A DNA stretch of 64,000 nucleotides from an alpha proteobacterium U9-1i (GTDB lineage Bacteria > Pseudomonadota > Alphaproteobacteria > Caulobacterales > Aquidulcibacteraceae): positions 1,178,001-1,242,000 of the forward strand of contig BBSY01000002.1 of the NCBI GenBank assembly GCA_000974665.1. The letters run 5' to 3'. The notes beneath the pieces were generated by a model that was not told where the DNA came from, did not search any database, and was given only the letters and a program-made list of their open reading frames with translations. Positions within the stretch are counted from its first letter, which is position 1. Each line of letters opens with the position of its first letter. Shown in pieces: positions 1-64,000 of the stretch. Both the position numbers and the translations under genes were made by a program.

Positions 1-2
1 GC

Positions 3-218
3 CGGTTCTCGTTTGGCGGGCCCAAGGAGGTCGGCTTGGTGGTGGATGTTGTCCCAGCCAGCAACCCGTTGGCTCGAACCTTGAGCTTTGGTACCATCGG
101 TTACTACAACCCGCTGGCTGCAGAAGACGAACGATTTGAACGCCTATTGCTGAACACGATCGGTTATCTTCGTGAAACGCAGGAGGCTGGAGCCGGCCGA
201 CAGAAGGGTGCGCCTTGA
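3..218 (+). CDS. C-terminal part of an unrecognised protein (cut by window edge)
   Basis: The frame is open from base 3 to the TGA at 216-218, giving 71 residues with no recognised motif. It is probably the end of a gene that begins upstream of the window. Alternatively, a perfect AAGGAGG at 24-30 sits just before TTG 36 and GTG 39, so a separate 60-residue gene is possible. The stop overlaps the TTG start of the SGNH-like gene, so it belongs to the same operon. Function unknown. Confidence 0.5.
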   Translation, partial: RFSFGGPKEVGLVVDVVPASNPLARTLSFGTIGYYNPLAAEDERFERLLLNTIGYLRETQEAGAGRQKGAP

Positions 219-1354
219 TTTGGTTTGAAGAGAAGGGCGTTCAATACGGCAAACGAGCGCCGATTATACGCGCGCCCTTTTCGCGTGGTACACATGCATT
301 AGTGGCGGTGTTTCTGCTGTTGGGCCTTGTTGCGGGTCCCACCTTGATGGAGCGGCTTGCGCCCACAGACCCCGCCCGCATCTATGGTGGAATTCCGGCT
401 ACGTACGGCAACTATGCGACAATCGGGGCGGAAATCGCACGACCGGGCAAGATCGACGTGCTGATCATAGGCGCGTCCGACGCGTGGACCTCGCTGGATC
501 CGCGCATAATCAGAGATCAGCTTCAGCAGCGCTACGGACGCGAAATGCGGGTATTGAACCTCAGCACGAACTGGGGCGGCGATGAAAGGAATGCGCAGGT
601 TCTCGCCGATGTGCTGCGGACGCATGACGTCAGCCTAGTGCTCTTTCCCGAAACCGATGCCGCACCGCTCGCACCGCACGAACTCGCCAAATATTGGTGG
701 CGTGGCGACCTCGAGACAAGCGGCCTGCCGCGGCGCAATCAAGCACAGCTTCAATTGATGAGCATCATCGGCTGGCCTCGCCAAATTTGGTCTCGCTTTC
801 AAACGCCGGCAACCGCGCCGATGCAGGATTCGTATCGTTCGTATTTGCAAATGCAGTTGCAAAACCTGGGCTTTAACGTCGCGCGGACGGGGTGGAAATC
901 CCACAGCGAGCCCAACGAGGCCAGTCGCCGACCGTACGTTGAACTTGACGCTCCGCCGCCGTTGTTGACCGGGGCCGCGCTTTTTTACGGTGGCCCTTCA
1001 GATCAATCGTTTGAGATCCGGCCATCCCCATACACGCCGATGCAGACCACGTTTGTGGTCGCAGCTCGAGATATGACACGTGCGCAGGGGGGCGTGTTCG
1101 CCACGTTCTCAATTCCCACACACTTCTCGTCCGTTCCGTTGGAGCGGCCGTGGATCCGAGACCACGAGGGCGTCACGCGTGATTGGCCCACATTTGGCAT
1201 CTCGCAAACCAATCTGTTCGCCGGCTATTCGTTCGACCAAATGCTGAACTTCTACGGCAACGAAAGCCATTTCAACGAAAGCGGCGCCCGCGCCTTCACG
1301 AGAGCGACGCTGCCGGCCATCGAGGAACTTTATGCTCAAGCGAACGCTGACTGA
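215..1354 (+). CDS. SGNH-like membrane-anchored protein of an MBOAT O-acylation system
   Basis: This 379-residue protein has one hydrophobic segment (about residues 28-48) and then an extracytoplasmic domain. GASDAW near residue 87 resembles the nucleophile block of SGNH esterases and of AlgX/AlgJ-type acetylation proteins. HFNESG near the C-terminus resembles the His-containing final block. In that family the soluble domain takes an acyl group from a membrane acyltransferase and transfers it to a polysaccharide. Position two genes before an MBOAT gene supports the same role here. The TTG start overlaps the previous stop. Substrate unknown; catalytic assignment is inferred from motifs only. 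Confidence 0.7.
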   Translation: MIWFEEKGVQYGKRAPIIRAPFSRGTHALVAVFLLLGLVAGPTLMERLAPTDPARIYGGIPATYGNYATIGAEIARPGKIDVLIIGASDAWTSLDPRIIRDQLQQRYGREMRVLNLSTNWGGDERNAQVLADVLRTHDVSLVLFPETDAAPLAPHELAKYWWRGDLETSGLPRRNQAQLQLMSIIGWPRQIWSRFQTPATAPMQDSYRSYLQMQLQNLGFNVARTGWKSHSEPNEASRRPYVELDAPPPLLTGAALFYGGPSDQSFEIRPSPYTPMQTTFVVAARDMTRAQGGVFATFSIPTHFSSVPLERPWIRDHEGVTRDWPTFGISQTNLFAGYSFDQMLNFYGNESHFNESGARAFTRATLPAIEELYAQANAD

Positions 1355-1475
1355 GCTGAGCGCTTCTATCGCAATCGCCGTGGTGGCGCTGCTCGCGGTC
1401 GCGGGGATGGAGACGTTGCCATCGTATTTGATGGACTACCTGCTTCGCGCAGGGCTGGTCTACCAAGGCTACTAG
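1332..1475 (+). CDS. 47-residue single-pass membrane peptide between SGNH and MBOAT genes
   Basis: A short ATG frame starts inside the last 23 bases of the SGNH-like gene and stops at TAG 1473-1475, one base before the MBOAT ATG. It encodes a positively charged start (MLKR), one strong hydrophobic helix of about 17 residues rich in Ala/Val/Leu, and a short Tyr-rich tail. The tight packing on both sides is what an operon gene looks like, and without it the operon would have a 122-base gap. Small membrane subunits accompany other MBOAT systems (DltX with DltB), which is the analogy used. I do not recognise the sequence itself. Confidence 0.6.
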   Translation: MLKRTLTELSASIAIAVVALLAVAGMETLPSYLMDYLLRAGLVYQGY

Positions 1476-1476
1476 G

Positions 1477-2742
1477 ATGGACAACATCCTCCGCGAGTTG
1501 GTCAACTTGTCTGTGCTTGTGCAGGGTTTGGCGTTCGCCGAATTGCTCCAAGCCGTGATCGCTCTCTCTGCGTACATTGTGCTGGGTAATGCGATCCTGC
1601 GGCCAAGCTACTCGCTTCGCCTGAAAGCGGCGCTATTCGCCGTTCTGAACATCACGGCCGTATATGCTTTTTTCTTTCAGGAGAACTTTGCGTGGCCCAT
1701 TGTCTATGAGCGTACGCGGTTCCTATCGTTTGCGGCATACTTGGCGTTTGGCGCGCTTCATTGGTTCTTAGTGGACGCGGTCGGACGTTGGCGTTCAACG
1801 CCTTGGGTTTACTGGCTCGCGCTCCTGTTTCCGATTGCACCGCTTGTCGTGGTCAAGTTCGAGACTGCATGGCATCTGATTGGGTTCTCCTACATGGCCT
1901 TTCGAATGGCCCAGGCGGCGTTCGAAAAGCGCAGAAAGCCCGATCTCGAGCTCAGCTTGTCAAACTATCTCGCGTTCTTGTTTTTCCCGCTGACGATCCC
2001 GATCGGCCCGATCAGTCCGTTCGCGTACTTTTCGCGTGGTGTTGGCAATGGCGTCGCGCCGAGCCTTCTGAGCATGGCCCGCGGATTGGCGCGCATCGCG
2101 CTCGGTTACGTCATGCTTAGGTTTTTGGCGACGCTGTCGTTTCAGCTTAGCTTCGGAGGAATGTGGTCGGATGGCTTTAAGCATGGTGTCGGCGACGTGC
2201 TGATAGCGTCGTACGCTACGCTGGCTCACCTCTATTTCAACTTCGCCGGCTTCACCCACATTGTTATTGGCGCCTCGGCGCTGGTGGGCATTCCAGTCAA
2301 GGAAAATTTTGATAGTCCGGTTTTGTCCCGCAGCATCAAAGAATTCTGGAACCGATGGCACATTACGCTCTCGGAATTTGTCCGCGATCTGGTTTATACG
2401 CCGCTCGCGGTTAGCCTAACACGGGCCTTGGGCGCGCCGTTCGCACTTCCCGCCGCGATTTTCGCGGCGATGGTGACCTTCACGATCATTGGCGTATGGC
2501 ACCAATTCTCACTTGGCTTTCTATTGTTCGGCGTCATGCATGGGATTGGCTTCAGCGTTAACGTTGTGTTCGACCAGTTTTGGCGTCGCGGCGGGCGGGC
2601 GACAGGGGTGTGGGCGGCGCCGCGGGCGGGTCTGAGCTGGCTTCTAACCATGACCTATATCGCCCTCTCCATGGTCTTCATTGAATTCCCGACAATGGAG
2701 CAGGCGCAGGCCGCTTTGACTGCCTTTGAGCCCCGCTGGTAG
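1477..2742 (+). CDS. MBOAT family membrane-bound O-acyltransferase
   Basis: A 421-residue polytopic membrane protein. The hallmark FWNRWHITLSEFVRDLVYTPL-type block near residues 287-307 and the later GVWHQFSLGF...MHGIG segment, with its invariant His, match the DltB/AlgI branch of MBOAT proteins. These move an acyl group from a cytoplasmic donor across the membrane to an extracytoplasmic acceptor. It starts one base after the 47-residue membrane peptide. The neighbours make an exported glycan the likely acceptor. The acyl group is not deducible from the sequence; the FkbH-like and MaoC-SDR genes downstream hint at something other than plain acetate. Confidence 0.9.
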   Translation: MDNILRELVNLSVLVQGLAFAELLQAVIALSAYIVLGNAILRPSYSLRLKAALFAVLNITAVYAFFFQENFAWPIVYERTRFLSFAAYLAFGALHWFLVDAVGRWRSTPWVYWLALLFPIAPLVVVKFETAWHLIGFSYMAFRMAQAAFEKRRKPDLELSLSNYLAFLFFPLTIPIGPISPFAYFSRGVGNGVAPSLLSMARGLARIALGYVMLRFLATLSFQLSFGGMWSDGFKHGVGDVLIASYATLAHLYFNFAGFTHIVIGASALVGIPVKENFDSPVLSRSIKEFWNRWHITLSEFVRDLVYTPLAVSLTRALGAPFALPAAIFAAMVTFTIIGVWHQFSLGFLLFGVMHGIGFSVNVVFDQFWRRGGRATGVWAAPRAGLSWLLTMTYIALSMVFIEFPTMEQAQAALTAFEPRW

Positions 2743-2767
2743 AGTGCGTTTCAACTAAGGGCCTGTC

Positions 2768-4678
2768 GTGACGCATTTGCCGTGGCTGCCGCCAAAGCCG
2801 GACGATTTCCGAACGCGCGTCCGCGCGTTGGGCGAGCACGAGCACGTCGGGCAATTTATCCAGACGCTAGCTTGGCACGATCTCGACGACAGCGCCGCCG
2901 TTCTGCTTTCGAGGGAAATCCGCAAGCTGCGCGACACAGGCCATTCGCTAGCACCTCTTGCGGCCTGCAAGTTGGGCGTATTGGCGAGCGCCACGTTCGA
3001 TCTGGTCGCGGACGTACTGCCGGCGTCGGCCTCGCGCCATGGTGTCGATCTTGAGATTATCACCGCGCCTTACGATCAGGTGATTCAGCAGGCGCTCGAT
3101 GCCAACTCAGAAATCAATCGCGCGGAATGCGATGCGGTGCTTTTGGCGATCGACCATCGCTGGCTGCAACTGGATCGCCCTCAGCTTACAGACGAGTCCG
3201 CCCGCATGCACGTCGCGCAGGCTGTTGAGCGCGTGAAAACCGTCGCGAAAGCGCTTCGAGCTGCTGGCGCTGCGCCGATACTGCCAACCATCGCGACACC
3301 TCCAGACTTTTTGTTCGGCCATATGGATCGGCGCGTAAGCGGTTCGCCGCGCGCCATGATTGATGTGGTGAACCGGCAAATCGTGTCGCTCACCGCTGAG
3401 CTGGGCGGCTACGTATTGGATGTTGCGGCCCTGGCGGAGGGGGTTGGAGTCGCGGCATGGTTTTCGGCCTCCCACTGGAATCTTTACAAGCTGCCGTTCG
3501 CCGCCGAGTTTGGTCCGATCTACGCGGACGCGGTTGGTAGGATTCTAGGTGCGGTGCGCGGCAAGGCGCGCAAGTGCCTAGTCCTCGATCTCGACAATAC
3601 CCTGTGGGGCGGCGTCGTCGGCGACGACGGCGTGGAGAATCTAAGGATCGGCCAAGGCAGTCCGGAAGGCGAGGCGCATCTGGCGGTGCAAAGACTCGCG
3701 CTCGATTTGCGCGATCGTGGCGTTATTCTTGCGGTTTGCTCCAAGAATGAAGACGAGACCGCGCGTCGACCATTTCGCGAATTGCCGGACATGCTCATTA
3801 GGGAATCTGACATCGCGGTATTCCAAGCGAATTGGATTGATAAGGCCAGTAATCTCGAGGCGATTGCAAAGACGCTCAACATTGGTGTTGATGCCTTGGT
3901 TTTACTCGACGACAATCCGGCGGAGCGTGCGCAGGCGCGGGCGGCTTTGCCGATGGTCGCCGTGCCCGAACTGCCCGCCGACGTCAGCTTGTTTCCGCAA
4001 TACTTGGCGTTATCCGGGCTGTTCGAATCCGTCAGCTTTTCGGATGAAGACCGGACGCGGGCAGGCTCTTACGCTGCGGAGGCCCACCGCGCCGAGGTCT
4101 TGGCTGGCGCACGCGATCTGGGTGACTATTTGTCGGCGCTTGAGATGGTGATCACGCACGCGCCGTTCGATGCGGTTGGCCGGCAGCGCATCGCGCAGCT
4201 GATCAACAAGTCCAATCAGTTCAATTTGACGACGCGCCGCTACACAGAGGCCGAGATCGCGCAACTGGAGGGTGATGCGAGCACGTTTACGCTTCAGTCG
4301 CGCCTGCGAGATCGCTTTGGCGACTTTGGCATGATCTCCGTCGTCATTTGCCGGCCCTGCGAGTTTCAAAGCTCCTTGGCATGGGAGATCGACTCCTGGC
4401 TCATGAGCTGCCGGGTGTTGGGGCGAAGCGTTGAGGAAGCAATGCTCTCCGAGGTGGCGGAGGCGGCGCGTGAAGCCGGTGTTCGCTATTTGCTCGGTCG
4501 CTACAAGCCCACGGCTAAGAACGGAATGGTCGCGGGGCATTATAAAAAGCTGGCGTTCCGTCAAATCGCTGAAGAAGCCGACGCTACGGCTTGGGTTCTC
4601 GACGTGGATGAATATCGGGCTCCCGCTCTGCCGCTCAAGATCGTTCGCGCCTCCGCGTTAGAGAGTAGAGGCTCGTAG
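2768..4678 (+). CDS. HAD-IIIC family protein, FkbH-like
   Basis: 636 residues, GTG start. The middle carries the HAD motif DLDNTLWGG (about residue 272), with SKNEDE and DDNPAERAQ further on, which is the signature of the FkbH/HAD-IIIC family. The N-terminal ~240 residues and a C-terminal GNAT-like region (about 440-610) flank it. Characterised FkbH proteins load a glyceryl unit from 1,3-bisphosphoglycerate onto an acyl carrier protein; many others in glycan loci have no known substrate. No carrier protein gene is visible in the window. The stop lies one base before the methyltransferase ATG, so the two are cotranscribed. Confidence 0.85.
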   Translation: MTHLPWLPPKPDDFRTRVRALGEHEHVGQFIQTLAWHDLDDSAAVLLSREIRKLRDTGHSLAPLAACKLGVLASATFDLVADVLPASASRHGVDLEIITAPYDQVIQQALDANSEINRAECDAVLLAIDHRWLQLDRPQLTDESARMHVAQAVERVKTVAKALRAAGAAPILPTIATPPDFLFGHMDRRVSGSPRAMIDVVNRQIVSLTAELGGYVLDVAALAEGVGVAAWFSASHWNLYKLPFAAEFGPIYADAVGRILGAVRGKARKCLVLDLDNTLWGGVVGDDGVENLRIGQGSPEGEAHLAVQRLALDLRDRGVILAVCSKNEDETARRPFRELPDMLIRESDIAVFQANWIDKASNLEAIAKTLNIGVDALVLLDDNPAERAQARAALPMVAVPELPADVSLFPQYLALSGLFESVSFSDEDRTRAGSYAAEAHRAEVLAGARDLGDYLSALEMVITHAPFDAVGRQRIAQLINKSNQFNLTTRRYTEAEIAQLEGDASTFTLQSRLRDRFGDFGMISVVICRPCEFQSSLAWEIDSWLMSCRVLGRSVEEAMLSEVAEAAREAGVRYLLGRYKPTAKNGMVAGHYKKLAFRQIAEEADATAWVLDVDEYRAPALPLKIVRASALESRGS

Positions 4679-4679
4679 T

Positions 4680-5615
4680 ATGTCCGTGGATGATGAGCTG
4701 ACGAAGCTTTTGAGTGGTTATCCTAGCCTCCTGAAGATCGTAGCGGCGCAGATCGAACAGACGCCTCGCCACAAGGACTTTCTACGCCATCGTTTTCTTG
4801 CTGCAGTCGCGAATGAACTCGCTCTCTGCGAACGGTTGGCCAGAAGCGTTCTCGTGCTCGCCGGATCGAATTTGCACGACTATCTCAAGGCATACGATTT
4901 CATTACGCGCGTCAGTCTGGAAGAGGAGATTTTCTTCCGTCGCAACGATCGATACCGCCTGACATCATTCGCGGAAGCCAACCGGGAGGTCTATTCCAAC
5001 CGCCCCTTCATGCGCGAATACATGCGCGGTCTTTTGCTCAGTCAGATTTACTGGTCGAACCACACCCGCTCGATGGACTTTTTCGAGTCAAGTTTTCTGC
5101 CGTTGCTAAGCCAAGGAAGCGCACTGCTCGAGATCGGGCCTGGGCACGGTTTTTTCATGGCTTCAGCGTTGGCAAGAAATTGTCTCGGCGTTGTATCTGG
5201 CTGGGATATCTCGGAGGCCAGCTTAGAAGAAACGAATGCGGCGCTTGCGTCTTTGGGATACCGGTCGGGCTTTTCATTGGCGCTCAGGGATATCTTTGCG
5301 CCTGGTCCAGAAAAATTTGACGCTGTCGTTATGTCGGAAGTGCTGGAACACCTGGAAGAACCAGACTTAGCGCTGAAGGCAGTCCACGCCTTGCTGCCGC
5401 GAGGTGGGCGCCTGTTTGTCAACATTCCTATTAATAGCCCGATGCCTGATCACATCTACTTGCTGAGATCGCAGGCGGAAGCCACGGCCCTCGTCGAGGG
5501 CGCCGCATTCAAGATAGACAAGGCGGCCCTGTTCCCCGGCGCGAATTATTCGCTGGAACGTGCGCTGAAGCATTCGATTACGGTATCAGTTTGCATGATC
5601 GCGACCGCACTGTGA
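4680..5615 (+). CDS. class I SAM-dependent methyltransferase
   Basis: 311 residues. An N-terminal ~140-residue helical region is followed by a Rossmann methyltransferase domain with motif I LLEIGPGHG (about residue 152) and a later VMSEVLEHLEEP block, typical of Methyltransf_11/23-type enzymes. It sits between the FkbH-like and MaoC-SDR genes, with the next ATG inside its stop. An O-methyl transfer onto the acyl unit or a sugar is plausible; the acceptor cannot be read from the sequence. Confidence 0.85.
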   Translation: MSVDDELTKLLSGYPSLLKIVAAQIEQTPRHKDFLRHRFLAAVANELALCERLARSVLVLAGSNLHDYLKAYDFITRVSLEEEIFFRRNDRYRLTSFAEANREVYSNRPFMREYMRGLLLSQIYWSNHTRSMDFFESSFLPLLSQGSALLEIGPGHGFFMASALARNCLGVVSGWDISEASLEETNAALASLGYRSGFSLALRDIFAPGPEKFDAVVMSEVLEHLEEPDLALKAVHALLPRGGRLFVNIPINSPMPDHIYLLRSQAEATALVEGAAFKIDKAALFPGANYSLERALKHSITVSVCMIATAL

Positions 5616-7060
5616 TGTCTACCGGTATCAAACCAATGGGGAGAACGGTTCGGCGCTTTACCATGGCGGATCAGCTGGCCTTCGCCGAGGCGACAGGCGA
5701 TCGAAATCCGCTCCATCTCGATGCTCATTATGCCCGAAGGACACAAGCGGGTGCACCCGTGGTCCACGGAATGCACTGCGCGTTGTGGGCGCTGGAGATG
5801 GTGTTTTCGCGCCCTAAGAGTCATTGGCGCCCGTCGTCCATCAGTGTCCAATTCAAAAAATTCGTGTTTCTTGATACCGATGTTGAGCTTGACATTGAAT
5901 GTAACATCGAGACGCGAACAAAGCTCATCGTGCGACGTGGCGAGACAATCGTCTGTGCCATTACGATGCTTCGTAATCAGGAAGCGGCGACCGTAGATTT
6001 GTCACGCTCCGAGGGGGCATGCGAAGGGACGCCGAGCCGGCCGCGGGAGCTCACCTGTGAAGCGGCAGCTGGGCTCAGCGGCCGATTTTGTTACGACGAC
6101 ACGGCCGCGACGCTTTTTCCCGCTGCGTCCGGCGCGCTTGGAGAACGTAGGATAGCCGGCTTGGCTGCGCTTTCCACACTAGTGGGGATGGTTTGCCCGG
6201 GGCTTAATTCGCTCTTCTCATCGTTTAGTGTCGTGTTTTCCAACGTCTTAGGCGAGACGGCACCCATTGAGTGGTCCGTTGTCAATGCGGACTCTCGGTT
6301 TCAACTGCTAAGCTTAAGCATCTGCGGGCCCGGTTTTTTAGGAACGGTGGATGCGTTCTTTCGAGGCGCACCTGTTGAAACCGCTTCCATGGATGAGTTG
6401 GCGCGCCTCGTCGAGCGCGATGAGTTTGTGGGCCAACGCGCGTTCGTTGTTGGCGGGGCCAGGGGACTAGGCGCCGCCATTGTAAAGTTATTGGCGGCGG
6501 GCGGCGGTCAGGTTGTATTCACCTACGCCAGCAGCGGCGCAGAGGCCAATGCGTTGGTTTCCGAGGTGGCCGGGTTTGGCCGCGGAAGCGCGACGGCGTT
6601 AGAATTCGATGCGCGCGGGCAGCCGTCTAAAGCATTGATGGTCGCCGCGAAGTCGGGCCTTTCGCACTTGTACTATTGTGCGACGCCGAAGATTTTTCGG
6701 CAGATCGGCGTCGGGTTTTCGCCGAGCATCTTTGCGGAGTTCGCGGAGATTTATCTCGACGGGTTCGCGAACACCTTGCGCATCCTGGCAAGCGCCAAGA
6801 CGGCCGATGCTCCGCTCACTATTATCTTTCCCTCGACGATCGCCATCGAAGAAAGGCCGCCGGGGCTAACGGAGTATGCCATGGCCAAAGCCGCCGGTGA
6901 AGTTCTGGCGGCGGATCTGGGACTTTCGCTGGGCGCACGCGTGTTTGCGCCCCGATTGCCCCGAATGCTCACAGATCAGACAAATTCGGTGCCTCCGATC
7001 CCAGCGCCCAGTGCCGTTGACGTCATTCTGCCCATGCTGCGTGCAGCTTACACCAGGTGA
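5615..7060 (+). CDS. MaoC-like dehydratase / short-chain reductase fusion
   Basis: 481 residues from ATG 5615, which overlaps the previous TGA. TTG 5591 would add 8 residues. Residues 1-140 carry the MaoC hot-dog signature (FAEATGDRNPLHLD and GAPVVHGMH). Residues ~140-265 could be a second, degenerate hot-dog. Residues ~270-480 form an SDR domain with the nucleotide loop GGARGLGAA and a Ser...YAMAK catalytic pair. This combines 3-hydroxyacyl dehydration/hydration with ketoacyl reduction, activities normally on separate proteins. In this operon it probably tailors a carrier-bound acyl group for the acyltransferase; that role is inferred. Confidence 0.85.
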   Translation: MSTGIKPMGRTVRRFTMADQLAFAEATGDRNPLHLDAHYARRTQAGAPVVHGMHCALWALEMVFSRPKSHWRPSSISVQFKKFVFLDTDVELDIECNIETRTKLIVRRGETIVCAITMLRNQEAATVDLSRSEGACEGTPSRPRELTCEAAAGLSGRFCYDDTAATLFPAASGALGERRIAGLAALSTLVGMVCPGLNSLFSSFSVVFSNVLGETAPIEWSVVNADSRFQLLSLSICGPGFLGTVDAFFRGAPVETASMDELARLVERDEFVGQRAFVVGGARGLGAAIVKLLAAGGGQVVFTYASSGAEANALVSEVAGFGRGSATALEFDARGQPSKALMVAAKSGLSHLYYCATPKIFRQIGVGFSPSIFAEFAEIYLDGFANTLRILASAKTADAPLTIIFPSTIAIEERPPGLTEYAMAKAAGEVLAADLGLSLGARVFAPRLPRMLTDQTNSVPPIPAPSAVDVILPMLRAAYTR

Positions 7061-7104
7061 CGTCGGCGTGTGTTCCTGCGACAACGCAGGCTGCTGGTTT
7101 CGGA

Positions 7105-8157
7105 ATGTCAGACAATCGGATCACAACAATCGTCGGGGCGCGGCCCCAATTCGTAAAGGCGGCTGCGGTGTCGCGTGTCTTGCGTGCTGAGGGGGTCGCG
7201 GAGCGACTGATCCACACCGGCCAGCACCACGACCGTGCCATGTCCGATGCTTTCTTCACCGAGTTGGAGATTTCCCCGCCCGCGCTCAATCTGGGCATCG
7301 CAAATCTGTCGCACGGCGCGATGACGGCGCGGATGCTCGAAGCGCTCGAAGCGGCTTTGATCGCCGATCGACCACGTGCGGTCCTCGTTTATGGTGATAC
7401 GAATTCTACGCTCGCAGGCGCGCTTGCTTCGGCGAAGTTAGGCATCCCCGTCGTGCATGTAGAAGCGGGCATGCGCTCAGGACGGCGCGATGTGCCCGAG
7501 GAGATCAACCGCATCGTCGTCGATCACTTAAGCGCGTTGCTACTTACCTCAAGCGAACACGCGCGCCGCAATTTGGAACGGGAGGGCCTTGTGGAGCGCG
7601 CGCGCCATGTCGGCGACGTGATGTATGACGTAACTCTGTTCGCAGGCGCACGCGCCCTGGAAGTATCAGGTATCGTTGAGCGCTTGGGACTGCGCTCCGG
7701 CGGATTTCAGGTGCTGACGCTGCACCGTGCGGAAAATGTCGATGACCCGGCGCGTCTGGCGCAATTACTGCGTTATGTGGCCGACAACGCGGACGGGAGG
7801 CGGATTGTATTCCCTGTTCACCCGCGCACGGCGGAGAGACTGCACTCTTCCGATCACGCCCTTGGTGAAGTTACACTCACCGAGCCGCTGGGGTATTTTG
7901 ATTTCCATCGGCTGCTAGCCGAGTGCGCCAGCGTGCTCACCGATTCTGGCGGCGTGCAGAAGGAAGCCTATTTCCACCGCAAGCCTTGCGTCACGCTTCG
8001 GGACGAAACGGAGTGGGTAGAAACGATCGATGCAGGATGGAACCGGCTTTGGACGTCGAACAGCTATGTTCGTCCGCGGCGCGACATTGACGATTATGGC
8101 GACGGCCATGCCGCCGAGCGGGTGGCGGCGGCGATCTGCGATCTGGTGAAAAGCTAA
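7105..8157 (+). CDS. wecB: UDP-N-acetylglucosamine 2-epimerase, non-hydrolysing (WecB type)
   Basis: 350 residues from ATG 7105, which places GARPQFVK near residue 10 as in the family. GTG 7057, overlapping the previous stop, would add 16 residues with no resemblance. Visible family blocks are HTGQHHD, VEAGMRSGRRDVPEEINR, PVHPRT and LTDSGGVQKEA. The enzyme interconverts UDP-GlcNAc and UDP-ManNAc in the cytoplasm, giving precursors for ManNAc or ManNAcA glycans; WecB-like members also act on other 2-acetamido sugars. Last gene of the + operon; it overlaps the converging asparagine synthase by 4 bases. Confidence 0.93.
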   Translation: MSDNRITTIVGARPQFVKAAAVSRVLRAEGVAERLIHTGQHHDRAMSDAFFTELEISPPALNLGIANLSHGAMTARMLEALEAALIADRPRAVLVYGDTNSTLAGALASAKLGIPVVHVEAGMRSGRRDVPEEINRIVVDHLSALLLTSSEHARRNLEREGLVERARHVGDVMYDVTLFAGARALEVSGIVERLGLRSGGFQVLTLHRAENVDDPARLAQLLRYVADNADGRRIVFPVHPRTAERLHSSDHALGEVTLTEPLGYFDFHRLLAECASVLTDSGGVQKEAYFHRKPCVTLRDETEWVETIDAGWNRLWTSNSYVRPRRDIDDYGDGHAAERVAAAICDLVKS

Positions 8158-10067
8158 ACCCTCGTTCCGGCCCTGGCGCCTTGCCAACGCGGCGCTTGCG
8201 CCAGATTGCGCTGCCAAAGCTCTAGGCTGAGCAGGCCCCAAGTCTTCCGCGAGAAAGGTGCGCTGCCGCTAAAGGCGCGACGCACCTTGTCGCGGTTCAT
8301 GTAAGCGCCGTTGCCCGCGTTCGCGAAGTGGTCCTCCGCGAAGTCCCTGAGCTCATTCTTGAACCAATCGACGAGCGGCACGGGAAAGCCCATCTTGTCG
8401 CGCCGCTGCGCGATCTCAGCCGGGATCACGTCGTGGAACGCGTCCTTCAGCATCTGCTTTGAGCGGCCACCCTGGAACTTTACATCCGCCGGCGCGGTCG
8501 CCGCGAATTCAACCAGCGGGTGATCCAAGAGCGGAACGCGCGATTCAAGTCCATGCGCCATGCTCATGCGGTCTTCGACATGCAGCAGCGCCGGCAGCAG
8601 GTGCTTGAAGTCGAAGTGCGTCATCTTGTCGAAATAGGCTTCCTTGCCGACATTCTCGCCGTTGAACTCGGTACGGAACGTTTCGAACACTTCCTCCATT
8701 GGCAACTCATTCCACGCTACCTCGTCGCGCATATCGACCGCGCGGTTGATCAAGCGAAAATAACGCGCGTCAAGTTCCCCGAAGAGACCCTGTTCCCAAA
8801 ACGTCGCGAGCAACGGCTTGTATTCTTGCAGCATCGGCAGTTGCGGAATGATAGACTCGATCGTGACGACGAAGTTGCCGTTCTTATAGGTTCCGTCGAT
8901 CGCGGCTTTGATGCATTGTTCGAAATAGGCGATGATATAGCGGGCATAACCGCCAAAAATTTCATCGCCGCCTTGGCCGCCCATAGCCACTTTCACGTGC
9001 TGCGCGGCGAGCTTTGCTGTCATGTATTGCGGGAACGAGCCAGGGCCGGCGATCGGTTCGTCGAGATGATGGATCACATCGGCGATCGACGTGCGGAAAT
9101 CGTCGGGGCGGATGTCGATCTCGCGCAGGCGCCCGTTGCTCGCGCGCGCCGCGACGGCGGCATAGGCGCTTTCATCGCAGGCCGGATGCGCCTTGAACGC
9201 GCCGTGGAAGAGATCAAGCGGTGCGCCGGCTTGCTTGCACGCAAGCGCGGCCACCAAAGACGAATCCACGCCGCCAGACACATACGCGCCCACGGGCGTG
9301 TCGCTACGCAGATGCAGCCGGATCGAGTCGGCCAACAACTCGCGCAACTGCTCTCGAAAAAAATGCGGGGTGTGGGTCTTGTCGATGGTGTAGTGCACAT
9401 CCCAGTAGCGCCGTTCGGCGACGCGCCCGTTTTCGATGACGAGCGTGTGCGCGGGAGGTAATTGGCGTACGCCCTTCAGCAGCGTGTCGCCGCTGAGCGT
9501 GAACTGAAACGTCAGATATTCGGCCAACGCCCGTGGGTTCACGTCGAGCGATGGCAAGAAGGGCGTAAGCGCTTTGATCTCCGAAGCGAAGTAGAGAGCG
9601 CCGCCAACGATGGCGTAATAGAGCGGTTTGATCCCAAAGCGGTCGCGCGCGGCGAACAAGCGCCGCGACTTTGGCTCCCAGCGCGCGTAGGCCCACATGC
9701 CCCTAAAGTGGTGGAGCGCTTCATCGCCCCATGTGGCGTGCGCGGCGAGGATCGTCTCTGTGTCGCTGGTGCTGGTGAAGCGCCAATGCGGCCCGAGCGC
9801 TTCACGCAATTCCGGATAATTGTAAATCTCGCCATTGTGAACGAGCACCGCTCCGTCGGCGCCGATCATCGGCTGCGCGCCAGTCGGCGAAAGGTCTATG
9901 ATCGCCAGCCGCAGATGTGCGAGGCCCGCCGTGCCCGACGGATCGATCCAGAACCCCTCGCCATCTGGTCCTCGATGCGCGATTTGGGCGGCCATGAAGC
10001 GCAAGCGCTCTGGCAAGTCTGGAATGGGCGTGTTGTCGAGCGCGATGACGCCAGCAATGCCGCACAT
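8154..10067 (-). CDS. asnB: asparagine synthase (glutamine-hydrolysing) family amidotransferase 1
   Basis: 637 residues. It starts MCGIAGV, so Cys2 is available as the glutamine-amidotransferase nucleophile. The synthase domain carries the ATP-pyrophosphatase loop SGGVDSS (about residue 265) and GGQGGDEIFGGY. The family makes asparagine from aspartate, but members in O-antigen and capsule loci (WbpS type) amidate sugar carboxylates. Position inside a glycan locus, next to a paralogue, favours the second role. The start lies 12 bases downstream of the paralogue's stop, so the two share an operon running leftward. Confidence 0.92.
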   Translation of the reverse strand: MCGIAGVIALDNTPIPDLPERLRFMAAQIAHRGPDGEGFWIDPSGTAGLAHLRLAIIDLSPTGAQPMIGADGAVLVHNGEIYNYPELREALGPHWRFTSTSDTETILAAHATWGDEALHHFRGMWAYARWEPKSRRLFAARDRFGIKPLYYAIVGGALYFASEIKALTPFLPSLDVNPRALAEYLTFQFTLSGDTLLKGVRQLPPAHTLVIENGRVAERRYWDVHYTIDKTHTPHFFREQLRELLADSIRLHLRSDTPVGAYVSGGVDSSLVAALACKQAGAPLDLFHGAFKAHPACDESAYAAVAARASNGRLREIDIRPDDFRTSIADVIHHLDEPIAGPGSFPQYMTAKLAAQHVKVAMGGQGGDEIFGGYARYIIAYFEQCIKAAIDGTYKNGNFVVTIESIIPQLPMLQEYKPLLATFWEQGLFGELDARYFRLINRAVDMRDEVAWNELPMEEVFETFRTEFNGENVGKEAYFDKMTHFDFKHLLPALLHVEDRMSMAHGLESRVPLLDHPLVEFAATAPADVKFQGGRSKQMLKDAFHDVIPAEIAQRRDKMGFPVPLVDWFKNELRDFAEDHFANAGNGAYMNRDKVRRAFSGSAPFSRKTWGLLSLELWQRNLAQAPRWQGARAGTRV

Positions 10068-10079
10068 CAGCCCATCACC

Positions 10080-11978
10080 CTAGAGCGCCATACCGTAGGC
10101 TTTGCCCCAGACGCCGAACACGAGAATGCGCCAGAGCGAAAAATCGAACGGGCGCGCCCCATCGAGCATTTGGCGCGCGTATTGGCGCGTTGCGTCGGCG
10201 GCGAGCAGGTCCGGATAAAGCGCAAGCGTATCCTCGATGCCGGCCTCCACGGCCTTCCGCATCGGCCCTTTGAACCATGCTTCCTCCGGAGTTGCAAAGC
10301 CGAGCTTGTCGCGGCGCTGCAGAACCGGCATGGGCAATATGTCGGCCATCGCGCGCCGTAGTACACGCTTGGTGTCGCCACCGACGATCTTGTGTTGATG
10401 CCCAAGTCGGAGGGCGAATTCGACGAGCCGGTGATCGAGAAATGGCACGCGCGCTTCGATGCCGTGCGCCATCGAATTGCGGTCCTCATACCTCAGTAGC
10501 ATCGGCAGATTGGTCGTGCGCGCCAGCAGCACGCAATATCCGCCAAGCGAACGCGGTATCGCTTGGCCCACGTGCGCGGCCGCTTGGGCGAGGGAACTGC
10601 CTTCACGCGGCTCGTGCTGCGCCAAAAGCGCGCTGCCCATCCAGTCCGGTGCTGGCGTAATGGCTGCATTCGGCGGCATGAGAAATCGCCGTAGCACCGG
10701 CACCCGGCTTGTGTAGGGCGCAAGCTGCGCGCGCCAGCTGAGACCGTGCCATGCCTTGCGCTCGTTCAGCGTCTGTATGAGTTCGATCACCTCCAATTGG
10801 CGGATGAGGCGCGCATAATGGAACTGGAAGCAGCCGTGGTATCCGCCCAGGATTTCGTCAGCTCCTTGACCATCGAGCATCACTTTCACGCCGAGCTGAC
10901 GCGCCCTCTCAAACACGCGGTATTGAGCGTGGATGCTCACCGAGCCGTAGGGCTCGTCTTGGGTCCGCACTATGGTATCGACGTCGCTCATCACAGCGTC
11001 CGGATCGAACGTCACGCGTTCGGAGGTAAAGCCAGTTGCCCCGATCACTTGATTGATGAAGCTGGTTTCATCAACGGCGGTGCCCGGAAACACCGCACTG
11101 ATGGCGTTGAGCTTCTCCGCGCCTGGCGGCCAGCTCAGCGCTTGCGCGCATACGATAGACGAGCTGTCGAGTCCGCCCGACAAGCACGATCCCACGCGCA
11201 CGTCCGCGCGCATGTGCAGTCGGATCGAGTCGAAGAAGAGCTCGCGGAAGCGTTCCGCCGCCTCCGCTTCGCTCCATTGAACGCCATCCGGGAAGGGCGG
11301 GGACCAATACGTGCTGATCGGTAAAGCGTCGCCTGGCCGCCATGTGTTCAAATCGAACTCGACGCAATGGCCAGGTTCAAGGTTGAACGCATCCGCGAAC
11401 ATCGTTGACGGCAGATGGTCGGTGATGCCGTTGGCGAGGAAATTGTGTGCGCGGTCGAGGTTCACGCGCCGGCCGAAGCCAGACAGATCAAGCAGTTGCT
11501 TGATCTCGGAGCCGAACGCCACGCCGTGCGGCGATGCGTGATAGACGATCGGCTTGATGCCAAGCCGGTCGCGCGCCAGGAACAGCCGCTTTTCCTTGTC
11601 GTCCCAAAGCGCGAACGCGAACATGCCGACGAGACGGTCTAGCGCGCCGCGGCCCCAGTTGCGGAAAGATTCCAGCAGCACCTCGGTGTCGGATTCAGTG
11701 CGGAACGTCACGCCCCTGGCGCGCAGCTCCTCGCGCAGTTCGAGGTAATTGTAGATCTCGCCGTTGAACGTCAGCCAATGGCGCCCGTCCGTCGATTGCA
11801 TCGGCTCGGACGCGCGCTCACTGAGATCGATGATGCTGAGGCGGCGGTGGCCGAGCGCCACCGGGCCGGCCGGGCTCTCAAACACGCACCACCCTTGCCC
11901 GTCCGGCCCGCGGTGGGCGACAGCTTCGATGTGCTTGGGATCAGGTGGAAAGCCGATCGAAATGTAGATGCCGCACAT
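10080..11978 (-). CDS. asnB: asparagine synthase (glutamine-hydrolysing) family amidotransferase 2
   Basis: 632 residues from ATG 11978, chosen because it gives MCGIYI with the required Cys2. The TTG at 11984 would bury the nucleophile. The synthase half carries LSGGLDSSS and DGQGADEILGGY. It is clearly divergent from the adjacent 637-residue copy, so this is not a recent duplication. Both are likely glutamine-dependent amide-forming enzymes of sugar or peptide substituents. First gene of a two-gene leftward operon whose promoter must lie in the divergent interval 11979-12162. Confidence 0.9.
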   Translation of the reverse strand: MCGIYISIGFPPDPKHIEAVAHRGPDGQGWCVFESPAGPVALGHRRLSIIDLSERASEPMQSTDGRHWLTFNGEIYNYLELREELRARGVTFRTESDTEVLLESFRNWGRGALDRLVGMFAFALWDDKEKRLFLARDRLGIKPIVYHASPHGVAFGSEIKQLLDLSGFGRRVNLDRAHNFLANGITDHLPSTMFADAFNLEPGHCVEFDLNTWRPGDALPISTYWSPPFPDGVQWSEAEAAERFRELFFDSIRLHMRADVRVGSCLSGGLDSSSIVCAQALSWPPGAEKLNAISAVFPGTAVDETSFINQVIGATGFTSERVTFDPDAVMSDVDTIVRTQDEPYGSVSIHAQYRVFERARQLGVKVMLDGQGADEILGGYHGCFQFHYARLIRQLEVIELIQTLNERKAWHGLSWRAQLAPYTSRVPVLRRFLMPPNAAITPAPDWMGSALLAQHEPREGSSLAQAAAHVGQAIPRSLGGYCVLLARTTNLPMLLRYEDRNSMAHGIEARVPFLDHRLVEFALRLGHQHKIVGGDTKRVLRRAMADILPMPVLQRRDKLGFATPEEAWFKGPMRKAVEAGIEDTLALYPDLLAADATRQYARQMLDGARPFDFSLWRILVFGVWGKAYGMAL

Positions 11979-12086
11979 GGTCAAGCCACGAGGAGGGGGG
12001 CCGCGCGGGCGGCGGCAAGGCTGGGTCGTCGGAGCGTCAACAAATATCCTGCACGTGGCTTAAACGGGGTGCTTTATAGACCGACC

Positions 12087-12100
12087 GCCGAGCGCTCGGC
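12087..12100. repeat. 14-bp perfect palindrome in the divergent asnB/SDR intergenic region
   Basis: GCCGAGCGCTCGGC reads identically on both strands and sits inside the 184-base interval separating the leftward amidotransferase operon from the rightward epimerase operon. It could be an operator for a dimeric regulator or the stem of a small hairpin. No convincing -35/-10 pair was identified around it. Confidence 0.45.
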
Positions 12101-12162
12101 TAGCGCCCGTCGGCGGTGCGGCACAGTTGCCGTGCGCCCGGCCCACCGCTAAGACCCGGCCC

Positions 12163-13098
12163 ATGCGTACTTTGATTACAGGCGGCTGCGGCCAAGTGGG
12201 CTCGCACGTCGCCGAACTCCTCCTGGCGCGCGGCGACGACGTGCTGGCGCTGGACAATCTGGTCACCGGCAGGCGCATCCACCTGCCTGAAGACGCGGAT
12301 CGCCTGCGTGTGGTGGAAGGGTCAATCACCGATAAAACTCTCGTCGATGCGTTGTTTGAGGAATTCAAGCCGGACGCGGTCGTTCATACCGCTGCGTCCT
12401 ACAAGGATCCGGAAGACTGGTATTCCGACACGATGACCAACGTCGTCGGCGGCGCCAACGTCGTGCGCGCGGCCAAGGATCACAAGGTGGGCCGCTTCAT
12501 CTATTTTCAGACTGCGCTCTGCTACGGCGTGAAGCCGCTCGAACAACCCATCACCCTCAACCACCCCAAATTTCCCGCCAATTCGAGCTACGCTATCTCG
12601 AAAACGGCTGCCGAAGACTACCTCGAAATTTCCGGCCTGGACTACGTAACCTTCAGGCTCGCGAACGTGATCGGGCCGCGCAACGTATCTGGGCCGCTGC
12701 CCATCTTTTTCTCGCGTCTGCGCGACGAAAAAAAATGCTTTGTCACCGAAGCCCGGCGCGACTTCGTGTTCGTCGGCGATCTCGCGCGCACCGCCATTCG
12801 CGCCGTGGATGGCAAGGGCGCAGGCGCCTACCATTTCTCATCAGGCAAGGACATCGCGATCAAGGAACTCTATGACGCGGTCGTCGCTGCAATGAAGTTA
12901 AATCACTATCCCGAGCCGGAAGTGCGGCCGCTCGGCGCCGACGACGCACGCACCATCCTGCTTGATCCCTCGCGCACCTTCGATGATTTTGGCGAAGTGC
13001 GCTTTACGCCGTTGGCGGACTTCATCCCAAGCGCCATCGATTATTATCGCGAACACGGCGTTCACGGCGAATACACCCATTTGAAGCTGAAAAGCTAA
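12163..13098 (+). CDS. NAD-dependent sugar epimerase/dehydratase (extended SDR) 1
   Basis: 311 residues from ATG 12163, which begins directly at the Rossmann motif TGGCGQVGSH. The upstream GTG-type extension adds 12 residues without meaning. The catalytic pair is in SSYAISK (about residue 143-150). Such proteins act on UDP- or GDP-sugars in the cytoplasm as 4-epimerases, dehydratases or reductases. It is most like its immediate neighbour: both carry the QTALCYG block and an HTAASYKDP/HAAASYKDP segment. The pair therefore probably performs consecutive or alternative steps. Substrate not deducible. Confidence 0.88.
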   Translation: MRTLITGGCGQVGSHVAELLLARGDDVLALDNLVTGRRIHLPEDADRLRVVEGSITDKTLVDALFEEFKPDAVVHTAASYKDPEDWYSDTMTNVVGGANVVRAAKDHKVGRFIYFQTALCYGVKPLEQPITLNHPKFPANSSYAISKTAAEDYLEISGLDYVTFRLANVIGPRNVSGPLPIFFSRLRDEKKCFVTEARRDFVFVGDLARTAIRAVDGKGAGAYHFSSGKDIAIKELYDAVVAAMKLNHYPEPEVRPLGADDARTILLDPSRTFDDFGEVRFTPLADFIPSAIDYYREHGVHGEYTHLKLKS

Positions 13099-13102
13099 GG
13101 CC

Positions 13103-14041
13103 GTGCGCCTGCTGATCACCGGTGGCGCAGGCTGCCTCGGCGCCAATATTGTCGAGCGCTATCTCACGCGCGGCGACGATCTGCTGGTGCTCGACAATTT
13201 CGCCACGTCGCGCCGCGAAGCGCTTCCGGCCGAATCTGAACGTCTGCAAGTCATCGAAGGCACGGTGCTCGACGCGGAGCTGGTGTTGCGCGCGTGCGCC
13301 GATTTCGTCCCGACCGCTGTCATTCACGCCGCCGCCAGCTACAAGGATCCAGGCGATTGGCGCGGCGATCTTGCGATCAACGGCCAAGGCACGATCAATG
13401 TTGTCGAGGCCGCTAAGGCCGCTGGCGTCATGCGCTTCGTCAATCTGCAAACCGCGCTCTGCTACGGCCGGCCAGACACGACGCCGATCCCGGTCAGCGC
13501 GCCACTTCGTCCGTTCACAAGCTACGGCGTGTCCAAGGTTGCAGGCGAGCATTACGTCCTGATGAGCGGCCTCAACGCTGTATCGCTGCGGATCGCCAAC
13601 GTCACCGGTCCGCGTCTCTCAATCGGCCCCATCCCGACCTTCTATACGCGTCTCAAGGCAGGCAAGGGCTGCTTTTGCAGCGACGCGACGCGCGATTTCC
13701 TCGATATGTCTGACTTCTTGGCGCTGTTGGACCTCGCAATCGAAGCGGACGCGCCGCGCGGCGTGTTCCATGCGTCGAGCGGCGAGGGACGGACGATCAG
13801 CCAAGTGTTCGATGGAGTCGCCGGCTATTTGGGTCTAACACCCGAACCCCCGCCCATCGTTCCAGTGGGGGACGACGACGTGCCCAGCGTTGTGCTCGAC
13901 CCAAGCAAAACGACGCGCCAATTCGGTTGGCGTGCGAAAACGAGCTTTGAAGCCAGCCTGAACACCATGCTTGCTTGGTACGACACGCACGGCGTGCGCG
14001 ACGTGTACGCCCACGTCGCCAAACCGGAGGGGTTCGCGTGA
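13103..14041 (+). CDS. NAD-dependent sugar epimerase/dehydratase (extended SDR) 2
   Basis: 312 residues, GTG start 4 bases after the previous stop. Cofactor loop TGGAGCLGAN, catalytic pair in TSYGVSK. It resembles the preceding SDR closely (QTALCYG, ANVTGPR versus ANVIGPR), suggesting an old tandem duplication. The next gene starts inside its stop codon, so three SDRs are translated as a coupled set. Function: conversion of a nucleotide sugar for the surface glycan; the exact step is unknown. Confidence 0.87.
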   Translation: MRLLITGGAGCLGANIVERYLTRGDDLLVLDNFATSRREALPAESERLQVIEGTVLDAELVLRACADFVPTAVIHAAASYKDPGDWRGDLAINGQGTINVVEAAKAAGVMRFVNLQTALCYGRPDTTPIPVSAPLRPFTSYGVSKVAGEHYVLMSGLNAVSLRIANVTGPRLSIGPIPTFYTRLKAGKGCFCSDATRDFLDMSDFLALLDLAIEADAPRGVFHASSGEGRTISQVFDGVAGYLGLTPEPPPIVPVGDDDVPSVVLDPSKTTRQFGWRAKTSFEASLNTMLAWYDTHGVRDVYAHVAKPEGFA

Positions 14042-15096
14042 GCGGCCTTTCGGGCGCATCTGTTCTCGTTGTCGGTGGCGCGGGCTTTGTTGGGTCGGCG
14101 TTGGTGCGGCGATTGTTGGCGGAGGGCGTCGCCGGCGTCACGATCGTGGACAGTTTCTTGTCCGCCGATCGCGCCAACGTGTCTGACGATCCACGGGTCA
14201 CGTTGATCGCCAAGTCGATCACCGATGAGAGCGTGCTCGCGGACCTGCCAAGCGATCTCGACTATGCGTGGCATCTGGCCTGCTATCACGGCAACCAATC
14301 CTCGATCGCCGATCCGCTTGCCGATCACGCCAACAACACGCTCACAAGCTTGAAGCTGTTCGAGCGGCTGAAGGATATCAAAAGCCTTCGCAAGGTTGTG
14401 TACGCCGCTGCCGGCTGCGCCGTGGCGGAAAAAACCTTCGATGAGGCCGCTGCTACGAAGGAAGATGCGCCAATTTCGCTCTTCCACGACAGCCCGTACT
14501 CGATCTCCAAATTGATCGGTGAGTTCTACGGCAATTATTATTTCACCCGACACGGACTCCCGTTCGTGAAGGCGCGCTTTCAAAACGTATACGGCCCCGG
14601 TGAAATTCTCGGCGCCGGCCAATGGCGCGGCACGCCGCACACCGTCTGGCGCAACGTCACGCCCACCTTCGTGTTCAAGGCGCTGCATAGCGAGGCGCTG
14701 CCCCTGGACAATGGCGGGCAGAACACACGCGACTTCATCTTCGTTGAGGATGTCGCCGAAGGGCTCATAGCTTGCGCGCTCAAAGGCAATCCGGGTGAGG
14801 CCTACAATATCGCCTCCGGCGCCGAGACGACGATCCTTGAACTTGCCGACCTCATAGTCCGCGAAGCCGGCTCAATCACGCCGCACGCGATTCAGCCGCC
14901 GCGCGACTGGGACCGCTCTGGCCGCCGCCACGGCGATCCCACCAAATCGCGTGAGCACCTCGGCTTCGCTGCGCACACGTCGCTAAACGAGGGCGTCGCC
15001 CGCACCGTCGCCTGGACGCGCGCAAACATGGGGTTGATCAAACGCTGCATGGCCCAGCATCGCGATCGCGTGCCGCTTGGCGGCTACGGCGTCTAA
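14038..15096 (+). CDS. NAD-dependent sugar epimerase/dehydratase (extended SDR) 3
   Basis: 352 residues from GTG 14038, in GTGA overlap with the upstream stop. Longer in-frame starts upstream would only translate the neighbour's antiphase sequence. Cofactor loop VGGAGFVGSA, catalytic pair in SPYSISK, and an RFQNVYGPGE block typical of nucleotide-sugar epimerases. It is not a close copy of the other two and retains longer loops. It ends the operon; the 187 bases after it show no clear terminator. Confidence 0.87.
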   Translation: MSGLSGASVLVVGGAGFVGSALVRRLLAEGVAGVTIVDSFLSADRANVSDDPRVTLIAKSITDESVLADLPSDLDYAWHLACYHGNQSSIADPLADHANNTLTSLKLFERLKDIKSLRKVVYAAAGCAVAEKTFDEAAATKEDAPISLFHDSPYSISKLIGEFYGNYYFTRHGLPFVKARFQNVYGPGEILGAGQWRGTPHTVWRNVTPTFVFKALHSEALPLDNGGQNTRDFIFVEDVAEGLIACALKGNPGEAYNIASGAETTILELADLIVREAGSITPHAIQPPRDWDRSGRRHGDPTKSREHLGFAAHTSLNEGVARTVAWTRANMGLIKRCMAQHRDRVPLGGYGV

Positions 15097-15283
15097 ATGC
15101 GCGCGAGACGGCCACGCACTGCACCAGCGCCTCGAGCGTCAACAAGCTCTCGTTCAGGCTGACGTGCTTTCGCGCTTGCGCCGCTTGCGGGGAGGGCAGG
15201 TGGAGATTCGTGGATCTATTGCTCATCCAAATAGCATAGCGGTGGTTGAACTCGGTCGGATTGTTTGGGCTGGGGGCTAGAAT

Positions 15284-16753
15284 TTATTGAGCCGCTTGCG
15301 GGGATAGAGGCCCATCTATCCCCGGGTTTGTGCTGGCGCGCAGCGCGTCCAGCAGGGCGCCGAAGCGGCCGCCTTCGCGATCCCAATTGTAGATTTCCGC
15401 CGCAGCACATGCGGCGCGCTTGTGGGCGTCGATCTGGTCGCGCGTTAGATTGTTCAGCGCCGCTGCGATCGATGCTGGCGTCACGCTTACGAAGGTCACG
15501 CCGGCGCCCGTTTTGCTGACGACTTCCGCCATGCTTGGCAAATCCGACACGCACAACGCCAAGCCCGCCATCATGTACTCGAAAATCTTGTTCGGCAGCG
15601 CAAAGCGATTGTGCGCCGAATGGCCAGGCAGCGCCATCAAGCCGATATCGAACGACGAAGCCTCGCGCACCAACTCTGTCATCGGCACGGGCGCCAGGAT
15701 GCGAACCCGTCCGCCTAAACGTAGTTCAGCAACCAGGTCCTCCAGGCGCTCGCGATATCCCGTGGGGCTGGGCCCCCGTATGGCTAGGCTGAAGCGCGGC
15801 TGCATCAGCGCGACGGCGCGGATAGACGCTTCGAGGCCTCGTCCTTTCGCGACGATCCCGTGATACAGTACCTCGATCCGCTCGCCCGTCGGCCGGTACT
15901 GCGTTTGCTCATAAACCGGCGTGTTGCGGATGGTGTCCGTGGGGCATGTCAGCCCATATATGCGCGTCAGTGCGCGCGTGATGCCGGGTGAAACAGAGAC
16001 CGCCGCCGCCGCGCCGTTGATCCAGCGTTTCTCAACTGCTGCCGCGATCGGCCTTTGAAACAGGCGCCAAAACAGCCTCTCCGAATATTCCTCCGTAGCG
16101 AACTCATGACTGTCGTAAACGTACGCGCCGCCAATTGTCCGGGCGGCGTCGGCCGCGATCGGCAACAGACGCCAATCATTCGCAACCCAAATACCCGGCG
16201 TTGTTTGAGCTGAGACGATAGCGCCAATGCCGCGCAAGTGCGGCAGGGCGCGATAGAGGAAGTCTTCCTCGACGTCAGTGCCGTCGCCAGCATGAAGGCG
16301 CACCCATTTCGGCGCCCGCTTGGCCCAAACAAGCATCCGGCGCACGATCTCACGAATGCCTTGAACCTGCCGCACCGGCCATTCGGTATCGGCGCGAATG
16401 GTGCGGCGCTGCCGCTCAAGCGCCGCGCCCGCGCTCGGAACCACGAGCCTCACCGCATATGCAACTGGCCCCAACAGCGCCGCCAGAAAGCCGGCGAACA
16501 CCTTCCAGGTGGCCTTTAGATTCTCGCGCGCTGCGCCCCCGGCGGGCAACAGCAACGGCGCGCTGGCCGCGCTCGGGTCAAGCGCCAGCACCGGCCAGGC
16601 CGGCGCTGGTGAGCGCCACCCGGCAAGGCCGATGCCCTTCACATCCCAGCCATTGGCGTGCAGCAGGTCCCCGAGCCGACGCACGCGCGGATCGTCGGGG
16701 ATCGGTGTGTCGGCCAGCAGATAAATGGTGCGAGGAAGGGGGGCGGCCGGCAT
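15284..16753 (-). CDS. glycosyltransferase family 4 protein
   Basis: 489 residues with the two Rossmann halves of GT-B enzymes. The C-terminal half has PTGYRERLEDLV, then FDIGLMALPGHSAHNRFALPNK and IFEYMMAGLAL, the GT4 donor-binding block. The N-terminal half has DTPIPDDPRVRR, common in GT4 proteins. It transfers a sugar from a nucleotide donor during glycan assembly at the cytoplasmic membrane face. Donor and acceptor cannot be read from sequence. Transcribed leftward, convergent with the SDR operon. Confidence 0.88.
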   Translation of the reverse strand: MPAAPLPRTIYLLADTPIPDDPRVRRLGDLLHANGWDVKGIGLAGWRSPAPAWPVLALDPSAASAPLLLPAGGAARENLKATWKVFAGFLAALLGPVAYAVRLVVPSAGAALERQRRTIRADTEWPVRQVQGIREIVRRMLVWAKRAPKWVRLHAGDGTDVEEDFLYRALPHLRGIGAIVSAQTTPGIWVANDWRLLPIAADAARTIGGAYVYDSHEFATEEYSERLFWRLFQRPIAAAVEKRWINGAAAAVSVSPGITRALTRIYGLTCPTDTIRNTPVYEQTQYRPTGERIEVLYHGIVAKGRGLEASIRAVALMQPRFSLAIRGPSPTGYRERLEDLVAELRLGGRVRILAPVPMTELVREASSFDIGLMALPGHSAHNRFALPNKIFEYMMAGLALCVSDLPSMAEVVSKTGAGVTFVSVTPASIAAALNNLTRDQIDAHKRAACAAAEIYNWDREGGRFGALLDALRASTNPGIDGPLSPQAAQ

Positions 16754-16816
16754 GCGCGGCCCTTCTATCGACGGAAGCGTCTCGCGCCAAGCAAATCGCT
16801 CGCTCGGTTTCTCCCT

Positions 16817-17611
16817 TTAATCGAGAACAGAGCCGATATTCCGCTCCAGATGGGGCAGGCGTGTTGTTGTGAACAACGCTGCTGAAATGTGGGGATGAGA
16901 CAGCGCGTCGCTGAGCGCACGCTTGGGATCGGCGGTCACGCCGGCGCGCCGCCGTAAGACGCCGCGCGCCAGATACCAGAGGTCTGAAAGGCGCCTCGGC
17001 AGGCGAACGTCATTGGCTGAATTGCGCATAATCTCGATAGCGATGAAGCCGACGCCGTGAGCTTCAATGATGCTCAAATCCTCGATTGGCGCCTGAATGA
17101 CATCGATCTCGTCCTTACCGACGAACCAGGCGCTATCCGCGCCTCGCGTGCACACGCCGGTAGCGCGCACCAATTTTTCGGCCTTCAAGCGCGCAAGCGT
17201 TCGCGCTGTTTCCGGCGTGAACTGAGCTTGGCTCGGGCCGTGCAGTAAAAACACGTCGAGGTACGTGCTGCGCAACGCCCTTAAACTTGTCTCAAGGTCG
17301 GCGCGCAAAGCTCGCTCGGAAAAATCCTTAAGCACAGTGCGGCCTGCGCGGCGTGTGCCGCCCTTGGATATAATTTGTACGTTGGCGCGGTCGATACCGG
17401 TAAGCGCCGCGCCGAGGCGTGCGTCCGCAGCGCCATAAAACGGTGCGGTGTCGAACAGGCTCACACCACCATCGATCGCCGCCCGGACGAGCCCCGCCAC
17501 CTCCTTGGCGCTGACAAGCGGTGACCCGAGCGGCCCCGACACGCCAAACCCCAACGCCGAGACCAGCACGCCGCTTTGCCCAAGCGCCCGCTGAGGCATG
17601 GCGCCGCTCAT
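16817..17611 (-). CDS. aldo/keto reductase family oxidoreductase
   Basis: 264 residues from ATG 17611 (MSGAMPQRALG). A 17665 start would run almost into the divergent acetyltransferase. The family tetrad is visible: Asp and Tyr in FDTAPFYGAAD, Lys in IISKGG and His in FLLHGP. NAD(P)H-dependent reduction of an aldehyde or ketone; AKRs in glycan loci reduce keto-sugars. It is divergent from the WbpD-like gene, with a 71-base promoter region between them. Confidence 0.85.
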   Translation of the reverse strand: MSGAMPQRALGQSGVLVSALGFGVSGPLGSPLVSAKEVAGLVRAAIDGGVSLFDTAPFYGAADARLGAALTGIDRANVQIISKGGTRRAGRTVLKDFSERALRADLETSLRALRSTYLDVFLLHGPSQAQFTPETARTLARLKAEKLVRATGVCTRGADSAWFVGKDEIDVIQAPIEDLSIIEAHGVGFIAIEIMRNSANDVRLPRRLSDLWYLARGVLRRRAGVTADPKRALSDALSHPHISAALFTTTRLPHLERNIGSVLD

Positions 17612-17682
17612 GAGGCCACGCGCTCTTGAACTGCCCCCAACCAACCGACTAGGACAGGCCCGCATTCGGAGTGGTGGGAAAC

Positions 17683-18270
17683 ATGGCGCAAGCAGAAGCG
17701 GCGTTCGTTCACGAGACCGCTGTGATCGATGACAATGTCGAGATCGGCGCGGGCACCAAGATTTGGCATTTCAGCCACGTGCTTTCGCATAGCAAGATTG
17801 GGTCGGGCGTGTCCGTCGGCCAGAACGTGGCCATCGGTCCGAAGGTCAATGTCGGCAATGGCTGCAAAATCCAGAACAATGTCTCGCTCTACGAGGGCGC
17901 GACGTTGGAGGACGACGTGTTCTGTGGCCCGTCGTGCGTGTTCACCAATGTCTACACGCCACGCGCCTTCGTCAGCCGCAAGAACGAGTTCGGCAAAACC
18001 CTGGTGAAGAAGGGCGCCACCATCGGCGCCAACGCCACCATCGTCTGCGGCAAACCGAACGAAACCACCACGCTCGGGGAATATTGCTTCATCGCCGCCG
18101 GCTCCGTAGTCACAAAAAACGTCGCGCCGTACGCTTTGATGGCCGGCGCGCCCGCCAAGCGCATTGGCTGGGTCAGCAAGTCCGGCGAAGTGCTCAAGGC
18201 CGATCTCGTCTGCCCGCGCACTGGCGAGCGCTACGAACTCGCCGACGGTCAGCTGCGCCCGCTCAGCTAG
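17683..18270 (+). CDS. left-handed beta-helix sugar N-acetyltransferase (WbpD-like)
   Basis: 195 residues. The start (IGAGTKIWHFSHV, then SVGQNVAIGPKV and ATLEDDVFCGP) is the hexapeptide-repeat pattern of the WbpD/WlbB family. Those enzymes acetylate the 3-amino group of UDP-2-acetamido-3-amino-2,3-dideoxy-glucuronate on the way to a ManNAc(3NAc)A-type sugar. The nearby WecB-type 2-epimerase would fit the last step of that route, but the WbpA, WbpB and WbpE partners are not in the window. ATG 17683 is preferred over GTG 17671. The last 8 bases overlap the convergent rmlA. Confidence 0.85.
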   Translation: MAQAEAAFVHETAVIDDNVEIGAGTKIWHFSHVLSHSKIGSGVSVGQNVAIGPKVNVGNGCKIQNNVSLYEGATLEDDVFCGPSCVFTNVYTPRAFVSRKNEFGKTLVKKGATIGANATIVCGKPNETTTLGEYCFIAAGSVVTKNVAPYALMAGAPAKRIGWVSKSGEVLKADLVCPRTGERYELADGQLRPLS

Positions 18271-19153
18271 CGCCATGGCTCTGCGCGAGGTCGAGCAGGT
18301 AACGGCCATACTCGCTTGAGCCCATCGCTTTGCCCTGCGCCGTCACGGCGTCGGCGTCGATCCAGCCTTGCAGCAGCGCGATCTCCTCGGGGCAGGCGAT
18401 CTTCTGGCCCTGGCGTGTTTCGATCGTGCGCACGAACGCCGCCGCATCGTGCAACGCTTCGTGCGTGCCCGTGTCCAGCCACGCGAAGCCACGGCCCATC
18501 AGCTCGACGCTCAATTCGCCAGCGTCCATATAGCGCCGATTCAAATCCGTAATTTCGATTTCACCGCGCGCCGACGGCTTAAGCTCGTTCGCGTAGGCGC
18601 TCGCCCGGCCGTCGTAGAAATAGAGCCCCGTCACGGCCCAATGGGATTTCGGCTGCTTCGGCTTTTCTTCAATCGATAGCGCCTTGCCGGCCGCATCGAG
18701 TTCCACGACGCCATAACGCTGCGGATCCGCGACGCGATAACCGAACACGACCGCCCCATTGGCGCCGGCGCGTACTCGGGCGGCGATCTCCGCCAGCCAG
18801 AGGCTCATCGCGTGGCCGAAAAACAAATTGTCCCCCAGGATCAGTGCAGAGGGCTGGCCATCGACGAAATCCGCGCCCACTCGATAGGCATCGGCGACGC
18901 CGCGCGGTTCATCCTGAACCTTGTACGAAAGCTTCAACCCCCATTGCCCGCCATCGCCCAGGCAGCCTTCCAGCAAAGGCAAATCGCGCGGCGTGGAGAT
19001 GATCAGCATCTCGCGGATACCCGCGAGCATGAGTGTCGTCAGCGGGTAATAGATCATCGGCTTGTCGTAGACCGGCAGCAATTGCTTGCCGACCGCGCGG
19101 GTGCTCGGATAGAGCCGTGTCCCGGCGCCGCCCGCAAGAATGAGGCCTTTCAA
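18263..19153 (-). CDS. rfbA: glucose-1-phosphate thymidylyltransferase
   Basis: 296 residues, typical RmlA length. The N-terminal ILAGGAGTRLYPSTRAVGKQ block continues into LLPVYDKPMIYYPL, diagnostic of RmlA. It makes dTDP-glucose from dTTP and glucose-1-phosphate, the first step to dTDP-rhamnose and other dTDP-6-deoxy sugars. RmlD is 2 kb away on the same strand, but RmlB and RmlC are absent from the window. The single-gene unit converges on the acetyltransferase gene and diverges from the GT2 gene. Confidence 0.96.
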   Translation of the reverse strand: MKGLILAGGAGTRLYPSTRAVGKQLLPVYDKPMIYYPLTTLMLAGIREMLIISTPRDLPLLEGCLGDGGQWGLKLSYKVQDEPRGVADAYRVGADFVDGQPSALILGDNLFFGHAMSLWLAEIAARVRAGANGAVVFGYRVADPQRYGVVELDAAGKALSIEEKPKQPKSHWAVTGLYFYDGRASAYANELKPSARGEIEITDLNRRYMDAGELSVELMGRGFAWLDTGTHEALHDAAAFVRTIETRQGQKIACPEEIALLQGWIDADAVTAQGKAMGSSEYGRYLLDLAQSHGAS

Positions 19154-19257
19154 ATCATATCCTTGTCAGCGACGCCTGGATGCGCCCGGTGGTTTAAGCC
19201 GCGCGCGGCGGAAAGATCAATGAGGCGCTCCTGGCCAGCGTCCGCGGAGCCTCCAGC

Positions 19258-20091
19258 ATGACGCTGAGCGCGATTGTGGTGAGCTACCGCACCGGCCCAG
19301 TGCTGGATCAGTCGCTGGCGGCGCTGCTCAGCGCGCCGGGCGTCGATCAGATCGTGCTTGTGGACAACGGCAATCCCGCCGATGTCGAGGCGGAGCTCGA
19401 CGCCTGCGCCGCACGCGAGCCAAAACTCAAAGTTTTGCGCGGTCACGGTAATGTCGGCTTCGGCGCCGGCTGCAATCGCGGCGCTGACGCGGCAAGCGGC
19501 GACATTCTGCTGTTTGTGAACCCCGATGCCGTTCTCGCACCTGCGGCGCCGGCCGCTTTGAGCGCCGTACTCACAGGTTTACGCGCCCCAGCGATCGCTG
19601 GCGGCGACCTCCGCGACGAGGAAGGGCGCCCCGAACGTGGCTCCCGCCGTGATCGCGTCACTGTTTGGAGCGCATTCGTCAGTTTTTCCGGCCTTTCTCG
19701 GTTTGGACTGCGCGATATCAACCGCCACAACGACCCAATGCCGCAAAATCCGATCGAAGTAGGGGCCATTAGCGGTGCGCTCTTTGCGATGCGGCGCGCG
19801 GACTTTCTTGCGCTAAGTGGTTTTGACGAGGGCTATTTTTTGCATGTCGAGGACATCGACCTGTGTCGCCGCGCGGCCGAAGCCGGGGGAAAGATCGTAT
19901 TTGCACCAGGCCCACACGGCGTTCACGTGCGGTCCAGCAGCGACGCGCCCGTCCGAACGGTCGAGCAACACAAGGCCCGCAGCTTTTCACATTACTTTCG
20001 CAAATTCGCACGCAACCCCATCGAAGTGGCGGCGGCGCATCTGGTGGGTGGTTTCTTGCTGTTGCGCGCCGCACTGACTCGCGACGTTTGA
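19258..20091 (+). CDS. glycosyltransferase family 2 protein
   Basis: 277 residues. GT-A features: VVSYRTGP at the start, then VLRGHGNVGFGAGCNRGADAASGDI-type nucleotide binding and VNPDAV as the Asp-containing metal motif. The later FDEGYFLHVEDIDLCRRAAEAG is characteristic of rhamnosyltransferase-like GT2 enzymes. Neighbouring RmlA and RmlD make dTDP-rhamnose a reasonable donor, by inference only. Acts at the cytoplasmic face of the inner membrane. Confidence 0.88.
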   Translation: MTLSAIVVSYRTGPVLDQSLAALLSAPGVDQIVLVDNGNPADVEAELDACAAREPKLKVLRGHGNVGFGAGCNRGADAASGDILLFVNPDAVLAPAAPAALSAVLTGLRAPAIAGGDLRDEEGRPERGSRRDRVTVWSAFVSFSGLSRFGLRDINRHNDPMPQNPIEVGAISGALFAMRRADFLALSGFDEGYFLHVEDIDLCRRAAEAGGKIVFAPGPHGVHVRSSSDAPVRTVEQHKARSFSHYFRKFARNPIEVAAAHLVGGFLLLRAALTRDV

Positions 20092-20230
20092 TTTCTGTGC
20101 GGGACGTAACCTATAGTGCTTTTGGGGTAGAGCTCCGCTCACGGAGGCAAGGCCGTGAACAGGCTTCGTGCAAGTTCGCAAACGGCGGACCGCATTTGGT
20201 GATGAACACTGTTCGGTGTCGGGGGTCGAC

Positions 20231-21265
20231 ATGTCGCAAACGCGGCCAGCTTCTTACGTGCGCGGAAAACGAGTGCTCGTCACCGGGGCCGCAGGCAGCG
20301 TAGGCGCCGCGCTGAGCGAACGATTTGCCGAACTCGGGTGTAGCGGACTGATTCTGCTCGACCATTTTGATCACGGCTTGCTCGACGTCGCGGAGGCGAT
20401 CTCGAAGCGCCACCCAAATCTGCAGGTCGTCGATCTGCTTTGCGATGTGCGCGATCGCGAGCGCCTCGCAAGTGTCATGGAGCGCGCCGCTCCGGACATC
20501 GTCATCCACTGCGCCGCTTTGAAGCATGTGCACCTGGGTGAGCGGCATCCGGGCGAGTGCGTGCTCACCAACCTTATCGGCGTGCGCAATGCCTACGAGG
20601 CGGCGTTGGAGGCTGGCGCCGAGCGCTTCCTCCTGGTGTCGACAGACAAAGCCGCCGCGCCCGTGTGCGTGATGGGCGCGACCAAGCGTCTTGCCGAGCT
20701 CTACCTCGCCAACGTCGCTGGCGATTCCGCGATGCAGGTGAAGTCCGTGCGCTTCGGCAATGTGATGGCTTCCCAAGGTTCAGTGGCGCCGCGCTTCGCC
20801 GCGCAGATCGCTGCTGACGGCCCGCTCCAAGTCACGCATCCGCAGATGAAGCGCTTCTTCATGAGCTCCGACGAAGCCGTTGGCCTCATCGTCGACGTGC
20901 TCGCGCACGACGAGGCCGACACCGCCGTCGCATCCTATTTCATGGACATGGGCGAGCCGATGTCGATCCTCGAACTCGGCCGCAAGATGATCGCAGAATC
21001 CGGCCGCGACATTGCGATCGAGTTCATCGGCTTGCGCCCTGGCGAGCGGCTCGAAGAGCAATTGTTCGACGAGTTCGAGATGGTGACAGAGAGCGCACTC
21101 CGCGGAATCTACCGGCTCACGCCGAACGCCAGCTCTCTGATCGGGCATGACGACATTGCCGAACTTGAGCAGATGGCGCGCGTAATGGATGATGCCGTCG
21201 TCCGGCAACGCGTTTTCGCCAAGGTGGATGGGGCGCTCGGGCGCCAGTTATCGGCCGTCGGCTAA
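20231..21265 (+). CDS. CapD/FlaA1-like polysaccharide biosynthesis SDR, soluble form
   Basis: 344 residues from ATG 20231. Rossmann loop TGAAGSVGAAL and the family block STDKAAAPVCVMGATKR (about residue 140-156), where Met replaces the usual SDR Tyr, place it with UDP-GlcNAc 4,6-dehydratases of the FlaA1/CapD/PglF group. It lacks the N-terminal membrane helices of PglF/WbpM. The product would be a UDP-4-keto-6-deoxy sugar. The gene stands alone on +, converging on rmlD with a 4-base gap. Confidence 0.86.
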   Translation: MSQTRPASYVRGKRVLVTGAAGSVGAALSERFAELGCSGLILLDHFDHGLLDVAEAISKRHPNLQVVDLLCDVRDRERLASVMERAAPDIVIHCAALKHVHLGERHPGECVLTNLIGVRNAYEAALEAGAERFLLVSTDKAAAPVCVMGATKRLAELYLANVAGDSAMQVKSVRFGNVMASQGSVAPRFAAQIAADGPLQVTHPQMKRFFMSSDEAVGLIVDVLAHDEADTAVASYFMDMGEPMSILELGRKMIAESGRDIAIEFIGLRPGERLEEQLFDEFEMVTESALRGIYRLTPNASSLIGHDDIAELEQMARVMDDAVVRQRVFAKVDGALGRQLSAVG

Positions 21266-21269
21266 TCCA

Positions 21270-22139
21270 CTAACGACGTTGCAGCCTGGCCCACGATTGG
21301 CCGGCAGTGGTCGCGGCGCTACGCCAATCGATCGGCCCCAACAGAGCATCTGCACGTGATGTGTCGAGCGCGCTGAAAGGCGGGCGCTCGGCGGGCGTGG
21401 CAAAATCGGCGGATCGTGCGCCCACCAATTGACCAAGGTCCGCACCTGCGTCACGTGCTGCGTCGAACGCAACCTGACACCAGGCCAATCGAGAGGCGGG
21501 CGGTGAGCCGGCAACGTGTAAAATGTTGGGCGTCGCCACGCCCTCGATCATGAGTTCGGCGAGGCGCAACAAGCGCGACGCGAGGGGTGTCAGCGGCGTG
21601 GGCGAACCGACCTGATCCTCGACAGCACTGACGCGTTCGCGCTTGGAGGCGGCCTCCAGCATGCGCTCGAGGAAGTCCCCTTCGTGACCGAACAGCCAAG
21701 CGACGCGAGCTATGCAAGCGCGTCCGCCGATTTCAGCGATCGCCTGCTCGCCATCAAGCTTCGTGCGGCCATAGACATTGAGGGGGCTCGCGTCATCTTC
21801 TTCTCGCTTGGGCGCGTCGCCCCCCCCGAAAACATAGTCCGTCGAGATGTGGATTAGCGCGATGTCGCGCGTCATGCAGGCGATCGCGATTTGCCTTGCG
21901 CCAACCTCGTTTGCGCGCGCGGCCGCCCCAGGATCAGCTTCGGCGAGATCGACGCGAGAATAGGCCGCCGTGTTGATCACGAGTTCAGGTCTGAAGTGCT
22001 CCAGGGCAAGGTCGATGCTGTTGGGTTCAGAGATATCAAGCACCGTGCGAGCCGGCGCACAGACCTCGGCAGGGCGCGCCGCGCGTATCGCCTGCGCCAG
22101 TCGTCCGCCGCCACCCGTGACCAGAATTCGAGGAGTCAT
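21270..22139 (-). CDS. rfbD: dTDP-4-dehydrorhamnose reductase
   Basis: 289 residues from ATG 22139 (MTPRILVTGGGG). The frame stays open upstream to 22409 through the metK remnant's repeat, but that extension is antiphase translation, not protein. Family blocks: GGGGRLAQAI, VDLAEADPGAAARAN, HISTDYVFGG and VYGRTKLDGE with the catalytic Tyr/Lys. It catalyses the last NAD(P)H-dependent step to dTDP-L-rhamnose. It lies 11 bases downstream of the truncated metK stop, probably in one leftward transcript. Confidence 0.93.
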   Translation of the reverse strand: MTPRILVTGGGGRLAQAIRAARPAEVCAPARTVLDISEPNSIDLALEHFRPELVINTAAYSRVDLAEADPGAAARANEVGARQIAIACMTRDIALIHISTDYVFGGGDAPKREEDDASPLNVYGRTKLDGEQAIAEIGGRACIARVAWLFGHEGDFLERMLEAASKRERVSAVEDQVGSPTPLTPLASRLLRLAELMIEGVATPNILHVAGSPPASRLAWCQVAFDAARDAGADLGQLVGARSADFATPAERPPFSALDTSRADALLGPIDWRSAATTAGQSWARLQRR

Positions 22140-22150
22140 AATGAGGACTA

Positions 22151-22537
22151 CTACGCCAAGCGGCGTAGCTCCTCCACCAGATCGGTGCGTTCCCAGGAGA
22201 AACCACCCTTGTGGGCCGGCGTACGGCCGAAATGAAGCGAAGCGATAATCTCTTTCGTGAACGCCTTGTTCTTGGCTTTGGCTTTGGCTTTGGCTTTGGC
22301 TTTGGCTTTGGCTTTGGCTTTGGCTTTGGCTTTGGCTTTGCCGTCGCCCGTCTTTACGCGGACTTCGCCAGCCAAAATGATGCGGTTCGTCGTCACCATG
22401 GTTTCGCACGCAACGCGCGATTCCGGATCCGCCTCGATGAAGGCGTCGACAACCGTGTCGGAGATCCGGTCCGCGACTTTGTCGGGGTGGCCTTCGGATA
22501 CACTTTCGCTAGTGAACACGTACGAGTTTCGGGCCAC
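22151..22537 (-). pseudogene. metK: internally deleted S-adenosylmethionine synthetase with a hexanucleotide repeat at the junction
   Basis: A 128-residue open frame from GTG 22537. Residues 1-62 are normal MetK N-terminus ([35 protein letters not shown]). The last ~33 residues are the normal MetK C-terminus (HFGRTP...[14 protein letters not shown]). Between them about 270-300 residues are missing, including most of the ATP- and methionine-binding core and the glycine-rich loops. A (Lys-Ala)11 tract replaces them. The Shine-Dalgarno GGAGA (22544-22548) and the frame are intact, so a short protein may still be made, but it cannot be an active synthetase. A complete metK must exist elsewhere, or the sequence is misassembled here. 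Confidence 0.85.
22274..22339. repeat. (GGCTTT)11 hexanucleotide microsatellite
   Basis: Eleven uninterrupted copies of GGCTTT occupy 66 bases, read as GCC-AAA codons (Ala-Lys) in the metK remnant on the minus strand. The tract sits exactly where the metK core is missing. Because the unit is six bases, copy-number changes keep the frame. Opposite-strand frames give Phe-Gly and Ala-Leu repeats, which I consider spurious. Confidence 0.95.
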
Positions 22538-22546
22538 GCGGATTCT

Positions 22547-22589
22547 CCGAGTCGGGAAAAGTGCGCTCGTCTAAAGCGCCTCCACTCGG
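22547..22589 (-). promoter_or_regulatory. nested hairpin in the metK leader overlapping the ribosome binding site
   Basis: On the minus strand CCGAGT (22589-22584) can pair with ACTCGG (22552-22547). Inside it, GCGCT (22579-22575) pairs with AGCGC (22567-22563) around a 7-base loop. The outer 3' arm includes the first bases of the GGAG Shine-Dalgarno before GTG 22537. A structure that can hide the RBS is what one expects of a translational switch. Alphaproteobacterial metK leaders often carry SAM riboswitches, but I do not recognise the conserved SAM-II core here. Confidence 0.35.
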
Positions 22590-23037
22590 AAAGCAAATAA
22601 CAGCCGACGCGGTGGCCGCACGGGAACATGATGCGCGGCCGGACCCGGTGGCTCGAAGGGTCTGGGAAAATTTCCTAAAAACCAAAGCTGATGCTGATGG
22701 TGTTGGAAAGAGAGTTGCTACCGTTCAGTTTGTGGCTCCTTCTTGTTCGCTACACCTCGTCGCGATTTTCCTGACTTTGCAAGGTGGCTGCGCACCGATT
22801 TTCGCACCTTATCCCCTGCAAAACAGGCATTCTCCACTGTCCTCATCGCAATGCGAAAATCCTTGGATTTGACTGGACTTGCGCGGCGGACCGAGCGGTA
22901 GTGGCGAAGAAGCGGGGCCCAAAATCGCCTTCGTTCGCGCCCCCAGAGGCATAAGCAGGGGGCATTTCGGCAGTGGGAGGACCAGGTGGTCCTCTTGGCG
23001 CCTCGCGCGTCCCCAAGCCCCAAGCCGGAACTTCCAG
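22590..23037. other. non-coding junction between metK remnant and phage-derived genes
   Basis: About 450 bases without a convincing gene. The clearest structure is an inverted repeat, GATTTTCGCA at 22797-22806 and TGCGAAAATC at 22852-22861, with 45 bases between the arms. A weak GGACCA/TGGTCC pair lies at 22979-22992. The interval probably holds the left boundary of the phage block and the promoter of its + operon. No tRNA or integrase gene is present. Confidence 0.4.
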
Positions 23038-23637
23038 ATGAGTGACTGTCCCGAAGAATACCCTCTTGGCGAACGAGGTGCTTTGACCCGCGTGCGCGCA
23101 CCGAAGCGATACGCTACGGCGCGGCTCAACGACCTCCTTATCAGCACCCAGGAGGAAATGCGCATACTCGTAGCTCTGCGCGCCAATCTCACGGCCCACC
23201 ATGAATCCCTCGACGATCCTGAGCTCATGATGGTGATCGCCGAGGGAGAAACGTCGTTGTTGGAATTTCTTGACGCGCTCCTTGAAGCTGATCTCAGCGA
23301 TGAATCGCTGATCGCCGCCTTGAAGCGAAGCAAGGACACTATGGCGGTGCGCCTGCAACGCTTCGAAGAGCGACGGCAATCGCGACGGGTTGTCCTGGAG
23401 CAAGCCCTCACGCTGTTGGACCGAAAATCGCTTGAGCGGCCTACCGGTACAATCACGCTGTCCGAGCGTGCTCCGAGCCTCGTTGTCGACGAGGAGGCGC
23501 AGATACCAACGCGCTTCTTTGACCTCAAGCCCGTTCTCAACCGTCGCATGACGAAGGCGGCGCTCGATGCTGGCGAGACAATTGCCGGCGCGAGACTGTC
23601 AAATGGCTCGATCACGCTCAGTGTCCGGAGGCGATAG
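23038..23637 (+). CDS. siphovirus Gp157-like protein
   Basis: 199 residues from ATG 23038. The longer frame from 22879 adds 53 residues of Arg/Gly/Ser-rich, non-protein-like sequence. A long helical, acidic N-terminal half (about 30-130) is followed by the C-terminal pattern PTRFFDLKPVLNRRMTKAAL, then DAGETIAGARLSNGSITLSV. This strongly resembles the Gp157 family ending, where Lys/Arg replaces Thr and 'pGa.l....sl.i' closes the protein. Gp157-like genes accompany phage recombination functions; the biochemical role is uncertain. It lies two bases before the bet gene. Confidence 0.7.
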   Translation: MSDCPEEYPLGERGALTRVRAPKRYATARLNDLLISTQEEMRILVALRANLTAHHESLDDPELMMVIAEGETSLLEFLDALLEADLSDESLIAALKRSKDTMAVRLQRFEERRQSRRVVLEQALTLLDRKSLERPTGTITLSERAPSLVVDEEAQIPTRFFDLKPVLNRRMTKAALDAGETIAGARLSNGSITLSVRRR

Positions 23638-23639
23638 AC

Positions 23640-24572
23640 GTGACCGACCTTTCTCAACTGAAGGCGCCGGGTCGAAGGAGAGACTTTAGCGCCGCGCAGC
23701 TCGCGATGATCCGTCGCACTATTGCGCGCGTTTGCACCGATCCCGAGTTCGACGAGTTCATCGCAGTCGCGCAGCAAGCTGGGCTTGATCCGATGCGTCG
23801 CCAAATTGCACCACTCGTCCTCAACCCGGATGACCCAGATCGACGGCGGCTCATTCCTTGGGCGACGATCGACGGCCTTCGGGTGATCGCCGCGCGTCAC
23901 GGCGACTATCGGCCGATGGAAACTGCGCCCGAAATTGATCGTAGCGAAGACGCGGTCAATGCCGATTGTAACCCGCTTGGTATTGTTCGAGCAGAAGTGC
24001 GCGCATGGAAGCAAAGCGAAGGTCGCTGGTTCGCTGTCGCGGGGGAGGCCTGGTGGGACGAGTACGCACCAATCCGCCAAGTGTTCGAAGGCGACGAAAC
24101 GGGCTGTCGGAAGGCAAGCGGCAAGCGAGTGCTGGATCCTTCTTGGGCACGAATGGGACGTGTCATGATTACCAAATGCGCCGAAGCCCAGGCCCTTCGG
24201 CGAGGTTGGCCCGATGTGTTATCGGGCCTTTACGGCGAGGAGGAACTCCACGCACTGCGGTTCGATGATCGGACCGCGACCGACCGTCTGCGATCAAGAG
24301 ACGATACACGAAGACTGCAGAGCGTTGTCGATGGCGCGCTATGGTTTGTATTGGACCCCGCTGAAGGGCCAGTCGCACTTTCGAAAGCAGACGCACACAG
24401 TCGGGTTCTTGCCTTTGTCGAGGCCGCCAAGCCAGATGAAATCGTCGCATTCCAAGAGCGCAACCGGCTGAGCTTGCGGCTCCTATGGGAGTTTGATCCC
24501 GCATCAGCTTTTGCTCTGAAGCAGGCCGCCGAGCGGCAAACGCATGACCTCCGCGCAGGGGGCAAAGGATGA
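23640..24572 (+). CDS. bet: phage recombination protein Bet (RecT/Red-beta-like annealing protein)
   Basis: 310 residues, GTG start. Characteristic blocks are EFDEFIAVAQQAGLDPMRRQI, PWATIDGLRVIAARHGDY and, near residue 175, MGRVMITKCAEAQALRRGWP followed by SGLYGEEEL. This is the signature of Bet-type single-strand annealing proteins. They bind ssDNA and pair complementary strands during phage replication or recombination, usually beside a 5' exonuclease. No exonuclease gene is seen; the next gene is an HNH nuclease in ATGA overlap. Confidence 0.88.
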   Translation: MTDLSQLKAPGRRRDFSAAQLAMIRRTIARVCTDPEFDEFIAVAQQAGLDPMRRQIAPLVLNPDDPDRRRLIPWATIDGLRVIAARHGDYRPMETAPEIDRSEDAVNADCNPLGIVRAEVRAWKQSEGRWFAVAGEAWWDEYAPIRQVFEGDETGCRKASGKRVLDPSWARMGRVMITKCAEAQALRRGWPDVLSGLYGEEELHALRFDDRTATDRLRSRDDTRRLQSVVDGALWFVLDPAEGPVALSKADAHSRVLAFVEAAKPDEIVAFQERNRLSLRLLWEFDPASAFALKQAAERQTHDLRAGGKG

Positions 24573-24979
24573 AACTAGCACGTGGCGAAGTCCCGCAACG
24601 AGAATGCCGAGCGCGACCATCGAAGCGGCTAAAGCAATCGATACTTGCGGCGCAGAATTTCACCTGCCTCAATTGCCCGACGTCGTTGGTCGACGCTGAG
24701 TTCGACCATATCGTGCCTTTGGGGCTTGGAGGCGGGAACTCGCCGGACAATTGGGCGGCCCTGTGCTCCGATTGCCATCGGCGCAAAACCAAGGTCGATC
24801 TAAAGAAGATCGCGAAGTCTAAACGCCAGCGTCGTTTTCACGAAACGGGGCGATCGAGAGCCAAGTCGAGCGCAAGAGGGTTCGATACAAATCTTCGTCG
24901 TCACCTTGACGGTAGCGTATCGACGCGATGCCAATGCCCCGCTTGCTCACCGCCAGACGGGCGAGGCGCCGATGCTTGA
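24569..24979 (+). CDS. HNH endonuclease
   Basis: 136 residues. A zinc-binding HNH core is visible: CLNC (about residue 33), DAEFDHIVPLGLGGGNSPDN with the catalytic DH and the Asn, then CSDCHRRK. The C-terminal 45 residues are basic and unrelated. ATGA overlap with bet suggests translational coupling. It could act as the nuclease partner of the annealing protein or be a phage packaging-associated or homing-type nuclease. The match to the HNH fold is firm; the role is not. Confidence 0.85.
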   Translation: MKLARGEVPQRECRARPSKRLKQSILAAQNFTCLNCPTSLVDAEFDHIVPLGLGGGNSPDNWAALCSDCHRRKTKVDLKKIAKSKRQRRFHETGRSRAKSSARGFDTNLRRHLDGSVSTRCQCPACSPPDGRGADA

Positions 24980-25193
24980 CGCTGAAACGGCGACCGACGG
25001 CGTCGGCCCGCTCGGCAGCGCGCTTGCCGCTTTGCTCGAAGAGGGAGCTACGTTGGCCGCCCTTGCGGTAGGAGCCGACGAGGATGATTTTCGCCTCCGC
25101 GTCGCTAGGCTGCGCGCGGCTATCGACGACGCCTCTGTCCTGGTCGCCGCGATTTCCGTCCTTTTGAAGCGCGCCGGCTATTCGGAGCTTTAG
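24972..25193 (+). CDS. small hypothetical protein of the phage block
   Basis: 73 residues from ATG 24972, overlapping the HNH stop by 8 bases. Ala/Leu/Asp-rich and predicted helical, ending LLKRAGYSEL; no recognised domain. A longer frame from 24906 would lie within the HNH gene. Its only context is as last gene of the + phage operon. The 285 bases after it, to the convergent DUF5681 gene, contain no convincing frame. Confidence 0.5.
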   Translation: MLDAETATDGVGPLGSALAALLEEGATLAALAVGADEDDFRLRVARLRAAIDDASVLVAAISVLLKRAGYSEL

Positions 25194-25478
25194 CGGTGCT
25201 GGTGCGATCGGCGAATCGGAGCCCGAATTCGCCGAAAAAGCCGCACGAATGGAACACAGTGACCGGGCAGCATCGCGGCGTTGAGGCGGGGCTAATGATC
25301 GCGGCGAAGGTCGTCATCGGCATCGAGCAGGCTGGCGCCTCTTGGCTCGTCGTTGGCGCTGTGCGGCCGCGACGCTCATGAAAACCGCTCCATCAGCCGG
25401 TCAAACTTCGAGCGCCTCGCAGGCAAGACTAGGCGCCGTCGACACGATGCTTCTCGCATCGACGGCGCCGTGCCCGAA

Positions 25479-25937
25479 CTATTCAGGTTCGGTCTTTCGC
25501 CCGAACTTCGGATTGAAGTTTTTCGAGTCGATTCCTGGCAAGCCTTCTAACGGGTTGAGCGGCCCTTTGTAGGCGTTCGCCTCGGCCATCCACTCTTCCG
25601 ACGTGGCTGCAGGTCTCTTCAGCACGATTGCTCCAACCTTCTCTCTCGAAGCGGGCGGCTCGAAGTCACCTCGCTCCTTCAGGTACGCGAGCACATCTTT
25701 GCGTGCGCTTGGATCACCCTTTACGGCAAGCTGCGCAAGGCTGGTGAGCAGGGCCTCGAGTCTGGGCATTCTTGTTGTTTTCCCGCCGATTTTTACATCG
25801 ACGCGCTTTGCCAGAATTTCATCGAACAGCGCGTGGGCCGACTTTGTTTTACCCCTCGGTCGCCCTTTCGGGTTGCCAGACTGCCCCTTCTGGAAGCGGG
25901 TGTGTTTGGGAGGCTTCTTGTATCCAACGTCACTCAT
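25479..25937 (-). CDS. DUF5681 domain-containing protein
   Basis: 152 residues from ATG 25937 (MSDVGYKKPP). The N-terminal YKKPPKHTRFQKGQSGNPKG motif followed by RPRGK defines DUF5681, a basic domain found at the head of phage packaging clusters and in mobile DNA of alphaproteobacteria. Function unknown; the basic arm suggests nucleic acid binding. It overlaps the methyltransferase gene by 8 bases, so the two are coupled. The expected downstream terminase large subunit is missing: the frame ends facing the + phage operon. Confidence 0.85.
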   Translation of the reverse strand: MSDVGYKKPPKHTRFQKGQSGNPKGRPRGKTKSAHALFDEILAKRVDVKIGGKTTRMPRLEALLTSLAQLAVKGDPSARKDVLAYLKERGDFEPPASREKVGAIVLKRPAATSEEWMAEANAYKGPLNPLEGLPGIDSKNFNPKFGRKTEPE

Positions 25938-27255
25938 GGCGCGCCTCCAAGTCGAGGTCGCGCGCAATCGCAACGTCTTCGTAGGTCGCACCCGTTTGTT
26001 CCAAAGTAGCGAGCTTTCCCGTGTAGCGCTGGTATCGCTCGACGATCACATCGCAATAGCCCCGGTCGAGTTCGACGAGGCGCGCTCGCCGCCCGCATTT
26101 TTGCGCGGCGATCAGAGTCGTTCCTGAGCCGCCAAAGATGTCCAGCACCACTTGGTTTCTTTTTGTTACGTCCTTTATTGCGTCTTCCACCAGCGTCACT
26201 GGCTTCACGGTGGAGTGCATCGACAGCTCTTCACCGCGTCCAGCTTTGAAGCTGTTCACGCCGGGGTAAGACCACACGTTAGTGCGATACCTTCCATGCT
26301 GGCCCAGCTCAAAAGTGTTCAGGTGAGGGGCCTCGCCCACCCTGTAGACGAACACCAGTTCGTGCTGCGACCGGTAGAAGCTTCCCATGCCTCCGTTTGA
26401 CTTCGCCCAAACGCAGAGCTGTTTCAGGTCACCAAAAACCGCTGCGCCCGCGGTCGTTAGCTCCCGTATGTGCCGCCAATCCATACAGACAAAGGCGATG
26501 GCGCCTTGTCGGCAATGGGCAGCGGTGTGCGTCAGTGTTTGTTGCAGGAAGCTTTCAAACTGCTCGGTGCTCATCTCGCCTGCGGCCATCACAAACTCCC
26601 GATGTTCGGAGCTGGTGCGAACGTGGCCTGAGATTTTCACATTGTACGGTGGGTCGGTGAAAACCGCGTCCACCGCTTCACCTTGGAGCAGGGCTTGGTA
26701 GACACGGGCCTCACGTGCGTCGCCGCATACCAGCCTGTGGCGTCCGAGCACCCAGGTGTCGCCCTCGCGGGTGACAGCTCGGTCGGGTTTTGTGGGGGTG
26801 CGGTTTTCGGGCCCGGTCGTTGCGTCGGGGCGGGCCTCGTCAGCTTCGCACAAGATCAAATCGACTTGTGCGGGCTCAAAGCCGGCAAGGTCGAGGTCAA
26901 AGTCGAACTCGATCAGTCCCTGCAGTTCCATCGCCAGCAGGTCGCGATCCCAACCAGCTTTTTCCGCCAGCCGGTTGTCGGCCAAAACGTACGCACGCTT
27001 CTGCGCGTCCGTAAGGTGCGACAACCGAATGATAGGCACGGTCTCAAACCCGAGCAGCTCGGCTGCTTGCAACCGACCATGACCTGCAATCACGCCAAGG
27101 GCGTCATCGACAAGTATGGGATTGGTCCAACCGAACGCGGTGATTGAGCGCGCAATCTGCTCGATCTGCTTCTTGCTATGGGTGCGTGCATTGCCTTTGT
27201 ACGGCTTGAGCGCGCGCGTGGGCGCACACTCAAGCGTGTTGTTTTGAGGCGCCAT
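25930..27255 (-). CDS. ParB-domain DNA methyltransferase fusion
   Basis: 441 residues from ATG 27255; AGGAG at 27262-27266 on the minus strand supports this start over 27273. Residues ~10-110 form a ParB/Srx-like domain (NPILVDDALGVIAGHGR with QAAELLG). The C-terminal half is a beta-class amino methyltransferase: DPPYNV (about residue 205) precedes DIFGGSGTTLIAA (about 385). It probably methylates adenine N6 or cytosine N4 of phage or element DNA. This fusion is common on phages and prophages, often next to DUF5681 as here. No cognate nuclease is nearby. Confidence 0.9.
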   Translation of the reverse strand: MAPQNNTLECAPTRALKPYKGNARTHSKKQIEQIARSITAFGWTNPILVDDALGVIAGHGRLQAAELLGFETVPIIRLSHLTDAQKRAYVLADNRLAEKAGWDRDLLAMELQGLIEFDFDLDLAGFEPAQVDLILCEADEARPDATTGPENRTPTKPDRAVTREGDTWVLGRHRLVCGDAREARVYQALLQGEAVDAVFTDPPYNVKISGHVRTSSEHREFVMAAGEMSTEQFESFLQQTLTHTAAHCRQGAIAFVCMDWRHIRELTTAGAAVFGDLKQLCVWAKSNGGMGSFYRSQHELVFVYRVGEAPHLNTFELGQHGRYRTNVWSYPGVNSFKAGRGEELSMHSTVKPVTLVEDAIKDVTKRNQVVLDIFGGSGTTLIAAQKCGRRARLVELDRGYCDVIVERYQRYTGKLATLEQTGATYEDVAIARDLDLEARHE

Positions 27256-27295
27256 GAGACGCTCCTGGATCAAATGTCAGTGATTGCCCACTGAA

Positions 27296-27532
27296 TCACT
27301 CAGCGACCGGGTGACGTTTGAATGCTCGCCGCGCCGTTAGCCCGCACATGCGCGCCAACCGCGACACCGAGAATCCCTGCTTGCTTGCAAACGTGTCACG
27401 CAGAGAACGGCAGGCGAAAACGAGTGCATCGCGCATCACGCGCAAGCTTGCCGGGCGCCACGTCCCGACCTCGGTCTCTTGCCTCAGAGGCTTAGTGAGG
27501 ACTGCACATCGCCATGGACGCGCATCGTGCAC
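27296..27532 (-). CDS. possible small hypothetical protein upstream of the methyltransferase
   Basis: A 78-residue frame ending 40 bases before the methyltransferase start on the same strand. The second half (from Met 27436, RDALVFACRSLRDTFASKQG and then FSVSRLARMCGL) looks protein-like and could be a helix-turn-helix. The first half is less convincing. No good ribosome site precedes either start. Presence rests on context alone. Confidence 0.3.
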   Translation of the reverse strand: MHDARPWRCAVLTKPLRQETEVGTWRPASLRVMRDALVFACRSLRDTFASKQGFSVSRLARMCGLTARRAFKRHPVAE

Positions 27533-27613
27533 TCACGAGACGTAAGATTTTAGCCAAACTCTCCGCAGCATTCAAGTGTGGAGCCATCCCGTCTGCTATG
27601 CGCGCCTCCTGCT

Positions 27614-27795
27614 AATCCCTGTACGCACGTTTGGAGATCCCTGCAGGCGCGCATCAATTCCCTGCACGAAGGGGCCAAATTCCCTGATAACTTCAACCCA
27701 CTTCTGTGTAGCACCTGACAAAAAAGCTTATACGTCAGGGCATTATGGGGGATTATTGGGCGCACTGAGCATAAGCGGCGCGAATGAATTCCCTG
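27614..27795 (+). repeat. cluster of (A/G)AT(T)CCCTG repeats at the right edge of the phage block
   Basis: Five copies of a short motif in one orientation: AATCCCTG 27614-27621, GATCCCTG 27636-27643, AATTCCCTG 27656-27664, AATTCCCTG 27678-27686 and AATTCCCTG 27787-27795. The first four are spaced 20-22 bases apart, about two helical turns, as for binding sites on one DNA face. They occupy otherwise empty DNA between the methyltransferase operon and the dipeptidase gene. Arm-type recombinase sites or a replication/regulator binding array are both possible. Confidence 0.5.
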
Positions 27796-27898
27796 TTCCG
27801 CATACATCATCACGGAATTGGACCGCCAGATGTTGAAGCTCATCTAGCTTTTCGCCGCGCTCACTCTCGGGTTATGCAGATCAATGGGGGACCTCACG

Positions 27899-29140
27899 AT
27901 GAAACACGCACTGCTTCTGGCTGCCGCTCTGCTTGTAGCGCCGCTTGCCGCCGCGCAAACCGTCCAGCGCGCCGAAGGCGCCCAAACGGCGACGCGCGCC
28001 GAGGACGCGCGGTTCGAGCGCATCGCCCGCCGCACACCTTTGATCGATGGCCACAATGACGTGCCGTGGGCCATTCGCGATGATCACGGCGGCGATCTCA
28101 GCGCCATCGATCTCGCGGGCGACACCACGCGTCTTACGCCGCCGATGCAAACCGATTTCGCGCGCCTGCGACGCGGTGGTCTCGGCGCGCAATTCTGGTC
28201 GGTCTATGTGCCGGCGTCGCTCAAAGGCTTGGACTCCACTCAGGCGGTGTTTGAGCAGATCGATCTCACGCGGCGCATGATTGCTCGCTACCCGACAGTG
28301 TTGGAATACGCCGGCGACGCTGACGACATCGTCCGCATTCACCGCGCCGGCCGCATCGCCTCGATGTTCGGCATCGAAGGCGGCGAGGCGATCAACAACA
28401 ACCTCGCTTTGCTGCGGGAATTCCGCGAAGCCGGCGTGCTCTACATGACGCTGACGCACTCAGCGAACACGTCGTGGGTCGATAGCGCTACAGCCGCGCC
28501 CCAGCATGGCGGCTTGACCGAGTTCGGCCTTGAGGTCGTGCGTGAGATGAACCGCATCGGCATGTTGGTTGATCTGAGCCACGTCTCCGCTGATGCGATG
28601 CGCGATGCGCTTGGCGTCGCGCAGGCGCCGGTGATTTTCTCGCACTCGTCGGCGTTTGCTGTCGCGCACCATCCGCGCAACGTGCCGGACGACGTGCTGG
28701 CGCAAGTCGCGCGCAATGGCGGCGTGGTGATGGTGAATTTCACCTCGCCCTTCATCAACGAAGAATTCCGGCAATGGTCCGGCCGGCGCACCGGCGCCCG
28801 CGAGGAGGGCACGGCGCTTAATCCGGGTGATCCAACGGCTGCCGCCGCTGTCCTGACTGCCTGGGAGCGCGAAAATCCCGCGCCGCGCGTAACGCCAGCC
28901 CACGTCGCTGACCACGTCGAACACATCGTCCGCATCGCCGGCTACGATAATGTCGGCCTGGGCGCGGATTATGACGGCGTGACCTATCTGCCAGAAGGCA
29001 TGGAAGGCGTGGACGGCTATCGCCCGCTTTTCATCGAGCTGATGCGGCGCGGCTGGACGGACGCAAACCTGGCCAAGCTCGCCGGCGGCAATCTTCTCCG
29101 CGCGTTGCGCGCCGCGGAACGTTACGCGGCGGCGAACTAA
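27899..29140 (+). CDS. membrane dipeptidase (peptidase family M19)
   Basis: 413 residues from ATG 27899, preferred over 27884 because GGGGGA (27886-27891) is a well-spaced ribosome site. A Sec signal peptide (MKHALLLAAALLVAPLAAA) is present, so it acts in the periplasm. Metal ligands of the M19/renal dipeptidase family are visible: DGHNDVPW (His-x-Asp), the Glu in GIEGGEA, the His in DLSHVS and FSHSSAFAV, plus GADYDGV near the C-terminus. It cleaves dipeptides, including D-amino acid-containing ones. Single-gene unit followed by a palindromic repeat element. Confidence 0.93.
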   Translation: MKHALLLAAALLVAPLAAAQTVQRAEGAQTATRAEDARFERIARRTPLIDGHNDVPWAIRDDHGGDLSAIDLAGDTTRLTPPMQTDFARLRRGGLGAQFWSVYVPASLKGLDSTQAVFEQIDLTRRMIARYPTVLEYAGDADDIVRIHRAGRIASMFGIEGGEAINNNLALLREFREAGVLYMTLTHSANTSWVDSATAAPQHGGLTEFGLEVVREMNRIGMLVDLSHVSADAMRDALGVAQAPVIFSHSSAFAVAHHPRNVPDDVLAQVARNGGVVMVNFTSPFINEEFRQWSGRRTGAREEGTALNPGDPTAAAAVLTAWERENPAPRVTPAHVADHVEHIVRIAGYDNVGLGADYDGVTYLPEGMEGVDGYRPLFIELMRRGWTDANLAKLAGGNLLRALRAAERYAAAN

Positions 29141-29142
29141 AG

Positions 29143-29238
29143 CGCGTTAGGAAAAGTGTGAAGCGGTTTTCCGTCAAACGCGCGAATAGTTAGAATATTC
29201 AAGAGCAAGATCGATTCAGTGTGAAGCGATCTTGCTCT
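29143..29238. repeat. double-hairpin repetitive extragenic element
   Basis: Two successive inverted repeats. In the first, CGCGTT (29143-29148) with GGAAAA (29150-29155) pairs with TTTTCC (29167-29172) and AACGCG (29177-29182). In the second, AGAGCAAGATCG (29202-29213) pairs perfectly with CGATCTTGCTCT (29227-29238). The GGAAAAGTGTGAAGCGGTTT core looks like a dispersed palindromic repeat I recall from many alphaproteobacterial genomes. Placed between two convergent genes, it may also stop transcription; the second hairpin touches the stop codon of the minus gene. Confidence 0.7.
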
Positions 29239-29932
29239 AGCCGCGCGCTGTCAACGCACGCACGCCAGTCCAGATCATCCACAGGGTCAGCACAAGAAAG
29301 CCAATCACGGCGCCCATGGCGAGCACGCCGGGGTCGAACGCGATCACGGTGGCGAGTCCTTCCGTGAGGCCAAGCAACAGGAACGCCGCGCCGATCCAAG
29401 CGAGCGTCGCCGAGACGATGCCGAACGTCGGGTGCCGCAATTGCGTCCAGCCCACGCCGATCATCCAGAACGCCGTCAGCGTCTGTCCGATGGCCTCACC
29501 AATGCCGACGCCGGCGAATTGGTGCAGCGCATTGAACAAGGCTTCGATGGAGGCGTGCTGATCCGGATTGGCCGCCCACGCCGCCGCGATGCCCGGCACG
29601 GCGTACACCCAGCGCGACAAGCCAATCGCTTGCGTTACGGCGGCGGCGATCCCGAGCGCCGCGACGCCATTGGCGCGCGCCCCGGTTTCCGGATCGCGTG
29701 TGATGCTCGCAACGCCCAGCGCAACCGGCGCCAACAGCAACGCAGCGATCGTGAAACCAAGCCAGGCCAAGATCAGCGGCGCGCCACCGGCGCTGAAGGC
29801 GGCCAACACATCGCCGGGAGGTTGCCGCAGGATCTCGGGGTACTGAAAATTGATCGCGAGCCATGCATAGGGCGCGTTAAAGCCGATCGCGAAAACGATC
29901 AGCGCAATTCCGATCCAGCGTTGTGACGTCAT
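29237..29932 (-). CDS. DUF4386-like integral membrane protein
   Basis: 231 residues with about six hydrophobic segments (roughly 7-27, 50-75, 90-115, 135-165, 170-195, 200-225) and no signal peptide. Pattern and length fit the DUF4386 family, whose function is unknown. It is convergent with the dipeptidase gene and divergent from the patatin gene, so it is expressed alone. Family assignment is from overall pattern rather than a diagnostic motif. Confidence 0.7.
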   Translation of the reverse strand: MTSQRWIGIALIVFAIGFNAPYAWLAINFQYPEILRQPPGDVLAAFSAGGAPLILAWLGFTIAALLLAPVALGVASITRDPETGARANGVAALGIAAAVTQAIGLSRWVYAVPGIAAAWAANPDQHASIEALFNALHQFAGVGIGEAIGQTLTAFWMIGVGWTQLRHPTFGIVSATLAWIGAAFLLLGLTEGLATVIAFDPGVLAMGAVIGFLVLTLWMIWTGVRALTARG

Positions 29933-30035
29933 GTGGCGCTCCCCCGGGACGGCACCCTAGAGCCGCCCCGGGGCATTGCAATCGCTTGCGCGCCCGCGGC
30001 AAAGGCCCCAACCCTGAAGCCAGGAGAGCGGGAAT

Positions 30036-31385
30036 ATGCGGCTTTTGGCTTGTCTCACGTCCTTGGCGCTTTCGGCCTGCGCGACGGCTGCGCCATTACC
30101 GGTGAACCCACCAGCATCGGCGCCAAACGCGGCGCCCGGCGCGCGCGTCAGCCCCGACGGCGACGCGATCGCGATAGCGCTTTCCGGCGGCGGCGCCCGC
30201 GCTGCATCGTTCTCGCTCGGCGCACTGCAAGGGTTGCGCGACGCGCGCGGCGCCGACGGCCGCCCGCTAACAGATGAGATCGCCATGGTCACATCCGTTT
30301 CCGGCGGATCGATCATGGCGGCGTATTTCGTCCAGCACGGTGCGCCGGGGCTCGACACATTTCGCGCCGCTTATCTCGACAAGGATTGGGACCAACAACT
30401 CAACACCAGCCCGCTCTCGCCGCGCAATTGGCTTGGCGCGGCCCGCGGCGCCGTCAACGATCAGCGTCTCTTGGCCGATTGGCTGGACGCCGAAGTGTTT
30501 TCCGGCGCCCGCATGGCCGCGCTGGCGCAGGGCCCCGTGCTCTCGCTCAACGCCGCGGACCTTTTCAACGGCGTGCCGTTTGCCTTCACGCCCGCGACGT
30601 TCGACGCGCTCTGCTCAAATCTGGCGGAGGTGCGCGTAGGCGACGCTGTCGCCGCGTCCATGGCGGTGCCCGTCGTCTTCGCACCGGTTTTGATCGAACC
30701 CCGCCGCCAAGCTTGCGCGCCGCAGCCGGCGTGGATCACGCAAGCGCCCAACGATCGGGCCGCGCCGGCCTTGGTGCGCAGCGCGGCGCTTGCGCTCGCC
30801 TCGTACCGGGAGACCATGCCCTATGTGCATCTCGTCGATGGCGGCCTGATCGACAATCTCGGGCTGTCGAGCTGGGTGCTGTCACGCCTCACCGCCGGCA
30901 ACGCCTACGCACCGTTCTCCCCGCAGGATGCTGTGCGTCTACGTCGTTTCACGGCGTTCGTCGTCAACGCCGAAGGCGTGCCAGACGCAACCTGGAACGC
31001 CAACGCTCAAAGCCCCAGCGGCGCCGCCGTGATTGATCGCTCGTATGATATCGTCATCGAAGCCGCGAACCGCGCCAGCTACGATAATTTCCGCAACATG
31101 CTGACCGACTGGCGCCGCGACCTCATCGCTTGGCGCTGCGCGCTGTCAGCCGCCGAAGCGCAAGCGCTCGGCGCGCCATCCGGTTGGCGTTGCGATGCGC
31201 TGACAATGCAAGCCGACATGATCCGCTTCGCCGATCTGGATGAGCCGGCCCGCACGGAAATCGGCGGCGCGCCCACGCGCGTCACGCTGCCATCAGCGCA
31301 AGTGGATCAATTGATCGCCAGCGGGCGCGTCCTCATGGAACGCAACGCGATGGCGCAAAGCCTAACGCGACCGCCCGTCGAGTAG
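30036..31385 (+). CDS. patatin-like phospholipase lipoprotein
   Basis: 449 residues. A lipoprotein signal ends LSAC (Cys about 15), so the protein is membrane-anchored outside the cytoplasm. The patatin elements appear in order: oxyanion loop GGGARAA (about 51-57), nucleophile elbow SVSGGS (Ser about 90) and catalytic Asp in DGGLIDNLG (about 267). It should hydrolyse acyl esters of phospholipids or lipids. AGGAGAGCGGGA precedes the ATG. Its 3' end overlaps the convergent DUF4870 gene by 24 bases. Confidence 0.9.
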   Translation: MRLLACLTSLALSACATAAPLPVNPPASAPNAAPGARVSPDGDAIAIALSGGGARAASFSLGALQGLRDARGADGRPLTDEIAMVTSVSGGSIMAAYFVQHGAPGLDTFRAAYLDKDWDQQLNTSPLSPRNWLGAARGAVNDQRLLADWLDAEVFSGARMAALAQGPVLSLNAADLFNGVPFAFTPATFDALCSNLAEVRVGDAVAASMAVPVVFAPVLIEPRRQACAPQPAWITQAPNDRAAPALVRSAALALASYRETMPYVHLVDGGLIDNLGLSSWVLSRLTAGNAYAPFSPQDAVRLRRFTAFVVNAEGVPDATWNANAQSPSGAAVIDRSYDIVIEAANRASYDNFRNMLTDWRRDLIAWRCALSAAEAQALGAPSGWRCDALTMQADMIRFADLDEPARTEIGGAPTRVTLPSAQVDQLIASGRVLMERNAMAQSLTRPPVE

Positions 31386-31736
31386 CGCCAGTAGGCCGAA
31401 GAAGCTTTTCACCGTGAACCAGATAAACACGATCAGGTTCGCGAGCCACGCCAGCATCAAAATCGGAATGCCGATCAGTACAACGGCGAGCACCGTACCG
31501 ACCACGTAGCCGATCCAGATCGCCACCGCCCACCAGAACGCCACCCACCAGATGCGGATTTGGTCATCGATGTGCGACCGCGCCGCGCCTTGCGCTTCCC
31601 CACGCCCCGCATACGCGACGATCACGCCCACCAGCGCAAACACGCCCGCGCTCGGGATCGAGAGCAGGTAGAGCACGTAGGCGATGAACGCGGCGCTGCG
31701 GCCAGGCTCAGATCCGTAGGAGGGCGTTTGTGTCAT
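31362..31736 (-). CDS. DUF4870-like small membrane protein
   Basis: 124 residues from ATG 31736. Three hydrophobic segments (about 17-40, 58-90, 92-112) with the intervening HIDDQIRIWW pattern typical of DUF4870/TM2-like proteins. Function unknown. It is followed downstream on + by nothing of its own strand, and its 5' neighbour is xerD, whose stop lies 17 bases before this start, so it may be the last gene of a leftward unit. Confidence 0.75.
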   Translation of the reverse strand: MTQTPSYGSEPGRSAAFIAYVLYLLSIPSAGVFALVGVIVAYAGRGEAQGAARSHIDDQIRIWWVAFWWAVAIWIGYVVGTVLAVVLIGIPILMLAWLANLIVFIWFTVKSFFGLLALLDGRSR

Positions 31737-31752
31737 GCCCACCTATGTAGGG

Positions 31753-32658
31753 TCACTTACGCCGCCGCGCCAGCGGATGCTTGGTTTCCACCAAGGCCTT
31801 GAGCCGCCCCTCGGCGACATGCGTGTAGATTTGCGTCGTCGCGATGTCGGCGTGGCCGAGCAAGGTCTGCACCGTGCGCAGATCTGCGCCGCCTTCCACC
31901 AGATGCGTCGCGAACGCGTGGCGCAGCACGTGTGGCGACACGCGGGCAGGATCGATGCCTGCCTTCGCCGCCGCGTCCTCCAGGATTTGCCCCACGCGCC
32001 GGCGCGTCAGCTTGCCGTCTGCGGCGGAGGAAGAGGGGAACAGCCAACGCTGCGCCTTTTCGCGCTTGGCCTCTACCTTCGGCAAAGCCGCTTCACGCGC
32101 TGCCAGATGCGTCTCGATCGCCGCAAGCGCCGGGCGGCCAAGCGCCACCAATCGTTCCTTGCCGCCTTTGCCTTCGATGATCATGTGCGCTTGCCCCGCT
32201 TTCGGCGCGGTGCGCAGCGGCAACGACACCAACTCGCTCACCCGCAAGCCCGCGCCGTACAGCAATTCAATCAGAGCCCGATCGCGCGGCGTTTCCGCCG
32301 CATCGATCAAACGCGTGATCTCGTCCAGCGAAAGCGTCTTTGGCAGAGTCCGCGCGCGCTTTGGCGCATCGAGCCGCGCGGTCGGATCGTCGCCGCGCAC
32401 ATTGTCCTGCATCAGGAAGCGATAGAACTGGCGCAGCGCCGAAATCCGCCGCCGCGCCGTCGCCGGCGCCAGCCCACGCGCCGCGAGCCCGGCGACATAA
32501 GCCTCGATCGCCGCCGCACTCGCTGCGCCCAAGCCGCCCCGCACTTCCGCTCGCGCATCGTCCAAATCGCGCTGATACGCGTCCAAAGTATTCGCCCGCG
32601 CCCCGCGCTCAGCGGAGAGCATCTCCAGAAAGGATTCGATGAGGGCGCTGTCGCTCAC
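31753..32658 (-). CDS. xerD: site-specific tyrosine recombinase XerD
   Basis: 301 residues from GTG 32658, the family's usual length. The ATG at 32730 would add 24 residues and overlap the toxin gene. N-terminal SAM-like core-binding domain (ALIESFLEMLSAERGARANT), then the catalytic domain with YGAGLRVSEL (Arg), HVLRHAFATHLVEGG (His-x-x-Arg), LLGHADIATTQIYTHV (His and the nucleophilic Tyr). With XerC it resolves chromosome dimers at dif. The housekeeping position near aroK-aroB, as in other alphaproteobacteria, argues against a mobile-element integrase. Confidence 0.9.
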   Translation of the reverse strand: MSDSALIESFLEMLSAERGARANTLDAYQRDLDDARAEVRGGLGAASAAAIEAYVAGLAARGLAPATARRRISALRQFYRFLMQDNVRGDDPTARLDAPKRARTLPKTLSLDEITRLIDAAETPRDRALIELLYGAGLRVSELVSLPLRTAPKAGQAHMIIEGKGGKERLVALGRPALAAIETHLAAREAALPKVEAKREKAQRWLFPSSSAADGKLTRRRVGQILEDAAAKAGIDPARVSPHVLRHAFATHLVEGGADLRTVQTLLGHADIATTQIYTHVAEGRLKALVETKHPLARRRK

Positions 32659-32707
32659 GGAGTGATTTTCATCCCAAAGCGTTAACGCAGCGCTTCGCGG
32701 GTGCGGC

Positions 32708-33004
32708 TCACTCGCTGAAATAGGCTTCAATGTCGCGCGACATATGTGGGACGCCGATGACGACGACCGTTTCGCCTTCGGTCACATAGAAGATCAGATG
32801 TGAGCCTTGGCGGATGCTTCGATAACCCGGCGCGACCTCATCGCGGGAGCGGCCGAGCAACGCATTTTCCGCTAGCCACTGGAAGCGCTTTTCGAAGTCG
32901 GCAAGGTATTGTGCGGTTTGGCGCTCGCCCCAGGCAACGAGCGAATAATCGGCGATGTCGTCTAAGTCTTGCAGCGCACGCGGCGTCAGCCGAATGCGCT
33001 TCAC
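32708..33004 (-). CDS. parE: type II toxin, RelE/ParE family
   Basis: 98 residues, GTG start in GTGA overlap with the antitoxin. [20 protein letters not shown], an [17 protein letters not shown] segment, and [14 protein letters not shown] near the end follow the ParE fold pattern. ParE toxins poison DNA gyrase; RelE members cleave mRNA. The ParD-type partner favours the gyrase class, by inference. Confidence 0.88.
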
Positions 33005-33252
33005 TTGCGCGCGCGCGCCTTGGCCCGCTTCACAACATCAGCCGCGCTGAAATCTACAAATTCACCGCGGGCCGCTTGTTCGGCGCCGACCGCTAAGTGC
33101 TTGCGCAAAGCGTCAAGCCGTTTGCCGCGCTCTTCCAGCTCACGCAACGCAGCGCGCATCACTTCGCTCGCTGAACCATAACGCCCGCTCGCCACCTCCC
33201 GCTCAATGAAGGTTTCCCAGTGTTTTCCGAGGGTGAGTGAGGTAGAAGCCAT
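33001..33252 (-). CDS. parD: type II antitoxin, ParD family
   Basis: 83 residues from ATG 33252; a TTG at 33261 would lie inside the operator palindrome. N-terminal ribbon-helix-helix ([20 protein letters not shown], then [19 protein letters not shown]) for DNA binding, and a charged C-terminal tail that would wrap the toxin. It neutralises ParE and represses its own promoter, which is visible directly upstream. Confidence 0.9.
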
Positions 33253-33254
33253 GG

Positions 33255-33292
33255 TATTCAATTTGAATATTGCATTTGACAGCCAATTTCAA
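33255..33292 (-). promoter_or_regulatory. parDE promoter with overlapping operator palindrome
   Basis: On the minus strand TTGAAA (33292-33287) and TATTCA (33269-33264) are separated by 17 bases, a good sigma-70 arrangement. A 15-base perfect inverted repeat, TATTCAATTTGAATA (33255-33269), covers the -10 and the expected start point, and ends 3 bases before the parD ATG. This fits ParD autorepression and implies a nearly leaderless mRNA. Confidence 0.6.
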
Positions 33293-33305
33293 GTCAGCGG
33301 GACCC

Positions 33306-33524
33306 TCATGTCTCGCCAAATCGCCGGGCCTTGGCCATGACGCCATGTAGGCGTTCGCGTTCGGCCTCAAGCCAAACGAGCCGCTTAAAGAAAGCCTTTC
33401 GTCCCTTGCTGGCGCCGCCTGCCTCGAAGCCCAACACGCAGCGCTGAATTTCTGCGTTGAGTTGCGACAACGTCATGGCTTCAAGATCGGCGCTGCTCTC
33501 CGCGTATCCCGAGCGTTTGCCCAT
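33306..33524 (-). CDS. small hypothetical protein
   Basis: 72 residues, mixed charge and predicted helical (LEAMTLSQLNAEIQRCV, then FFKRLVWLEAERERL, a short coiled-coil-like stretch). No recognised family. It lies 9 bases downstream of the 532-residue exported protein, so it is likely the last gene of that leftward operon. Confidence 0.6.
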   Translation of the reverse strand: MGKRSGYAESSADLEAMTLSQLNAEIQRCVLGFEAGGASKGRKAFFKRLVWLEAERERLHGVMAKARRFGET

Positions 33525-33533
33525 GACGCAACC

Positions 33534-35132
33534 CTAACCCGGCGCGCCCGCCAGCAGCGCCTCAACCGCGAACCGCCGCGCGTCGTCGGCGAGCCCTGCC
33601 GCACGGAGCGCGCGAATGACGCGCTCCAGGCTTTCCGCATCGAGCCGCGCCGGCCCGGCTTCGCCGCCAGCGACGATCGCGAGCAGCGCGACTTCGCCGC
33701 CCGCCCGGCGTTCCACGGCGTTCGAAAGCGCCAGCATCGCGCCCGCATCGGCGCGCGCGCCACCCGTCGGCGCGTTCGCCAGCACAAACGCCTGCGCGCC
33801 TTCGTCGGCCGGCAAGCCGATCGCCGAAAGGATCGCGACATCGCGCGCCGCCGCGCGCGCTTGGCTTGCGCCCGCCGCATCAATGCGCCGCCGCACCGCC
33901 ATCACGCCTTCTTGCCCACGCGCGCCCGCAAGCACGGCGAGCGCTGCATCGAGCGTCGCCAAGCCTGCTGCCTCAGCGCCGGCGTCGCGCGCAGCTTGTG
34001 TCAGGCGCCGGCCAAGCACGGCGTCGCCCGTTGCGATGGCCGCACGTGCAAACAGAAGCGCACCCGCTTGGCTCGGCGCTGCAGTGAACGCAGCGATGTC
34101 GTCCTTGAAGAACGCCGAAAAGCGCGCGAATTCCGCTGCCGAACTGGCGCGGCCAAGCAAGTCTGCGATGGCCGTTGCCGCGTCCGGAGAACCGGGCGCT
34201 GCCTGCACGCGGCGCAATGCCGAAGCCAGAGCCGGCAGGTTGGACGTCACCTCAGCCGGCGTCGCGGCGATGATCGCGCGCGCATCTGCGGCCGGCAGCA
34301 CGCCGCGAATGTAAGCGAGCGCGGCCGCTTGCGCGCGGATCGGTTGCGGCGCCGTGTCGGCGCGCGCCAGCGAAAGCAGAGCAAGCGTGGAGGCGTTGTT
34401 CAGCGGATTTGGCCCCGGCGTCAGCCGCGCGGCGAGAGAAAGCTGCGTCGTCAGGCTGTTTTCGTAGCGCGCAGCCGGCGGTCGCGCGGCCGGTGCGCCG
34501 CCCGCGGCAGCCACCGCGCCGGTGTACCAAGCGTCCGCCGCGTTTTGCGCGCGCGCCAATTCAAGCGCCAAATCCGCTGCCGCGCGATCGCCGCCAACCG
34601 CTGCGCAATACGCGCGCAAGCGCAAAATGAAGGGCGGCGGTTGTTCAGCCTGCGCGGCGCGGCCGCGCGCACATGCTTCGGCGCGGCGTCCGCGCGCAAG
34701 TTCCGCTTGCGCCGCATATTGCGCGATCAGCGGATCGTTGAGCGCGGCGCCTGCGCCAGAGGCCATCACCGCGAGATCGTCGGCCAAACCCAATTTGCCC
34801 AACGCTTCGAAGCGCTCGCGTGCGGCGGCGGCGCTCTCACCACGCGGCGCTTCCGCGCCCGACGCCAGTACGCGGCGCGCCAGCATTTGCGCCGCCGCTG
34901 ATTGCGGCGCGGCGGGGAGGCGGTCCAGCAGAACGGCGATGACGCTGGCGTCGCTGTTGCGCCAGAGATCGGCGCCGAACGCGCCTTGCGCTTGGCTCAA
35001 CGCGCCGACGCTGAAGCCGTCGAGCTGTGTCAGCTGCTGCGTCTCCACCGGCGTCGGCATTTGCGATTGCGCGGCGGCGGCGCCTGGAAGCGCCAATGCA
35101 AGCGCGCCGAGCGCGAAAGCGCGAATGACCAT
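33534..35132 (-). CDS. exported Ala-rich helical-repeat protein, function unknown
   Basis: 532 residues, unusually rich in Ala. A Sec signal peptide (about residues 1-21, ending AAAAQS) sends it to the periplasm. The rest is almost wholly helical, with repeated ~35-residue units of the form A-L-x-L-A-R-A, suggestive of TPR- or HEAT-like solenoids. No catalytic motif. A neighbour 5 bases upstream encodes a one-helix membrane protein, and the pair diverges from aroK, a placement consistent with a conserved lineage-specific envelope protein. Long antisense frames over this gene are an artefact of its GC-rich codons. Confidence 0.8.
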   Translation of the reverse strand: MVIRAFALGALALALPGAAAAQSQMPTPVETQQLTQLDGFSVGALSQAQGAFGADLWRNSDASVIAVLLDRLPAAPQSAAAQMLARRVLASGAEAPRGESAAAARERFEALGKLGLADDLAVMASGAGAALNDPLIAQYAAQAELARGRRAEACARGRAAQAEQPPPFILRLRAYCAAVGGDRAAADLALELARAQNAADAWYTGAVAAAGGAPAARPPAARYENSLTTQLSLAARLTPGPNPLNNASTLALLSLARADTAPQPIRAQAAALAYIRGVLPAADARAIIAATPAEVTSNLPALASALRRVQAAPGSPDAATAIADLLGRASSAAEFARFSAFFKDDIAAFTAAPSQAGALLFARAAIATGDAVLGRRLTQAARDAGAEAAGLATLDAALAVLAGARGQEGVMAVRRRIDAAGASQARAAARDVAILSAIGLPADEGAQAFVLANAPTGGARADAGAMLALSNAVERRAGGEVALLAIVAGGEAGPARLDAESLERVIRALRAAGLADDARRFAVEALLAGAPG

Positions 35133-35137
35133 GTGAG

Positions 35138-35332
35138 TTATTCCTTGAATGCGTCCGGCAGCTCGACGCGGATCTCGCGCGGCTCAGGCGCGAGCACGTC
35201 GGCTTGGCGGATAAAAAAGATGAATGCGCCGATCAGAACGAAAGCGCCCGCGCCAATGGCGATCCAGCGCCGCTCGGGATGGTTCCGACCGAACGAGCTG
35301 CGGCGGCGTCTGCGTCTCAAACTGGACCCCAT
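35138..35332 (-). CDS. single-pass membrane protein, hypothetical
   Basis: 64 residues: an Arg-rich cytoplasmic start (RRRRRRS), one hydrophobic helix (about 24-42) and a short acidic tail. Five bases separate it from the exported repeat protein, which probably is its functional partner. Divergent from aroK, with a 95-base interval holding both promoters. Confidence 0.65.
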   Translation of the reverse strand: MGSSLRRRRRRSSFGRNHPERRWIAIGAGAFVLIGAFIFFIRQADVLAPEPREIRVELPDAFKE

Positions 35333-35427
35333 TGGCGCTTAACGTTGCGGCGAAGCCAGATTGGCCTCAAAATGTGGCGAGTTTCTAACCTGGCCGGCTT
35401 AACCATAGCGGTCTTTTGAGGTGATTC

Positions 35428-36030
35428 GTGAGCCGGCCCGACAGCAGCGACATCGGCGAGCGCCCAGACGCCGCCGCCGAGCTGCGCCGGCAGGCGGAGG
35501 GGATCAGTCTCGAACGCACTTTGGTGCTGGTCGGCCTCATGGGCGCCGGGAAAACCACAGTCGGCCGGCGCCTGGCCGCCGCCCTTGGCGTTCCGTTTCG
35601 CGATGCGGACGAAGAGATCGTCCGCGCCGCCGGCATGAGCATCGACGACATCTTCGCGCAACAGGGCGAATGCGAGTTTCGTCGCGGCGAACGGCGCGTG
35701 ATCGCGCGGCTGATCAAGGAGCCGCCGCACGTGCTCGCCACCGGCGGCGGCGCGTTCATCGATCCCTCCACCCGCGCGCTCCTCAATGCGGAAGCGTTGA
35801 CCGTCTGGCTGCGCGCGCCGCTCGAAGTGCTGATGCGCCGCGTCGCCCGCCGCAACGATCGCCCGTTGCTGAAGGAGGACGATCCCGAAGCGGTGATGCG
35901 GCGGCTGATGGAGGTGCGTTATCCGCTCTATGCCGAAGCGCACTTGACCATCGACAGCGGCAACGGCCCGCACAACAGCGCGGTCGCCGATGTACTTGCG
36001 GCGATCCATGAACGCCAGGCCAAAGCATGA
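35428..36030 (+). CDS. aroK: shikimate kinase
   Basis: 200 residues, GTG start. Walker A GLMGAGKTTVGRRLA (about residue 38), DADEEI for shikimate/Mg2+ binding, and the FRRGER block and GGGAF loop are all present. It phosphorylates shikimate at O3 with ATP in the chorismate pathway. The ~25-residue N-terminal extension is usual in this lineage. ATGA overlap with aroB. Confidence 0.95.
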   Translation: MSRPDSSDIGERPDAAAELRRQAEGISLERTLVLVGLMGAGKTTVGRRLAAALGVPFRDADEEIVRAAGMSIDDIFAQQGECEFRRGERRVIARLIKEPPHVLATGGGAFIDPSTRALLNAEALTVWLRAPLEVLMRRVARRNDRPLLKEDDPEAVMRRLMEVRYPLYAEAHLTIDSGNGPHNSAVADVLAAIHERQAKA

Positions 36031-37133
36031 GCGAAAAAATCAAGATCGATCTCGATGCCCGATCCTATGACGTGCATGTCGGCCAAGGCTTGCTGAAGCG
36101 CGCCGGCGAATTGATCGCCCCGTTCGCGCCCAACAGGCGCGTGTTCATCGTCACCGACGCCAACGTCGCCAAGCTCCATCGCAGCACGTTGGTGGCCTCG
36201 CTCGAAGAGCGCAGCATCGCCAATTGGACGATCGTGCTGCCGCCCGGCGAGGAGCAAAAGAACTTCGACGGCCTTGAACGCGTCAGCCGCCAATTGCTGC
36301 AAGCCGGCATCAGCCGCAACGATCTGGTGGTCGCGCTCGGCGGCGGCGTGATCGGCGACCTTGCCGGCCTCAGCGCCGGAATCACAATGCGCGGAATCGA
36401 CTTCGTGCAAATCCCGACGACACTTCTGGCGCAAGTGGATTCCAGCGTCGGCGGCAAAACCGCGATCGACACGCCCGAAGGCAAAAACCTCATCGGCCTG
36501 TTCCATCAGCCGCGCCTGGTGCTGGCAGACCAGGACGTGCTCGCAACTTTGTCGCCGCGCGAGCGGCTGTGCGGTTACGCCGAGATCGTCAAGATCGGCC
36601 TCATCAGCGATCCGGCCTTCTTCGCCTGGTGCGAAGCCAACGCCGCGCGCGTCCTTGCCTGCGATCCCGCCGCGCTCACACACGCCGTCACCACGGCCGT
36701 CAAAGTCAAAGCCGCCATCGTCGCCGCTGATGAGCGCGAAGCGGGCGTCCGCGCGCTGCTCAATCTCGGCCACACCTTCGGCCACGCGCTCGAAACCCAA
36801 GCCGGCTATTCCGGCGCGTTGCTGCACGGCGAAGCGGTCGGGACAGGCATGGCGCTCGCTTACCAATATTCCGCTCGTCTTGGCCTCATGCCGCCAGACG
36901 AAACGCAGCGCGTCCGCGCGCACCTCGAAAGCGCCGGCTTCATCACAGACCTGCGTGCGCTCCCCGGGGCGCCGTTTGACGCTGACAAAACCCTCGCCCT
37001 CATGGCCGGCGACAAGAAAGCCGAAGCCGGCCGCCTCACGCTCGTGCTCGCACGCGGCATCGGCAAAGCCTTCGTCCAGAAGGAAGCAGACGCCGGCGCC
37101 CTACGCACATTCCTCGAAGAAGAGCTGAAATGA
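36027..37133 (+). CDS. aroB: 3-dehydroquinate synthase
   Basis: 368 residues. NAD-binding LPPGEEQKNFDGLE, GGGVIGDLAGLSAG, PTTLLAQVDSSVGGKTAID and the zinc-ligand segment LNLGHTFGHALET identify it. It converts DAHP to 3-dehydroquinate, the second shikimate step. Translationally coupled to aroK upstream and to the CNNM-type gene downstream by 4-base overlaps. Confidence 0.97.
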   Translation: MSEKIKIDLDARSYDVHVGQGLLKRAGELIAPFAPNRRVFIVTDANVAKLHRSTLVASLEERSIANWTIVLPPGEEQKNFDGLERVSRQLLQAGISRNDLVVALGGGVIGDLAGLSAGITMRGIDFVQIPTTLLAQVDSSVGGKTAIDTPEGKNLIGLFHQPRLVLADQDVLATLSPRERLCGYAEIVKIGLISDPAFFAWCEANAARVLACDPAALTHAVTTAVKVKAAIVAADEREAGVRALLNLGHTFGHALETQAGYSGALLHGEAVGTGMALAYQYSARLGLMPPDETQRVRAHLESAGFITDLRALPGAPFDADKTLALMAGDKKAEAGRLTLVLARGIGKAFVQKEADAGALRTFLEEELK

Positions 37134-38410
37134 CCACTTCGCTTGTGATCGCGGCGCTTATCATCGCCGCGCTAATCCTCCTCAATGCGTTCTTCTCAGC
37201 CGCCGAGACCGCGCTCACCGGCGCCTCGCGCGCGCGCATGGCGACGCTTGAGCGCGAAGGCGACAAGCAAGCCGCGCGCGTCAACAAGCTCAACGAAAAC
37301 CGCGAGCGTATGATCGGCGCGGTGCTGCTCGGCGCCAACATCGTGCAGGTCGCGGCCTCCGCGATCAGCTCCACCATTTTCGGCGCCATGTACGGCGAGT
37401 ACGCCTGGATCGTCACAGTCGGCGTGCTGACGCCGCTGCTGCTCATTTTCGGTGAGGTCGGCCCGAAAACACTGGCCATCACCGCCGCCGACAACATCGC
37501 CCGCATCGTCGCTTTGCCGGTGCAATGGATGGTGCGTTTCCTCTCACCGGTGGTCAGCGCCGTGCAGTGGATCGTGAACAACGGCCTGAAACTGTTCGGC
37601 GTGCGCGTTGACGAAACCGTCGACGTCCTCTCCGCGGCGCGCGCCGAAATCGGCGGCGCCATCGAGTTGCACGCGGAAGAGGGCGGCGTCGAAGCTGAGC
37701 AGCGAGACCGTCTGCGCGGCGCGCTCGATCTCTCCGATCTCACCATCGCCGACGTGATGATCCACCGCAAAGCCATCAAGACGCTCGACATCGATTTGCC
37801 GCCGCGCGAGATCATCGCCCAGGCGATGGCGTCCTCGCACACGCGTCTGCCGCTCTACAAAGACGAGCCCGAGAACATCGTCGGCGTGCTGCACGCGCGC
37901 GATCTCTTGCGCGCGGTGTCCGAGCATGGCCGCGACGGCTTTGACGTTTCAGAGATCAAGCGCGAAGCTTGGTTCACGCCGATGACGACGAGCGCGGAAG
38001 ATCAGCTCGCCGAATTCCTGCGCCGGCGCGAGCATTTCGCGTTGGTGGTGGACGAATACGGCGCGCTCATGGGCCTCGTCACGCTCGAGGATATCCTCGA
38101 AGAGATCGTCGGCGACATCAAGGACGAGCACGACATCGCCGTCCAAGGTGTGCGCCCGCAGCCCGATGGCAGCGTCAATGTCGATGGCGCCGTGCCGATC
38201 CGCGATCTCAACCGCGTGATGAATTGGACTTTGCCCGACGAAGAAGCCGTCACCGTCGCCGGCCTCGTCATCCACGAAGCCCAAGCCATCCCAGACCCCG
38301 GCCAACGCTTCGCCTTCCACGGCTATCGCTTCCAGGTGCTGCGCCGCCAGCGCAACCAGATCACCGCGCTGCGCGTCGAGCGCGAGGTGCTGGAGGAGGA
38401 GACAGGCTAA
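37130..38410 (+). CDS. CNNM/CorC-HlyC family transporter-like protein
   Basis: 426 residues. N-terminal DUF21 membrane domain with about four helices (residues 1-190; SAAETALTGASRARM is the signature), two CBS domains (about 210-335; MIHRKAIKTLD and VDEYGALMGLVTLEDILEEIVG) and a CorC_HlyC C-terminal domain. Such proteins take part in Mg2+/Co2+ efflux and are often annotated hemolysins. ATGA overlap with aroB, an arrangement seen in other Caulobacterales. Confidence 0.9.
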   Translation: MTTSLVIAALIIAALILLNAFFSAAETALTGASRARMATLEREGDKQAARVNKLNENRERMIGAVLLGANIVQVAASAISSTIFGAMYGEYAWIVTVGVLTPLLLIFGEVGPKTLAITAADNIARIVALPVQWMVRFLSPVVSAVQWIVNNGLKLFGVRVDETVDVLSAARAEIGGAIELHAEEGGVEAEQRDRLRGALDLSDLTIADVMIHRKAIKTLDIDLPPREIIAQAMASSHTRLPLYKDEPENIVGVLHARDLLRAVSEHGRDGFDVSEIKREAWFTPMTTSAEDQLAEFLRRREHFALVVDEYGALMGLVTLEDILEEIVGDIKDEHDIAVQGVRPQPDGSVNVDGAVPIRDLNRVMNWTLPDEEAVTVAGLVIHEAQAIPDPGQRFAFHGYRFQVLRRQRNQITALRVEREVLEEETG

Positions 38411-38802
38411 GCCAGCGGCGCATCCGCGAGCCGCTCCACGCGCGCCGCCTGCGCGAACAACCACGCCGCGCCGCCATACATCGCCGCGAACATCGCGTTC
38501 ACGCCAACGATCTCCGCAACGGAACTGATCGGCGAATTGTGCATGCCCAGCGCCAGCGCGATCACCGTGACGCCGCCAATCGCAAACACCATCGCCAACG
38601 CCGCGCGCACCATGCCGGCCGCTCTAAATCGTCCAAGCAAAGCCGCTGTCGCGCCGATCGCGAACACGCCGAAATACATCCGGTCCGCCGGATCACCCTC
38701 AACCGCGAGCACCCCCAACGCGCCCATCGCCCAAACCAGCATCAGCGAAGCAAACCCCGCCAATCCCCATCCCAACAGATAAAACGACGTCCGTGTCCGC
38801 AT
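38407..38802 (-). CDS. four-helix integral membrane protein, hypothetical
   Basis: 131 residues from ATG 38802, preceded by GGAGG (38808-38812 on the minus strand); TTG 38814 is rejected for that reason. Four hydrophobic segments, no recognised domain. Convergent with the CNNM gene, with a 4-base overlap. The 229 bases upstream hold the first palindromic repeat. Confidence 0.7.
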   Translation of the reverse strand: MRTRTSFYLLGWGLAGFASLMLVWAMGALGVLAVEGDPADRMYFGVFAIGATAALLGRFRAAGMVRAALAMVFAIGGVTVIALALGMHNSPISSVAEIVGVNAMFAAMYGGAAWLFAQAARVERLADAPLA

Positions 38803-38904
38803 CGCATCCTCCAACCGATGCGCGCAAACATGCGAGCCCGCGCAAAGCCACGCGACCCGAGTTATTCAGCAGATTTTGTGCAGGGGTGGGGTGCTATACG
38901 CCGC

Positions 38905-39014
38905 CGTCATCCCGGACGCGCAAAGCGCGATCCGGGACCCAGGAAATCGTGGAGCGCCTTGCACCCCCTGGGTCCCGGCTCTACGCCGGTAAAGCGGCTC
39001 CGGCCGGGATGACG
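38905..39014. repeat. palindromic intergenic repeat, copy 1
   Basis: 110 bases bounded by CGTCATCCCGG (38905-38915) and its exact inverse CCGGGATGACG (39004-39014), with the inner GATCCGGGACCCAGG and CCTGGGTCCCGG also complementary. The RNA or single strand would fold into one long hairpin. Same family as copies 2 and 3 beyond the GIY-YIG gene. It ends 17 bases before the GTG start. Confidence 0.85.
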
Positions 39015-39031
39015 GAAGGGGGGGTGAGTTC

Positions 39032-39328
39032 GTGGCGCGCTACGATTTCATCGCTGTTTACATCATGACCAACAAGCGCAACGGCACGCTCTACACTGGC
39101 CTCTCAAGCGATCTGCCGCCACGTATTCAGCTTCATCGCGAAGGCCGCGTTCCAGGCTTTACGCGGGACTATGATTGCAAGCTGCTCGTTTGGTTTGAGC
39201 AACACAGCTTCATGCACGAAGCAATCAAACGCGAAAAACAAATCAAACGCTGGCGCCGCGCCTGGAAGCTCGAAATGATCGAGACCCTGAATCCCGATTG
39301 GCGCGATCTGTATCTCGATTTCCTTTAG
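39032..39328 (+). CDS. GIY-YIG nuclease family protein
   Basis: 98 residues, GTG start. The single-domain UPF0213/YhbQ-like pattern is present: YIMTNKRNGTLYTGLSSDLPPR (a GIY-YIG variant, Tyr and Tyr-x-Gly kept), HREGRVPGFTRDY, and the Glu in EAIKREKQIKRW. A small DNA nuclease of unknown cellular role. It sits between palindromic repeats on both sides (copy 1 upstream, copies 2 and 3 downstream). Confidence 0.9.
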   Translation: MARYDFIAVYIMTNKRNGTLYTGLSSDLPPRIQLHREGRVPGFTRDYDCKLLVWFEQHSFMHEAIKREKQIKRWRRAWKLEMIETLNPDWRDLYLDFL

Positions 39329-39349
39329 CCCACCTAACCCACACACCCC

Positions 39350-39453
39350 CGTCATCCCGGAGCCGCGAAGCGGCATCCGGGACCCAGCAGATGATAGAGC
39401 GCCGCGCCTACTGCCTCTGGGTCCGGTTCTCGCTCCGTTCGGTCGGGATGACG
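39350..39453. repeat. palindromic intergenic repeat, copy 2
   Basis: 104 bases, CGTCATCCCGG at the left and CGGGATGACG at the right, beginning 21 bases after the GIY-YIG stop. About nine tenths of positions match copy 3, with differences concentrated in the centre of the hairpin. Confidence 0.85.
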
Positions 39454-39501
39454 GAAGTGCTCGCGTCCATCGCCGCACCACGCTTCCAACCTCACACACT
39501 C

Positions 39502-39606
39502 CGTCATCCCGGAGCCGCGAAGCGGCATCCGGGACCCAGGAGATCATAGAGCGCCGCGCCTGCTGCCTCTGGGTCAGGGCTCTCGCTCCGCTCGGCCGGG
39601 ATGACG
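39502..39606. repeat. palindromic intergenic repeat, copy 3
   Basis: 105 bases, same termini and the shared GAGCCGCGAAGCGGCATCC inner hairpin as copy 2. It lies 48 bases after copy 2. The rest of the interval to 39726 shows no gene. Confidence 0.85.
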
Positions 39607-39726
39607 GAGGTGTTTTTGCCTCTCTCCCCAATCCCCGCAAAACTCCGCTCCGCGCCCTGAACCGCAAGCGTCGCGCCAAAATCTATCCCACACCCCACCG
39701 CGCGCTCGTACACTCATCGCGCAAAC

Positions 39727-40230
39727 ATGAAACGGCCCATCGCCCCACCTCAGATCAACCGCCGTCTCGTCCGCTTCATCAGCTGGGCGGGGCTTTGGCT
39801 TGTGTGGGCGGGCGCGGTGCTTGCTGGCGTCAGCTGTGGCTTTCGCAAGTCGCGCAAGTTCGAAGCGCCGCGCCATCACCTCGCGCAGATGACGCGCTTC
39901 GTCCTCACCGTGTTGATGATCCGCGCCGCGTCTTTGGTGAAGCACATCCAGCGCGGGCCGTTCGCCTTTGGCCCGAAAGCAGGCCGGCGCATGGGCTGGC
40001 GCGCGCAGATCGGCGGCGCGTTGCGCAAAAAACTCCGCGCGCCCACGTTGCTCGGCCGCATCGCCAAACTGCGCGACGCGCTCAACCATCCCGAAAAATA
40101 TCTGCGCGCGATCGCCAAGCGCATCGCCCGCAATTTCACGAAAGTGCTGCGCCTCTACGCGCCTGCTTTTCTCGTCGCCGCGCTCAGCGCGCCGTTGGCG
40201 CAAAGCGAACCCGCCTTCGACAGCTCATAG
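39727..40230 (+). CDS. basic membrane-anchored hypothetical protein
   Basis: 167 residues. One hydrophobic segment near the N-terminus (about 17-36), then a strongly basic, helical middle (Arg/Lys-rich, 70-140) and a second weak hydrophobic segment near the end. No recognised domain. Codon use is like the neighbours. Function unknown. Confidence 0.65.
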   Translation: MKRPIAPPQINRRLVRFISWAGLWLVWAGAVLAGVSCGFRKSRKFEAPRHHLAQMTRFVLTVLMIRAASLVKHIQRGPFAFGPKAGRRMGWRAQIGGALRKKLRAPTLLGRIAKLRDALNHPEKYLRAIAKRIARNFTKVLRLYAPAFLVAALSAPLAQSEPAFDSS

Positions 40231-40303
40231 CGCCGCGTCCAAAACTCAAACGCCAACACCGTGCGGAGCTCGCTCCGCGCGGGCGCCGGCGCTTGTCTGG
40301 CAA

Positions 40304-40873
40304 TCAGCGCTGGATCGAGGCGGTGTTGTTGTCCATGTCGCAATCCTGCACCGGGCCGCGCCGCGGCGCGTAGGTGAGGCGGATGCGCAGAGGGCGTCGC
40401 GCGGCTTCCGCCGGCACCACGGCGCGCAGATAGCCGCGCCAGGATTGGCCGGGCCCAAGGCTCACCGAGCCCGGGCGGCCGCCGTCGGATGTGGTGGAAG
40501 CCGGCGCGGCGAATTCAGCCGGTGGCGGCAGCGGCGCTTGGTACACCTGCTGCGGCCCGCCGGGCGTAGTGTACTCCAGCGACAGCCATTGCTGAGCCGC
40601 GTCCTGGGCGACGTATGCCGCGCCGCCCGCGTTGCGGACTTCGTAGCGCACCGACACTTCGCCAGGGGCCAACGGCGTCGCATTCGGCGCCAGCGCGCCA
40701 ACCGCGTAATCGCCGATGGCGAGGTCCGCGCAGCGCATGATCGGCGCCGGCGGACGAGGCGGAGCTTTGCCCTTGTCGCGCCCGCCGCCGCCCCCGCCGC
40801 TGCCTTGAGCGAGCGCGGTGCCGCCAGCGATCGCAACCGCGGCGAGTAACCCAGCAATAACAATGGCGCGCAT
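40304..40873 (-). CDS. exported CARDB-like hypothetical protein
   Basis: 189 residues from ATG 40873. Sec signal peptide (about 1-22), a Gly-rich linker (SGGGGGGR), a Pro-rich stretch, then a beta-rich region with VSVRYEVRNAGGA and GPGQSWRGYLRAVVP and an end CDMDNNTASIQ, the pattern of CARDB/APHP Ig-like domains. Such domains mediate adhesion or structure outside the cytoplasm. No partner is evident; divergent from the PLP-enzyme gene. Confidence 0.65.
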   Translation of the reverse strand: MRAIVIAGLLAAVAIAGGTALAQGSGGGGGGRDKGKAPPRPPAPIMRCADLAIGDYAVGALAPNATPLAPGEVSVRYEVRNAGGAAYVAQDAAQQWLSLEYTTPGGPQQVYQAPLPPPAEFAAPASTTSDGGRPGSVSLGPGQSWRGYLRAVVPAEAARRPLRIRLTYAPRRGPVQDCDMDNNTASIQR

Positions 40874-40993
40874 GCGCGTTCCGTCCCCGAAAAAGGCCCT
40901 CGGCGGTGGGTATAGCAGAGGTGGGGCAGGGTCCAAACCGGCGCGCGCACCTGGGGATTGATCCGGGCAGGGGCCGCGGCGCAAGCTTTGGCG

Positions 40994-42223
40994 ATGAGAC
41001 AAGCTCTGCCCGCCACAGGCGCCGCCTGGCCCGCCCTCGAAGCCCAAATGGCGGCCCTGGCCGCCCATGACGTGAAATGGCGCGACGGCAAAGCCGCCAT
41101 CTACGTGTTCAACGCCGGCGAGGAGGTCGAGCGCGTCAAGAAAGCCGCCTATGCCGCGTTCGCCGAGGAAAATGGATTAGGCCCCGGCGCCTTCCCAAGC
41201 CTCGCCCAGATGGAGCGCGAAGTGGTGGGCTATGCCCTGGGTCTGCTCAACGCACCCGAAGGCGCCGCCGGCGCCATGACCAGCGGCGGCACAGATTCAA
41301 TCACCATGGCCGTCAAAGCCGCCCGCGATCACGCCCGCGCGACGCGCGGATTAAAGGGCCAAGCCAATGTCGTGCTGCCATACTCCGGCCACCCGGCCTT
41401 CGACAAAGCCTGCGCCCTTATGGAAATCGAGGTCAGGCGCGCGCCGCTGCGGGATTTGCTCGCCGACGCTGACGCCATCGAAGCCTTGGTCGACGACGCA
41501 ACCATCATGATCGTCGGTTCCGCCCCATGCTTCCCCTTCGGGCTGATCGATCCCATCGAAAAGTTGAGCGAACTCGCAGAACGTCGCGGCCTCTGGCTTC
41601 ACGTCGATGCCTGCGTTGGCGGCTTTATAGCGCCGTTTGCACGCATGAACGGCGCGGACCTGCCGGCGTTCGATTTCAGCGTCGCCGGCGTGTCGAGCAT
41701 GTCGGCGGACCTACACAAATACGGCTATTGCGCCAAAGGCGCGTCGGTCGTGCTGTTCCGTTCGCAAAAGCTGCGCGACCGTATGGACTTCGACGTCGGC
41801 CCCTGGCCGCTCGGCCGGATGCAAACGCCAACCCTCGCCGGCACCCGCCCTGGCGGCGCCATCGCCGCGGCGTGGGCGGTGATGAATTATCTGGGCGTTG
41901 AAGGCTATCGCGCGAAACAAAAGCTGGTCGTCGAAGCGCGCGAGAAAATCGAAGCCGGCATTGCAAAGCTAGGCTTCCGCGTTCTGGGCAACCCACAACT
42001 CGGGATCGTCAGCTTCACCCACGAAAGCGCCAACACGTTCGACATTTTGCGCGGCCTGCATCAACGCGGTTGGATAACCGCCGCGCTCATCGATCCCATG
42101 GCGTTGCACCTGATGCTGTCGCCAAAGCACGCCGAAATCGCGGGTGTGTACCTGGCAGATCTGGAAGCGGCGTTGAACGGCGGCGGCGGCGCGTCTGCCG
42201 CCGCGCACGGCTATGCGCGCTAA
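40994..42223 (+). CDS. PLP-dependent decarboxylase/lyase, sphingosine-1-phosphate-lyase-like
   Basis: 409 residues from ATG 40994. Fold-type I PLP enzyme: TSGGTDSITMAVKAAR, LHVDACVGG (PLP-binding Asp) and SADLHKYGYCAKGASVV with the PLP lysine near residue 242. The HKYGY-x-x-KG block is closer to sphingosine-1-phosphate lyases than to glutamate decarboxylases. Bacterial homologues cleave phosphorylated long-chain bases; Caulobacterales make sphingolipids, so the activity would make sense. It lacks the N-terminal membrane helix of eukaryotic enzymes. Confidence 0.82.
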   Translation: MRQALPATGAAWPALEAQMAALAAHDVKWRDGKAAIYVFNAGEEVERVKKAAYAAFAEENGLGPGAFPSLAQMEREVVGYALGLLNAPEGAAGAMTSGGTDSITMAVKAARDHARATRGLKGQANVVLPYSGHPAFDKACALMEIEVRRAPLRDLLADADAIEALVDDATIMIVGSAPCFPFGLIDPIEKLSELAERRGLWLHVDACVGGFIAPFARMNGADLPAFDFSVAGVSSMSADLHKYGYCAKGASVVLFRSQKLRDRMDFDVGPWPLGRMQTPTLAGTRPGGAIAAAWAVMNYLGVEGYRAKQKLVVEAREKIEAGIAKLGFRVLGNPQLGIVSFTHESANTFDILRGLHQRGWITAALIDPMALHLMLSPKHAEIAGVYLADLEAALNGGGGASAAAHGYAR

Positions 42224-42323
42224 GCGCCGCGACGGGGGCAGGAAAACTGCAGCGGCGTGCAGGTCCTTAGCGGCATATAAACGTCTCCACGTTAAGGTGT
42301 CGGCTTGTCCTCGGGGAAGTCAG

Positions 42324-43466
42324 ATGGCTGGCGTACTAGGTTTGAGGAGCCTCGCCCTGATACGGGCGAGCGGCTCGACGGCGCGCGTTCTCAACCTGGC
42401 GCGTGTCCACGAACGCTTCGGCGAGACCGAGGAATTTAGGGCCAAACCGCTTTTCAAGAACGCGACACTAAATCGTTCGCTGATCGTTAAGCATGTCGTT
42501 CGCCACGAAGAACAATCTTTGTTTGAGTTCGCGCCAACGGTCACCACCAAGATACTTGTCCCGTTCGCCACCAAGGAATTGGAGCTTGGCGGTCAAGCGT
42601 TGATGGTCGGCGAGCAGCGCTTCGAACGTGCGCTATTTGGGCTCTACAATCCTGGTGATACGGCCGCGTTCGAATTCGATCTCGACCTACTGCGCCTGCT
42701 TCATACGCTACCCTCGCTCGATCCGTTCCTCATGCGCGAGCGTTTGCGGCAAAATGGCCTCGACGCAGCGGCGTGCTTCTTTGACATGTCGCAAGCAGAC
42801 ATCGCCAAGATGCGCGCGTTCGTCGGCAAGGAAATCGAGCAACTCGTCGGGCTGGCTTACGCAAATGGTGGTTCTGCCGCACGCGAACTGTCGTCGAAGC
42901 TCGCGGAAAAACTAATGACCGATGAGACGGCCAAGCCGCTCGATCCGTTGCGCGAAACGCTTCGCCTGTCGGCCGAGGATTATCGAGAGGGCGTCTTCGC
43001 CTGGAAGGGTTTTCTCTACTACAAATGGATGACACGCGACCTGCTGCCTAGACTTCCGGCTTTGTCGCAGGAATTGCTGCGCGCGCGAGTCAACGGCGTA
43101 GATCCAGCAGATCGGCCGCAACTCAGTGATCTCCGCAAGACTATCGTCGATCACCTCGATCAAGCTTCTCGGCACGTGCAAGAGGCGTTGCTTCAATACG
43201 GTAGCGCGTTCGCGGCGCTCACCGAGGGCAAGCCGGGCGAATTCCGTGCGTTTCTTCTAAACGCACCAGCATTGTTCATCCCCATTGGCGAGGCGATCGG
43301 TGTGATCAAGCACATCGAGTCCTTTTGGGAGTTCCGGTTTCCCAAAGGCGCCCCGGTATTGCTCGCCGCCGACGAGGCATTTCAATTGTTCACCGAATTG
43401 CACGCGACCCTTGGCGCCATGGAGTGCCTTGCCGATCCGCCTAACGCCGTGTCCGTTGACGCATAA
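42324..43466 (+). CDS. conserved-looking hypothetical protein, 380 residues
   Basis: From ATG 42324, preceded by GGGGAAG; the open frame extends upstream but without protein character. Soluble, mixed alpha/beta start (residues 1-110, with several beta-like stretches) and a long helical remainder. No motif recognised. GC content and codon use look slightly lower than neighbours, which may point to transfer. Neighbours (S1P-lyase-like, pgi) give no functional hint. Confidence 0.75.
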   Translation: MAGVLGLRSLALIRASGSTARVLNLARVHERFGETEEFRAKPLFKNATLNRSLIVKHVVRHEEQSLFEFAPTVTTKILVPFATKELELGGQALMVGEQRFERALFGLYNPGDTAAFEFDLDLLRLLHTLPSLDPFLMRERLRQNGLDAAACFFDMSQADIAKMRAFVGKEIEQLVGLAYANGGSAARELSSKLAEKLMTDETAKPLDPLRETLRLSAEDYREGVFAWKGFLYYKWMTRDLLPRLPALSQELLRARVNGVDPADRPQLSDLRKTIVDHLDQASRHVQEALLQYGSAFAALTEGKPGEFRAFLLNAPALFIPIGEAIGVIKHIESFWEFRFPKGAPVLLAADEAFQLFTELHATLGAMECLADPPNAVSVDA

Positions 43467-43493
43467 GCTGGGCGACCAGGGCGGTCGAGTTTT

Positions 43494-45050
43494 TTAGCCG
43501 AGCCGCTTCAGCCAAGCCGCCGTGCTCGCGTCCACCTCCGGCGCGGCGCCGCCTTCGAGAGCAGGGAGCAGCGCGTTCGCCATTTCCTTGCCGAGCTCGA
43601 CGCCCCACTGGTCAAACGGATTGATGCCCGCCAGCACCGCCTGCGCAAACGTACGGTGCTCATAGAACGCCAACAGCGCGCCCAGCGCCTCCGGCGTCAG
43701 CGCATCGATCGCCATCAGAGTCGACGCGCGATTGCCTGGAAACGCGCGATGCGGGGCGAGCCGATCGGCTTCGGCATCGCTCATGCCTTTGGCGCGCATT
43801 TCAGCGCGCGCCGCGTCGGCGGATTTGCCCACCATCAAGGCGCGGGTTTGCGCCAACGCGTTCGCGAACATCTTGGCGCGATGGCTATGCGGGCCTTCGT
43901 GGGAGCCGGCGTTGACGATGAACTCGACCGGAATTTCCTGCACGCCTTGGTGCAGCAATTGGAAAAACGAATGCTGCGCGTTCGTCCCCGCCGCGCCCCA
44001 CGTGACGCCGCACGCCGAACGCGCAAGCGCTGCGCCGTCGCGCGAAACCCGTTTGCCGTTCGATTCCATTTCGAGCTGCTGCAGATACGCCGGCAATAGC
44101 CGCAAGCGCTCAAGATAGGGGATCATCGCGTAAGAATCGTGGCCCAGCGCCTCACGGTTCCACATCTGCAAAGCCGCGCTCAAACCTGGAACATTCTGCG
44201 CGAACGGCGTGTGCCGGAAATGCGCGTCCATGCCGGCCGCGCCGCGCAGCAGCCCATGAAACGCTCCATGCCCCAACGCCAGCTCACACACGAGCGAAAC
44301 CGACGACCACAAAGAGTAACGTCCGCCAACCCAATCCCAGAACGGAAACACGTCGCTCTCGGCGACGCCCCATTCGACGGCCTTTTTCGGCGCCGCTGTA
44401 CACCCCGCGATCCGCGCTGGCCCCCAAGCGCGCACGAATTCGGCGTTGGCGAGCGTCTCCTGTGTCGTGAACGTCTTCGACACAACGATCAGCAACGTCC
44501 GCCTCGGATCGAGCCCTTCGATCGCATCGGCCACATCGGCGCCGTCCACGTTCGCGGCGAAGCGCACTTGCAAGCTAGGCCGGCGATAAGCCTTCAGCGC
44601 ATCGAGCACGACGCGCGGGCCGAGATCGGAACCGCCAATGCCAAGGTGGATCACGGCATCGATGCCGCCATGATCGACAACCTCGTGCGCGAAATCGTGC
44701 ATTTTATGCAGAACCGCGCTCACCTCGTCGTCACCGGTTCCCGGCGCATCGGCCATGCGCAGCGCCCAATGCTTGGCGGCGCGGCCTTCTGTATTGTTCA
44801 CAGTTTCGCCGCCGAACAATTTCGCGCGCCAGCCGTCGAAATCCGCGTCGCGCGCGAGGGCTTCGAGTGCGGCGAGCGCGGCTTGGTCGACGCGTTGCTT
44901 GGAAAAGTCCGCGATCAGATGCGGCGCCTTGAACGTCAGCGTTTCAACGCGCGTCGCATCGGCTGCGAAAAGATCAAGCAGCGTCTCGCGCTTCAGCCGC
45001 GCGGCTTCTGCTTCGACTTGGGACCAGCTCGGAAAATCAATGGCGTTCAT
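43494..45050 (-). CDS. pgi: glucose-6-phosphate isomerase
   Basis: 518 residues. IHLGIGGSDLGPR, VSKTFTTQETLANA, the FPFWDWVGGRYSLWSSV block and GINPFDQWGVELGK identify the PGI family signatures. Interconverts glucose-6-P and fructose-6-P in the cytoplasm, linking glycolysis to nucleotide-sugar supply. Divergent from galE with only 28 bases between the starts. Confidence 0.97.
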   Translation of the reverse strand: MNAIDFPSWSQVEAEAARLKRETLLDLFAADATRVETLTFKAPHLIADFSKQRVDQAALAALEALARDADFDGWRAKLFGGETVNNTEGRAAKHWALRMADAPGTGDDEVSAVLHKMHDFAHEVVDHGGIDAVIHLGIGGSDLGPRVVLDALKAYRRPSLQVRFAANVDGADVADAIEGLDPRRTLLIVVSKTFTTQETLANAEFVRAWGPARIAGCTAAPKKAVEWGVAESDVFPFWDWVGGRYSLWSSVSLVCELALGHGAFHGLLRGAAGMDAHFRHTPFAQNVPGLSAALQMWNREALGHDSYAMIPYLERLRLLPAYLQQLEMESNGKRVSRDGAALARSACGVTWGAAGTNAQHSFFQLLHQGVQEIPVEFIVNAGSHEGPHSHRAKMFANALAQTRALMVGKSADAARAEMRAKGMSDAEADRLAPHRAFPGNRASTLMAIDALTPEALGALLAFYEHRTFAQAVLAGINPFDQWGVELGKEMANALLPALEGGAAPEVDASTAAWLKRLG

Positions 45051-45078
45051 GTCCGCATCGCTTTATCAGCAGCAATTG

Positions 45079-46065
45079 ATGGCGACAATTCTTGTAACGG
45101 GCGGGGTGGGCTATGTGGGGTCGCATTGCGCGATGGCGCTGGCCGCGGCCGGGCATCGCGTGGTTGCATACGACAACCTATCCAACGGCCATCGCCAGTT
45201 CGCGAAATGGGGCCCGCTGATCGAGGCCGACATTCGCGACAAGGCCGCGCTCGCGGCGGCGTTCGCGGAACACAAGCCGGACGCGGTGGTGCATTGCGCG
45301 GCTCTGATCGAGGTGGGGGAGTCTGTCAAAGATCCGGCGCGCTTCTGGGACGTGAACGTCAACGGCGCGCTCAATCTGCTCGGCGCCATGCGCGATGCGG
45401 GCTGCAACGCCTTCGTGTTCTCCTCCACCTGCGCCACCTACGGTGCGCCGATCCGGCTGCCGCTGGATGAAACGCATCCGCAAAATCCGGTGAGCCCGTA
45501 TGGCTGGACCAAGCTCGCGATCGAGGCAGCAAGCCGCGATTACGCAGCCGCCTACGGCATCAAATTCGCGCATCTGCGCTATTTCAATGCCGCCGGCGCG
45601 GCGGTGAGCGAAAGCATCGGCGAACGCCACACGCCGGAAAGCCACGCCATTCCGCTAGCGTTGTTTACGCTGCTCGGCCGGCGCGACGGCTTCAAGATTT
45701 TCGGCTCGGACTACGATACGCGAGACGGCACCTGCCTGCGCGATTACGTCCACACCCGCGATCTGGCGGATGCGCACGTGCGCGCGGTGGAGCGGCTGAT
45801 CGGCGGCGGCCAGAGCGTGGCCGCCAATCTCGGCACCGGCGACGGCGTCACGGTGCGCGAATTGCTCGACGCCATCGCCCGCGTCACCGGAAAAGCCGTG
45901 CCCGCGACGCCGGCGCAGCGTCGCGATGGAGATTCGCCAGCGCTGCTGGCAGACAACGCGCTCGCGCGCCGCGAACTCGGCTGGACGCCGAAACACGACA
46001 TCGACGCGATCATCGCTGACGCGTGGAAATGGCACGCGGAAGTGGAGCCGAAGGTGTTTGGTTAG
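45079..46065 (+). CDS. galE: UDP-glucose 4-epimerase
   Basis: 328 residues from ATG 45079; the frame is open far upstream only because it lies opposite pgi. Rossmann loop TGGVGYVGSHC, FSSTCATYG, catalytic SPYGWTK and LRYFNAAGA are GalE hallmarks. Interconverts UDP-glucose and UDP-galactose for surface polysaccharides. Confidence 0.94.
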   Translation: MATILVTGGVGYVGSHCAMALAAAGHRVVAYDNLSNGHRQFAKWGPLIEADIRDKAALAAAFAEHKPDAVVHCAALIEVGESVKDPARFWDVNVNGALNLLGAMRDAGCNAFVFSSTCATYGAPIRLPLDETHPQNPVSPYGWTKLAIEAASRDYAAAYGIKFAHLRYFNAAGAAVSESIGERHTPESHAIPLALFTLLGRRDGFKIFGSDYDTRDGTCLRDYVHTRDLADAHVRAVERLIGGGQSVAANLGTGDGVTVRELLDAIARVTGKAVPATPAQRRDGDSPALLADNALARRELGWTPKHDIDAIIADAWKWHAEVEPKVFG

Positions 46066-46305
46066 CTAAGCGCCTTCGATCCACCATTCTGTGCAAACGC
46101 CAGATCGCTCCCAGTGTGGAAGCATATGCCGATGTTGTTCGAGCTTCGAGCGGCTCCGAACTTCTACGACGTATGATCCTGCTCCAGCGGAACGGGTCAA
46201 CAAGCCACCGATGGCGAGCGCATTCTCATAGCCTAAGAGCTCATCACCTTTGATATGCGCGGCAAACAAGACGTGTAGCTTCGCCGGTGGATGCAGGTCA
46301 GCCAC
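46066..46305 (-). CDS. small hypothetical protein coupled to the FabH-like gene
   Basis: 79 residues, GTG start lying inside the end of the FabH-like gene (8-base overlap, GTGGCTGA), which is strong evidence of translational coupling. LHVLFAAHIKGDELLGYENA is followed by a GSYVVEVRSRSKLEQHR segment; no known domain. Its stop abuts the galE stop. Function unknown; possibly a partner of the ketoacyl synthase. Confidence 0.55.
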   Translation of the reverse strand: MADLHPPAKLHVLFAAHIKGDELLGYENALAIGGLLTRSAGAGSYVVEVRSRSKLEQHRHMLPHWERSGVCTEWWIEGA

Positions 46306-47434
46306 TCTTCGTTCCCGTCGCCACCAGCCGCGCCGCGTGCAGCCCTGCCGCGGAACGTTCGAGCGACGCGGTCTTCTTCGCTCGGATCGCGTTGATCATG
46401 TCCAGCGCGGTTTGCTTCGTCGGCGGGAAATCCGCATCGCTCTTGCCGAGCGGCGTGACGCGGTCGCCCCAGCGCACCAAATGGGCGCAGAAGGTGAGGC
46501 CGGCGCCGAAGGCGGGCATCAGGACCAGCGCGCCGGGCTTCACGCGGCCTTCGTCCAAAGCTTCAGTGAGCGCAACCGGCACGGTGGCCGCGCTCATATT
46601 GCCGTAACGCTGCACGGTGAGCATCACTTTCTCGGCCGGAATGCCGGAACGTGAAACGACCGCGTCGATGATGCGCAAATTGGCTTGGTGTGGCACGACG
46701 AGGTCGATGTCGTCCGGTGTCACGCCACATTTCTTCATCACCGCGGCGCTCGCTTGCACCATGCCTTGTACGGCGTGCCGGAAAATTTCCTGGCCATCGA
46801 AATCCCAGGCGGTCACGCCGGCGGTGACGTCCTGATTGCAATAGGCCGTTCCCATGCCGCGCACGCGCAAAGTGTGGCGCACGTCGGCGAGGCAGCCGAG
46901 CTGTTCGCCGAGCACGCCTTCTTGCTTGTCCGTCGCTTGCACGACGACAGCGGCGCACCCATCTCCGAACAGCACCGAGACGTTGCGGTTTTCCCAATCC
47001 ATGAACGGCGAAATGATCTCGACACCGATGACCAGCGCGTTTTTCACAACGCCGGTGCGGATCATCGCCGTGGCGGTGGAGAGCGAATAGAGAAAGCTGG
47101 TGCAAGCGGTGTTCACGTCCATCGACGCGGCAGCTTTGGCGCCGATCGCGGCTTGCACGCCGGAGGAAGCGTTCGGCACCTGCTCGTCATTGCTGCAGGA
47201 GCCATAGACGATGAGGTCGATGTCCTTGCCTTCAAGCCCGGCGCACGCCAGCGCGCGCTGGGAGGCGATGATCGCCATGTCGATGCCGCTGACATGGCTG
47301 ATCCTGCGCTCCTTCATGCCGGTGCGCGAGGTGATCCACTCGTCATTGGTGTCGATGAAGGTCGAAAGGTCAGCGTTGGTGAGGACTGACGGCGGCATCG
47401 CCGCGCCCCAGCCCGTAATGGCGGCATAGGTCAT
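46298..47434 (-). CDS. 3-oxoacyl-ACP synthase III (FabH) family protein
   Basis: 378 residues. Thiolase-fold motifs: catalytic Cys in DVNTACTSFLYSL, His in VVPHQANLRIIDA and Asn in RYGNMSAATVPVAL. Longer than E. coli FabH (317), with a ~35-residue C-terminal extension ending in a basic tail. It condenses an acyl-CoA/acyl-ACP starter with malonyl-ACP. The isolated position away from other fab genes suggests a specialised role, such as a starter for an unusual lipid. Confidence 0.92.
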   Translation of the reverse strand: MTYAAITGWGAAMPPSVLTNADLSTFIDTNDEWITSRTGMKERRISHVSGIDMAIIASQRALACAGLEGKDIDLIVYGSCSNDEQVPNASSGVQAAIGAKAAASMDVNTACTSFLYSLSTATAMIRTGVVKNALVIGVEIISPFMDWENRNVSVLFGDGCAAVVVQATDKQEGVLGEQLGCLADVRHTLRVRGMGTAYCNQDVTAGVTAWDFDGQEIFRHAVQGMVQASAAVMKKCGVTPDDIDLVVPHQANLRIIDAVVSRSGIPAEKVMLTVQRYGNMSAATVPVALTEALDEGRVKPGALVLMPAFGAGLTFCAHLVRWGDRVTPLGKSDADFPPTKQTALDMINAIRAKKTASLERSAAGLHAARLVATGTKSG

Positions 47435-47495
47435 GAGCGCGTTGTAGCGCTTCGCCGCCGCTAACGCACGTGGCGCCGCACTGCAATATCAGACG

Positions 47496-48800
47496 CTACG
47501 GCCGCCCGACGCTCACGTAGGTGAAGCCCTTGGCCTTCATTTCGTCGGGCCGGTATATGTTGCGTAGGTCCACGACGATGGGGGTCTTGAGTGAATCCTT
47601 GATGCGCCCAAGGTCAAGCGCGCGGAACTGATCCCATTCGGTGATCATCACCACGGCGTCCGCGCCTTGAACGCAATCATAAGGGCCGGTGGCGAAGCTC
47701 ACGTCTTTCAGCATGTGCTTGGCTTCGGTCATGCCTTCGGGATCGAACGCACGGATCTTGGCGCCTTCGGCCTGCAAGGTCGGCACGATGTCGAGGGCGG
47801 GGGCGTCGCGCATGTCGTCCGTGTTCGGCTTGAAAGTGAGGCCGAGTACGGCGATCGTCTTGCCCTTCACGTTCCCGTCAAGCGCATCGATGATCTTCTG
47901 CGCCATCTTCTGCTTGCGCGCGGAATTCACCCGCACGGTGGTTTCGATCAGCTCGATCGGCGCACCGGCGTCGCGAGCGGTTTTCATCAGCGCCAAAGTG
48001 TCCTTCGGGAAACACGAGCCGCCATAACCGGGGCCTGCATTGAGGAACTTCTTGCCGATCCGGTTGTCGAGGCCGATGCCGCGCGCGACTTCCTGCACGT
48101 TGGCGCCCACTTCCTCGCAAAGTTCGGCGATCTCGTTGATGAATGTGATCTTCATCGCCAGGAACGCGTTGGCTGCGTACTTCGTCAGCTCCGAGGTACG
48201 GCGCGACGTGAAGATGAGCGGCGTTTCGTTGAGGAACAGCGGACGATAAAGATCGCGCATGCGCTCGCGGGCGCGTTCGTCATCGGTGCCGACAACGACA
48301 CGGTCGGGGCGCTTGAAATCGTTGATCGCCGCGCCTTCGCGCAGGAATTCCGGGTTCGATACAACGGCGAAATCAGCGTCCGGGCGCACCTTCTTGATGA
48401 TCGCTTCGACCTCATCGCCGGTGCCGACCGGCACCGTCGATTTAGTGACGACGACGGTGTAGCCGTTCATCAGGCCGGCGATCTCTTCGGCGGCGGCATA
48501 GACGTAAGAGAGGTCAGCGTGGCCGTCGCCTCGGCGCGACGGCGTGCCGACGGCGATGAACACGGCGTCGGCTTCGCGGATCGCTTGCGTGGGGTCCGTG
48601 GTGAAGAAGAGCCGGCCTTGCTCGACATTGTCCTTCACCAATTCATCGAGGCCCGGCTCGAAGATCGGGATCTCGCCCTTCTGCAGGCGCGCGATTTTGC
48701 CAGCGTCCTTATCGACGCAGGTGACGGTGTGACCAAAATCCGCGAAGCACGCGCCGGAAACGAGGCCAACGTAGCCCGTGCCAATCATGGTAACGCGCAT
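47496..48800 (-). CDS. ugd: UDP-glucose 6-dehydrogenase
   Basis: 434 residues. N-terminal NAD loop GTGYVGLVSGACFADFGH, then STVPVGTGDEV and the catalytic-Cys segment GPGYGGSCFPKDT (about 260). Oxidises UDP-glucose to UDP-glucuronate with two NAD+. It starts 5 bases after the phosphomutase stop, in one operon; the UXS gene 8 kb away would consume its product. Confidence 0.97.
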   Translation of the reverse strand: MRVTMIGTGYVGLVSGACFADFGHTVTCVDKDAGKIARLQKGEIPIFEPGLDELVKDNVEQGRLFFTTDPTQAIREADAVFIAVGTPSRRGDGHADLSYVYAAAEEIAGLMNGYTVVVTKSTVPVGTGDEVEAIIKKVRPDADFAVVSNPEFLREGAAINDFKRPDRVVVGTDDERARERMRDLYRPLFLNETPLIFTSRRTSELTKYAANAFLAMKITFINEIAELCEEVGANVQEVARGIGLDNRIGKKFLNAGPGYGGSCFPKDTLALMKTARDAGAPIELIETTVRVNSARKQKMAQKIIDALDGNVKGKTIAVLGLTFKPNTDDMRDAPALDIVPTLQAEGAKIRAFDPEGMTEAKHMLKDVSFATGPYDCVQGADAVVMITEWDQFRALDLGRIKDSLKTPIVVDLRNIYRPDEMKAKGFTYVSVGRP

Positions 48801-48805
48801 GGGAC

Positions 48806-50329
48806 TTAGATCTCCTGATTGTACGCGCCAACTTCAGCGAAGCAGGCGAGGCGGGGCTTGGCTTCTTCACGGAAGAGGGCGCGCATATCGTCGTCGCTCT
48901 TCATGCTTTCCACCACCACCACCAATTCGGGTTTGTTGGACGAGGCGCGCACCAGCACCCATGAACCGTCTTCGAGCGTCACGCGGGCCCCGTTGACGGT
49001 GTTCACGTCGCGAATAGCGCGGCCAAGGATTTTGCCGTTTTCGCCGGCGAGCTTTTTGTAGTCGGCGACGATTTGATCAACGATGCCGTATTTTTTCTCG
49101 TCGTCGCAATGCGGGCTCATCGTCAGCGAGGTGTAGGAAACCGGCAGCGCCTTCTTGAGATCGGAAAGTTTTTTGCCCGGATTGCGGTCCAGCATCGACA
49201 GCACGGCGGCAGCGGCGACGATGCCGTCGTCATAGCCGTATCCGTACGGCTCACGGAAGAAGAAGTGGCCAGATTTTTCGAAGCCGGCGAGCGCGGAAAG
49301 CTCGGTTGTGCGGCGCTTGATGTAGGAATGGCCGGTTTTCCAATAATCAACCTTCGCGCCATTCGCTTTCAACACCGGATCCACCGCGTAAAGCCCAGTT
49401 GATTTCACATCGACCACGAACGTCGCGTTGGCGTGCTGCGCGGAGAGATCGCGCGCCAGGATGAGGCCGATCTTGTCGGCGAAGATTTCCTCACCCTCGT
49501 CATCGACCACGCCGCAGCGATCGCCGTCGCCATCGAAGCCGAGCGCGAGATCGGCGCCGTGCTGCTTCACGGCGTGGGCCATGTCGTGCAGCATTTCGGC
49601 GTCTTCGGGATTGGCGTTGTAGTGCGGGAACGTCCAATCGAGATCGTTGTGGAGGTCGATCACCTCAGCGCCCATGGCGCGCAGCGCTTCTGGTGCGAAC
49701 GCGCCGGCGGTGCCGTTGCCGCAGGCGGCGACGACTTTGATCTTGCGATTGAGCTTCACGCGCCCGGAAACGTCAGCGAGATAACGCGCGCGCATGTCGT
49801 CAACGCGGATGTAGCTGCCGCCGGGCGCCGGCTTGAACTTGCCGCCGAGAACGATGTCGCGGAGCTTGCCCATTTCTTCCGGGCCAAAGGTGAGCGGCTT
49901 GTTTGCGCCCATCTTCACGCCGGTCCAACCGTTCTCGTTGTGGCTGGCCGTCACCATCGCCACGCACGGAATGTCGAGCGCGAATTGCGCGAAGTACGCG
50001 ACCGGCGAAAGCGCCAAGCCGATGTCGTGCACCTCCATGCCGGCTTGTATGAGGCCCAGCGTCAGCGCTTGCTTGATCGATTGCGAATAGAAGCGGAAAT
50101 CGTGGCCGACGACGATGCGCGGGGCGACGCCCATTTCGCGCACCAAAGTGCCAAGACCCAAGCCCAAGGCTTGCACGCCAAGTTGGTTGAGCTCCGGCGC
50201 TTTCGGATTGCCCGGCACGCCGAACCACCAGCGCGCGTCGTATTCACGGAACCCAGTCGGCTTCACCAGCGGAAAGGATTCAAAGTCCAGCGAATTGGCG
50301 GCGAGGCTTGCGCGCGGCGCAGGCAGCAT
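48806..50329 (-). CDS. phosphomannomutase/phosphoglucomutase
   Basis: 507 residues. Active-site loop MVTASHNENGWTGVKMG (the phosphoserine), metal-binding GFDGDGDRCGVVD and phosphate-binding RASSNKPELVVVVES are present. AlgC-like: interconverts hexose 6- and 1-phosphates, feeding UDP-glucose, dTDP-glucose (RmlA) or GDP-mannose pools. Upstream gene of the ugd operon. Confidence 0.93.
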   Translation of the reverse strand: MLPAPRASLAANSLDFESFPLVKPTGFREYDARWWFGVPGNPKAPELNQLGVQALGLGLGTLVREMGVAPRIVVGHDFRFYSQSIKQALTLGLIQAGMEVHDIGLALSPVAYFAQFALDIPCVAMVTASHNENGWTGVKMGANKPLTFGPEEMGKLRDIVLGGKFKPAPGGSYIRVDDMRARYLADVSGRVKLNRKIKVVAACGNGTAGAFAPEALRAMGAEVIDLHNDLDWTFPHYNANPEDAEMLHDMAHAVKQHGADLALGFDGDGDRCGVVDDEGEEIFADKIGLILARDLSAQHANATFVVDVKSTGLYAVDPVLKANGAKVDYWKTGHSYIKRRTTELSALAGFEKSGHFFFREPYGYGYDDGIVAAAAVLSMLDRNPGKKLSDLKKALPVSYTSLTMSPHCDDEKKYGIVDQIVADYKKLAGENGKILGRAIRDVNTVNGARVTLEDGSWVLVRASSNKPELVVVVESMKSDDDMRALFREEAKPRLACFAEVGAYNQEI

Positions 50330-50426
50330 GGGCGGTCTCGTACGGTCGGCGGGAGGAAAGCGGGTGTGTGAGCGAAAAGGCCGAGAAGTTCAATTGTCCG
50401 TACGCGGCTGAGGCAGCCAGCCGCGC

Positions 50427-51014
50427 CTAGCTCCCCTGCGGAATGACTTTAATTCGGGTGATCTCAAGCCCGTACGTCTGGCCTTCACCGGCGCTGATGG
50501 CGCGCAGGCCGATTGCGTTAACCGCGGTGGAGGCCGGCACGTCGAACGCCACCATGCCGGATTGCGGCGGGATTGGTTGGGTTACCCAGTCCGCCGGCGC
50601 GATGCCCTGAAGGCTCACCGCCAGTGCGTCAGCGGGGTTAACCGGCAATGGATTGTAGCTCACCTCGATCCGCACGGGGCGCTCTCCGATCACGGCGGCC
50701 GCATTGGGGGAGAGCTCAACGCGAATGCCTTGCTCGGCGGGCGTTGGGGCCGGTTGCTCGGGCTTGACCGCTATCCTAAGCGTTTGAGCGCGCCCCAAAA
50801 AATCGCGAACGACGGTCATTTCTTGCTCCGGGCTATCGTCCGGGCTGTTGAAGGCGGCGCCTTCAAGCACAAGCGCGCCTTGGACAATGGCGCCTTCGAC
50901 CGGGGCGGCGGGCCGGGCCCACTTTTGAGGCTCGATCGATACAGCGATCACAAGGGCGGCGAACAGCGCCGCCAGGGGATAAAAGATCAGCGGGTGGAAC
51001 AGCCAATTGCGCAT
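50427..51014 (-). CDS. membrane-anchored hypothetical protein
   Basis: 195 residues: one N-terminal hydrophobic helix (about 9-28), then a periplasmic beta-rich domain with balanced composition. No recognised motif. Expressed alone or ahead of the phosphomutase operon (97-base gap). Divergent from the LuxR-type gene with 75 bases between starts. Function unknown. Confidence 0.7.
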   Translation of the reverse strand: MRNWLFHPLIFYPLAALFAALVIAVSIEPQKWARPAAPVEGAIVQGALVLEGAAFNSPDDSPEQEMTVVRDFLGRAQTLRIAVKPEQPAPTPAEQGIRVELSPNAAAVIGERPVRIEVSYNPLPVNPADALAVSLQGIAPADWVTQPIPPQSGMVAFDVPASTAVNAIGLRAISAGEGQTYGLEITRIKVIPQGS

Positions 51015-51089
51015 CGGGCGTCTCTACCGGCGCCGCAGCGGTTCCGCCAGCTTTGTGGGCGGTGGCGCGCGGCTCGGCGGGCCGGTTAA

Positions 51090-51512
51090 ATGTTGCGGAT
51101 GGTTCGAACGGTGCTTCTTTATGGCGTGGCGCTGGCGCTGGCGACGTTGGCGCTGCAATGGCTCGACTATCAATTTTGGGCGCGCGCGCATGCGTCTGAA
51201 CTCTACATCCTCCTGATCGCGTTGGCGTTCCTTGGCCTTGGCGTTTGGGTAGGCGCCCGGCTGTTCAGGCCGGCGTTGGCGACGCCGTTCATCCCAAACG
51301 TCGCCGCCCAGACGTCGCTGGGGATCACCGAGCGGGAGTATGAAGTTTTGCGGTTGTTGGCCGCTGGCGGATCCAACAAGGAAATCGCCGCCCGACTCGC
51401 GGTTTCGCCGAACACGGTGAAAACTCACATTGCACGGCTGTTCGAAAAGCTTGAGGCATCGCGGCGTACCGAGGCGATCCTTCGAGCCCGTGAATTGGGG
51501 CTGATCCCGTAG
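51090..51512 (+). CDS. membrane-anchored LuxR-type HTH transcriptional regulator
   Basis: 140 residues. Two hydrophobic helices (about 5-22 and 38-58) precede a GerE/LuxR DNA-binding domain (about 75-135: ITEREYEVLRLLAAGGSNKE, then the recognition-helix region VSPNTVKTHIARLFEKL). No receiver domain. It would bind DNA from the membrane, so membrane state or a partner must signal to it. The next gene, a DUF4199 membrane protein, is the obvious candidate partner. Confidence 0.88.
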   Translation: MLRMVRTVLLYGVALALATLALQWLDYQFWARAHASELYILLIALAFLGLGVWVGARLFRPALATPFIPNVAAQTSLGITEREYEVLRLLAAGGSNKEIAARLAVSPNTVKTHIARLFEKLEASRRTEAILRARELGLIP

Positions 51513-51520
51513 GATCTTCT

Positions 51521-51543
51521 GGGTGATTTCAGCGAAATCACCC
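51521..51543. terminator. perfect 9-bp hairpin between the LuxR-type and DUF4199 genes
   Basis: GGGTGATTT (51521-51529) and AAATCACCC (51535-51543) enclose CAGCG, followed by TTT. It starts 9 bases after the regulator's stop. A short U-run makes it a weak intrinsic terminator or attenuator, allowing different levels of the two proteins. Confidence 0.55.
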
Positions 51544-51614
51544 TTTCGGGCGATTGTCGCGAGGGGCGGCGCACGGCGAGCTGCGCGGGTCATGCCAACG
51601 CAAGAGGGACCTTC

Positions 51615-52160
51615 ATGCTCCGCATCATCCTCACCAACGGAACCATCGCCGGCCTGATCGTGGCGTCGATGTTCTTCATCACCTGGGTCGTCTACGGGGC
51701 GGACCAGATGGTCGCCAACGGCCAGTTCGTTGGCTACCTCACCATGATCGTCGCGCTCAGCCTGATCTTTGTCGGCGTTAAACGCTGGCGGGACAGAGCC
51801 CTCGGTGGGGTGATCAAGTTTATGCCCGCGTTCCTGATAGGCCTGGGCATCAGCGCGGTGGCGGGCGTCATCTACGTGATTGGCTGGGAGATCACGCTGG
51901 CGGCCACCAATTACAGCTTCATGGGCGCATACGTGGAGGCGGTGATCGAGGCCGAGCGCGCCAAGGGCGTGAGCGAGGCCGAGCTTGAAGCGTTCATCGA
52001 CGCGATGCGCGGCTTCGAGGCGCAATATTCGAACCCGCTGATCCGGGTTCCGATCACCTTCATCGAGATATTTCCGGTCGGTGTGATCATTTCGCTGATC
52101 TCAGCCGCGCTCTTGCGCAATCCGCGTTTTCTGCCGCTGAGGCCTTCGCCTGCGGCATAG
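51615..52160 (+). CDS. DUF4199 family membrane protein
   Basis: 181 residues with about four hydrophobic segments (6-28, 38-58, 75-97, 150-172) and a charged extramembrane loop (about 110-145). Pattern and length match DUF4199, a membrane family of unknown function. Pairing with a membrane LuxR-type regulator suggests that it senses something or controls the regulator. Confidence 0.82.
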   Translation: MLRIILTNGTIAGLIVASMFFITWVVYGADQMVANGQFVGYLTMIVALSLIFVGVKRWRDRALGGVIKFMPAFLIGLGISAVAGVIYVIGWEITLAATNYSFMGAYVEAVIEAERAKGVSEAELEAFIDAMRGFEAQYSNPLIRVPITFIEIFPVGVIISLISAALLRNPRFLPLRPSPAA

Positions 52161-52202
52161 CCAGCGCTTGACGCAACCGGGCCGGATGGCGAAGCAGGGC
52201 GC

Positions 52203-52922
52203 ATGCCTTATCTCGCTCTGCTTCGTCACGGCCAAAGCCAGTGGAACCTCGATAACCGCTTCACCGGCTGGGTGGATGTCGATTTGACTGCCGAAGGCGA
52301 AGCCCAAGCGCGCTCGGGCGGCAAATTGTTAGCCGCGAGCGGCGTGCCGTTCGACAAGCTCTACACGTCGGTGCAAACGCGGGCGGTCCGAACCGGCAAT
52401 TTGGCGTTGGAGAATGCCGGCCTCGCGTGGCTGCCGGTGGAGCGCGACTGGCGGCTCAACGAGCGCCATTACGGCGCGCTGACAGGACTGAACAAAGCCG
52501 AGACGGCGGCCAAGCATGGCGAAGAGCAAGTCAAGGTGTGGCGGCGTTCCTACGACACGCCGCCGCCGCCCCTGGCGCCAGGCGGTGAATTCGATTTCAG
52601 CAAGGATCGACGCTACGCGGGCGTGAAGGATTTGCCGGCGACGGAATCTTTGAAACTCACCCTCGAACGGGTGCTGCCGTACTGGAACGATGCGATCGCG
52701 CCAGATCTGCGCGCGGGAAAAAACCTGATCATCGCCGCGCACGGCAATTCGTTGCGGGCGATCGTCAAGCATCTGTTCGCCGTCCCGGATGACCAGATCG
52801 TCGGCGTCGAAATTCCTACCGGCAATCCGCTGCTGATCGAATTGGACGCAGCGCTTCGACCGGTCGAAGCGCGCTATCTCGACGCGGCGCGCGCCGAAAA
52901 ACTTCCACAGGTTTCTGCGTGA
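52203..52922 (+). CDS. gpmA: 2,3-bisphosphoglycerate-dependent phosphoglycerate mutase
   Basis: 239 residues. LLRHGQSQWNLDNRFTGWVD with the phospho-His, then RNERHYGALTGLNK-type segment (here RLNERHYGALTGLNK) and IIAAHGNSLRAIVKHL identify dPGM. Interconverts 3- and 2-phosphoglycerate in glycolysis. GTGA overlap with the deaminase gene downstream. Confidence 0.95.
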   Translation: MPYLALLRHGQSQWNLDNRFTGWVDVDLTAEGEAQARSGGKLLAASGVPFDKLYTSVQTRAVRTGNLALENAGLAWLPVERDWRLNERHYGALTGLNKAETAAKHGEEQVKVWRRSYDTPPPPLAPGGEFDFSKDRRYAGVKDLPATESLKLTLERVLPYWNDAIAPDLRAGKNLIIAAHGNSLRAIVKHLFAVPDDQIVGVEIPTGNPLLIELDAALRPVEARYLDAARAEKLPQVSA

Positions 52923-53359
52923 GCGATATCGCTTACATGCAGCGCGCGCTGGATTTAGCGGGGCGCATGGTGGGTCAGACGCAGCCAAATCCCGCCGTCG
53001 GCTGTGTGATCGTGAAGAATGGCGCTGTCATCGCGGAGGCGGCGACGGCCGCCGGCGGGCGGCCGCACGCGGAGGAGCAAGCGCTCGCGCTGGCGGGCGC
53101 GGCGGCGCGCGGCGCGACAGCTTACGTGACGCTCGAACCGTGCGCGCAGCGCTCCAGCGGCGCTGCGTCTTGCGCCGACCTGCTGTTGCAAGCGGGCGTC
53201 ACGCGCGTTGTGATCGCCGCCGCCGATCCGCACCCGCTTGCCGCCAGCATTGGCCCTGCGCGTCTGCGGGCCGCCGGAATAGCGGTGGAAGAGGGGCTGC
53301 TCAGCGGCGAAGCGCGCGCCCAAAACGCTGACTTCTTCGCATCCGTCCCCAAAGCCTAA
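52919..53359 (+). CDS. stand-alone RibD-type deaminase domain protein
   Basis: 146 residues, GTG start overlapping the gpmA stop. Cytidine-deaminase-fold zinc motifs: GRPHAEEQAL (His/Glu) and LEPCAQRSSGAASCAD (two Cys), with NPAVGCVIV as in RibD. It has only the deaminase half; the RibD reductase domain is absent. It may deaminate the riboflavin pyrimidine intermediate or a related amino-heterocycle. No rib genes are nearby. Confidence 0.82.
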   Translation: MSDIAYMQRALDLAGRMVGQTQPNPAVGCVIVKNGAVIAEAATAAGGRPHAEEQALALAGAAARGATAYVTLEPCAQRSSGAASCADLLLQAGVTRVVIAAADPHPLAASIGPARLRAAGIAVEEGLLSGEARAQNADFFASVPKA

Positions 53360-53429
53360 CAATCGCGTCACGGTCTGATGATCGCCACAAAACCTGGCGA
53401 GCGTTGTCGGATCGTCGCTCCTCGGAGCG

Positions 53430-53450
53430 TCCTTTGGGGGCAACAAAGGA
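53430..53450 (+). promoter_or_regulatory. hairpin covering the Shine-Dalgarno of the DUF1428 gene
   Basis: TCCTTTG (53430-53436) is the exact inverse of CAAAGGA (53444-53450), which contains most of the AAAGGAG ribosome site for ATG 53458. A second small palindrome, CGCTCCTCGGAGCG (53416-53429), sits directly before it. Folding would block initiation, so translation may be temperature- or factor-dependent. Confidence 0.4.
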
Positions 53451-53457
53451 GACGCGC

Positions 53458-53811
53458 ATGTCTTATGTCGATGGTTTCGTGATTGCCGTGCCGAAGGCCA
53501 AGCTCGGCGAATACAAGGAAATGGCCCGCAAGGCCGGCGAAGTGTGGAAGGAGTATGGCGCGGTCGATTATGTCGAGTGCGTTGGTGACGACACGCCGTA
53601 TGGCGATCTCACGTCATTTCCGCGCGCCGTGCAGGCCAAGGACGATGAGACGGTGATCTTCTCTTGGATCACGTACAAATCGCGCGCCGATCGCGATGCG
53701 ATCAACAAGAAGGTGATGGACGATCCGCGCATCAAAGCCGGCTTCGACAGCATGCCGTTTGACGGCAAGCGCATGATCTATGGCGGCTTCGAGCCGTTCC
53801 TGGAAATGTGA
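53458..53811 (+). CDS. DUF1428 (YbaA-like) family protein
   Basis: 117 residues from ATG 53458, with AAAGGAG 7 bases upstream. SYVDGFVIAVPKAKLGEYKE, VECVGDD, FSWITYKSRADRDAIN and MPFDGKRMIYGGF are the family's conserved blocks. A small ferredoxin-like alpha/beta barrel-type fold of unknown function. Monocistronic, convergent with a glycosyltransferase gene. Confidence 0.93.
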   Translation: MSYVDGFVIAVPKAKLGEYKEMARKAGEVWKEYGAVDYVECVGDDTPYGDLTSFPRAVQAKDDETVIFSWITYKSRADRDAINKKVMDDPRIKAGFDSMPFDGKRMIYGGFEPFLEM

Positions 53812-53818
53812 CGCGATC

Positions 53819-54877
53819 TCAGGCCGCGTTTTGTTCGGCGTCGTCGGCGCTTTTGCGCATTTTTTCGTAAAGCGCCATGGACGCGCGAACGAACGCGGTC
53901 TTGGTAAACTTGGCTTCGTACGTCCGCGTCCCCTGATCCACCAAGTGCTGCGCCAAAGTCGCGTCTTCGGTCACACGGCGGAGCGCTTCGCGTAGAGCAT
54001 CCGGGTTATCTTTCGGGACAAGCAGTGCATCGACTTCGTTGGTCACCGTGGCGGCGGGTCCGGCGGCGTCCGCCACGACAAGCGGCTTTTTCGCCGCCCA
54101 CGCTTCGATCGTCACATTGCCGAACGGCTCGTAGCGCGATGGGAACGCGACGACGTCGCACGCTGCGAGCAGATTGGCCCGATCGGTTCGCCAGCCAAGC
54201 CAGCGAACACGGTCGTCGACGCCAAGCCTTTTGGCCATCGCTTTGAGGTCAGCCTCGAGCGGCCCTTCACCGGCGATCCAGGCATAAACGCCAGGCAGGC
54301 CGACCATCGCTTCGAGCAACGTGTCGATGCCCTTCTTCCAGTGCAGTCGCGCCAGCGTCAGCAAAGCCGGGGCGCCCTCAGGCGTATCCAATGTGGCGCG
54401 CGGTGTTGGCGGCGCGATTTCGAGATTGGCGTAAGAGTTCAGTACCGACACGCGTTCCGGCGGGGCGCCTTCCTTGCGGATGTGGGCGGCGAGGTCTTCG
54501 GTCATGCCAACATGCCAGGCGCAATTCTTGAAGCGCTCGAGCTTGTAATAGCCGCCGTACCAGCCGACAGAACGCTCGCGGTATTTCTTCGGTGCGAACG
54601 TGCCGGCGCGGCCCATCCAATAATGGATCACGTCCGGCTGGAATTGTTCGGCGATCTCCTTGATCGCTTGCTTTGTCGGTTCGCGCCAAAGCTTATCGAA
54701 TTTGGCGATTGTGACAGGAACGCCAGCGTTCGCGAGCGCGGCCAGCCGCGCCTCGTTGTGGTCACGCGTGATGACGTGTTGCACGACGCCGGCTTCGGCG
54801 AGCGCAAGCGCTGCGTCGAGCATGATGCTCTCCGCACCGCCTTCCTTGGCGCCGGCGATGACGTGCAAAACCCGCAT
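53819..54877 (-). CDS. glycosyltransferase family 4 protein
   Basis: 352 residues from ATG 54877 (MRVLHVIAGAKEGGAESIML), the standard GT4 beginning; the frame is open upstream to 55339 only through non-coding DNA. The C-terminal half has LLTLARLHWKKGIDTLLEAM, GEGPLEADLKAMA and PSRYEPFGNVTIEAWAAKKP (the E-x7-E region). Transfers a sugar onto a lipid-linked or LPS acceptor at the inner membrane. Substrate unknown. Confidence 0.93.
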   Translation of the reverse strand: MRVLHVIAGAKEGGAESIMLDAALALAEAGVVQHVITRDHNEARLAALANAGVPVTIAKFDKLWREPTKQAIKEIAEQFQPDVIHYWMGRAGTFAPKKYRERSVGWYGGYYKLERFKNCAWHVGMTEDLAAHIRKEGAPPERVSVLNSYANLEIAPPTPRATLDTPEGAPALLTLARLHWKKGIDTLLEAMVGLPGVYAWIAGEGPLEADLKAMAKRLGVDDRVRWLGWRTDRANLLAACDVVAFPSRYEPFGNVTIEAWAAKKPLVVADAAGPAATVTNEVDALLVPKDNPDALREALRRVTEDATLAQHLVDQGTRTYEAKFTKTAFVRASMALYEKMRKSADDAEQNAA

Positions 54878-55010
54878 TGGTGCATATCCCTGGCGCTTTC
54901 CTAGCCAAAACAGCGGCTTCGCGCAAACAACCAGCGCCATCTGGCTGGTCGAATGCAGATTGCACAGGCACCCCATCACCCCTAGGCGATACCCGTACCG
55001 GAGGCGAGAA

Positions 55011-56003
55011 ATGGTGAGATTTCGAGGGCTGTGCCTGGCTTTTGGGCTCACCGCCTGCGCGAGCGCGCCGGCGCCGCGCGCCGCTGGCTGGTCCGGACTG
55101 GCGTTGGGCGAGCACGCGGTTCGATTGGAGGTGCACGATATGGGCCGCCATCGGGCGTTGGTGTTTTGGCCAGCCGCGGGTGAGGGGACGCCCGCGACAA
55201 TCGCGTCATTCGTTCGCGCAGCCTGCGGTGAACGGGACGAAAAAACGACCGCCTTGATGCGTCGCTGCCTGCCCCAACTAAGTGCGGCGCTCGGAAGTGA
55301 GGGCGCGATTGACGCAGTGGCGGCTACAGTGACGGCCACTTCGCTCGATGCATCGCTCGAAACGCACCGCTACCCATTGGTCGTGTTGCAGGGCTCCGTC
55401 GCGGGCCGCGGTTTCGATTTTGTGGGGTTAGCGGAAATGCTCGCAAGCCATGGTTATGTGGTTGCGCTGCCGGCGCCGGTAGATCCGCCGTCGCAGTTTG
55501 CCGCCGATTTCGCGCTCATCGCGGACTTGCAGCAGGGCATCGCTCAGGTCGTGCGCGAGCTTTCGGCTGATCCTGGCATCGACGCCACGCGCTTAGCGCT
55601 TGGAGGTTGGAGCGTCGGCGGCGTGCCAACCACGCTCTACGCACTTTCCAATGATGACACCGACGCCATCATCAGTTTCGACAGCGGCGCCATCTACAAT
55701 TACGGTGCTGCTCTCGTGCGCTCCGCCAACGCCGATCTCGCGGCATATGACGGCGGCTTGCTGCTGCTCAATGCGGGCGTGACTAACGCTGTGCCGCGAG
55801 ATACGAGCGCGATGGACGCCATGACGCGCGCGACGCGCCGTGAACACGTCGCGCCAACGATGACGCACGCCCATTTCTCGAACCAACTCGGCATCCTGCG
55901 CTCATTGACGCAAACGGAAGCCGAACGCGCGGCGATTCGCGCCGATTATTCCGAAGTTGCAGCTGTCGCGCTGGAGTTTCTGGATGAACAGCTGACGCCT
56001 TAA
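55011..56003 (+). CDS. alpha/beta hydrolase-like lipoprotein
   Basis: 330 residues from ATG 55011. Lipobox LTAC (Cys about 15). HRYPLVVLQGSVAGRGFDF (oxyanion region) and the elbow GGWSVGGVPT (Ser about 201) give the alpha/beta-hydrolase pattern, similar to dienelactone hydrolase or PAF-acetylhydrolase-like esterases. The likely catalytic His is in MTHAHFSN. It acts outside the cytoplasm; substrate unknown. Confidence 0.8.
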   Translation: MVRFRGLCLAFGLTACASAPAPRAAGWSGLALGEHAVRLEVHDMGRHRALVFWPAAGEGTPATIASFVRAACGERDEKTTALMRRCLPQLSAALGSEGAIDAVAATVTATSLDASLETHRYPLVVLQGSVAGRGFDFVGLAEMLASHGYVVALPAPVDPPSQFAADFALIADLQQGIAQVVRELSADPGIDATRLALGGWSVGGVPTTLYALSNDDTDAIISFDSGAIYNYGAALVRSANADLAAYDGGLLLLNAGVTNAVPRDTSAMDAMTRATRREHVAPTMTHAHFSNQLGILRSLTQTEAERAAIRADYSEVAAVALEFLDEQLTP

Positions 56004-56007
56004 CGCT

Positions 56008-56460
56008 CTAATCCGGCTTGAGCCCATAATAGGCTAGCACAGCGCCAAACCCGAGAAACATAAGCGCGCCCAGTCCGCCGGAAAGCAGTGCGACCCAACT
56101 TAAACCTGGAACGAGCGCGGCGCGTTGCGGGTTCGATGGATCGTAATGGACTTGGACCGGGTCGCCCACCGGCCATTGCCTCGCGAATGCGCGGCGTTGG
56201 CGGCTGGTAGTCATCTCGCCGAAGCGAATGCGTTCGCCCTGCAGGGTTTGATCACCGACGGTAAATTCATAATCGAGATCGAGGCGAACATTATTCCTGC
56301 GCCCTAGGCTAATGCTGGAACGGGTGACAACGCCCTGGGCGACAGGCCATTGCGCGGAGGCAGCGCCGAAGGATGCGGCTTCGACGACGGGTTTCCCGAA
56401 GATCGCGCCCGCACCTAGAAAACACAGGCCGATCGCTACAATGATGATCCGCCCAAGCAT
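56008..56460 (-). CDS. DUF3592 domain-containing membrane protein
   Basis: 150 residues. An N-terminal helix (about 5-25), a beta-rich central domain with VQGVVTRSSISL-like and VGDPVQVHYDPSNPQRAAL elements typical of DUF3592, and a C-terminal helix (122-145). Unknown function. It begins 2 bases downstream of the UXS stop and could share its transcript. Confidence 0.82.
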   Translation of the reverse strand: MLGRIIIVAIGLCFLGAGAIFGKPVVEAASFGAASAQWPVAQGVVTRSSISLGRRNNVRLDLDYEFTVGDQTLQGERIRFGEMTTSRQRRAFARQWPVGDPVQVHYDPSNPQRAALVPGLSWVALLSGGLGALMFLGFGAVLAYYGLKPD

Positions 56461-56462
56461 GG

Positions 56463-57431
<969 letters not shown>

Positions 57432-57477
57432 GCGAGGGGAAGTACCAGCCTGTCCGGCGGCGCGCTAGTGCACCTGA

Positions 57478-58344
57478 TTATTCCGCCGCGACCGCGAGGC
57501 CGCGCTTCGCCAAGCGATCGAAATCCATCAGCTCCATCACCAGCGGTTCAAGTTCGTCGAACGGCACCATGTTGGGCCCGTCGCTCGGCGCATTGTCCGG
57601 ATCGGGATGGGCTTCCATGAACACGGCCGCCACGCCGATCGACACCGCCGCGCGCGCCAGCACCGGCACGAACTGACGTTCGCCACCGGAGGTGTCGCCG
57701 CGCCCGCCCGGCTGTTGCACGGAGTGCGTCGCGTCAAACACGACCGGCGCGCCGAAGCTTTTCAGGATCGGCAGCGCGCGCATGTCGGAGACGAGCGTGT
57801 TGTAGCCAAAGCTCGCGCCGCGTTCGCAGGCCATCACGTTGGGATTGCCGCTGCCGGTGATCTTGGCGAGCACGTTCTTCATGTCCCACGGCGCCAGGAA
57901 TTGCCCCTTCTTCACATTGATCGGTTTGCCGGTTTCGGCGGCGGCGATCAGCAGGTCAGTTTGACGGCAGAGGAACGCGGGGATCTGGAGCACGTCGACC
58001 ACTTCGGCGACGTCGGCGCATTGCTCCGGCAGGTGCACGTCGGTGATCACCGGCACGCCGAGCTTCTGGCGGATTTCCTCGAAGATCGGGCCCGACACCG
58101 AAAGCCCCGCGCCGCGCTTCGTGCCGAGGCTGGAGCGGTTGGCTTTGTCGAAACTGGTTTTGTAGATGAAGCCAGCGCCTGCGCGTTTGAACACGCCGCG
58201 CAAAAATTCAGCCGTCTCTAGCGCGTGTTCGCGGCTCTCAAGCTGGCAGGGGCCGCAGATGAAGGTCAGCGGCAAGTGGTTGGCGACCTCGACCGGCGTG
58301 CTCTCGACGCGCGGAATCCGGATCACCGGGTTGGGGCTGGTCAT
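57478..58344 (-). CDS. kdsA: 3-deoxy-8-phosphooctulonate synthase
   Basis: 288 residues. FICGPCQLESREHAL, KTSFDKANRSSLG, DVHLPEQC, KKGQFLAPWDMKN and DATHSVQQPGG are the diagnostic KdsA blocks. Condenses PEP with D-arabinose-5-P to Kdo-8-P for lipopolysaccharide. kdsD, supplying arabinose-5-P, lies 2.2 kb away on the other strand. Confidence 0.97.
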   Translation of the reverse strand: MTSPNPVIRIPRVESTPVEVANHLPLTFICGPCQLESREHALETAEFLRGVFKRAGAGFIYKTSFDKANRSSLGTKRGAGLSVSGPIFEEIRQKLGVPVITDVHLPEQCADVAEVVDVLQIPAFLCRQTDLLIAAAETGKPINVKKGQFLAPWDMKNVLAKITGSGNPNVMACERGASFGYNTLVSDMRALPILKSFGAPVVFDATHSVQQPGGRGDTSGGERQFVPVLARAAVSIGVAAVFMEAHPDPDNAPSDGPNMVPFDELEPLVMELMDFDRLAKRGLAVAAE

Positions 58345-58541
58345 GTGCTTCCTCTGTGAGGCTCAGGACATAAGCCGGGCGGGCCTGCGTCTCAACCCGG
58401 CGCGCCGTACAGGATTCAGCCGCCAGCCTTGCGTGAGAGGGCGCCTGGGTCCAGAACGCGGCGCCGTTTCGGCGGGGGCCGCCCATCTTTTCCGATCCGC
58501 TTCTGACCAATCCGTACTTTTACGCGGCGGCAATCCCGGCG

Positions 58542-59255
58542 GTGATCCTTGTCGGGCTGGGAAAGGGCGGGTTCTCAGGCCTCGGCGCGCTCTGCGTGCC
58601 GGTGATGGCGCTGGCGATCTCGCCAGTGCAGGCGGCGGCCATCCTGTTGCCGATCCTGATGGTGCAGGACGTCGTCACCACTTGGATATTTCGCGGCCTT
58701 TGGGATTTGCGCCAGGTTGGCGTGCTGATTGTCGGCGGGGTGGCGGGCGTTTTCGCCGGCTTCGTGCTGGCTGCGACGGTCTCGGTGGCGATGATTGAAT
58801 TGGCGCTGGGCGGTATCTGCATTCTCTTCGGATTGCATCGCCTCTGGGTCGAGCGCGGCGGCGAGTTCGCGGCGATGAAGTTTCCGGCGTGGGTCGGCGT
58901 CGCCGCCGGCGCGGCCGCTGGCTTCACCAGCCAACTGGCGCATGCAGGCGGCCCGCCGATCCAGATGTATTACGCGCCGCAACGCGTTGACCGCGACATG
59001 TTCCTCGGCACGACGACTTTGTTCTTCACGGTGTTGAACTGGGTGAAGCTGCCGGCCTTCGCCGCGCTTGGGCAGCTGACGATCACGAACCTCGCAGCGT
59101 CGATCGTGTTGTTGCCTTTGGCGATCGTTGCGACTTGGATTGGCGCGCGGCTTGCGCGCTCGATCAGCAGCGCCCGCTTTTTCCGCGTCATCTACGCGCT
59201 GATGATCGTGTTGGGCCTGAAGCTTTGCTGGGACGGCGTGGCCGGCTTGACTTGA
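58542..59255 (+). CDS. sulfite exporter TauE/SafE family permease
   Basis: 237 residues from GTG 58542, but that start cuts into the first membrane helix (GLGKGGFSGLGAL follows at once). The frame stays open upstream through FSDPLLTNPYFYAAAIPAV with no ATG, GTG or TTG; ATC 58485 lies 6 bases after GGGGG and would give a 256-residue protein with a normal N-terminus. Repeated GLGKGGFSG and GFTSQLAHAGGPP motifs mark the TauE family. Transports sulfite or organosulfonates, or another anion. Confidence 0.88.
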   Translation: MILVGLGKGGFSGLGALCVPVMALAISPVQAAAILLPILMVQDVVTTWIFRGLWDLRQVGVLIVGGVAGVFAGFVLAATVSVAMIELALGGICILFGLHRLWVERGGEFAAMKFPAWVGVAAGAAAGFTSQLAHAGGPPIQMYYAPQRVDRDMFLGTTTLFFTVLNWVKLPAFAALGQLTITNLAASIVLLPLAIVATWIGARLARSISSARFFRVIYALMIVLGLKLCWDGVAGLT

Positions 59256-59257
59256 CG

Positions 59258-60184
59258 CTATTCGGCGGCGGCTGCCAAAGCCGTGAAGCGCGGGCCAGAT
59301 TCCGCTGCGCCGCGATCGGCCAACCACTCGCGCAACAAGTCGGCACTCGGATTGGCGCGTCGGCGCGAAGGCCAGGCGAGCCAGTACGAAAAATCATCGT
59401 GCAGAGTTACATCGAACGGCAGCACGAGCCGTCCTGCGCGCACTTCGTCCACCGCAAGCCAGTGCCGCGCCAGCGCGACGCCGTCGTTCTGCATCGCGGC
59501 GCGCAGCAAGAGCGGGCCATCATCATAAGAGGGGCCCGTCGTCGGCTCCGGCCAATCCAGCCCGGCGGCGTGAAACCAACGCGCCCACGGCGTCCACGTG
59601 TTGCGCAGGAAGGTCGCGCGCTTGAGGTCAGCGGGCACGCGCAGCTTGTGCTTGTCGCGATAGGCGGGCGTGCACATGGGCGTCAGCATTTCGTCGAACA
59701 GCTTCGTCGTGTTCAGCCCCGGCCAGCCGCCAGCGCCAAGCCGCACGCCAAGATCGACGCCGTCGCGTTTGTAGTCGAGCAACGCTTCGCTCACGCGGAG
59801 CTCAACATCGATGTCGTGATAGAGGGCGCGAAACTCCGAGAGCCGCGCGAAGAGCCACGTCGAGGCCAAGCTTGGCACCGACGTAACGACGACGCGCTTG
59901 TTGCTCGCCTTCACGGCGCTGGGTGGGGCTTCGAACGCTTGCTCGAGAAGCGACAAACCCTGCCGCACGCGCGCCAGCAATTCCGCTCCCGCCGGCGTCG
60001 TCACCATCGTATTGCCGACGCGGCGAAAGAGCTGCTTGCCGAGGCGCTGCTCAAGTTCGCGAATGCGGTGGCTCACGGCCCCATGGGTGAGGCCGAGTTC
60101 TTCCGCTGCGCGTGAATAACTCTGCAGACGGCCAGCCGCCTCGAACGCGCGCAGAGTCTGCAAGGAGGGAATCTGGACCGCCAA
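59258..60184 (-). CDS. LysR family transcriptional regulator (GcvA-like)
   Basis: 308 residues. N-terminal winged HTH (PSLQTLRAFEAAGRLQSYSR, AAEELGLTHGAVSHRIRELE) and a C-terminal periplasmic-binding-like effector domain. The long HTH pattern resembles GcvA/AmpR members. Its stop is 2 bases from the TauE stop (convergent). A palindrome at 60197-60219 just upstream of the start is the probable autoregulatory site. Confidence 0.92.
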   Translation of the reverse strand: MAVQIPSLQTLRAFEAAGRLQSYSRAAEELGLTHGAVSHRIRELEQRLGKQLFRRVGNTMVTTPAGAELLARVRQGLSLLEQAFEAPPSAVKASNKRVVVTSVPSLASTWLFARLSEFRALYHDIDVELRVSEALLDYKRDGVDLGVRLGAGGWPGLNTTKLFDEMLTPMCTPAYRDKHKLRVPADLKRATFLRNTWTPWARWFHAAGLDWPEPTTGPSYDDGPLLLRAAMQNDGVALARHWLAVDEVRAGRLVLPFDVTLHDDFSYWLAWPSRRRANPSADLLREWLADRGAAESGPRFTALAAAAE

Positions 60185-60196
60185 CGGCTGCTCCTA

Positions 60197-60219
60197 GGAT
60201 GTGAATTCCGCTCACATCC
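60197..60219. promoter_or_regulatory. palindromic operator upstream of the LysR gene
   Basis: GGATGTGA (60197-60204) and TCACATCC (60212-60219) are exact inverse arms around ATTCCGC, 12 bases upstream of the LysR start codon. It contains a T-N11-A core, the usual LysR-type binding consensus. It lies between LysR and the divergent 42-residue protein gene, so it may control both. Confidence 0.6.
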
Positions 60220-60323
60220 AAGTCGTGAAGCCATGGTTCGTGTTCAAGGGGCCGGAGGTCTACCTCAGTCCTGCGCCGGCGAAAAACCTCCCCAAAGCCG
60301 GCACTCAAACCCCGGAGAGCCCT

Positions 60324-60452
60324 ATGTATATCCGTGAACTCGACTACGGGACGCCGCTGGCTCGCAAGACCGCTTCGATCCTCGTCGCCGCAGTCCTTCT
60401 CTCGCTTGTCCTCGTTCCGATCCTCGCGGTCGGCGCCCAGATCGTCGCCTGA
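60324..60452 (+). CDS. 42-residue membrane protein
   Basis: ATG 60324, with GGAGAG at 60314-60319, a good ribosome site. The peptide MYIRELDYGTPLARKTASIL is followed by a strongly hydrophobic Val/Leu/Ala helix to the C-terminus. In-frame starts further upstream (60201) fall in the operator and lack protein character. Followed at once by a strong terminator, so it is a complete one-gene unit. No family recognised. Confidence 0.6.
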   Translation: MYIRELDYGTPLARKTASILVAAVLLSLVLVPILAVGAQIVA

Positions 60453-60479
60453 TCCCCAACCCTGCAGTCAGGCGACGTC

Positions 60480-60526
60480 GCGGGGCCGTCTTTCGCCCCT
60501 GTCCGGCTCCTTGGAGACGGCCCCGC
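60480..60526 (+). terminator. intrinsic terminator after the 42-residue protein gene
   Basis: GCGGGGCCGTCT (60480-60491) pairs perfectly over 12 bases with AGACGGCCCCGC (60515-60526), followed by TCTCTTT. The loop is 23 bases. It separates the small gene from kdsD, 40 bases further on. Confidence 0.7.
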
Positions 60527-60566
60527 TCTCTTTCCAACCATCCCGCCGCGTGCGAACAGGCGGGCC

Positions 60567-61544
60567 ATGTCCATCATCGATCCCGCCGCCGCCATCGCCG
60601 CCGGCCAGGAAACCATCAGAGCCGAAGCGCGCGCCCTGGATTTGCTGGCCGAAGCGTTGGCCAAAAATCTAGCCGAACCGTTCAGCCATGCCGCCGCTTT
60701 GCTGGCTGACGCCAAGGGCCGCGTGATCGTCTCGGGCATGGGCAAGTCCGGCCACATCGCCCGCAAGATCGCCGCGACCCTCGCCAGCACCGGCACGCCG
60801 GCGCAATTCGTCCATCCCGCCGAAGCCAGCCATGGCGATCTCGGCATGATCGTCGAAGCGGATTGCCTGCTGGCGATTTCGCGCTCCGGCGAGACGGCTG
60901 AGCTTTCTGATCTGCTGCACCATTGCCGCCGCCTCGGCGTGCCGATCATCGGCATGACGTTCAAGCCGACATCGTCGCTCGCGCGCGCTTCTACCGCCGC
61001 GCTCGTCATGCCCGATTGCGGCGAAGCCAGCGAAGACGCGCCGGCGCCAACGATCTCCACCACTATGTGCCTGGCGCTGGGTGACGCGCTCTCGGTCGCA
61101 CTGCTCAAGGCGCGCGGCTTCACCGCCGATCATTTCGGCGCGATCCATCCTGGCGGCAAGCTTGGCGCGGCGCTAAAGCGCGTGCGCGATCTGATGCGCG
61201 TCGGCCAAAGCGATCCGCTGATCGCGCCAACGGCATCCGTAGCCGATACGCTCAAAGCAATGAGCGCGGGCGGCATCGGCGCGGCTGGCGTGATCGAAAA
61301 CGGCAAGCTTATCGGCATCGTCACCGACGGTGATCTTCGGCGCAAACTTACGCCCGAAATGTTCAACCGCGACGCGCGCGCCTTAATGACAGCTAATCCG
61401 CAGACAATCGCGCCCGACGCGCCGATCGCCGACGCCATCGCCATCATGAATTCCAAGCGCATCACCATCCTGTTCGCCGTCGAAGACGGCGCGCCCGTTG
61501 GCGTGGTGCACATGCACGATCTGCTGGCGGCAGGCGTGCGGTGA
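60567..61544 (+). CDS. kdsD: D-arabinose-5-phosphate isomerase (KpsF/GutQ family)
   Basis: 325 residues. SIS domain (SGMGKSGHIARKIAATLAST, SRSGETAELSDL, ALLKARGFTADHFGAIHPGG) then two CBS domains (about 205-325; GVIENGKLIGIVTDGDLRR). Converts ribulose-5-P to arabinose-5-P for Kdo synthesis, with KdsA using the product. ATG 61541 of the next gene overlaps its stop. Confidence 0.95.
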   Translation: MSIIDPAAAIAAGQETIRAEARALDLLAEALAKNLAEPFSHAAALLADAKGRVIVSGMGKSGHIARKIAATLASTGTPAQFVHPAEASHGDLGMIVEADCLLAISRSGETAELSDLLHHCRRLGVPIIGMTFKPTSSLARASTAALVMPDCGEASEDAPAPTISTTMCLALGDALSVALLKARGFTADHFGAIHPGGKLGAALKRVRDLMRVGQSDPLIAPTASVADTLKAMSAGGIGAAGVIENGKLIGIVTDGDLRRKLTPEMFNRDARALMTANPQTIAPDAPIADAIAIMNSKRITILFAVEDGAPVGVVHMHDLLAAGVR

Positions 61545-62023
61545 ACGCGTATGTGACGACGCCATTGAGGGTCGCTGTTGCTCTCGTTGTGTGTGTTATC
61601 GCGTGCGCAATTTTCATCCTCATCGAGTTTTTACTGCGGTACATTGGGGCCTTTGGCGTATTCACGACATCGGATTGGTTTGCTTTGGCGCCAGATCTGC
61701 GCGGACTGGCTTTGGACCACGCTCTTGGACTGGCGTTAGGGTTCGGACTGCTCACTGTTCTAGACGCACAGCGCAGGCTCAATCTGGCATCCGCCGCGAT
61801 GCTTGGTGCGCTAGGCATGTACCTCGCGCCGCGCTTGGTCGCGAACGTGTACACGTCGTATTTCGTGGCGGTGTATGGGATCCCCTTCGATTGGAGTCTC
61901 GTCGCCGGCCCTGTTGATGCGATGGTGCTGTACCTTCTAAAGGGGTCGATACTTGGCGCCTTGGGGTGGCGCCTTTCAGACGCCAGTCAGGTCGAGTCGG
62001 CGAACTCGCACGCGGATAACTAA
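61541..62023 (+). CDS. four-helix membrane protein, hypothetical
   Basis: 160 residues, GTG start in GTGA overlap with kdsD (61541-61544). Four hydrophobic segments (about 6-32, 50-75, 82-105, 120-145) and no known motif. Lower GC and a different codon style from neighbours hint at later arrival. It precedes the M20 gene directly. Confidence 0.65.
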   Translation: MNAYVTTPLRVAVALVVCVIACAIFILIEFLLRYIGAFGVFTTSDWFALAPDLRGLALDHALGLALGFGLLTVLDAQRRLNLASAAMLGALGMYLAPRLVANVYTSYFVAVYGIPFDWSLVAGPVDAMVLYLLKGSILGALGWRLSDASQVESANSHADN

Positions 62024-62035
62024 GTGGGGAATTTC

Positions 62036-63328
62036 ATGCGTACTCTGGTATTGGCTGCGTCAGTGTTGTTGTTGGCAACCCCCGCGCTCGCACAACCATT
62101 CTCCACGCCGACTGAAGCGGCGATCCAGTCGGCGCTGCCGCGCATGATCACCTGGCGACGCGATTTCCACCAAAACCCGGAGCTTAGCTACGAAGAGGTG
62201 CGTACGTCGCGCATCGTCGCCCAGCACCTGCGTTCGCTGCGCATGGAGGTGCGCACTGGCATCGCACAAACCGGGGTCGTTGGCGTGTTGCGCGGCGGGC
62301 GGCCCGGCCCAGTGATTGCGCTCCGCGCCGACATGGACGCGCTGCCGGTGACGGAAGAGGGCGATTTGCCGTTCCGTTCGCGCGCACGGGGCACGTACAA
62401 CGGCCAGGACGTTGGCATCATGCACGCCTGTGGGCATGACAGCCACGTCGCAATCTTGATGGCCGCGGCCAGCGTGCTCGCCGCGCGCCGCGAGGAGATC
62501 GCCGGCACGATCATCTTCGTGTTTCAGCCTTCAGAAGAAGGCGCGCCTCCCGGCGGTATGGGCGGCGCGCGGCGCATGTTGGCGGAAAACGTGTTCGGCG
62601 ATCTGCGACCCGAAGCGATTTACGGCCTCCACGCTTGGCCGGCCGCAAGCGGCACTGTGATGATGATCCCCGGGCCGATGATGGCGGGTTCCGATCGGAT
62701 CGACATCACCGTCACTGGCAGTCAAACCCACGGTGCGCAGCCGCACGCGGGCATCGACCCAATCGTCGTGTCGTCGCAGATCATCAACGCGCTGCAAACG
62801 ATCCCGTCGCGACAGATGGATGCGGTGCGTTCGCCAGTGATCGTGACCATCGGCATGATCCAGGGCGGCGTGCGCTACAACATCATTCCGCAAACCGTCG
62901 AGATGCAGGGGACGATCCGCTATCTCAATCCGCAAACGCGCGAGGATCTCTACAATCGCATCCGACGCACGATCGCCGAGACCGCCGCAGCGTCAGGCGC
63001 GACCGTGGAAGTCTCGATTTCCGAAAATGCGATCCCGACCGTCAATCCGCCAGAGCTGCTGGCGCGTGCGCGCGCTGCGGCAATCGGCGCGCTGGGCGAG
63101 GAAGCGGTGCAGGGTGGCTATCCGGTGATGCCGGCGGAGGACTTCGCGTATTTCCAGCAAGCCGTGCCGGGAGTGTTCTTCTTCTATGGTGTCAACGCAC
63201 CCGGCGTTGCTCCGGCGGAAGCCGCGCCAAATCACAATCCACGCTTCTTCGTGCATGAGCCGGCGATGGAAACCGGCCTGCGCGCCATGCTTGCGATCGC
63301 GCTTGACCGCGTCGGCACGGCAAACTGA
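62036..63328 (+). CDS. M20 family metallo-amidohydrolase
   Basis: 430 residues from ATG 62036, preceded by GGGGAA (GTG 62024 is rejected). Sec signal peptide ending TPALAQ, so periplasmic. Zinc-binding residues: His in RRDFHQNPE, Asp in DMDALPVTE, HACGHDSHVA, the Glu pair in QPSEEGAPP and His near the C-terminus (NHNPRFFVHEP). Similar to N-acyl-L-amino acid amidohydrolases (hippurate hydrolase class). Its last base overlaps the start of the PLP enzyme gene. Confidence 0.93.
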   Translation: MRTLVLAASVLLLATPALAQPFSTPTEAAIQSALPRMITWRRDFHQNPELSYEEVRTSRIVAQHLRSLRMEVRTGIAQTGVVGVLRGGRPGPVIALRADMDALPVTEEGDLPFRSRARGTYNGQDVGIMHACGHDSHVAILMAAASVLAARREEIAGTIIFVFQPSEEGAPPGGMGGARRMLAENVFGDLRPEAIYGLHAWPAASGTVMMIPGPMMAGSDRIDITVTGSQTHGAQPHAGIDPIVVSSQIINALQTIPSRQMDAVRSPVIVTIGMIQGGVRYNIIPQTVEMQGTIRYLNPQTREDLYNRIRRTIAETAAASGATVEVSISENAIPTVNPPELLARARAAAIGALGEEAVQGGYPVMPAEDFAYFQQAVPGVFFFYGVNAPGVAPAEAAPNHNPRFFVHEPAMETGLRAMLAIALDRVGTAN

Positions 63329-64000
63329 TGGCGAGCGACCTTTCCCGCCGCGCGCTCTTTGCCGCCCCTGCGCTGGCAGCCTGCGCGACGACGATGGAGG
63401 CGCTGCCGCTGATCGCGCCGCCATCGGGCGTATCGTCGGAGGATTTGGCGCGCGACGAAGCGTACTGGCGCCGTATCGCTTCCCTCTACGATGCGCCCCA
63501 GGGCTTTCTCCAACTCGAGAACGGCTATTGGGGCGCGATGACGCGGCCCGTGCAGGAGGCCTTTACGCGCTACACGGCGATGGCCAACCAGCAAGGTTCG
63601 CACTATGCGCGCCGCGAGTATGACGCCGACCTGCTGGAGCTTCGCGCGCACTTGGCGGCTATCCTCCAAGTGGCGCCGGAGGAGATCGCTTTCACGCGAA
63701 ACGCGACCGAATCCTTGTTCGGTCTCATCAGCGGCTACAACAAGCTGCGCCCCGGCGACGCAGTGCTCTATGCTGACCTCGACTACGATAGCGCCATCGA
63801 AGGCATGGAATGGTTGCGCCAGCGGCGCGGCGTCGATGTGATCAAAATCGATCTGCCGCACCCGGCGACGCGACAGGGGATCATCGACGCTTACGACGCG
63901 GCCTTCGCGGCCAATCCGCGTGTGCGCATGGCGCTGGTCACGCATGTGAGCCACCGCACGGGGCTCGTTCCTCCGGTCGCCGAAATCGTGGCGGCCGCAC
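63328..64000 (+). CDS. Tat-signal class V aminotransferase-like protein (cut by window edge)
   Basis: 224 residues seen; the gene continues past the window. The N-terminus has a twin-arginine motif (SRRALFAAPALAAC) with a lipobox-like Cys at residue 19, so a folded, PLP-loaded protein may be exported. Then ENGYWGAMTRPVQEAF, ATESLFGLISGYNKLRPGD and YDSAIEGM fit class V fold-type I enzymes of the isopenicillin-N epimerase/cysteine-desulfurase type. The PLP lysine lies beyond the window. Coupled to the amidohydrolase by a 1-base overlap. Confidence 0.85.
   Translation, partial: MASDLSRRALFAAPALAACATTMEALPLIAPPSGVSSEDLARDEAYWRRIASLYDAPQGFLQLENGYWGAMTRPVQEAFTRYTAMANQQGSHYARREYDADLLELRAHLAAILQVAPEEIAFTRNATESLFGLISGYNKLRPGDAVLYADLDYDSAIEGMEWLRQRRGVDVIKIDLPHPATRQGIIDAYDAAFAANPRVRMALVTHVSHRTGLVPPVAEIVAAA

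Follow-up and report, generated by a model that had tools for sequence, protein, structure and literature searches.

The operon at positions 215-7060 of the window (the whole stretch analysed, 64,000 nucleotides from the alphaproteobacterium U9-1i) raises the question of which acyl group is handled when a membrane acyl-transfer pair, an MBOAT and an SGNH-like protein, is encoded together with an FkbH protein, a methyltransferase and a MaoC-SDR fusion. The reading that we favor, and regard as fairly probable, is that an FkbH cassette supplies a transmembrane acyl relay of Dlt type.

A six-gene operon next to polysaccharide genes

A preliminary description had called the six genes consecutive and coupled, and the ORF coordinates bear this out: all lie on the + strand, and no overlap or gap between neighbors exceeds 25 bases (Table 1). 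The micropeptide ORF overlaps the 3' end of the SGNH gene, with GAGGAA just 5' of its ATG. The MaoC-SDR ORF opens at TTG 5591, the likelier start being the in-frame ATG at 5615, which overlaps the methyltransferase stop. Acetamidino-sugar genes and those of a Wzm/Wzt-like ABC transporter lie upstream, and LptD was found in the genome, hence the host has an outer membrane.

Table 1. Features of the operon and its surroundings (window positions unless a contig is given)
Feature	Position	Strand	Basis or remark
ACP gene	G000:C2:1175370-1175612		PF00550; outside the window, upstream of the DMFA2_C-domain gene
3' end of DMFA2_C-domain protein	1..218	+	full ORF G000:C2:1176296-1178218
SGNH-like, predicted membrane-anchored acyltransferase, DltD/PatB analogue	215..1354	+	serine/histidine blocks, weak fold match
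Putative DltX-type micropeptide, 47 aa	1332..1475	+	one hydrophobic segment, C-terminal LVYQGY (Tyr44)
DltB-like MBOAT without fused C-terminal motif	1477..2742	+	TIGR04091, PDB profile match, alignment, tree
FkbH, predicted glyceryl-loading enzyme	2768..4678	+	HAD-IIIC DLDNT motif, D274-T278
Class I SAM methyltransferase	4680..5615	+	Pfam Methyltransf_12; substrate inferred
MaoC-SDR fusion (dehydratase + FabG-type reductase)	5615..7060	+	MaoC_dehydratas + adh_short
WecB-like UDP-GlcNAc 2-epimerase, next polysaccharide-cluster gene	7057..8157	+	begins inside MaoC-SDR end

Five of the family matches exceed curated cut-offs: the MBOAT (PF03062, 58.8 bits, cut-off 27), FkbH (TIGR01686, 275.5 bits, cut-off 146.65, with TIGR01681 also above its cut-off at 59.3 bits) and, in a Pfam scan of the operon proteins, Methyltransf_12, MaoC_dehydratas and adh_short. 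An acyl carrier protein, which the preliminary description had suggested looking for just upstream of the window, is encoded 2.4 kb upstream (PF00550, 28.7 bits, cut-off 20.8). No ketosynthase or NRPS family was found among the 19 locus proteins scanned, and no Pfam or NCBIfam model matched the SGNH protein or the micropeptide at E 0.01. Beyond the preliminary description, the micropeptide appears to be DltX-type and the MBOAT DltB-like, and FkbH with the MaoC-SDR fusion forms a cassette of its own.

A DltB-like MBOAT with a separate micropeptide

By sequence the MBOAT is DltB-like. It matched the DltB model TIGR04091 at 3.1e-48 (164.9 bits, far under the equivalog cut-off of 375), and a profile of its relatives (A1, four of the five rows from FkbH loci) retrieved only DltB from the PDB at E 0.001, with 6bug matched at 4.9e-61. 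R293-W294-H295 and W341-H342 are invariant in alignment A1. The protein ends in ALTAFEPRW and lacks a fused shuttle motif; a separate microprotein with a C-terminal motif is present, and its LVYQGY fits the FxYxxF pattern given for DltX in PMC12148441. The micropeptide thus looks like a DltX-type acyl shuttle.

Exactly one such ORF occurs in each of the eight loci that combine FkbH with a split MBOAT (the window, L004, L005, L006, L129, L130, L131 and L133); in L131 it lies on the strand opposite to the MBOAT. The motif filter, whose letter sets were picked after the relatives had been seen, gave 8 matches in six frames of 138,218 bp against a mean of 0.33 over three shuffles that preserve base composition only. 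In the tree, seven of these eight MBOATs form one clade (SH-aLRT 100), separate from 39 fused MBOATs and L136, while that of L133 stands apart on a long branch. The clade of the window MBOAT falls outside that of Gram-positive DltB, although both belong to one side of the tree. A plasmid search with the MBOAT returned 13 records, mostly Gram-positive, none of which covers 80% of the query.

The SGNH protein carries a serine block (GASDAW) and a histidine block (NESHFN), with S88 and H352 invariant in the six-row alignment A4 and an Asn (N349) where Asp is expected three residues before H352. A structure model of mean pLDDT 55 gave, in Foldseek, a weak match to DltD at rank 2 (6o93, E 6e-3), and PatB at ranks 4-6 (E about 2e-2, from this same low-confidence model). 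The first-ranked 9mpy (E 5e-4) was rejected as unrelated. The SGNH profile found only glycosyltransferases among PDB sequences, at E 0.6 or worse. The SGNH assignment was made from the two blocks and the weak fold match.

Taken together, a carrier protein, a DltB-type MBOAT, a separate microprotein with a C-terminal Tyr and an SGNH-like protein recall the Dlt system (DltA-DltB-DltC-DltX-DltD). Unlike in Dlt, FkbH with the MaoC-SDR fusion and the methyltransferase replaces DltA, the host has an outer membrane, the MBOAT belongs to its own clade, and the predicted acyl group is not D-alanine. A Gram-negative D-alanylation system with DltA encoded elsewhere would account for the DltB/DltX-type parts, the own-genome search gave 17 matches to the DltA model TIGR01734, and in another genome (L137) an AMP-binding protein is encoded beside a split MBOAT. 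However, none of the 17 matches passes the cut-off (best 116.1 against 559.85 bits) or lies in the locus, where the loader is FkbH, not DltA. With the locus devoid of DltA, D-alanylation was set aside as very improbable. The operon also shares an MBOAT, an SGNH-like protein and an acyl-Tyr shuttle motif with O-acetylation systems of the PatAB/AlgI type; those carry the motif on the MBOAT itself, with acetyl-CoA as the donor of PatA, whereas this locus encodes a free-standing micropeptide and an ACP.

FkbH and its accompanying enzymes

The DLDNT motif of FkbH (HAD-IIIC) is invariant in four alignment rows. The product of an FkbH enzyme should be D-glyceryl, and bryostatin takes its D-lactate starter from an FkbH loading module. 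PMC7901079 states the use of 1,3-bisphosphoglycerate for the FkbH family and prints the loading as '1,3-bpg + ACP -> D-lactate-ACP'. The ACP, a putative counterpart of DltC, has equivalents in 33 of 39 FkbH regions according to profiles built in this study. Relatives of the methyltransferase occur in FkbH loci L131, L132, L188 and L190 and in five of the 39 further FkbH regions; against the PDB it gave two generic matches (about 4e-4), and its predicted role is O-methylation of the acyl group on the carrier.

In 12 relatives of the MaoC-SDR fusion D37, H42, S415, Y429 and K433 (numbered from TTG 5591) are invariant, and we take these to be the catalytic residues. Among the 60 PDB matches listed for its profile (293 in total), 33 are named as 3-oxoacyl/ketoacyl-ACP reductase or FabG. 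A predicted structure was discarded (pLDDT 33). Among 30 fusions of this kind, 23 have an FkbH gene no more than 10 kb away, and FkbH is present in all 27 genomes with a fusion as compared to 51 of the 398 genomes surveyed (hypergeometric 4e-28, a value that ignores profile bias and genome kinship). The profile behind these figures (A3) was built from FkbH loci only and many of the genomes are related; since A1 and A3 derive mostly or wholly from FkbH loci, the association figures are biased towards FkbH. A further alignment, the three-row A6, was poor and was left out of the analysis.

Similar sets are known from polyketide and NRPS modules (tetronates, OocJ with DH-MT-FkbH-ACP, aeruginosin with OMT-FkbH), where FkbH and ACP are combined with DH-, KR- and MT-type activities. 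Here, in contrast, the activities are separate genes and the product would be destined for a membrane acyl relay. The methoxymalonyl-ACP pathway consists of FkbG-K. It was rejected, as no FkbI-type acyl-CoA dehydrogenase or FkbK-type 3-hydroxyacyl-CoA dehydrogenase was found among the 19 locus proteins.

Recurrence of the locus

The preliminary description had suggested a search for this gene order in other genomes. The outcome, like the upstream ACP, supports its reading of an acyl-transfer pair joined to enzymes for a carrier-bound acyl group: FkbH, ACP, SGNH, micropeptide and MBOAT recur together in the phylum of the window as well as in Acidobacteriota and Verrucomicrobiota. The MaoC-SDR fusion and the methyltransferase are missing from some related loci. 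With X for the micropeptide, the order is FkbH-ACP-SGNH-X-MBOAT in L004, L005 and L006 (followed in L005 by a MaoC gene and an SDR gene), FkbH-ACP-X-MBOAT-MaoC-SDR-SGNH in L129 and X-MBOAT-FkbH-ACP-SGNH in L130; the FkbH and ACP of L129 and L130 fall under Pfam cut-offs and were assigned by phmmer against the window and L005 proteins. Fused MBOAT relatives also lie beside FkbH and ACP (L113, L114, L143-L145, L147, L187 and L189), and one such relative is on pSYMB of Sinorhizobium meliloti Rm41.

Only three of the eight split loci (window, L005, L129) hold both MaoC and SDR, so the MaoC-SDR pair is not part of the core. Neither was found in L004, L130, L131 or L133 within the DNA examined, and the L006 region ends early. 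The L005 pair, distant from the window protein, was not found by phmmer with the latter at 1e-4; both its genes exceed Pfam cut-offs.

There were 75 FkbH matches, and the neighborhoods of 46 were inspected in a non-random pick (7 known loci, 19 best-scoring, 20 lower-scoring). In the 39 FkbH regions, taken regardless of MBOAT, genes were assigned by profiles partly built from the same proteins, Pfam being run on a few proteins. Twelve contain an MBOAT (a thirteenth, L148, starts inside an apparent one), so the FkbH cassette has further uses, and 15 encode MaoC and SDR in one ORF, so that the cassettes are separable. Conversely, a DltB-like MBOAT is encoded in 12 regions, 5 of which lack FkbH.

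Such separability would suit two unrelated functions that merely adjoin, with the MBOAT and SGNH proteins performing O-acetylation from acetyl-CoA while FkbH, ACP, methyltransferase and MaoC-SDR make an N-acyl group for a cytoplasmic nucleotide sugar; the FkbH-domain gene cj1302 does lie within the flagellin glycosylation locus of C. jejuni (PMC7099621). We consider this improbable, as a DltB-type MBOAT and a free-standing micropeptide of DltX type are known to cooperate with a carrier protein (PMC12148441) and FkbH-ACP recurs with MBOATs of the split and fused branches alike. The operon linkage of relay and FkbH parts is well supported by protein family and gene order.

A proposed acyl relay

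In the favored relay each reaction is inferred, and so are lactyl as the product, the point at which methylation occurs and the acceptor. FkbH would load D-glyceryl from 1,3-bisphosphoglycerate onto the dedicated ACP. Dehydration of glyceryl-ACP by the MaoC domain would give the enol form of pyruvyl-ACP, which the SDR would reduce. The resulting lactyl-ACP would be an oxygen analogue of D-alanyl-DltC, and its 2-hydroxyl might be O-methylated by the methyltransferase. The acyl group would then be handed by the DltB-like MBOAT from the ACP to the micropeptide, where it would be attached to Tyr44 on the periplasmic side. From there the SGNH protein would move it into an ester on a surface polysaccharide, a candidate being the polymer that the neighboring Wzm/Wzt-like ABC transporter exports.

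Alternatively, the relay could carry glyceroyl or O-methylglyceroyl, with the MaoC-SDR fusion doing another job or handling part of the pool. FkbH-ACP-MBOAT loci with no MaoC-SDR in the examined DNA (split L004, L130, L131 and L133; fused L187 and L189) agree with this, gellan bears L-glycerate (PMC9104527) and cyanobacterial OMT-FkbH modules are thought to yield 2-O-methylglycerate (PMC10143770). However, the MaoC-SDR gene of the window overlaps the methyltransferase gene within the same operon, and all 27 genomes with such fusions have FkbH, which makes a glyceroyl relay rather unlikely.

Glyceryl and lactyl groups are known polysaccharide substituents (PMC4432689, PMC9104527), and the substituent predicted here is of the kind found in gellan and other EPS, except that FkbH is expected to give D-glyceryl and not the L-form of gellan. 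The cited text names no loading pathway for these groups, and that of PMC5399355 assigns no acyl group to the sanxan acyltransferases. In the open-licence part of PMC, 'FkbH' occurred with 'lipopolysaccharide' only in a lipopeptide review, and wider print may differ; 'DltX' in a Bordetella hinzii paper proved to abbreviate lung transplantation, not the protein.

According to a 2025 paper (PMC12148441), MBOAT-SGNH systems other than Dlt have neither a carrier protein nor a microprotein like DltX. Judged by their sequences, the FkbH and split-MBOAT loci of three phyla look like counter-examples, having both along with a loader other than an amino-acid ligase. It is conceivable, on present evidence a tentative proposal, that they represent a class of Gram-negative lactyl/glyceryl Dlt systems in which a DltB-DltX-type relay esterifies surface polysaccharides with an oxygen isostere of D-alanine. 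Equally tentatively, the synthesis of this isostere from glycolytic 1,3-bisphosphoglycerate by FkbH, MaoC and SDR, with a dedicated ACP as carrier, might be the missing glyceryl/lactyl loading route of bacterial polysaccharides. The operon resembles a Gram-negative relative of the apparatus by which D-alanine is attached to the Gram-positive cell wall, fed with a three-carbon hydroxy-acid from sugar breakdown, and may account for the attachment of glyceryl- or lactyl-type groups to bacterial surface polymers. If true, surface acylation with C3 hydroxyacids would be fed directly from glycolysis, and there would be a genetic handle on the glyceryl and lactyl groups of polysaccharides.

A Predicted Acyl-Transfer Operon beside a Polysaccharide Cluster

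The source genome (4.05 Mb, five contigs; window at C2:1178001-1242000) was described preliminarily as carrying six consecutive coupled genes, and this holds: those of 215-7060 are all on the plus strand, and no overlap or gap between neighbors exceeds 25 bases. Curated models matched over their cut-offs for MBOAT, FkbH, methyltransferase, MaoC and SDR. No model matched the SGNH protein or the micropeptide, which were assigned from motifs and relatives. PF03062 at E 0.001 had a single match in the genome, the operon MBOAT. The host has an outer membrane, because LptD is encoded in the genome. The acyl carrier protein (ACP) suggested to lie just upstream of the window is indeed there.

Judged from their sequences, the upstream amidotransferase, HisH, AglZ/HisF2 and ABC exporter genes form a surface-polysaccharide cluster, and the asparagine-synthase-like pair possibly serves sugar-acid amidation. 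By phmmer, the DMFA2_C protein had no relative in the related loci compared. In the 260-aa protein, a GDPD stretch looks by eye like a degenerate form of the SGNH block that lacks the serine.

Operon genes and neighboring features (L002, stretch upstream of the window)
Feature	Position	Remarks
Two WbuX-type N-acetyl sugar amidotransferases, HisH, AglZ/HisF2	within L002 3861-14105	all over cut-off; acetamidino sugar
Wzm/Wzt-like ABC exporter, long C-terminal part	within L002 3861-14105	under cut-off
ACP, 80 aa	C2:1175370-1175612 (L002)	PF00550; DSL serine
Membrane-anchored 260-aa protein	C2:1175635-1176417 (L002 15635-16417)	between ACP and DMFA2_C genes; no Pfam match
DMFA2_C (dimethylformamidase beta-like) protein	C2:1176296-1178218 (ends window 218)	stop overlaps SGNH start
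SGNH protein	window 215-1354	
Micropeptide	window 1332-1475	
MBOAT	window 1477-2742	
FkbH	window 2768-4678	
Methyltransferase	window 4680-5615	
MaoC-SDR	window 5615-7060	
Two adjacent asparagine-synthase-like genes	window 8154-11984	minus strand; inside polysaccharide cluster

Recurrence of the Gene Set

The window MBOAT was scanned against 84,980 species genomes and the best 80 of 495 matches were used. The top three loci came from outer-membrane phyla (L004, Chloracidobacterium MAG; L005, Pyrinomonadaceae MAG; L006, Verrucomicrobia MAG) and share the order FkbH-ACP-SGNH-micropeptide-MBOAT, the L006 FkbH being cut by the contig end. Recurrence of the gene order was raised in the preliminary description; the gene set does recur, with MaoC-SDR not in all related loci. 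L005 has separate MaoC then SDR genes after the MBOAT, over the Pfam cut-off and too distant to be found by phmmer with the window MaoC-SDR protein at 1e-4.

When 398 genomes of the window's phylum were searched with an MBOAT profile (A1, four of five rows from FkbH loci) at E 1e-50, 11 of them yielded 12 matches; FkbH is present in seven of these regions (window, L129-L134) and absent from five (L135-L139). The order in L129 is FkbH-ACP-micropeptide-MBOAT-MaoC-SDR-SGNH. L132 and L134 have FkbH, ACP, a MaoC-SDR fusion (in L132 on the opposite strand, 5.3 kb off) and a fused MBOAT, bearing the shuttle motif itself; G009 and G026, of the window's genus, have FkbH-ACP-fused MBOAT. Among the eight FkbH loci with a split MBOAT (motif on a separate micropeptide), MaoC and SDR are present in three (window, L005, L129), absent from four and cut off in L006. 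In L131 7203-19100 (G178), fused and split MBOATs, a micropeptide, two ACPs, two methyltransferase relatives and FkbH lie in one region. Cultured relatives of the fused kind are Tistrella mobilis pTM1 (MBOAT, ACP, methyltransferase, FkbH), Rhodobacteraceae SC52 (ACP-FkbH-MBOAT-SGNH) and Sinorhizobium meliloti Rm41 pSYMB (L187 5646-10704, record unannotated: MBOAT ending PPFLYQGF, 438-aa protein, ACP, FkbH); of 79 plasmid records in which FkbH was matched, 40 are Sinorhizobium. The operon's gene set is real and recurrent.

Putative relays without FkbH also occur. L112 9128-11354 (G014, window's genus) encodes a DltB-like MBOAT and a micropeptide that ends VLYQGF, together with a protein that bears a hydrophobic segment at its N-terminus and matched nothing in Pfam; by its genes, it would be a relay with another acyl source. 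L137 6620-10440 (G084, of the window's phylum) has three genes in a row, for a 611-aa AMP-binding protein, a protein of weak SGNH likeness and a split DltB-like MBOAT. The 611-aa protein is ACP-like by phmmer, Pfam giving AMP-binding domains only, and L137 is perhaps a Gram-negative DltA-DltC fusion system.

Micropeptide and MBOAT

Passages of PMC12148441 give the DltX acyl-shuttle motif as FxYxxF and describe transfer of the carrier-protein acyl group to Tyr via DltB, then its uptake by DltD. The 47-aa micropeptide has one hydrophobic segment preceded by Lys/Arg and ends LVYQGY (Tyr44); its relatives end LVYQGF, LVYKGF, AVYQNF, LVYREF, LVYKNM, LVYKIF and FEYRVF. A filter set after these had been seen (30-110 aa, at least 14 consecutive hydrophobic/small residues, motif at the very end) returned 8 ORFs in 138,218 bp, six frames, of the eight split FkbH loci, one each and at the operon; three composition-keeping shuffles gave a mean of 0.33. 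As a positive control, hits of this filter that end YxxF were present in 72 of the 77 loci remaining from the best 80, nearly all Gram-positive dlt; the filter gave 83 hits in the 1,441,363 bp of all 77.

The window MBOAT lacks the shuttle motif at its C-terminus. Its top NCBIfam model is DltB (3.1e-48, under the equivalog cut-off), and DltB entries 6bug and 8jem were the sole PDB matches of profile A1 at E 0.001. In a quick-method tree of 70 rows with SH-aLRT support only, seven of the eight FkbH-linked split MBOATs (window, L004, L005, L006, L129, L130, L131) form one clade (100) and 17 DltBs of dlt loci a separate one (100). Both, with L112, L132, L133, L134, L137 and L138, are set apart (99) from 39 motif-fused MBOATs and L136; L112, L133, L137 and L138 are on long branches.

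Acyl Chemistry and Proposed Path

An FkbH profile (A2, E 1e-60) had 75 matches in 51 of the 398 genomes, and the surroundings of 46 of these matches were examined, 39 of them beyond an initial 7. The 39 contained ACP (33), MaoC and SDR in one ORF (15), fused MBOAT (12; L148 starts inside a likely 13th) and operon-type methyltransferase (5). MaoC-SDR fusions (profile A3, E 1e-60) gave 30 matches in 27 genomes, every one of which is among the 51 FkbH genomes, with 23 of 30 matches lying <10 kb from FkbH, one at 17.8 kb and six on contigs without an FkbH match, an association that is biased because A3 was built from FkbH loci and that comes from genomes related to each other. D37 and H42 (MaoC) and S415, Y429 and K433 (SDR) are invariant in 12 aligned rows, and 33 of the best 60 of 293 PDB matches are named 3-oxoacyl/ketoacyl-ACP reductase or FabG.

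Glycerate is activated on ACPs by FkbH-like proteins, as stated in a passage of PMC4979870, and a passage of PMC7901079 writes the FkbH loading step as "1,3-bpg + ACP -> D-lactate-ACP". A passage of PMC4552970 suggests that OocJ (DH-MT-FkbH-ACP) is non-functional. In PMC10143770, 2-O-methylglycerate is the presumed product of aeruginosin modules that combine OMT and FkbH. We infer that glyceryl-ACP, with a dehydratase and a keto-reductase and no chain extension, would yield pyruvyl and then lactyl; pairing of MaoC with SDR, and of both with FkbH, would follow from this route. Glyceroyl would be the group transferred in L004, L130, L187 and L189, loci without MaoC and SDR. A glyceryl-derived C3 acyl group is held with moderate confidence, lactyl or methoxypropionyl with less.

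By analogy with the established Dlt steps, the acyl group would probably pass from acyl-ACP via the MBOAT to Tyr44 of the micropeptide, then to Ser88 of the SGNH protein and on to a polysaccharide, the candidate acceptor. One weakness of this path is that the window SGNH protein has Asn in place of the Asp. Around L129 and L130, with ORFs read by eye, no glycan cluster was evident. We are highly confident that the relay and the synthesis of a carrier-bound acyl group are parts of one system.

The operon would work in the manner of Dlt, but we do not file it as Dlt: the locus has no DltA, and its MBOAT stays below the DltB equivalog cut-off. PatAB/AlgI-type identity was rejected, since there the motif is fused to the MBOAT and the PatA donor is acetyl-CoA. 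MBOAT-SGNH pathways other than Dlt are said, in a passage of PMC12148441, to have no carrier protein and no DltX-like microprotein; unlike in that statement, the loci described here have both.
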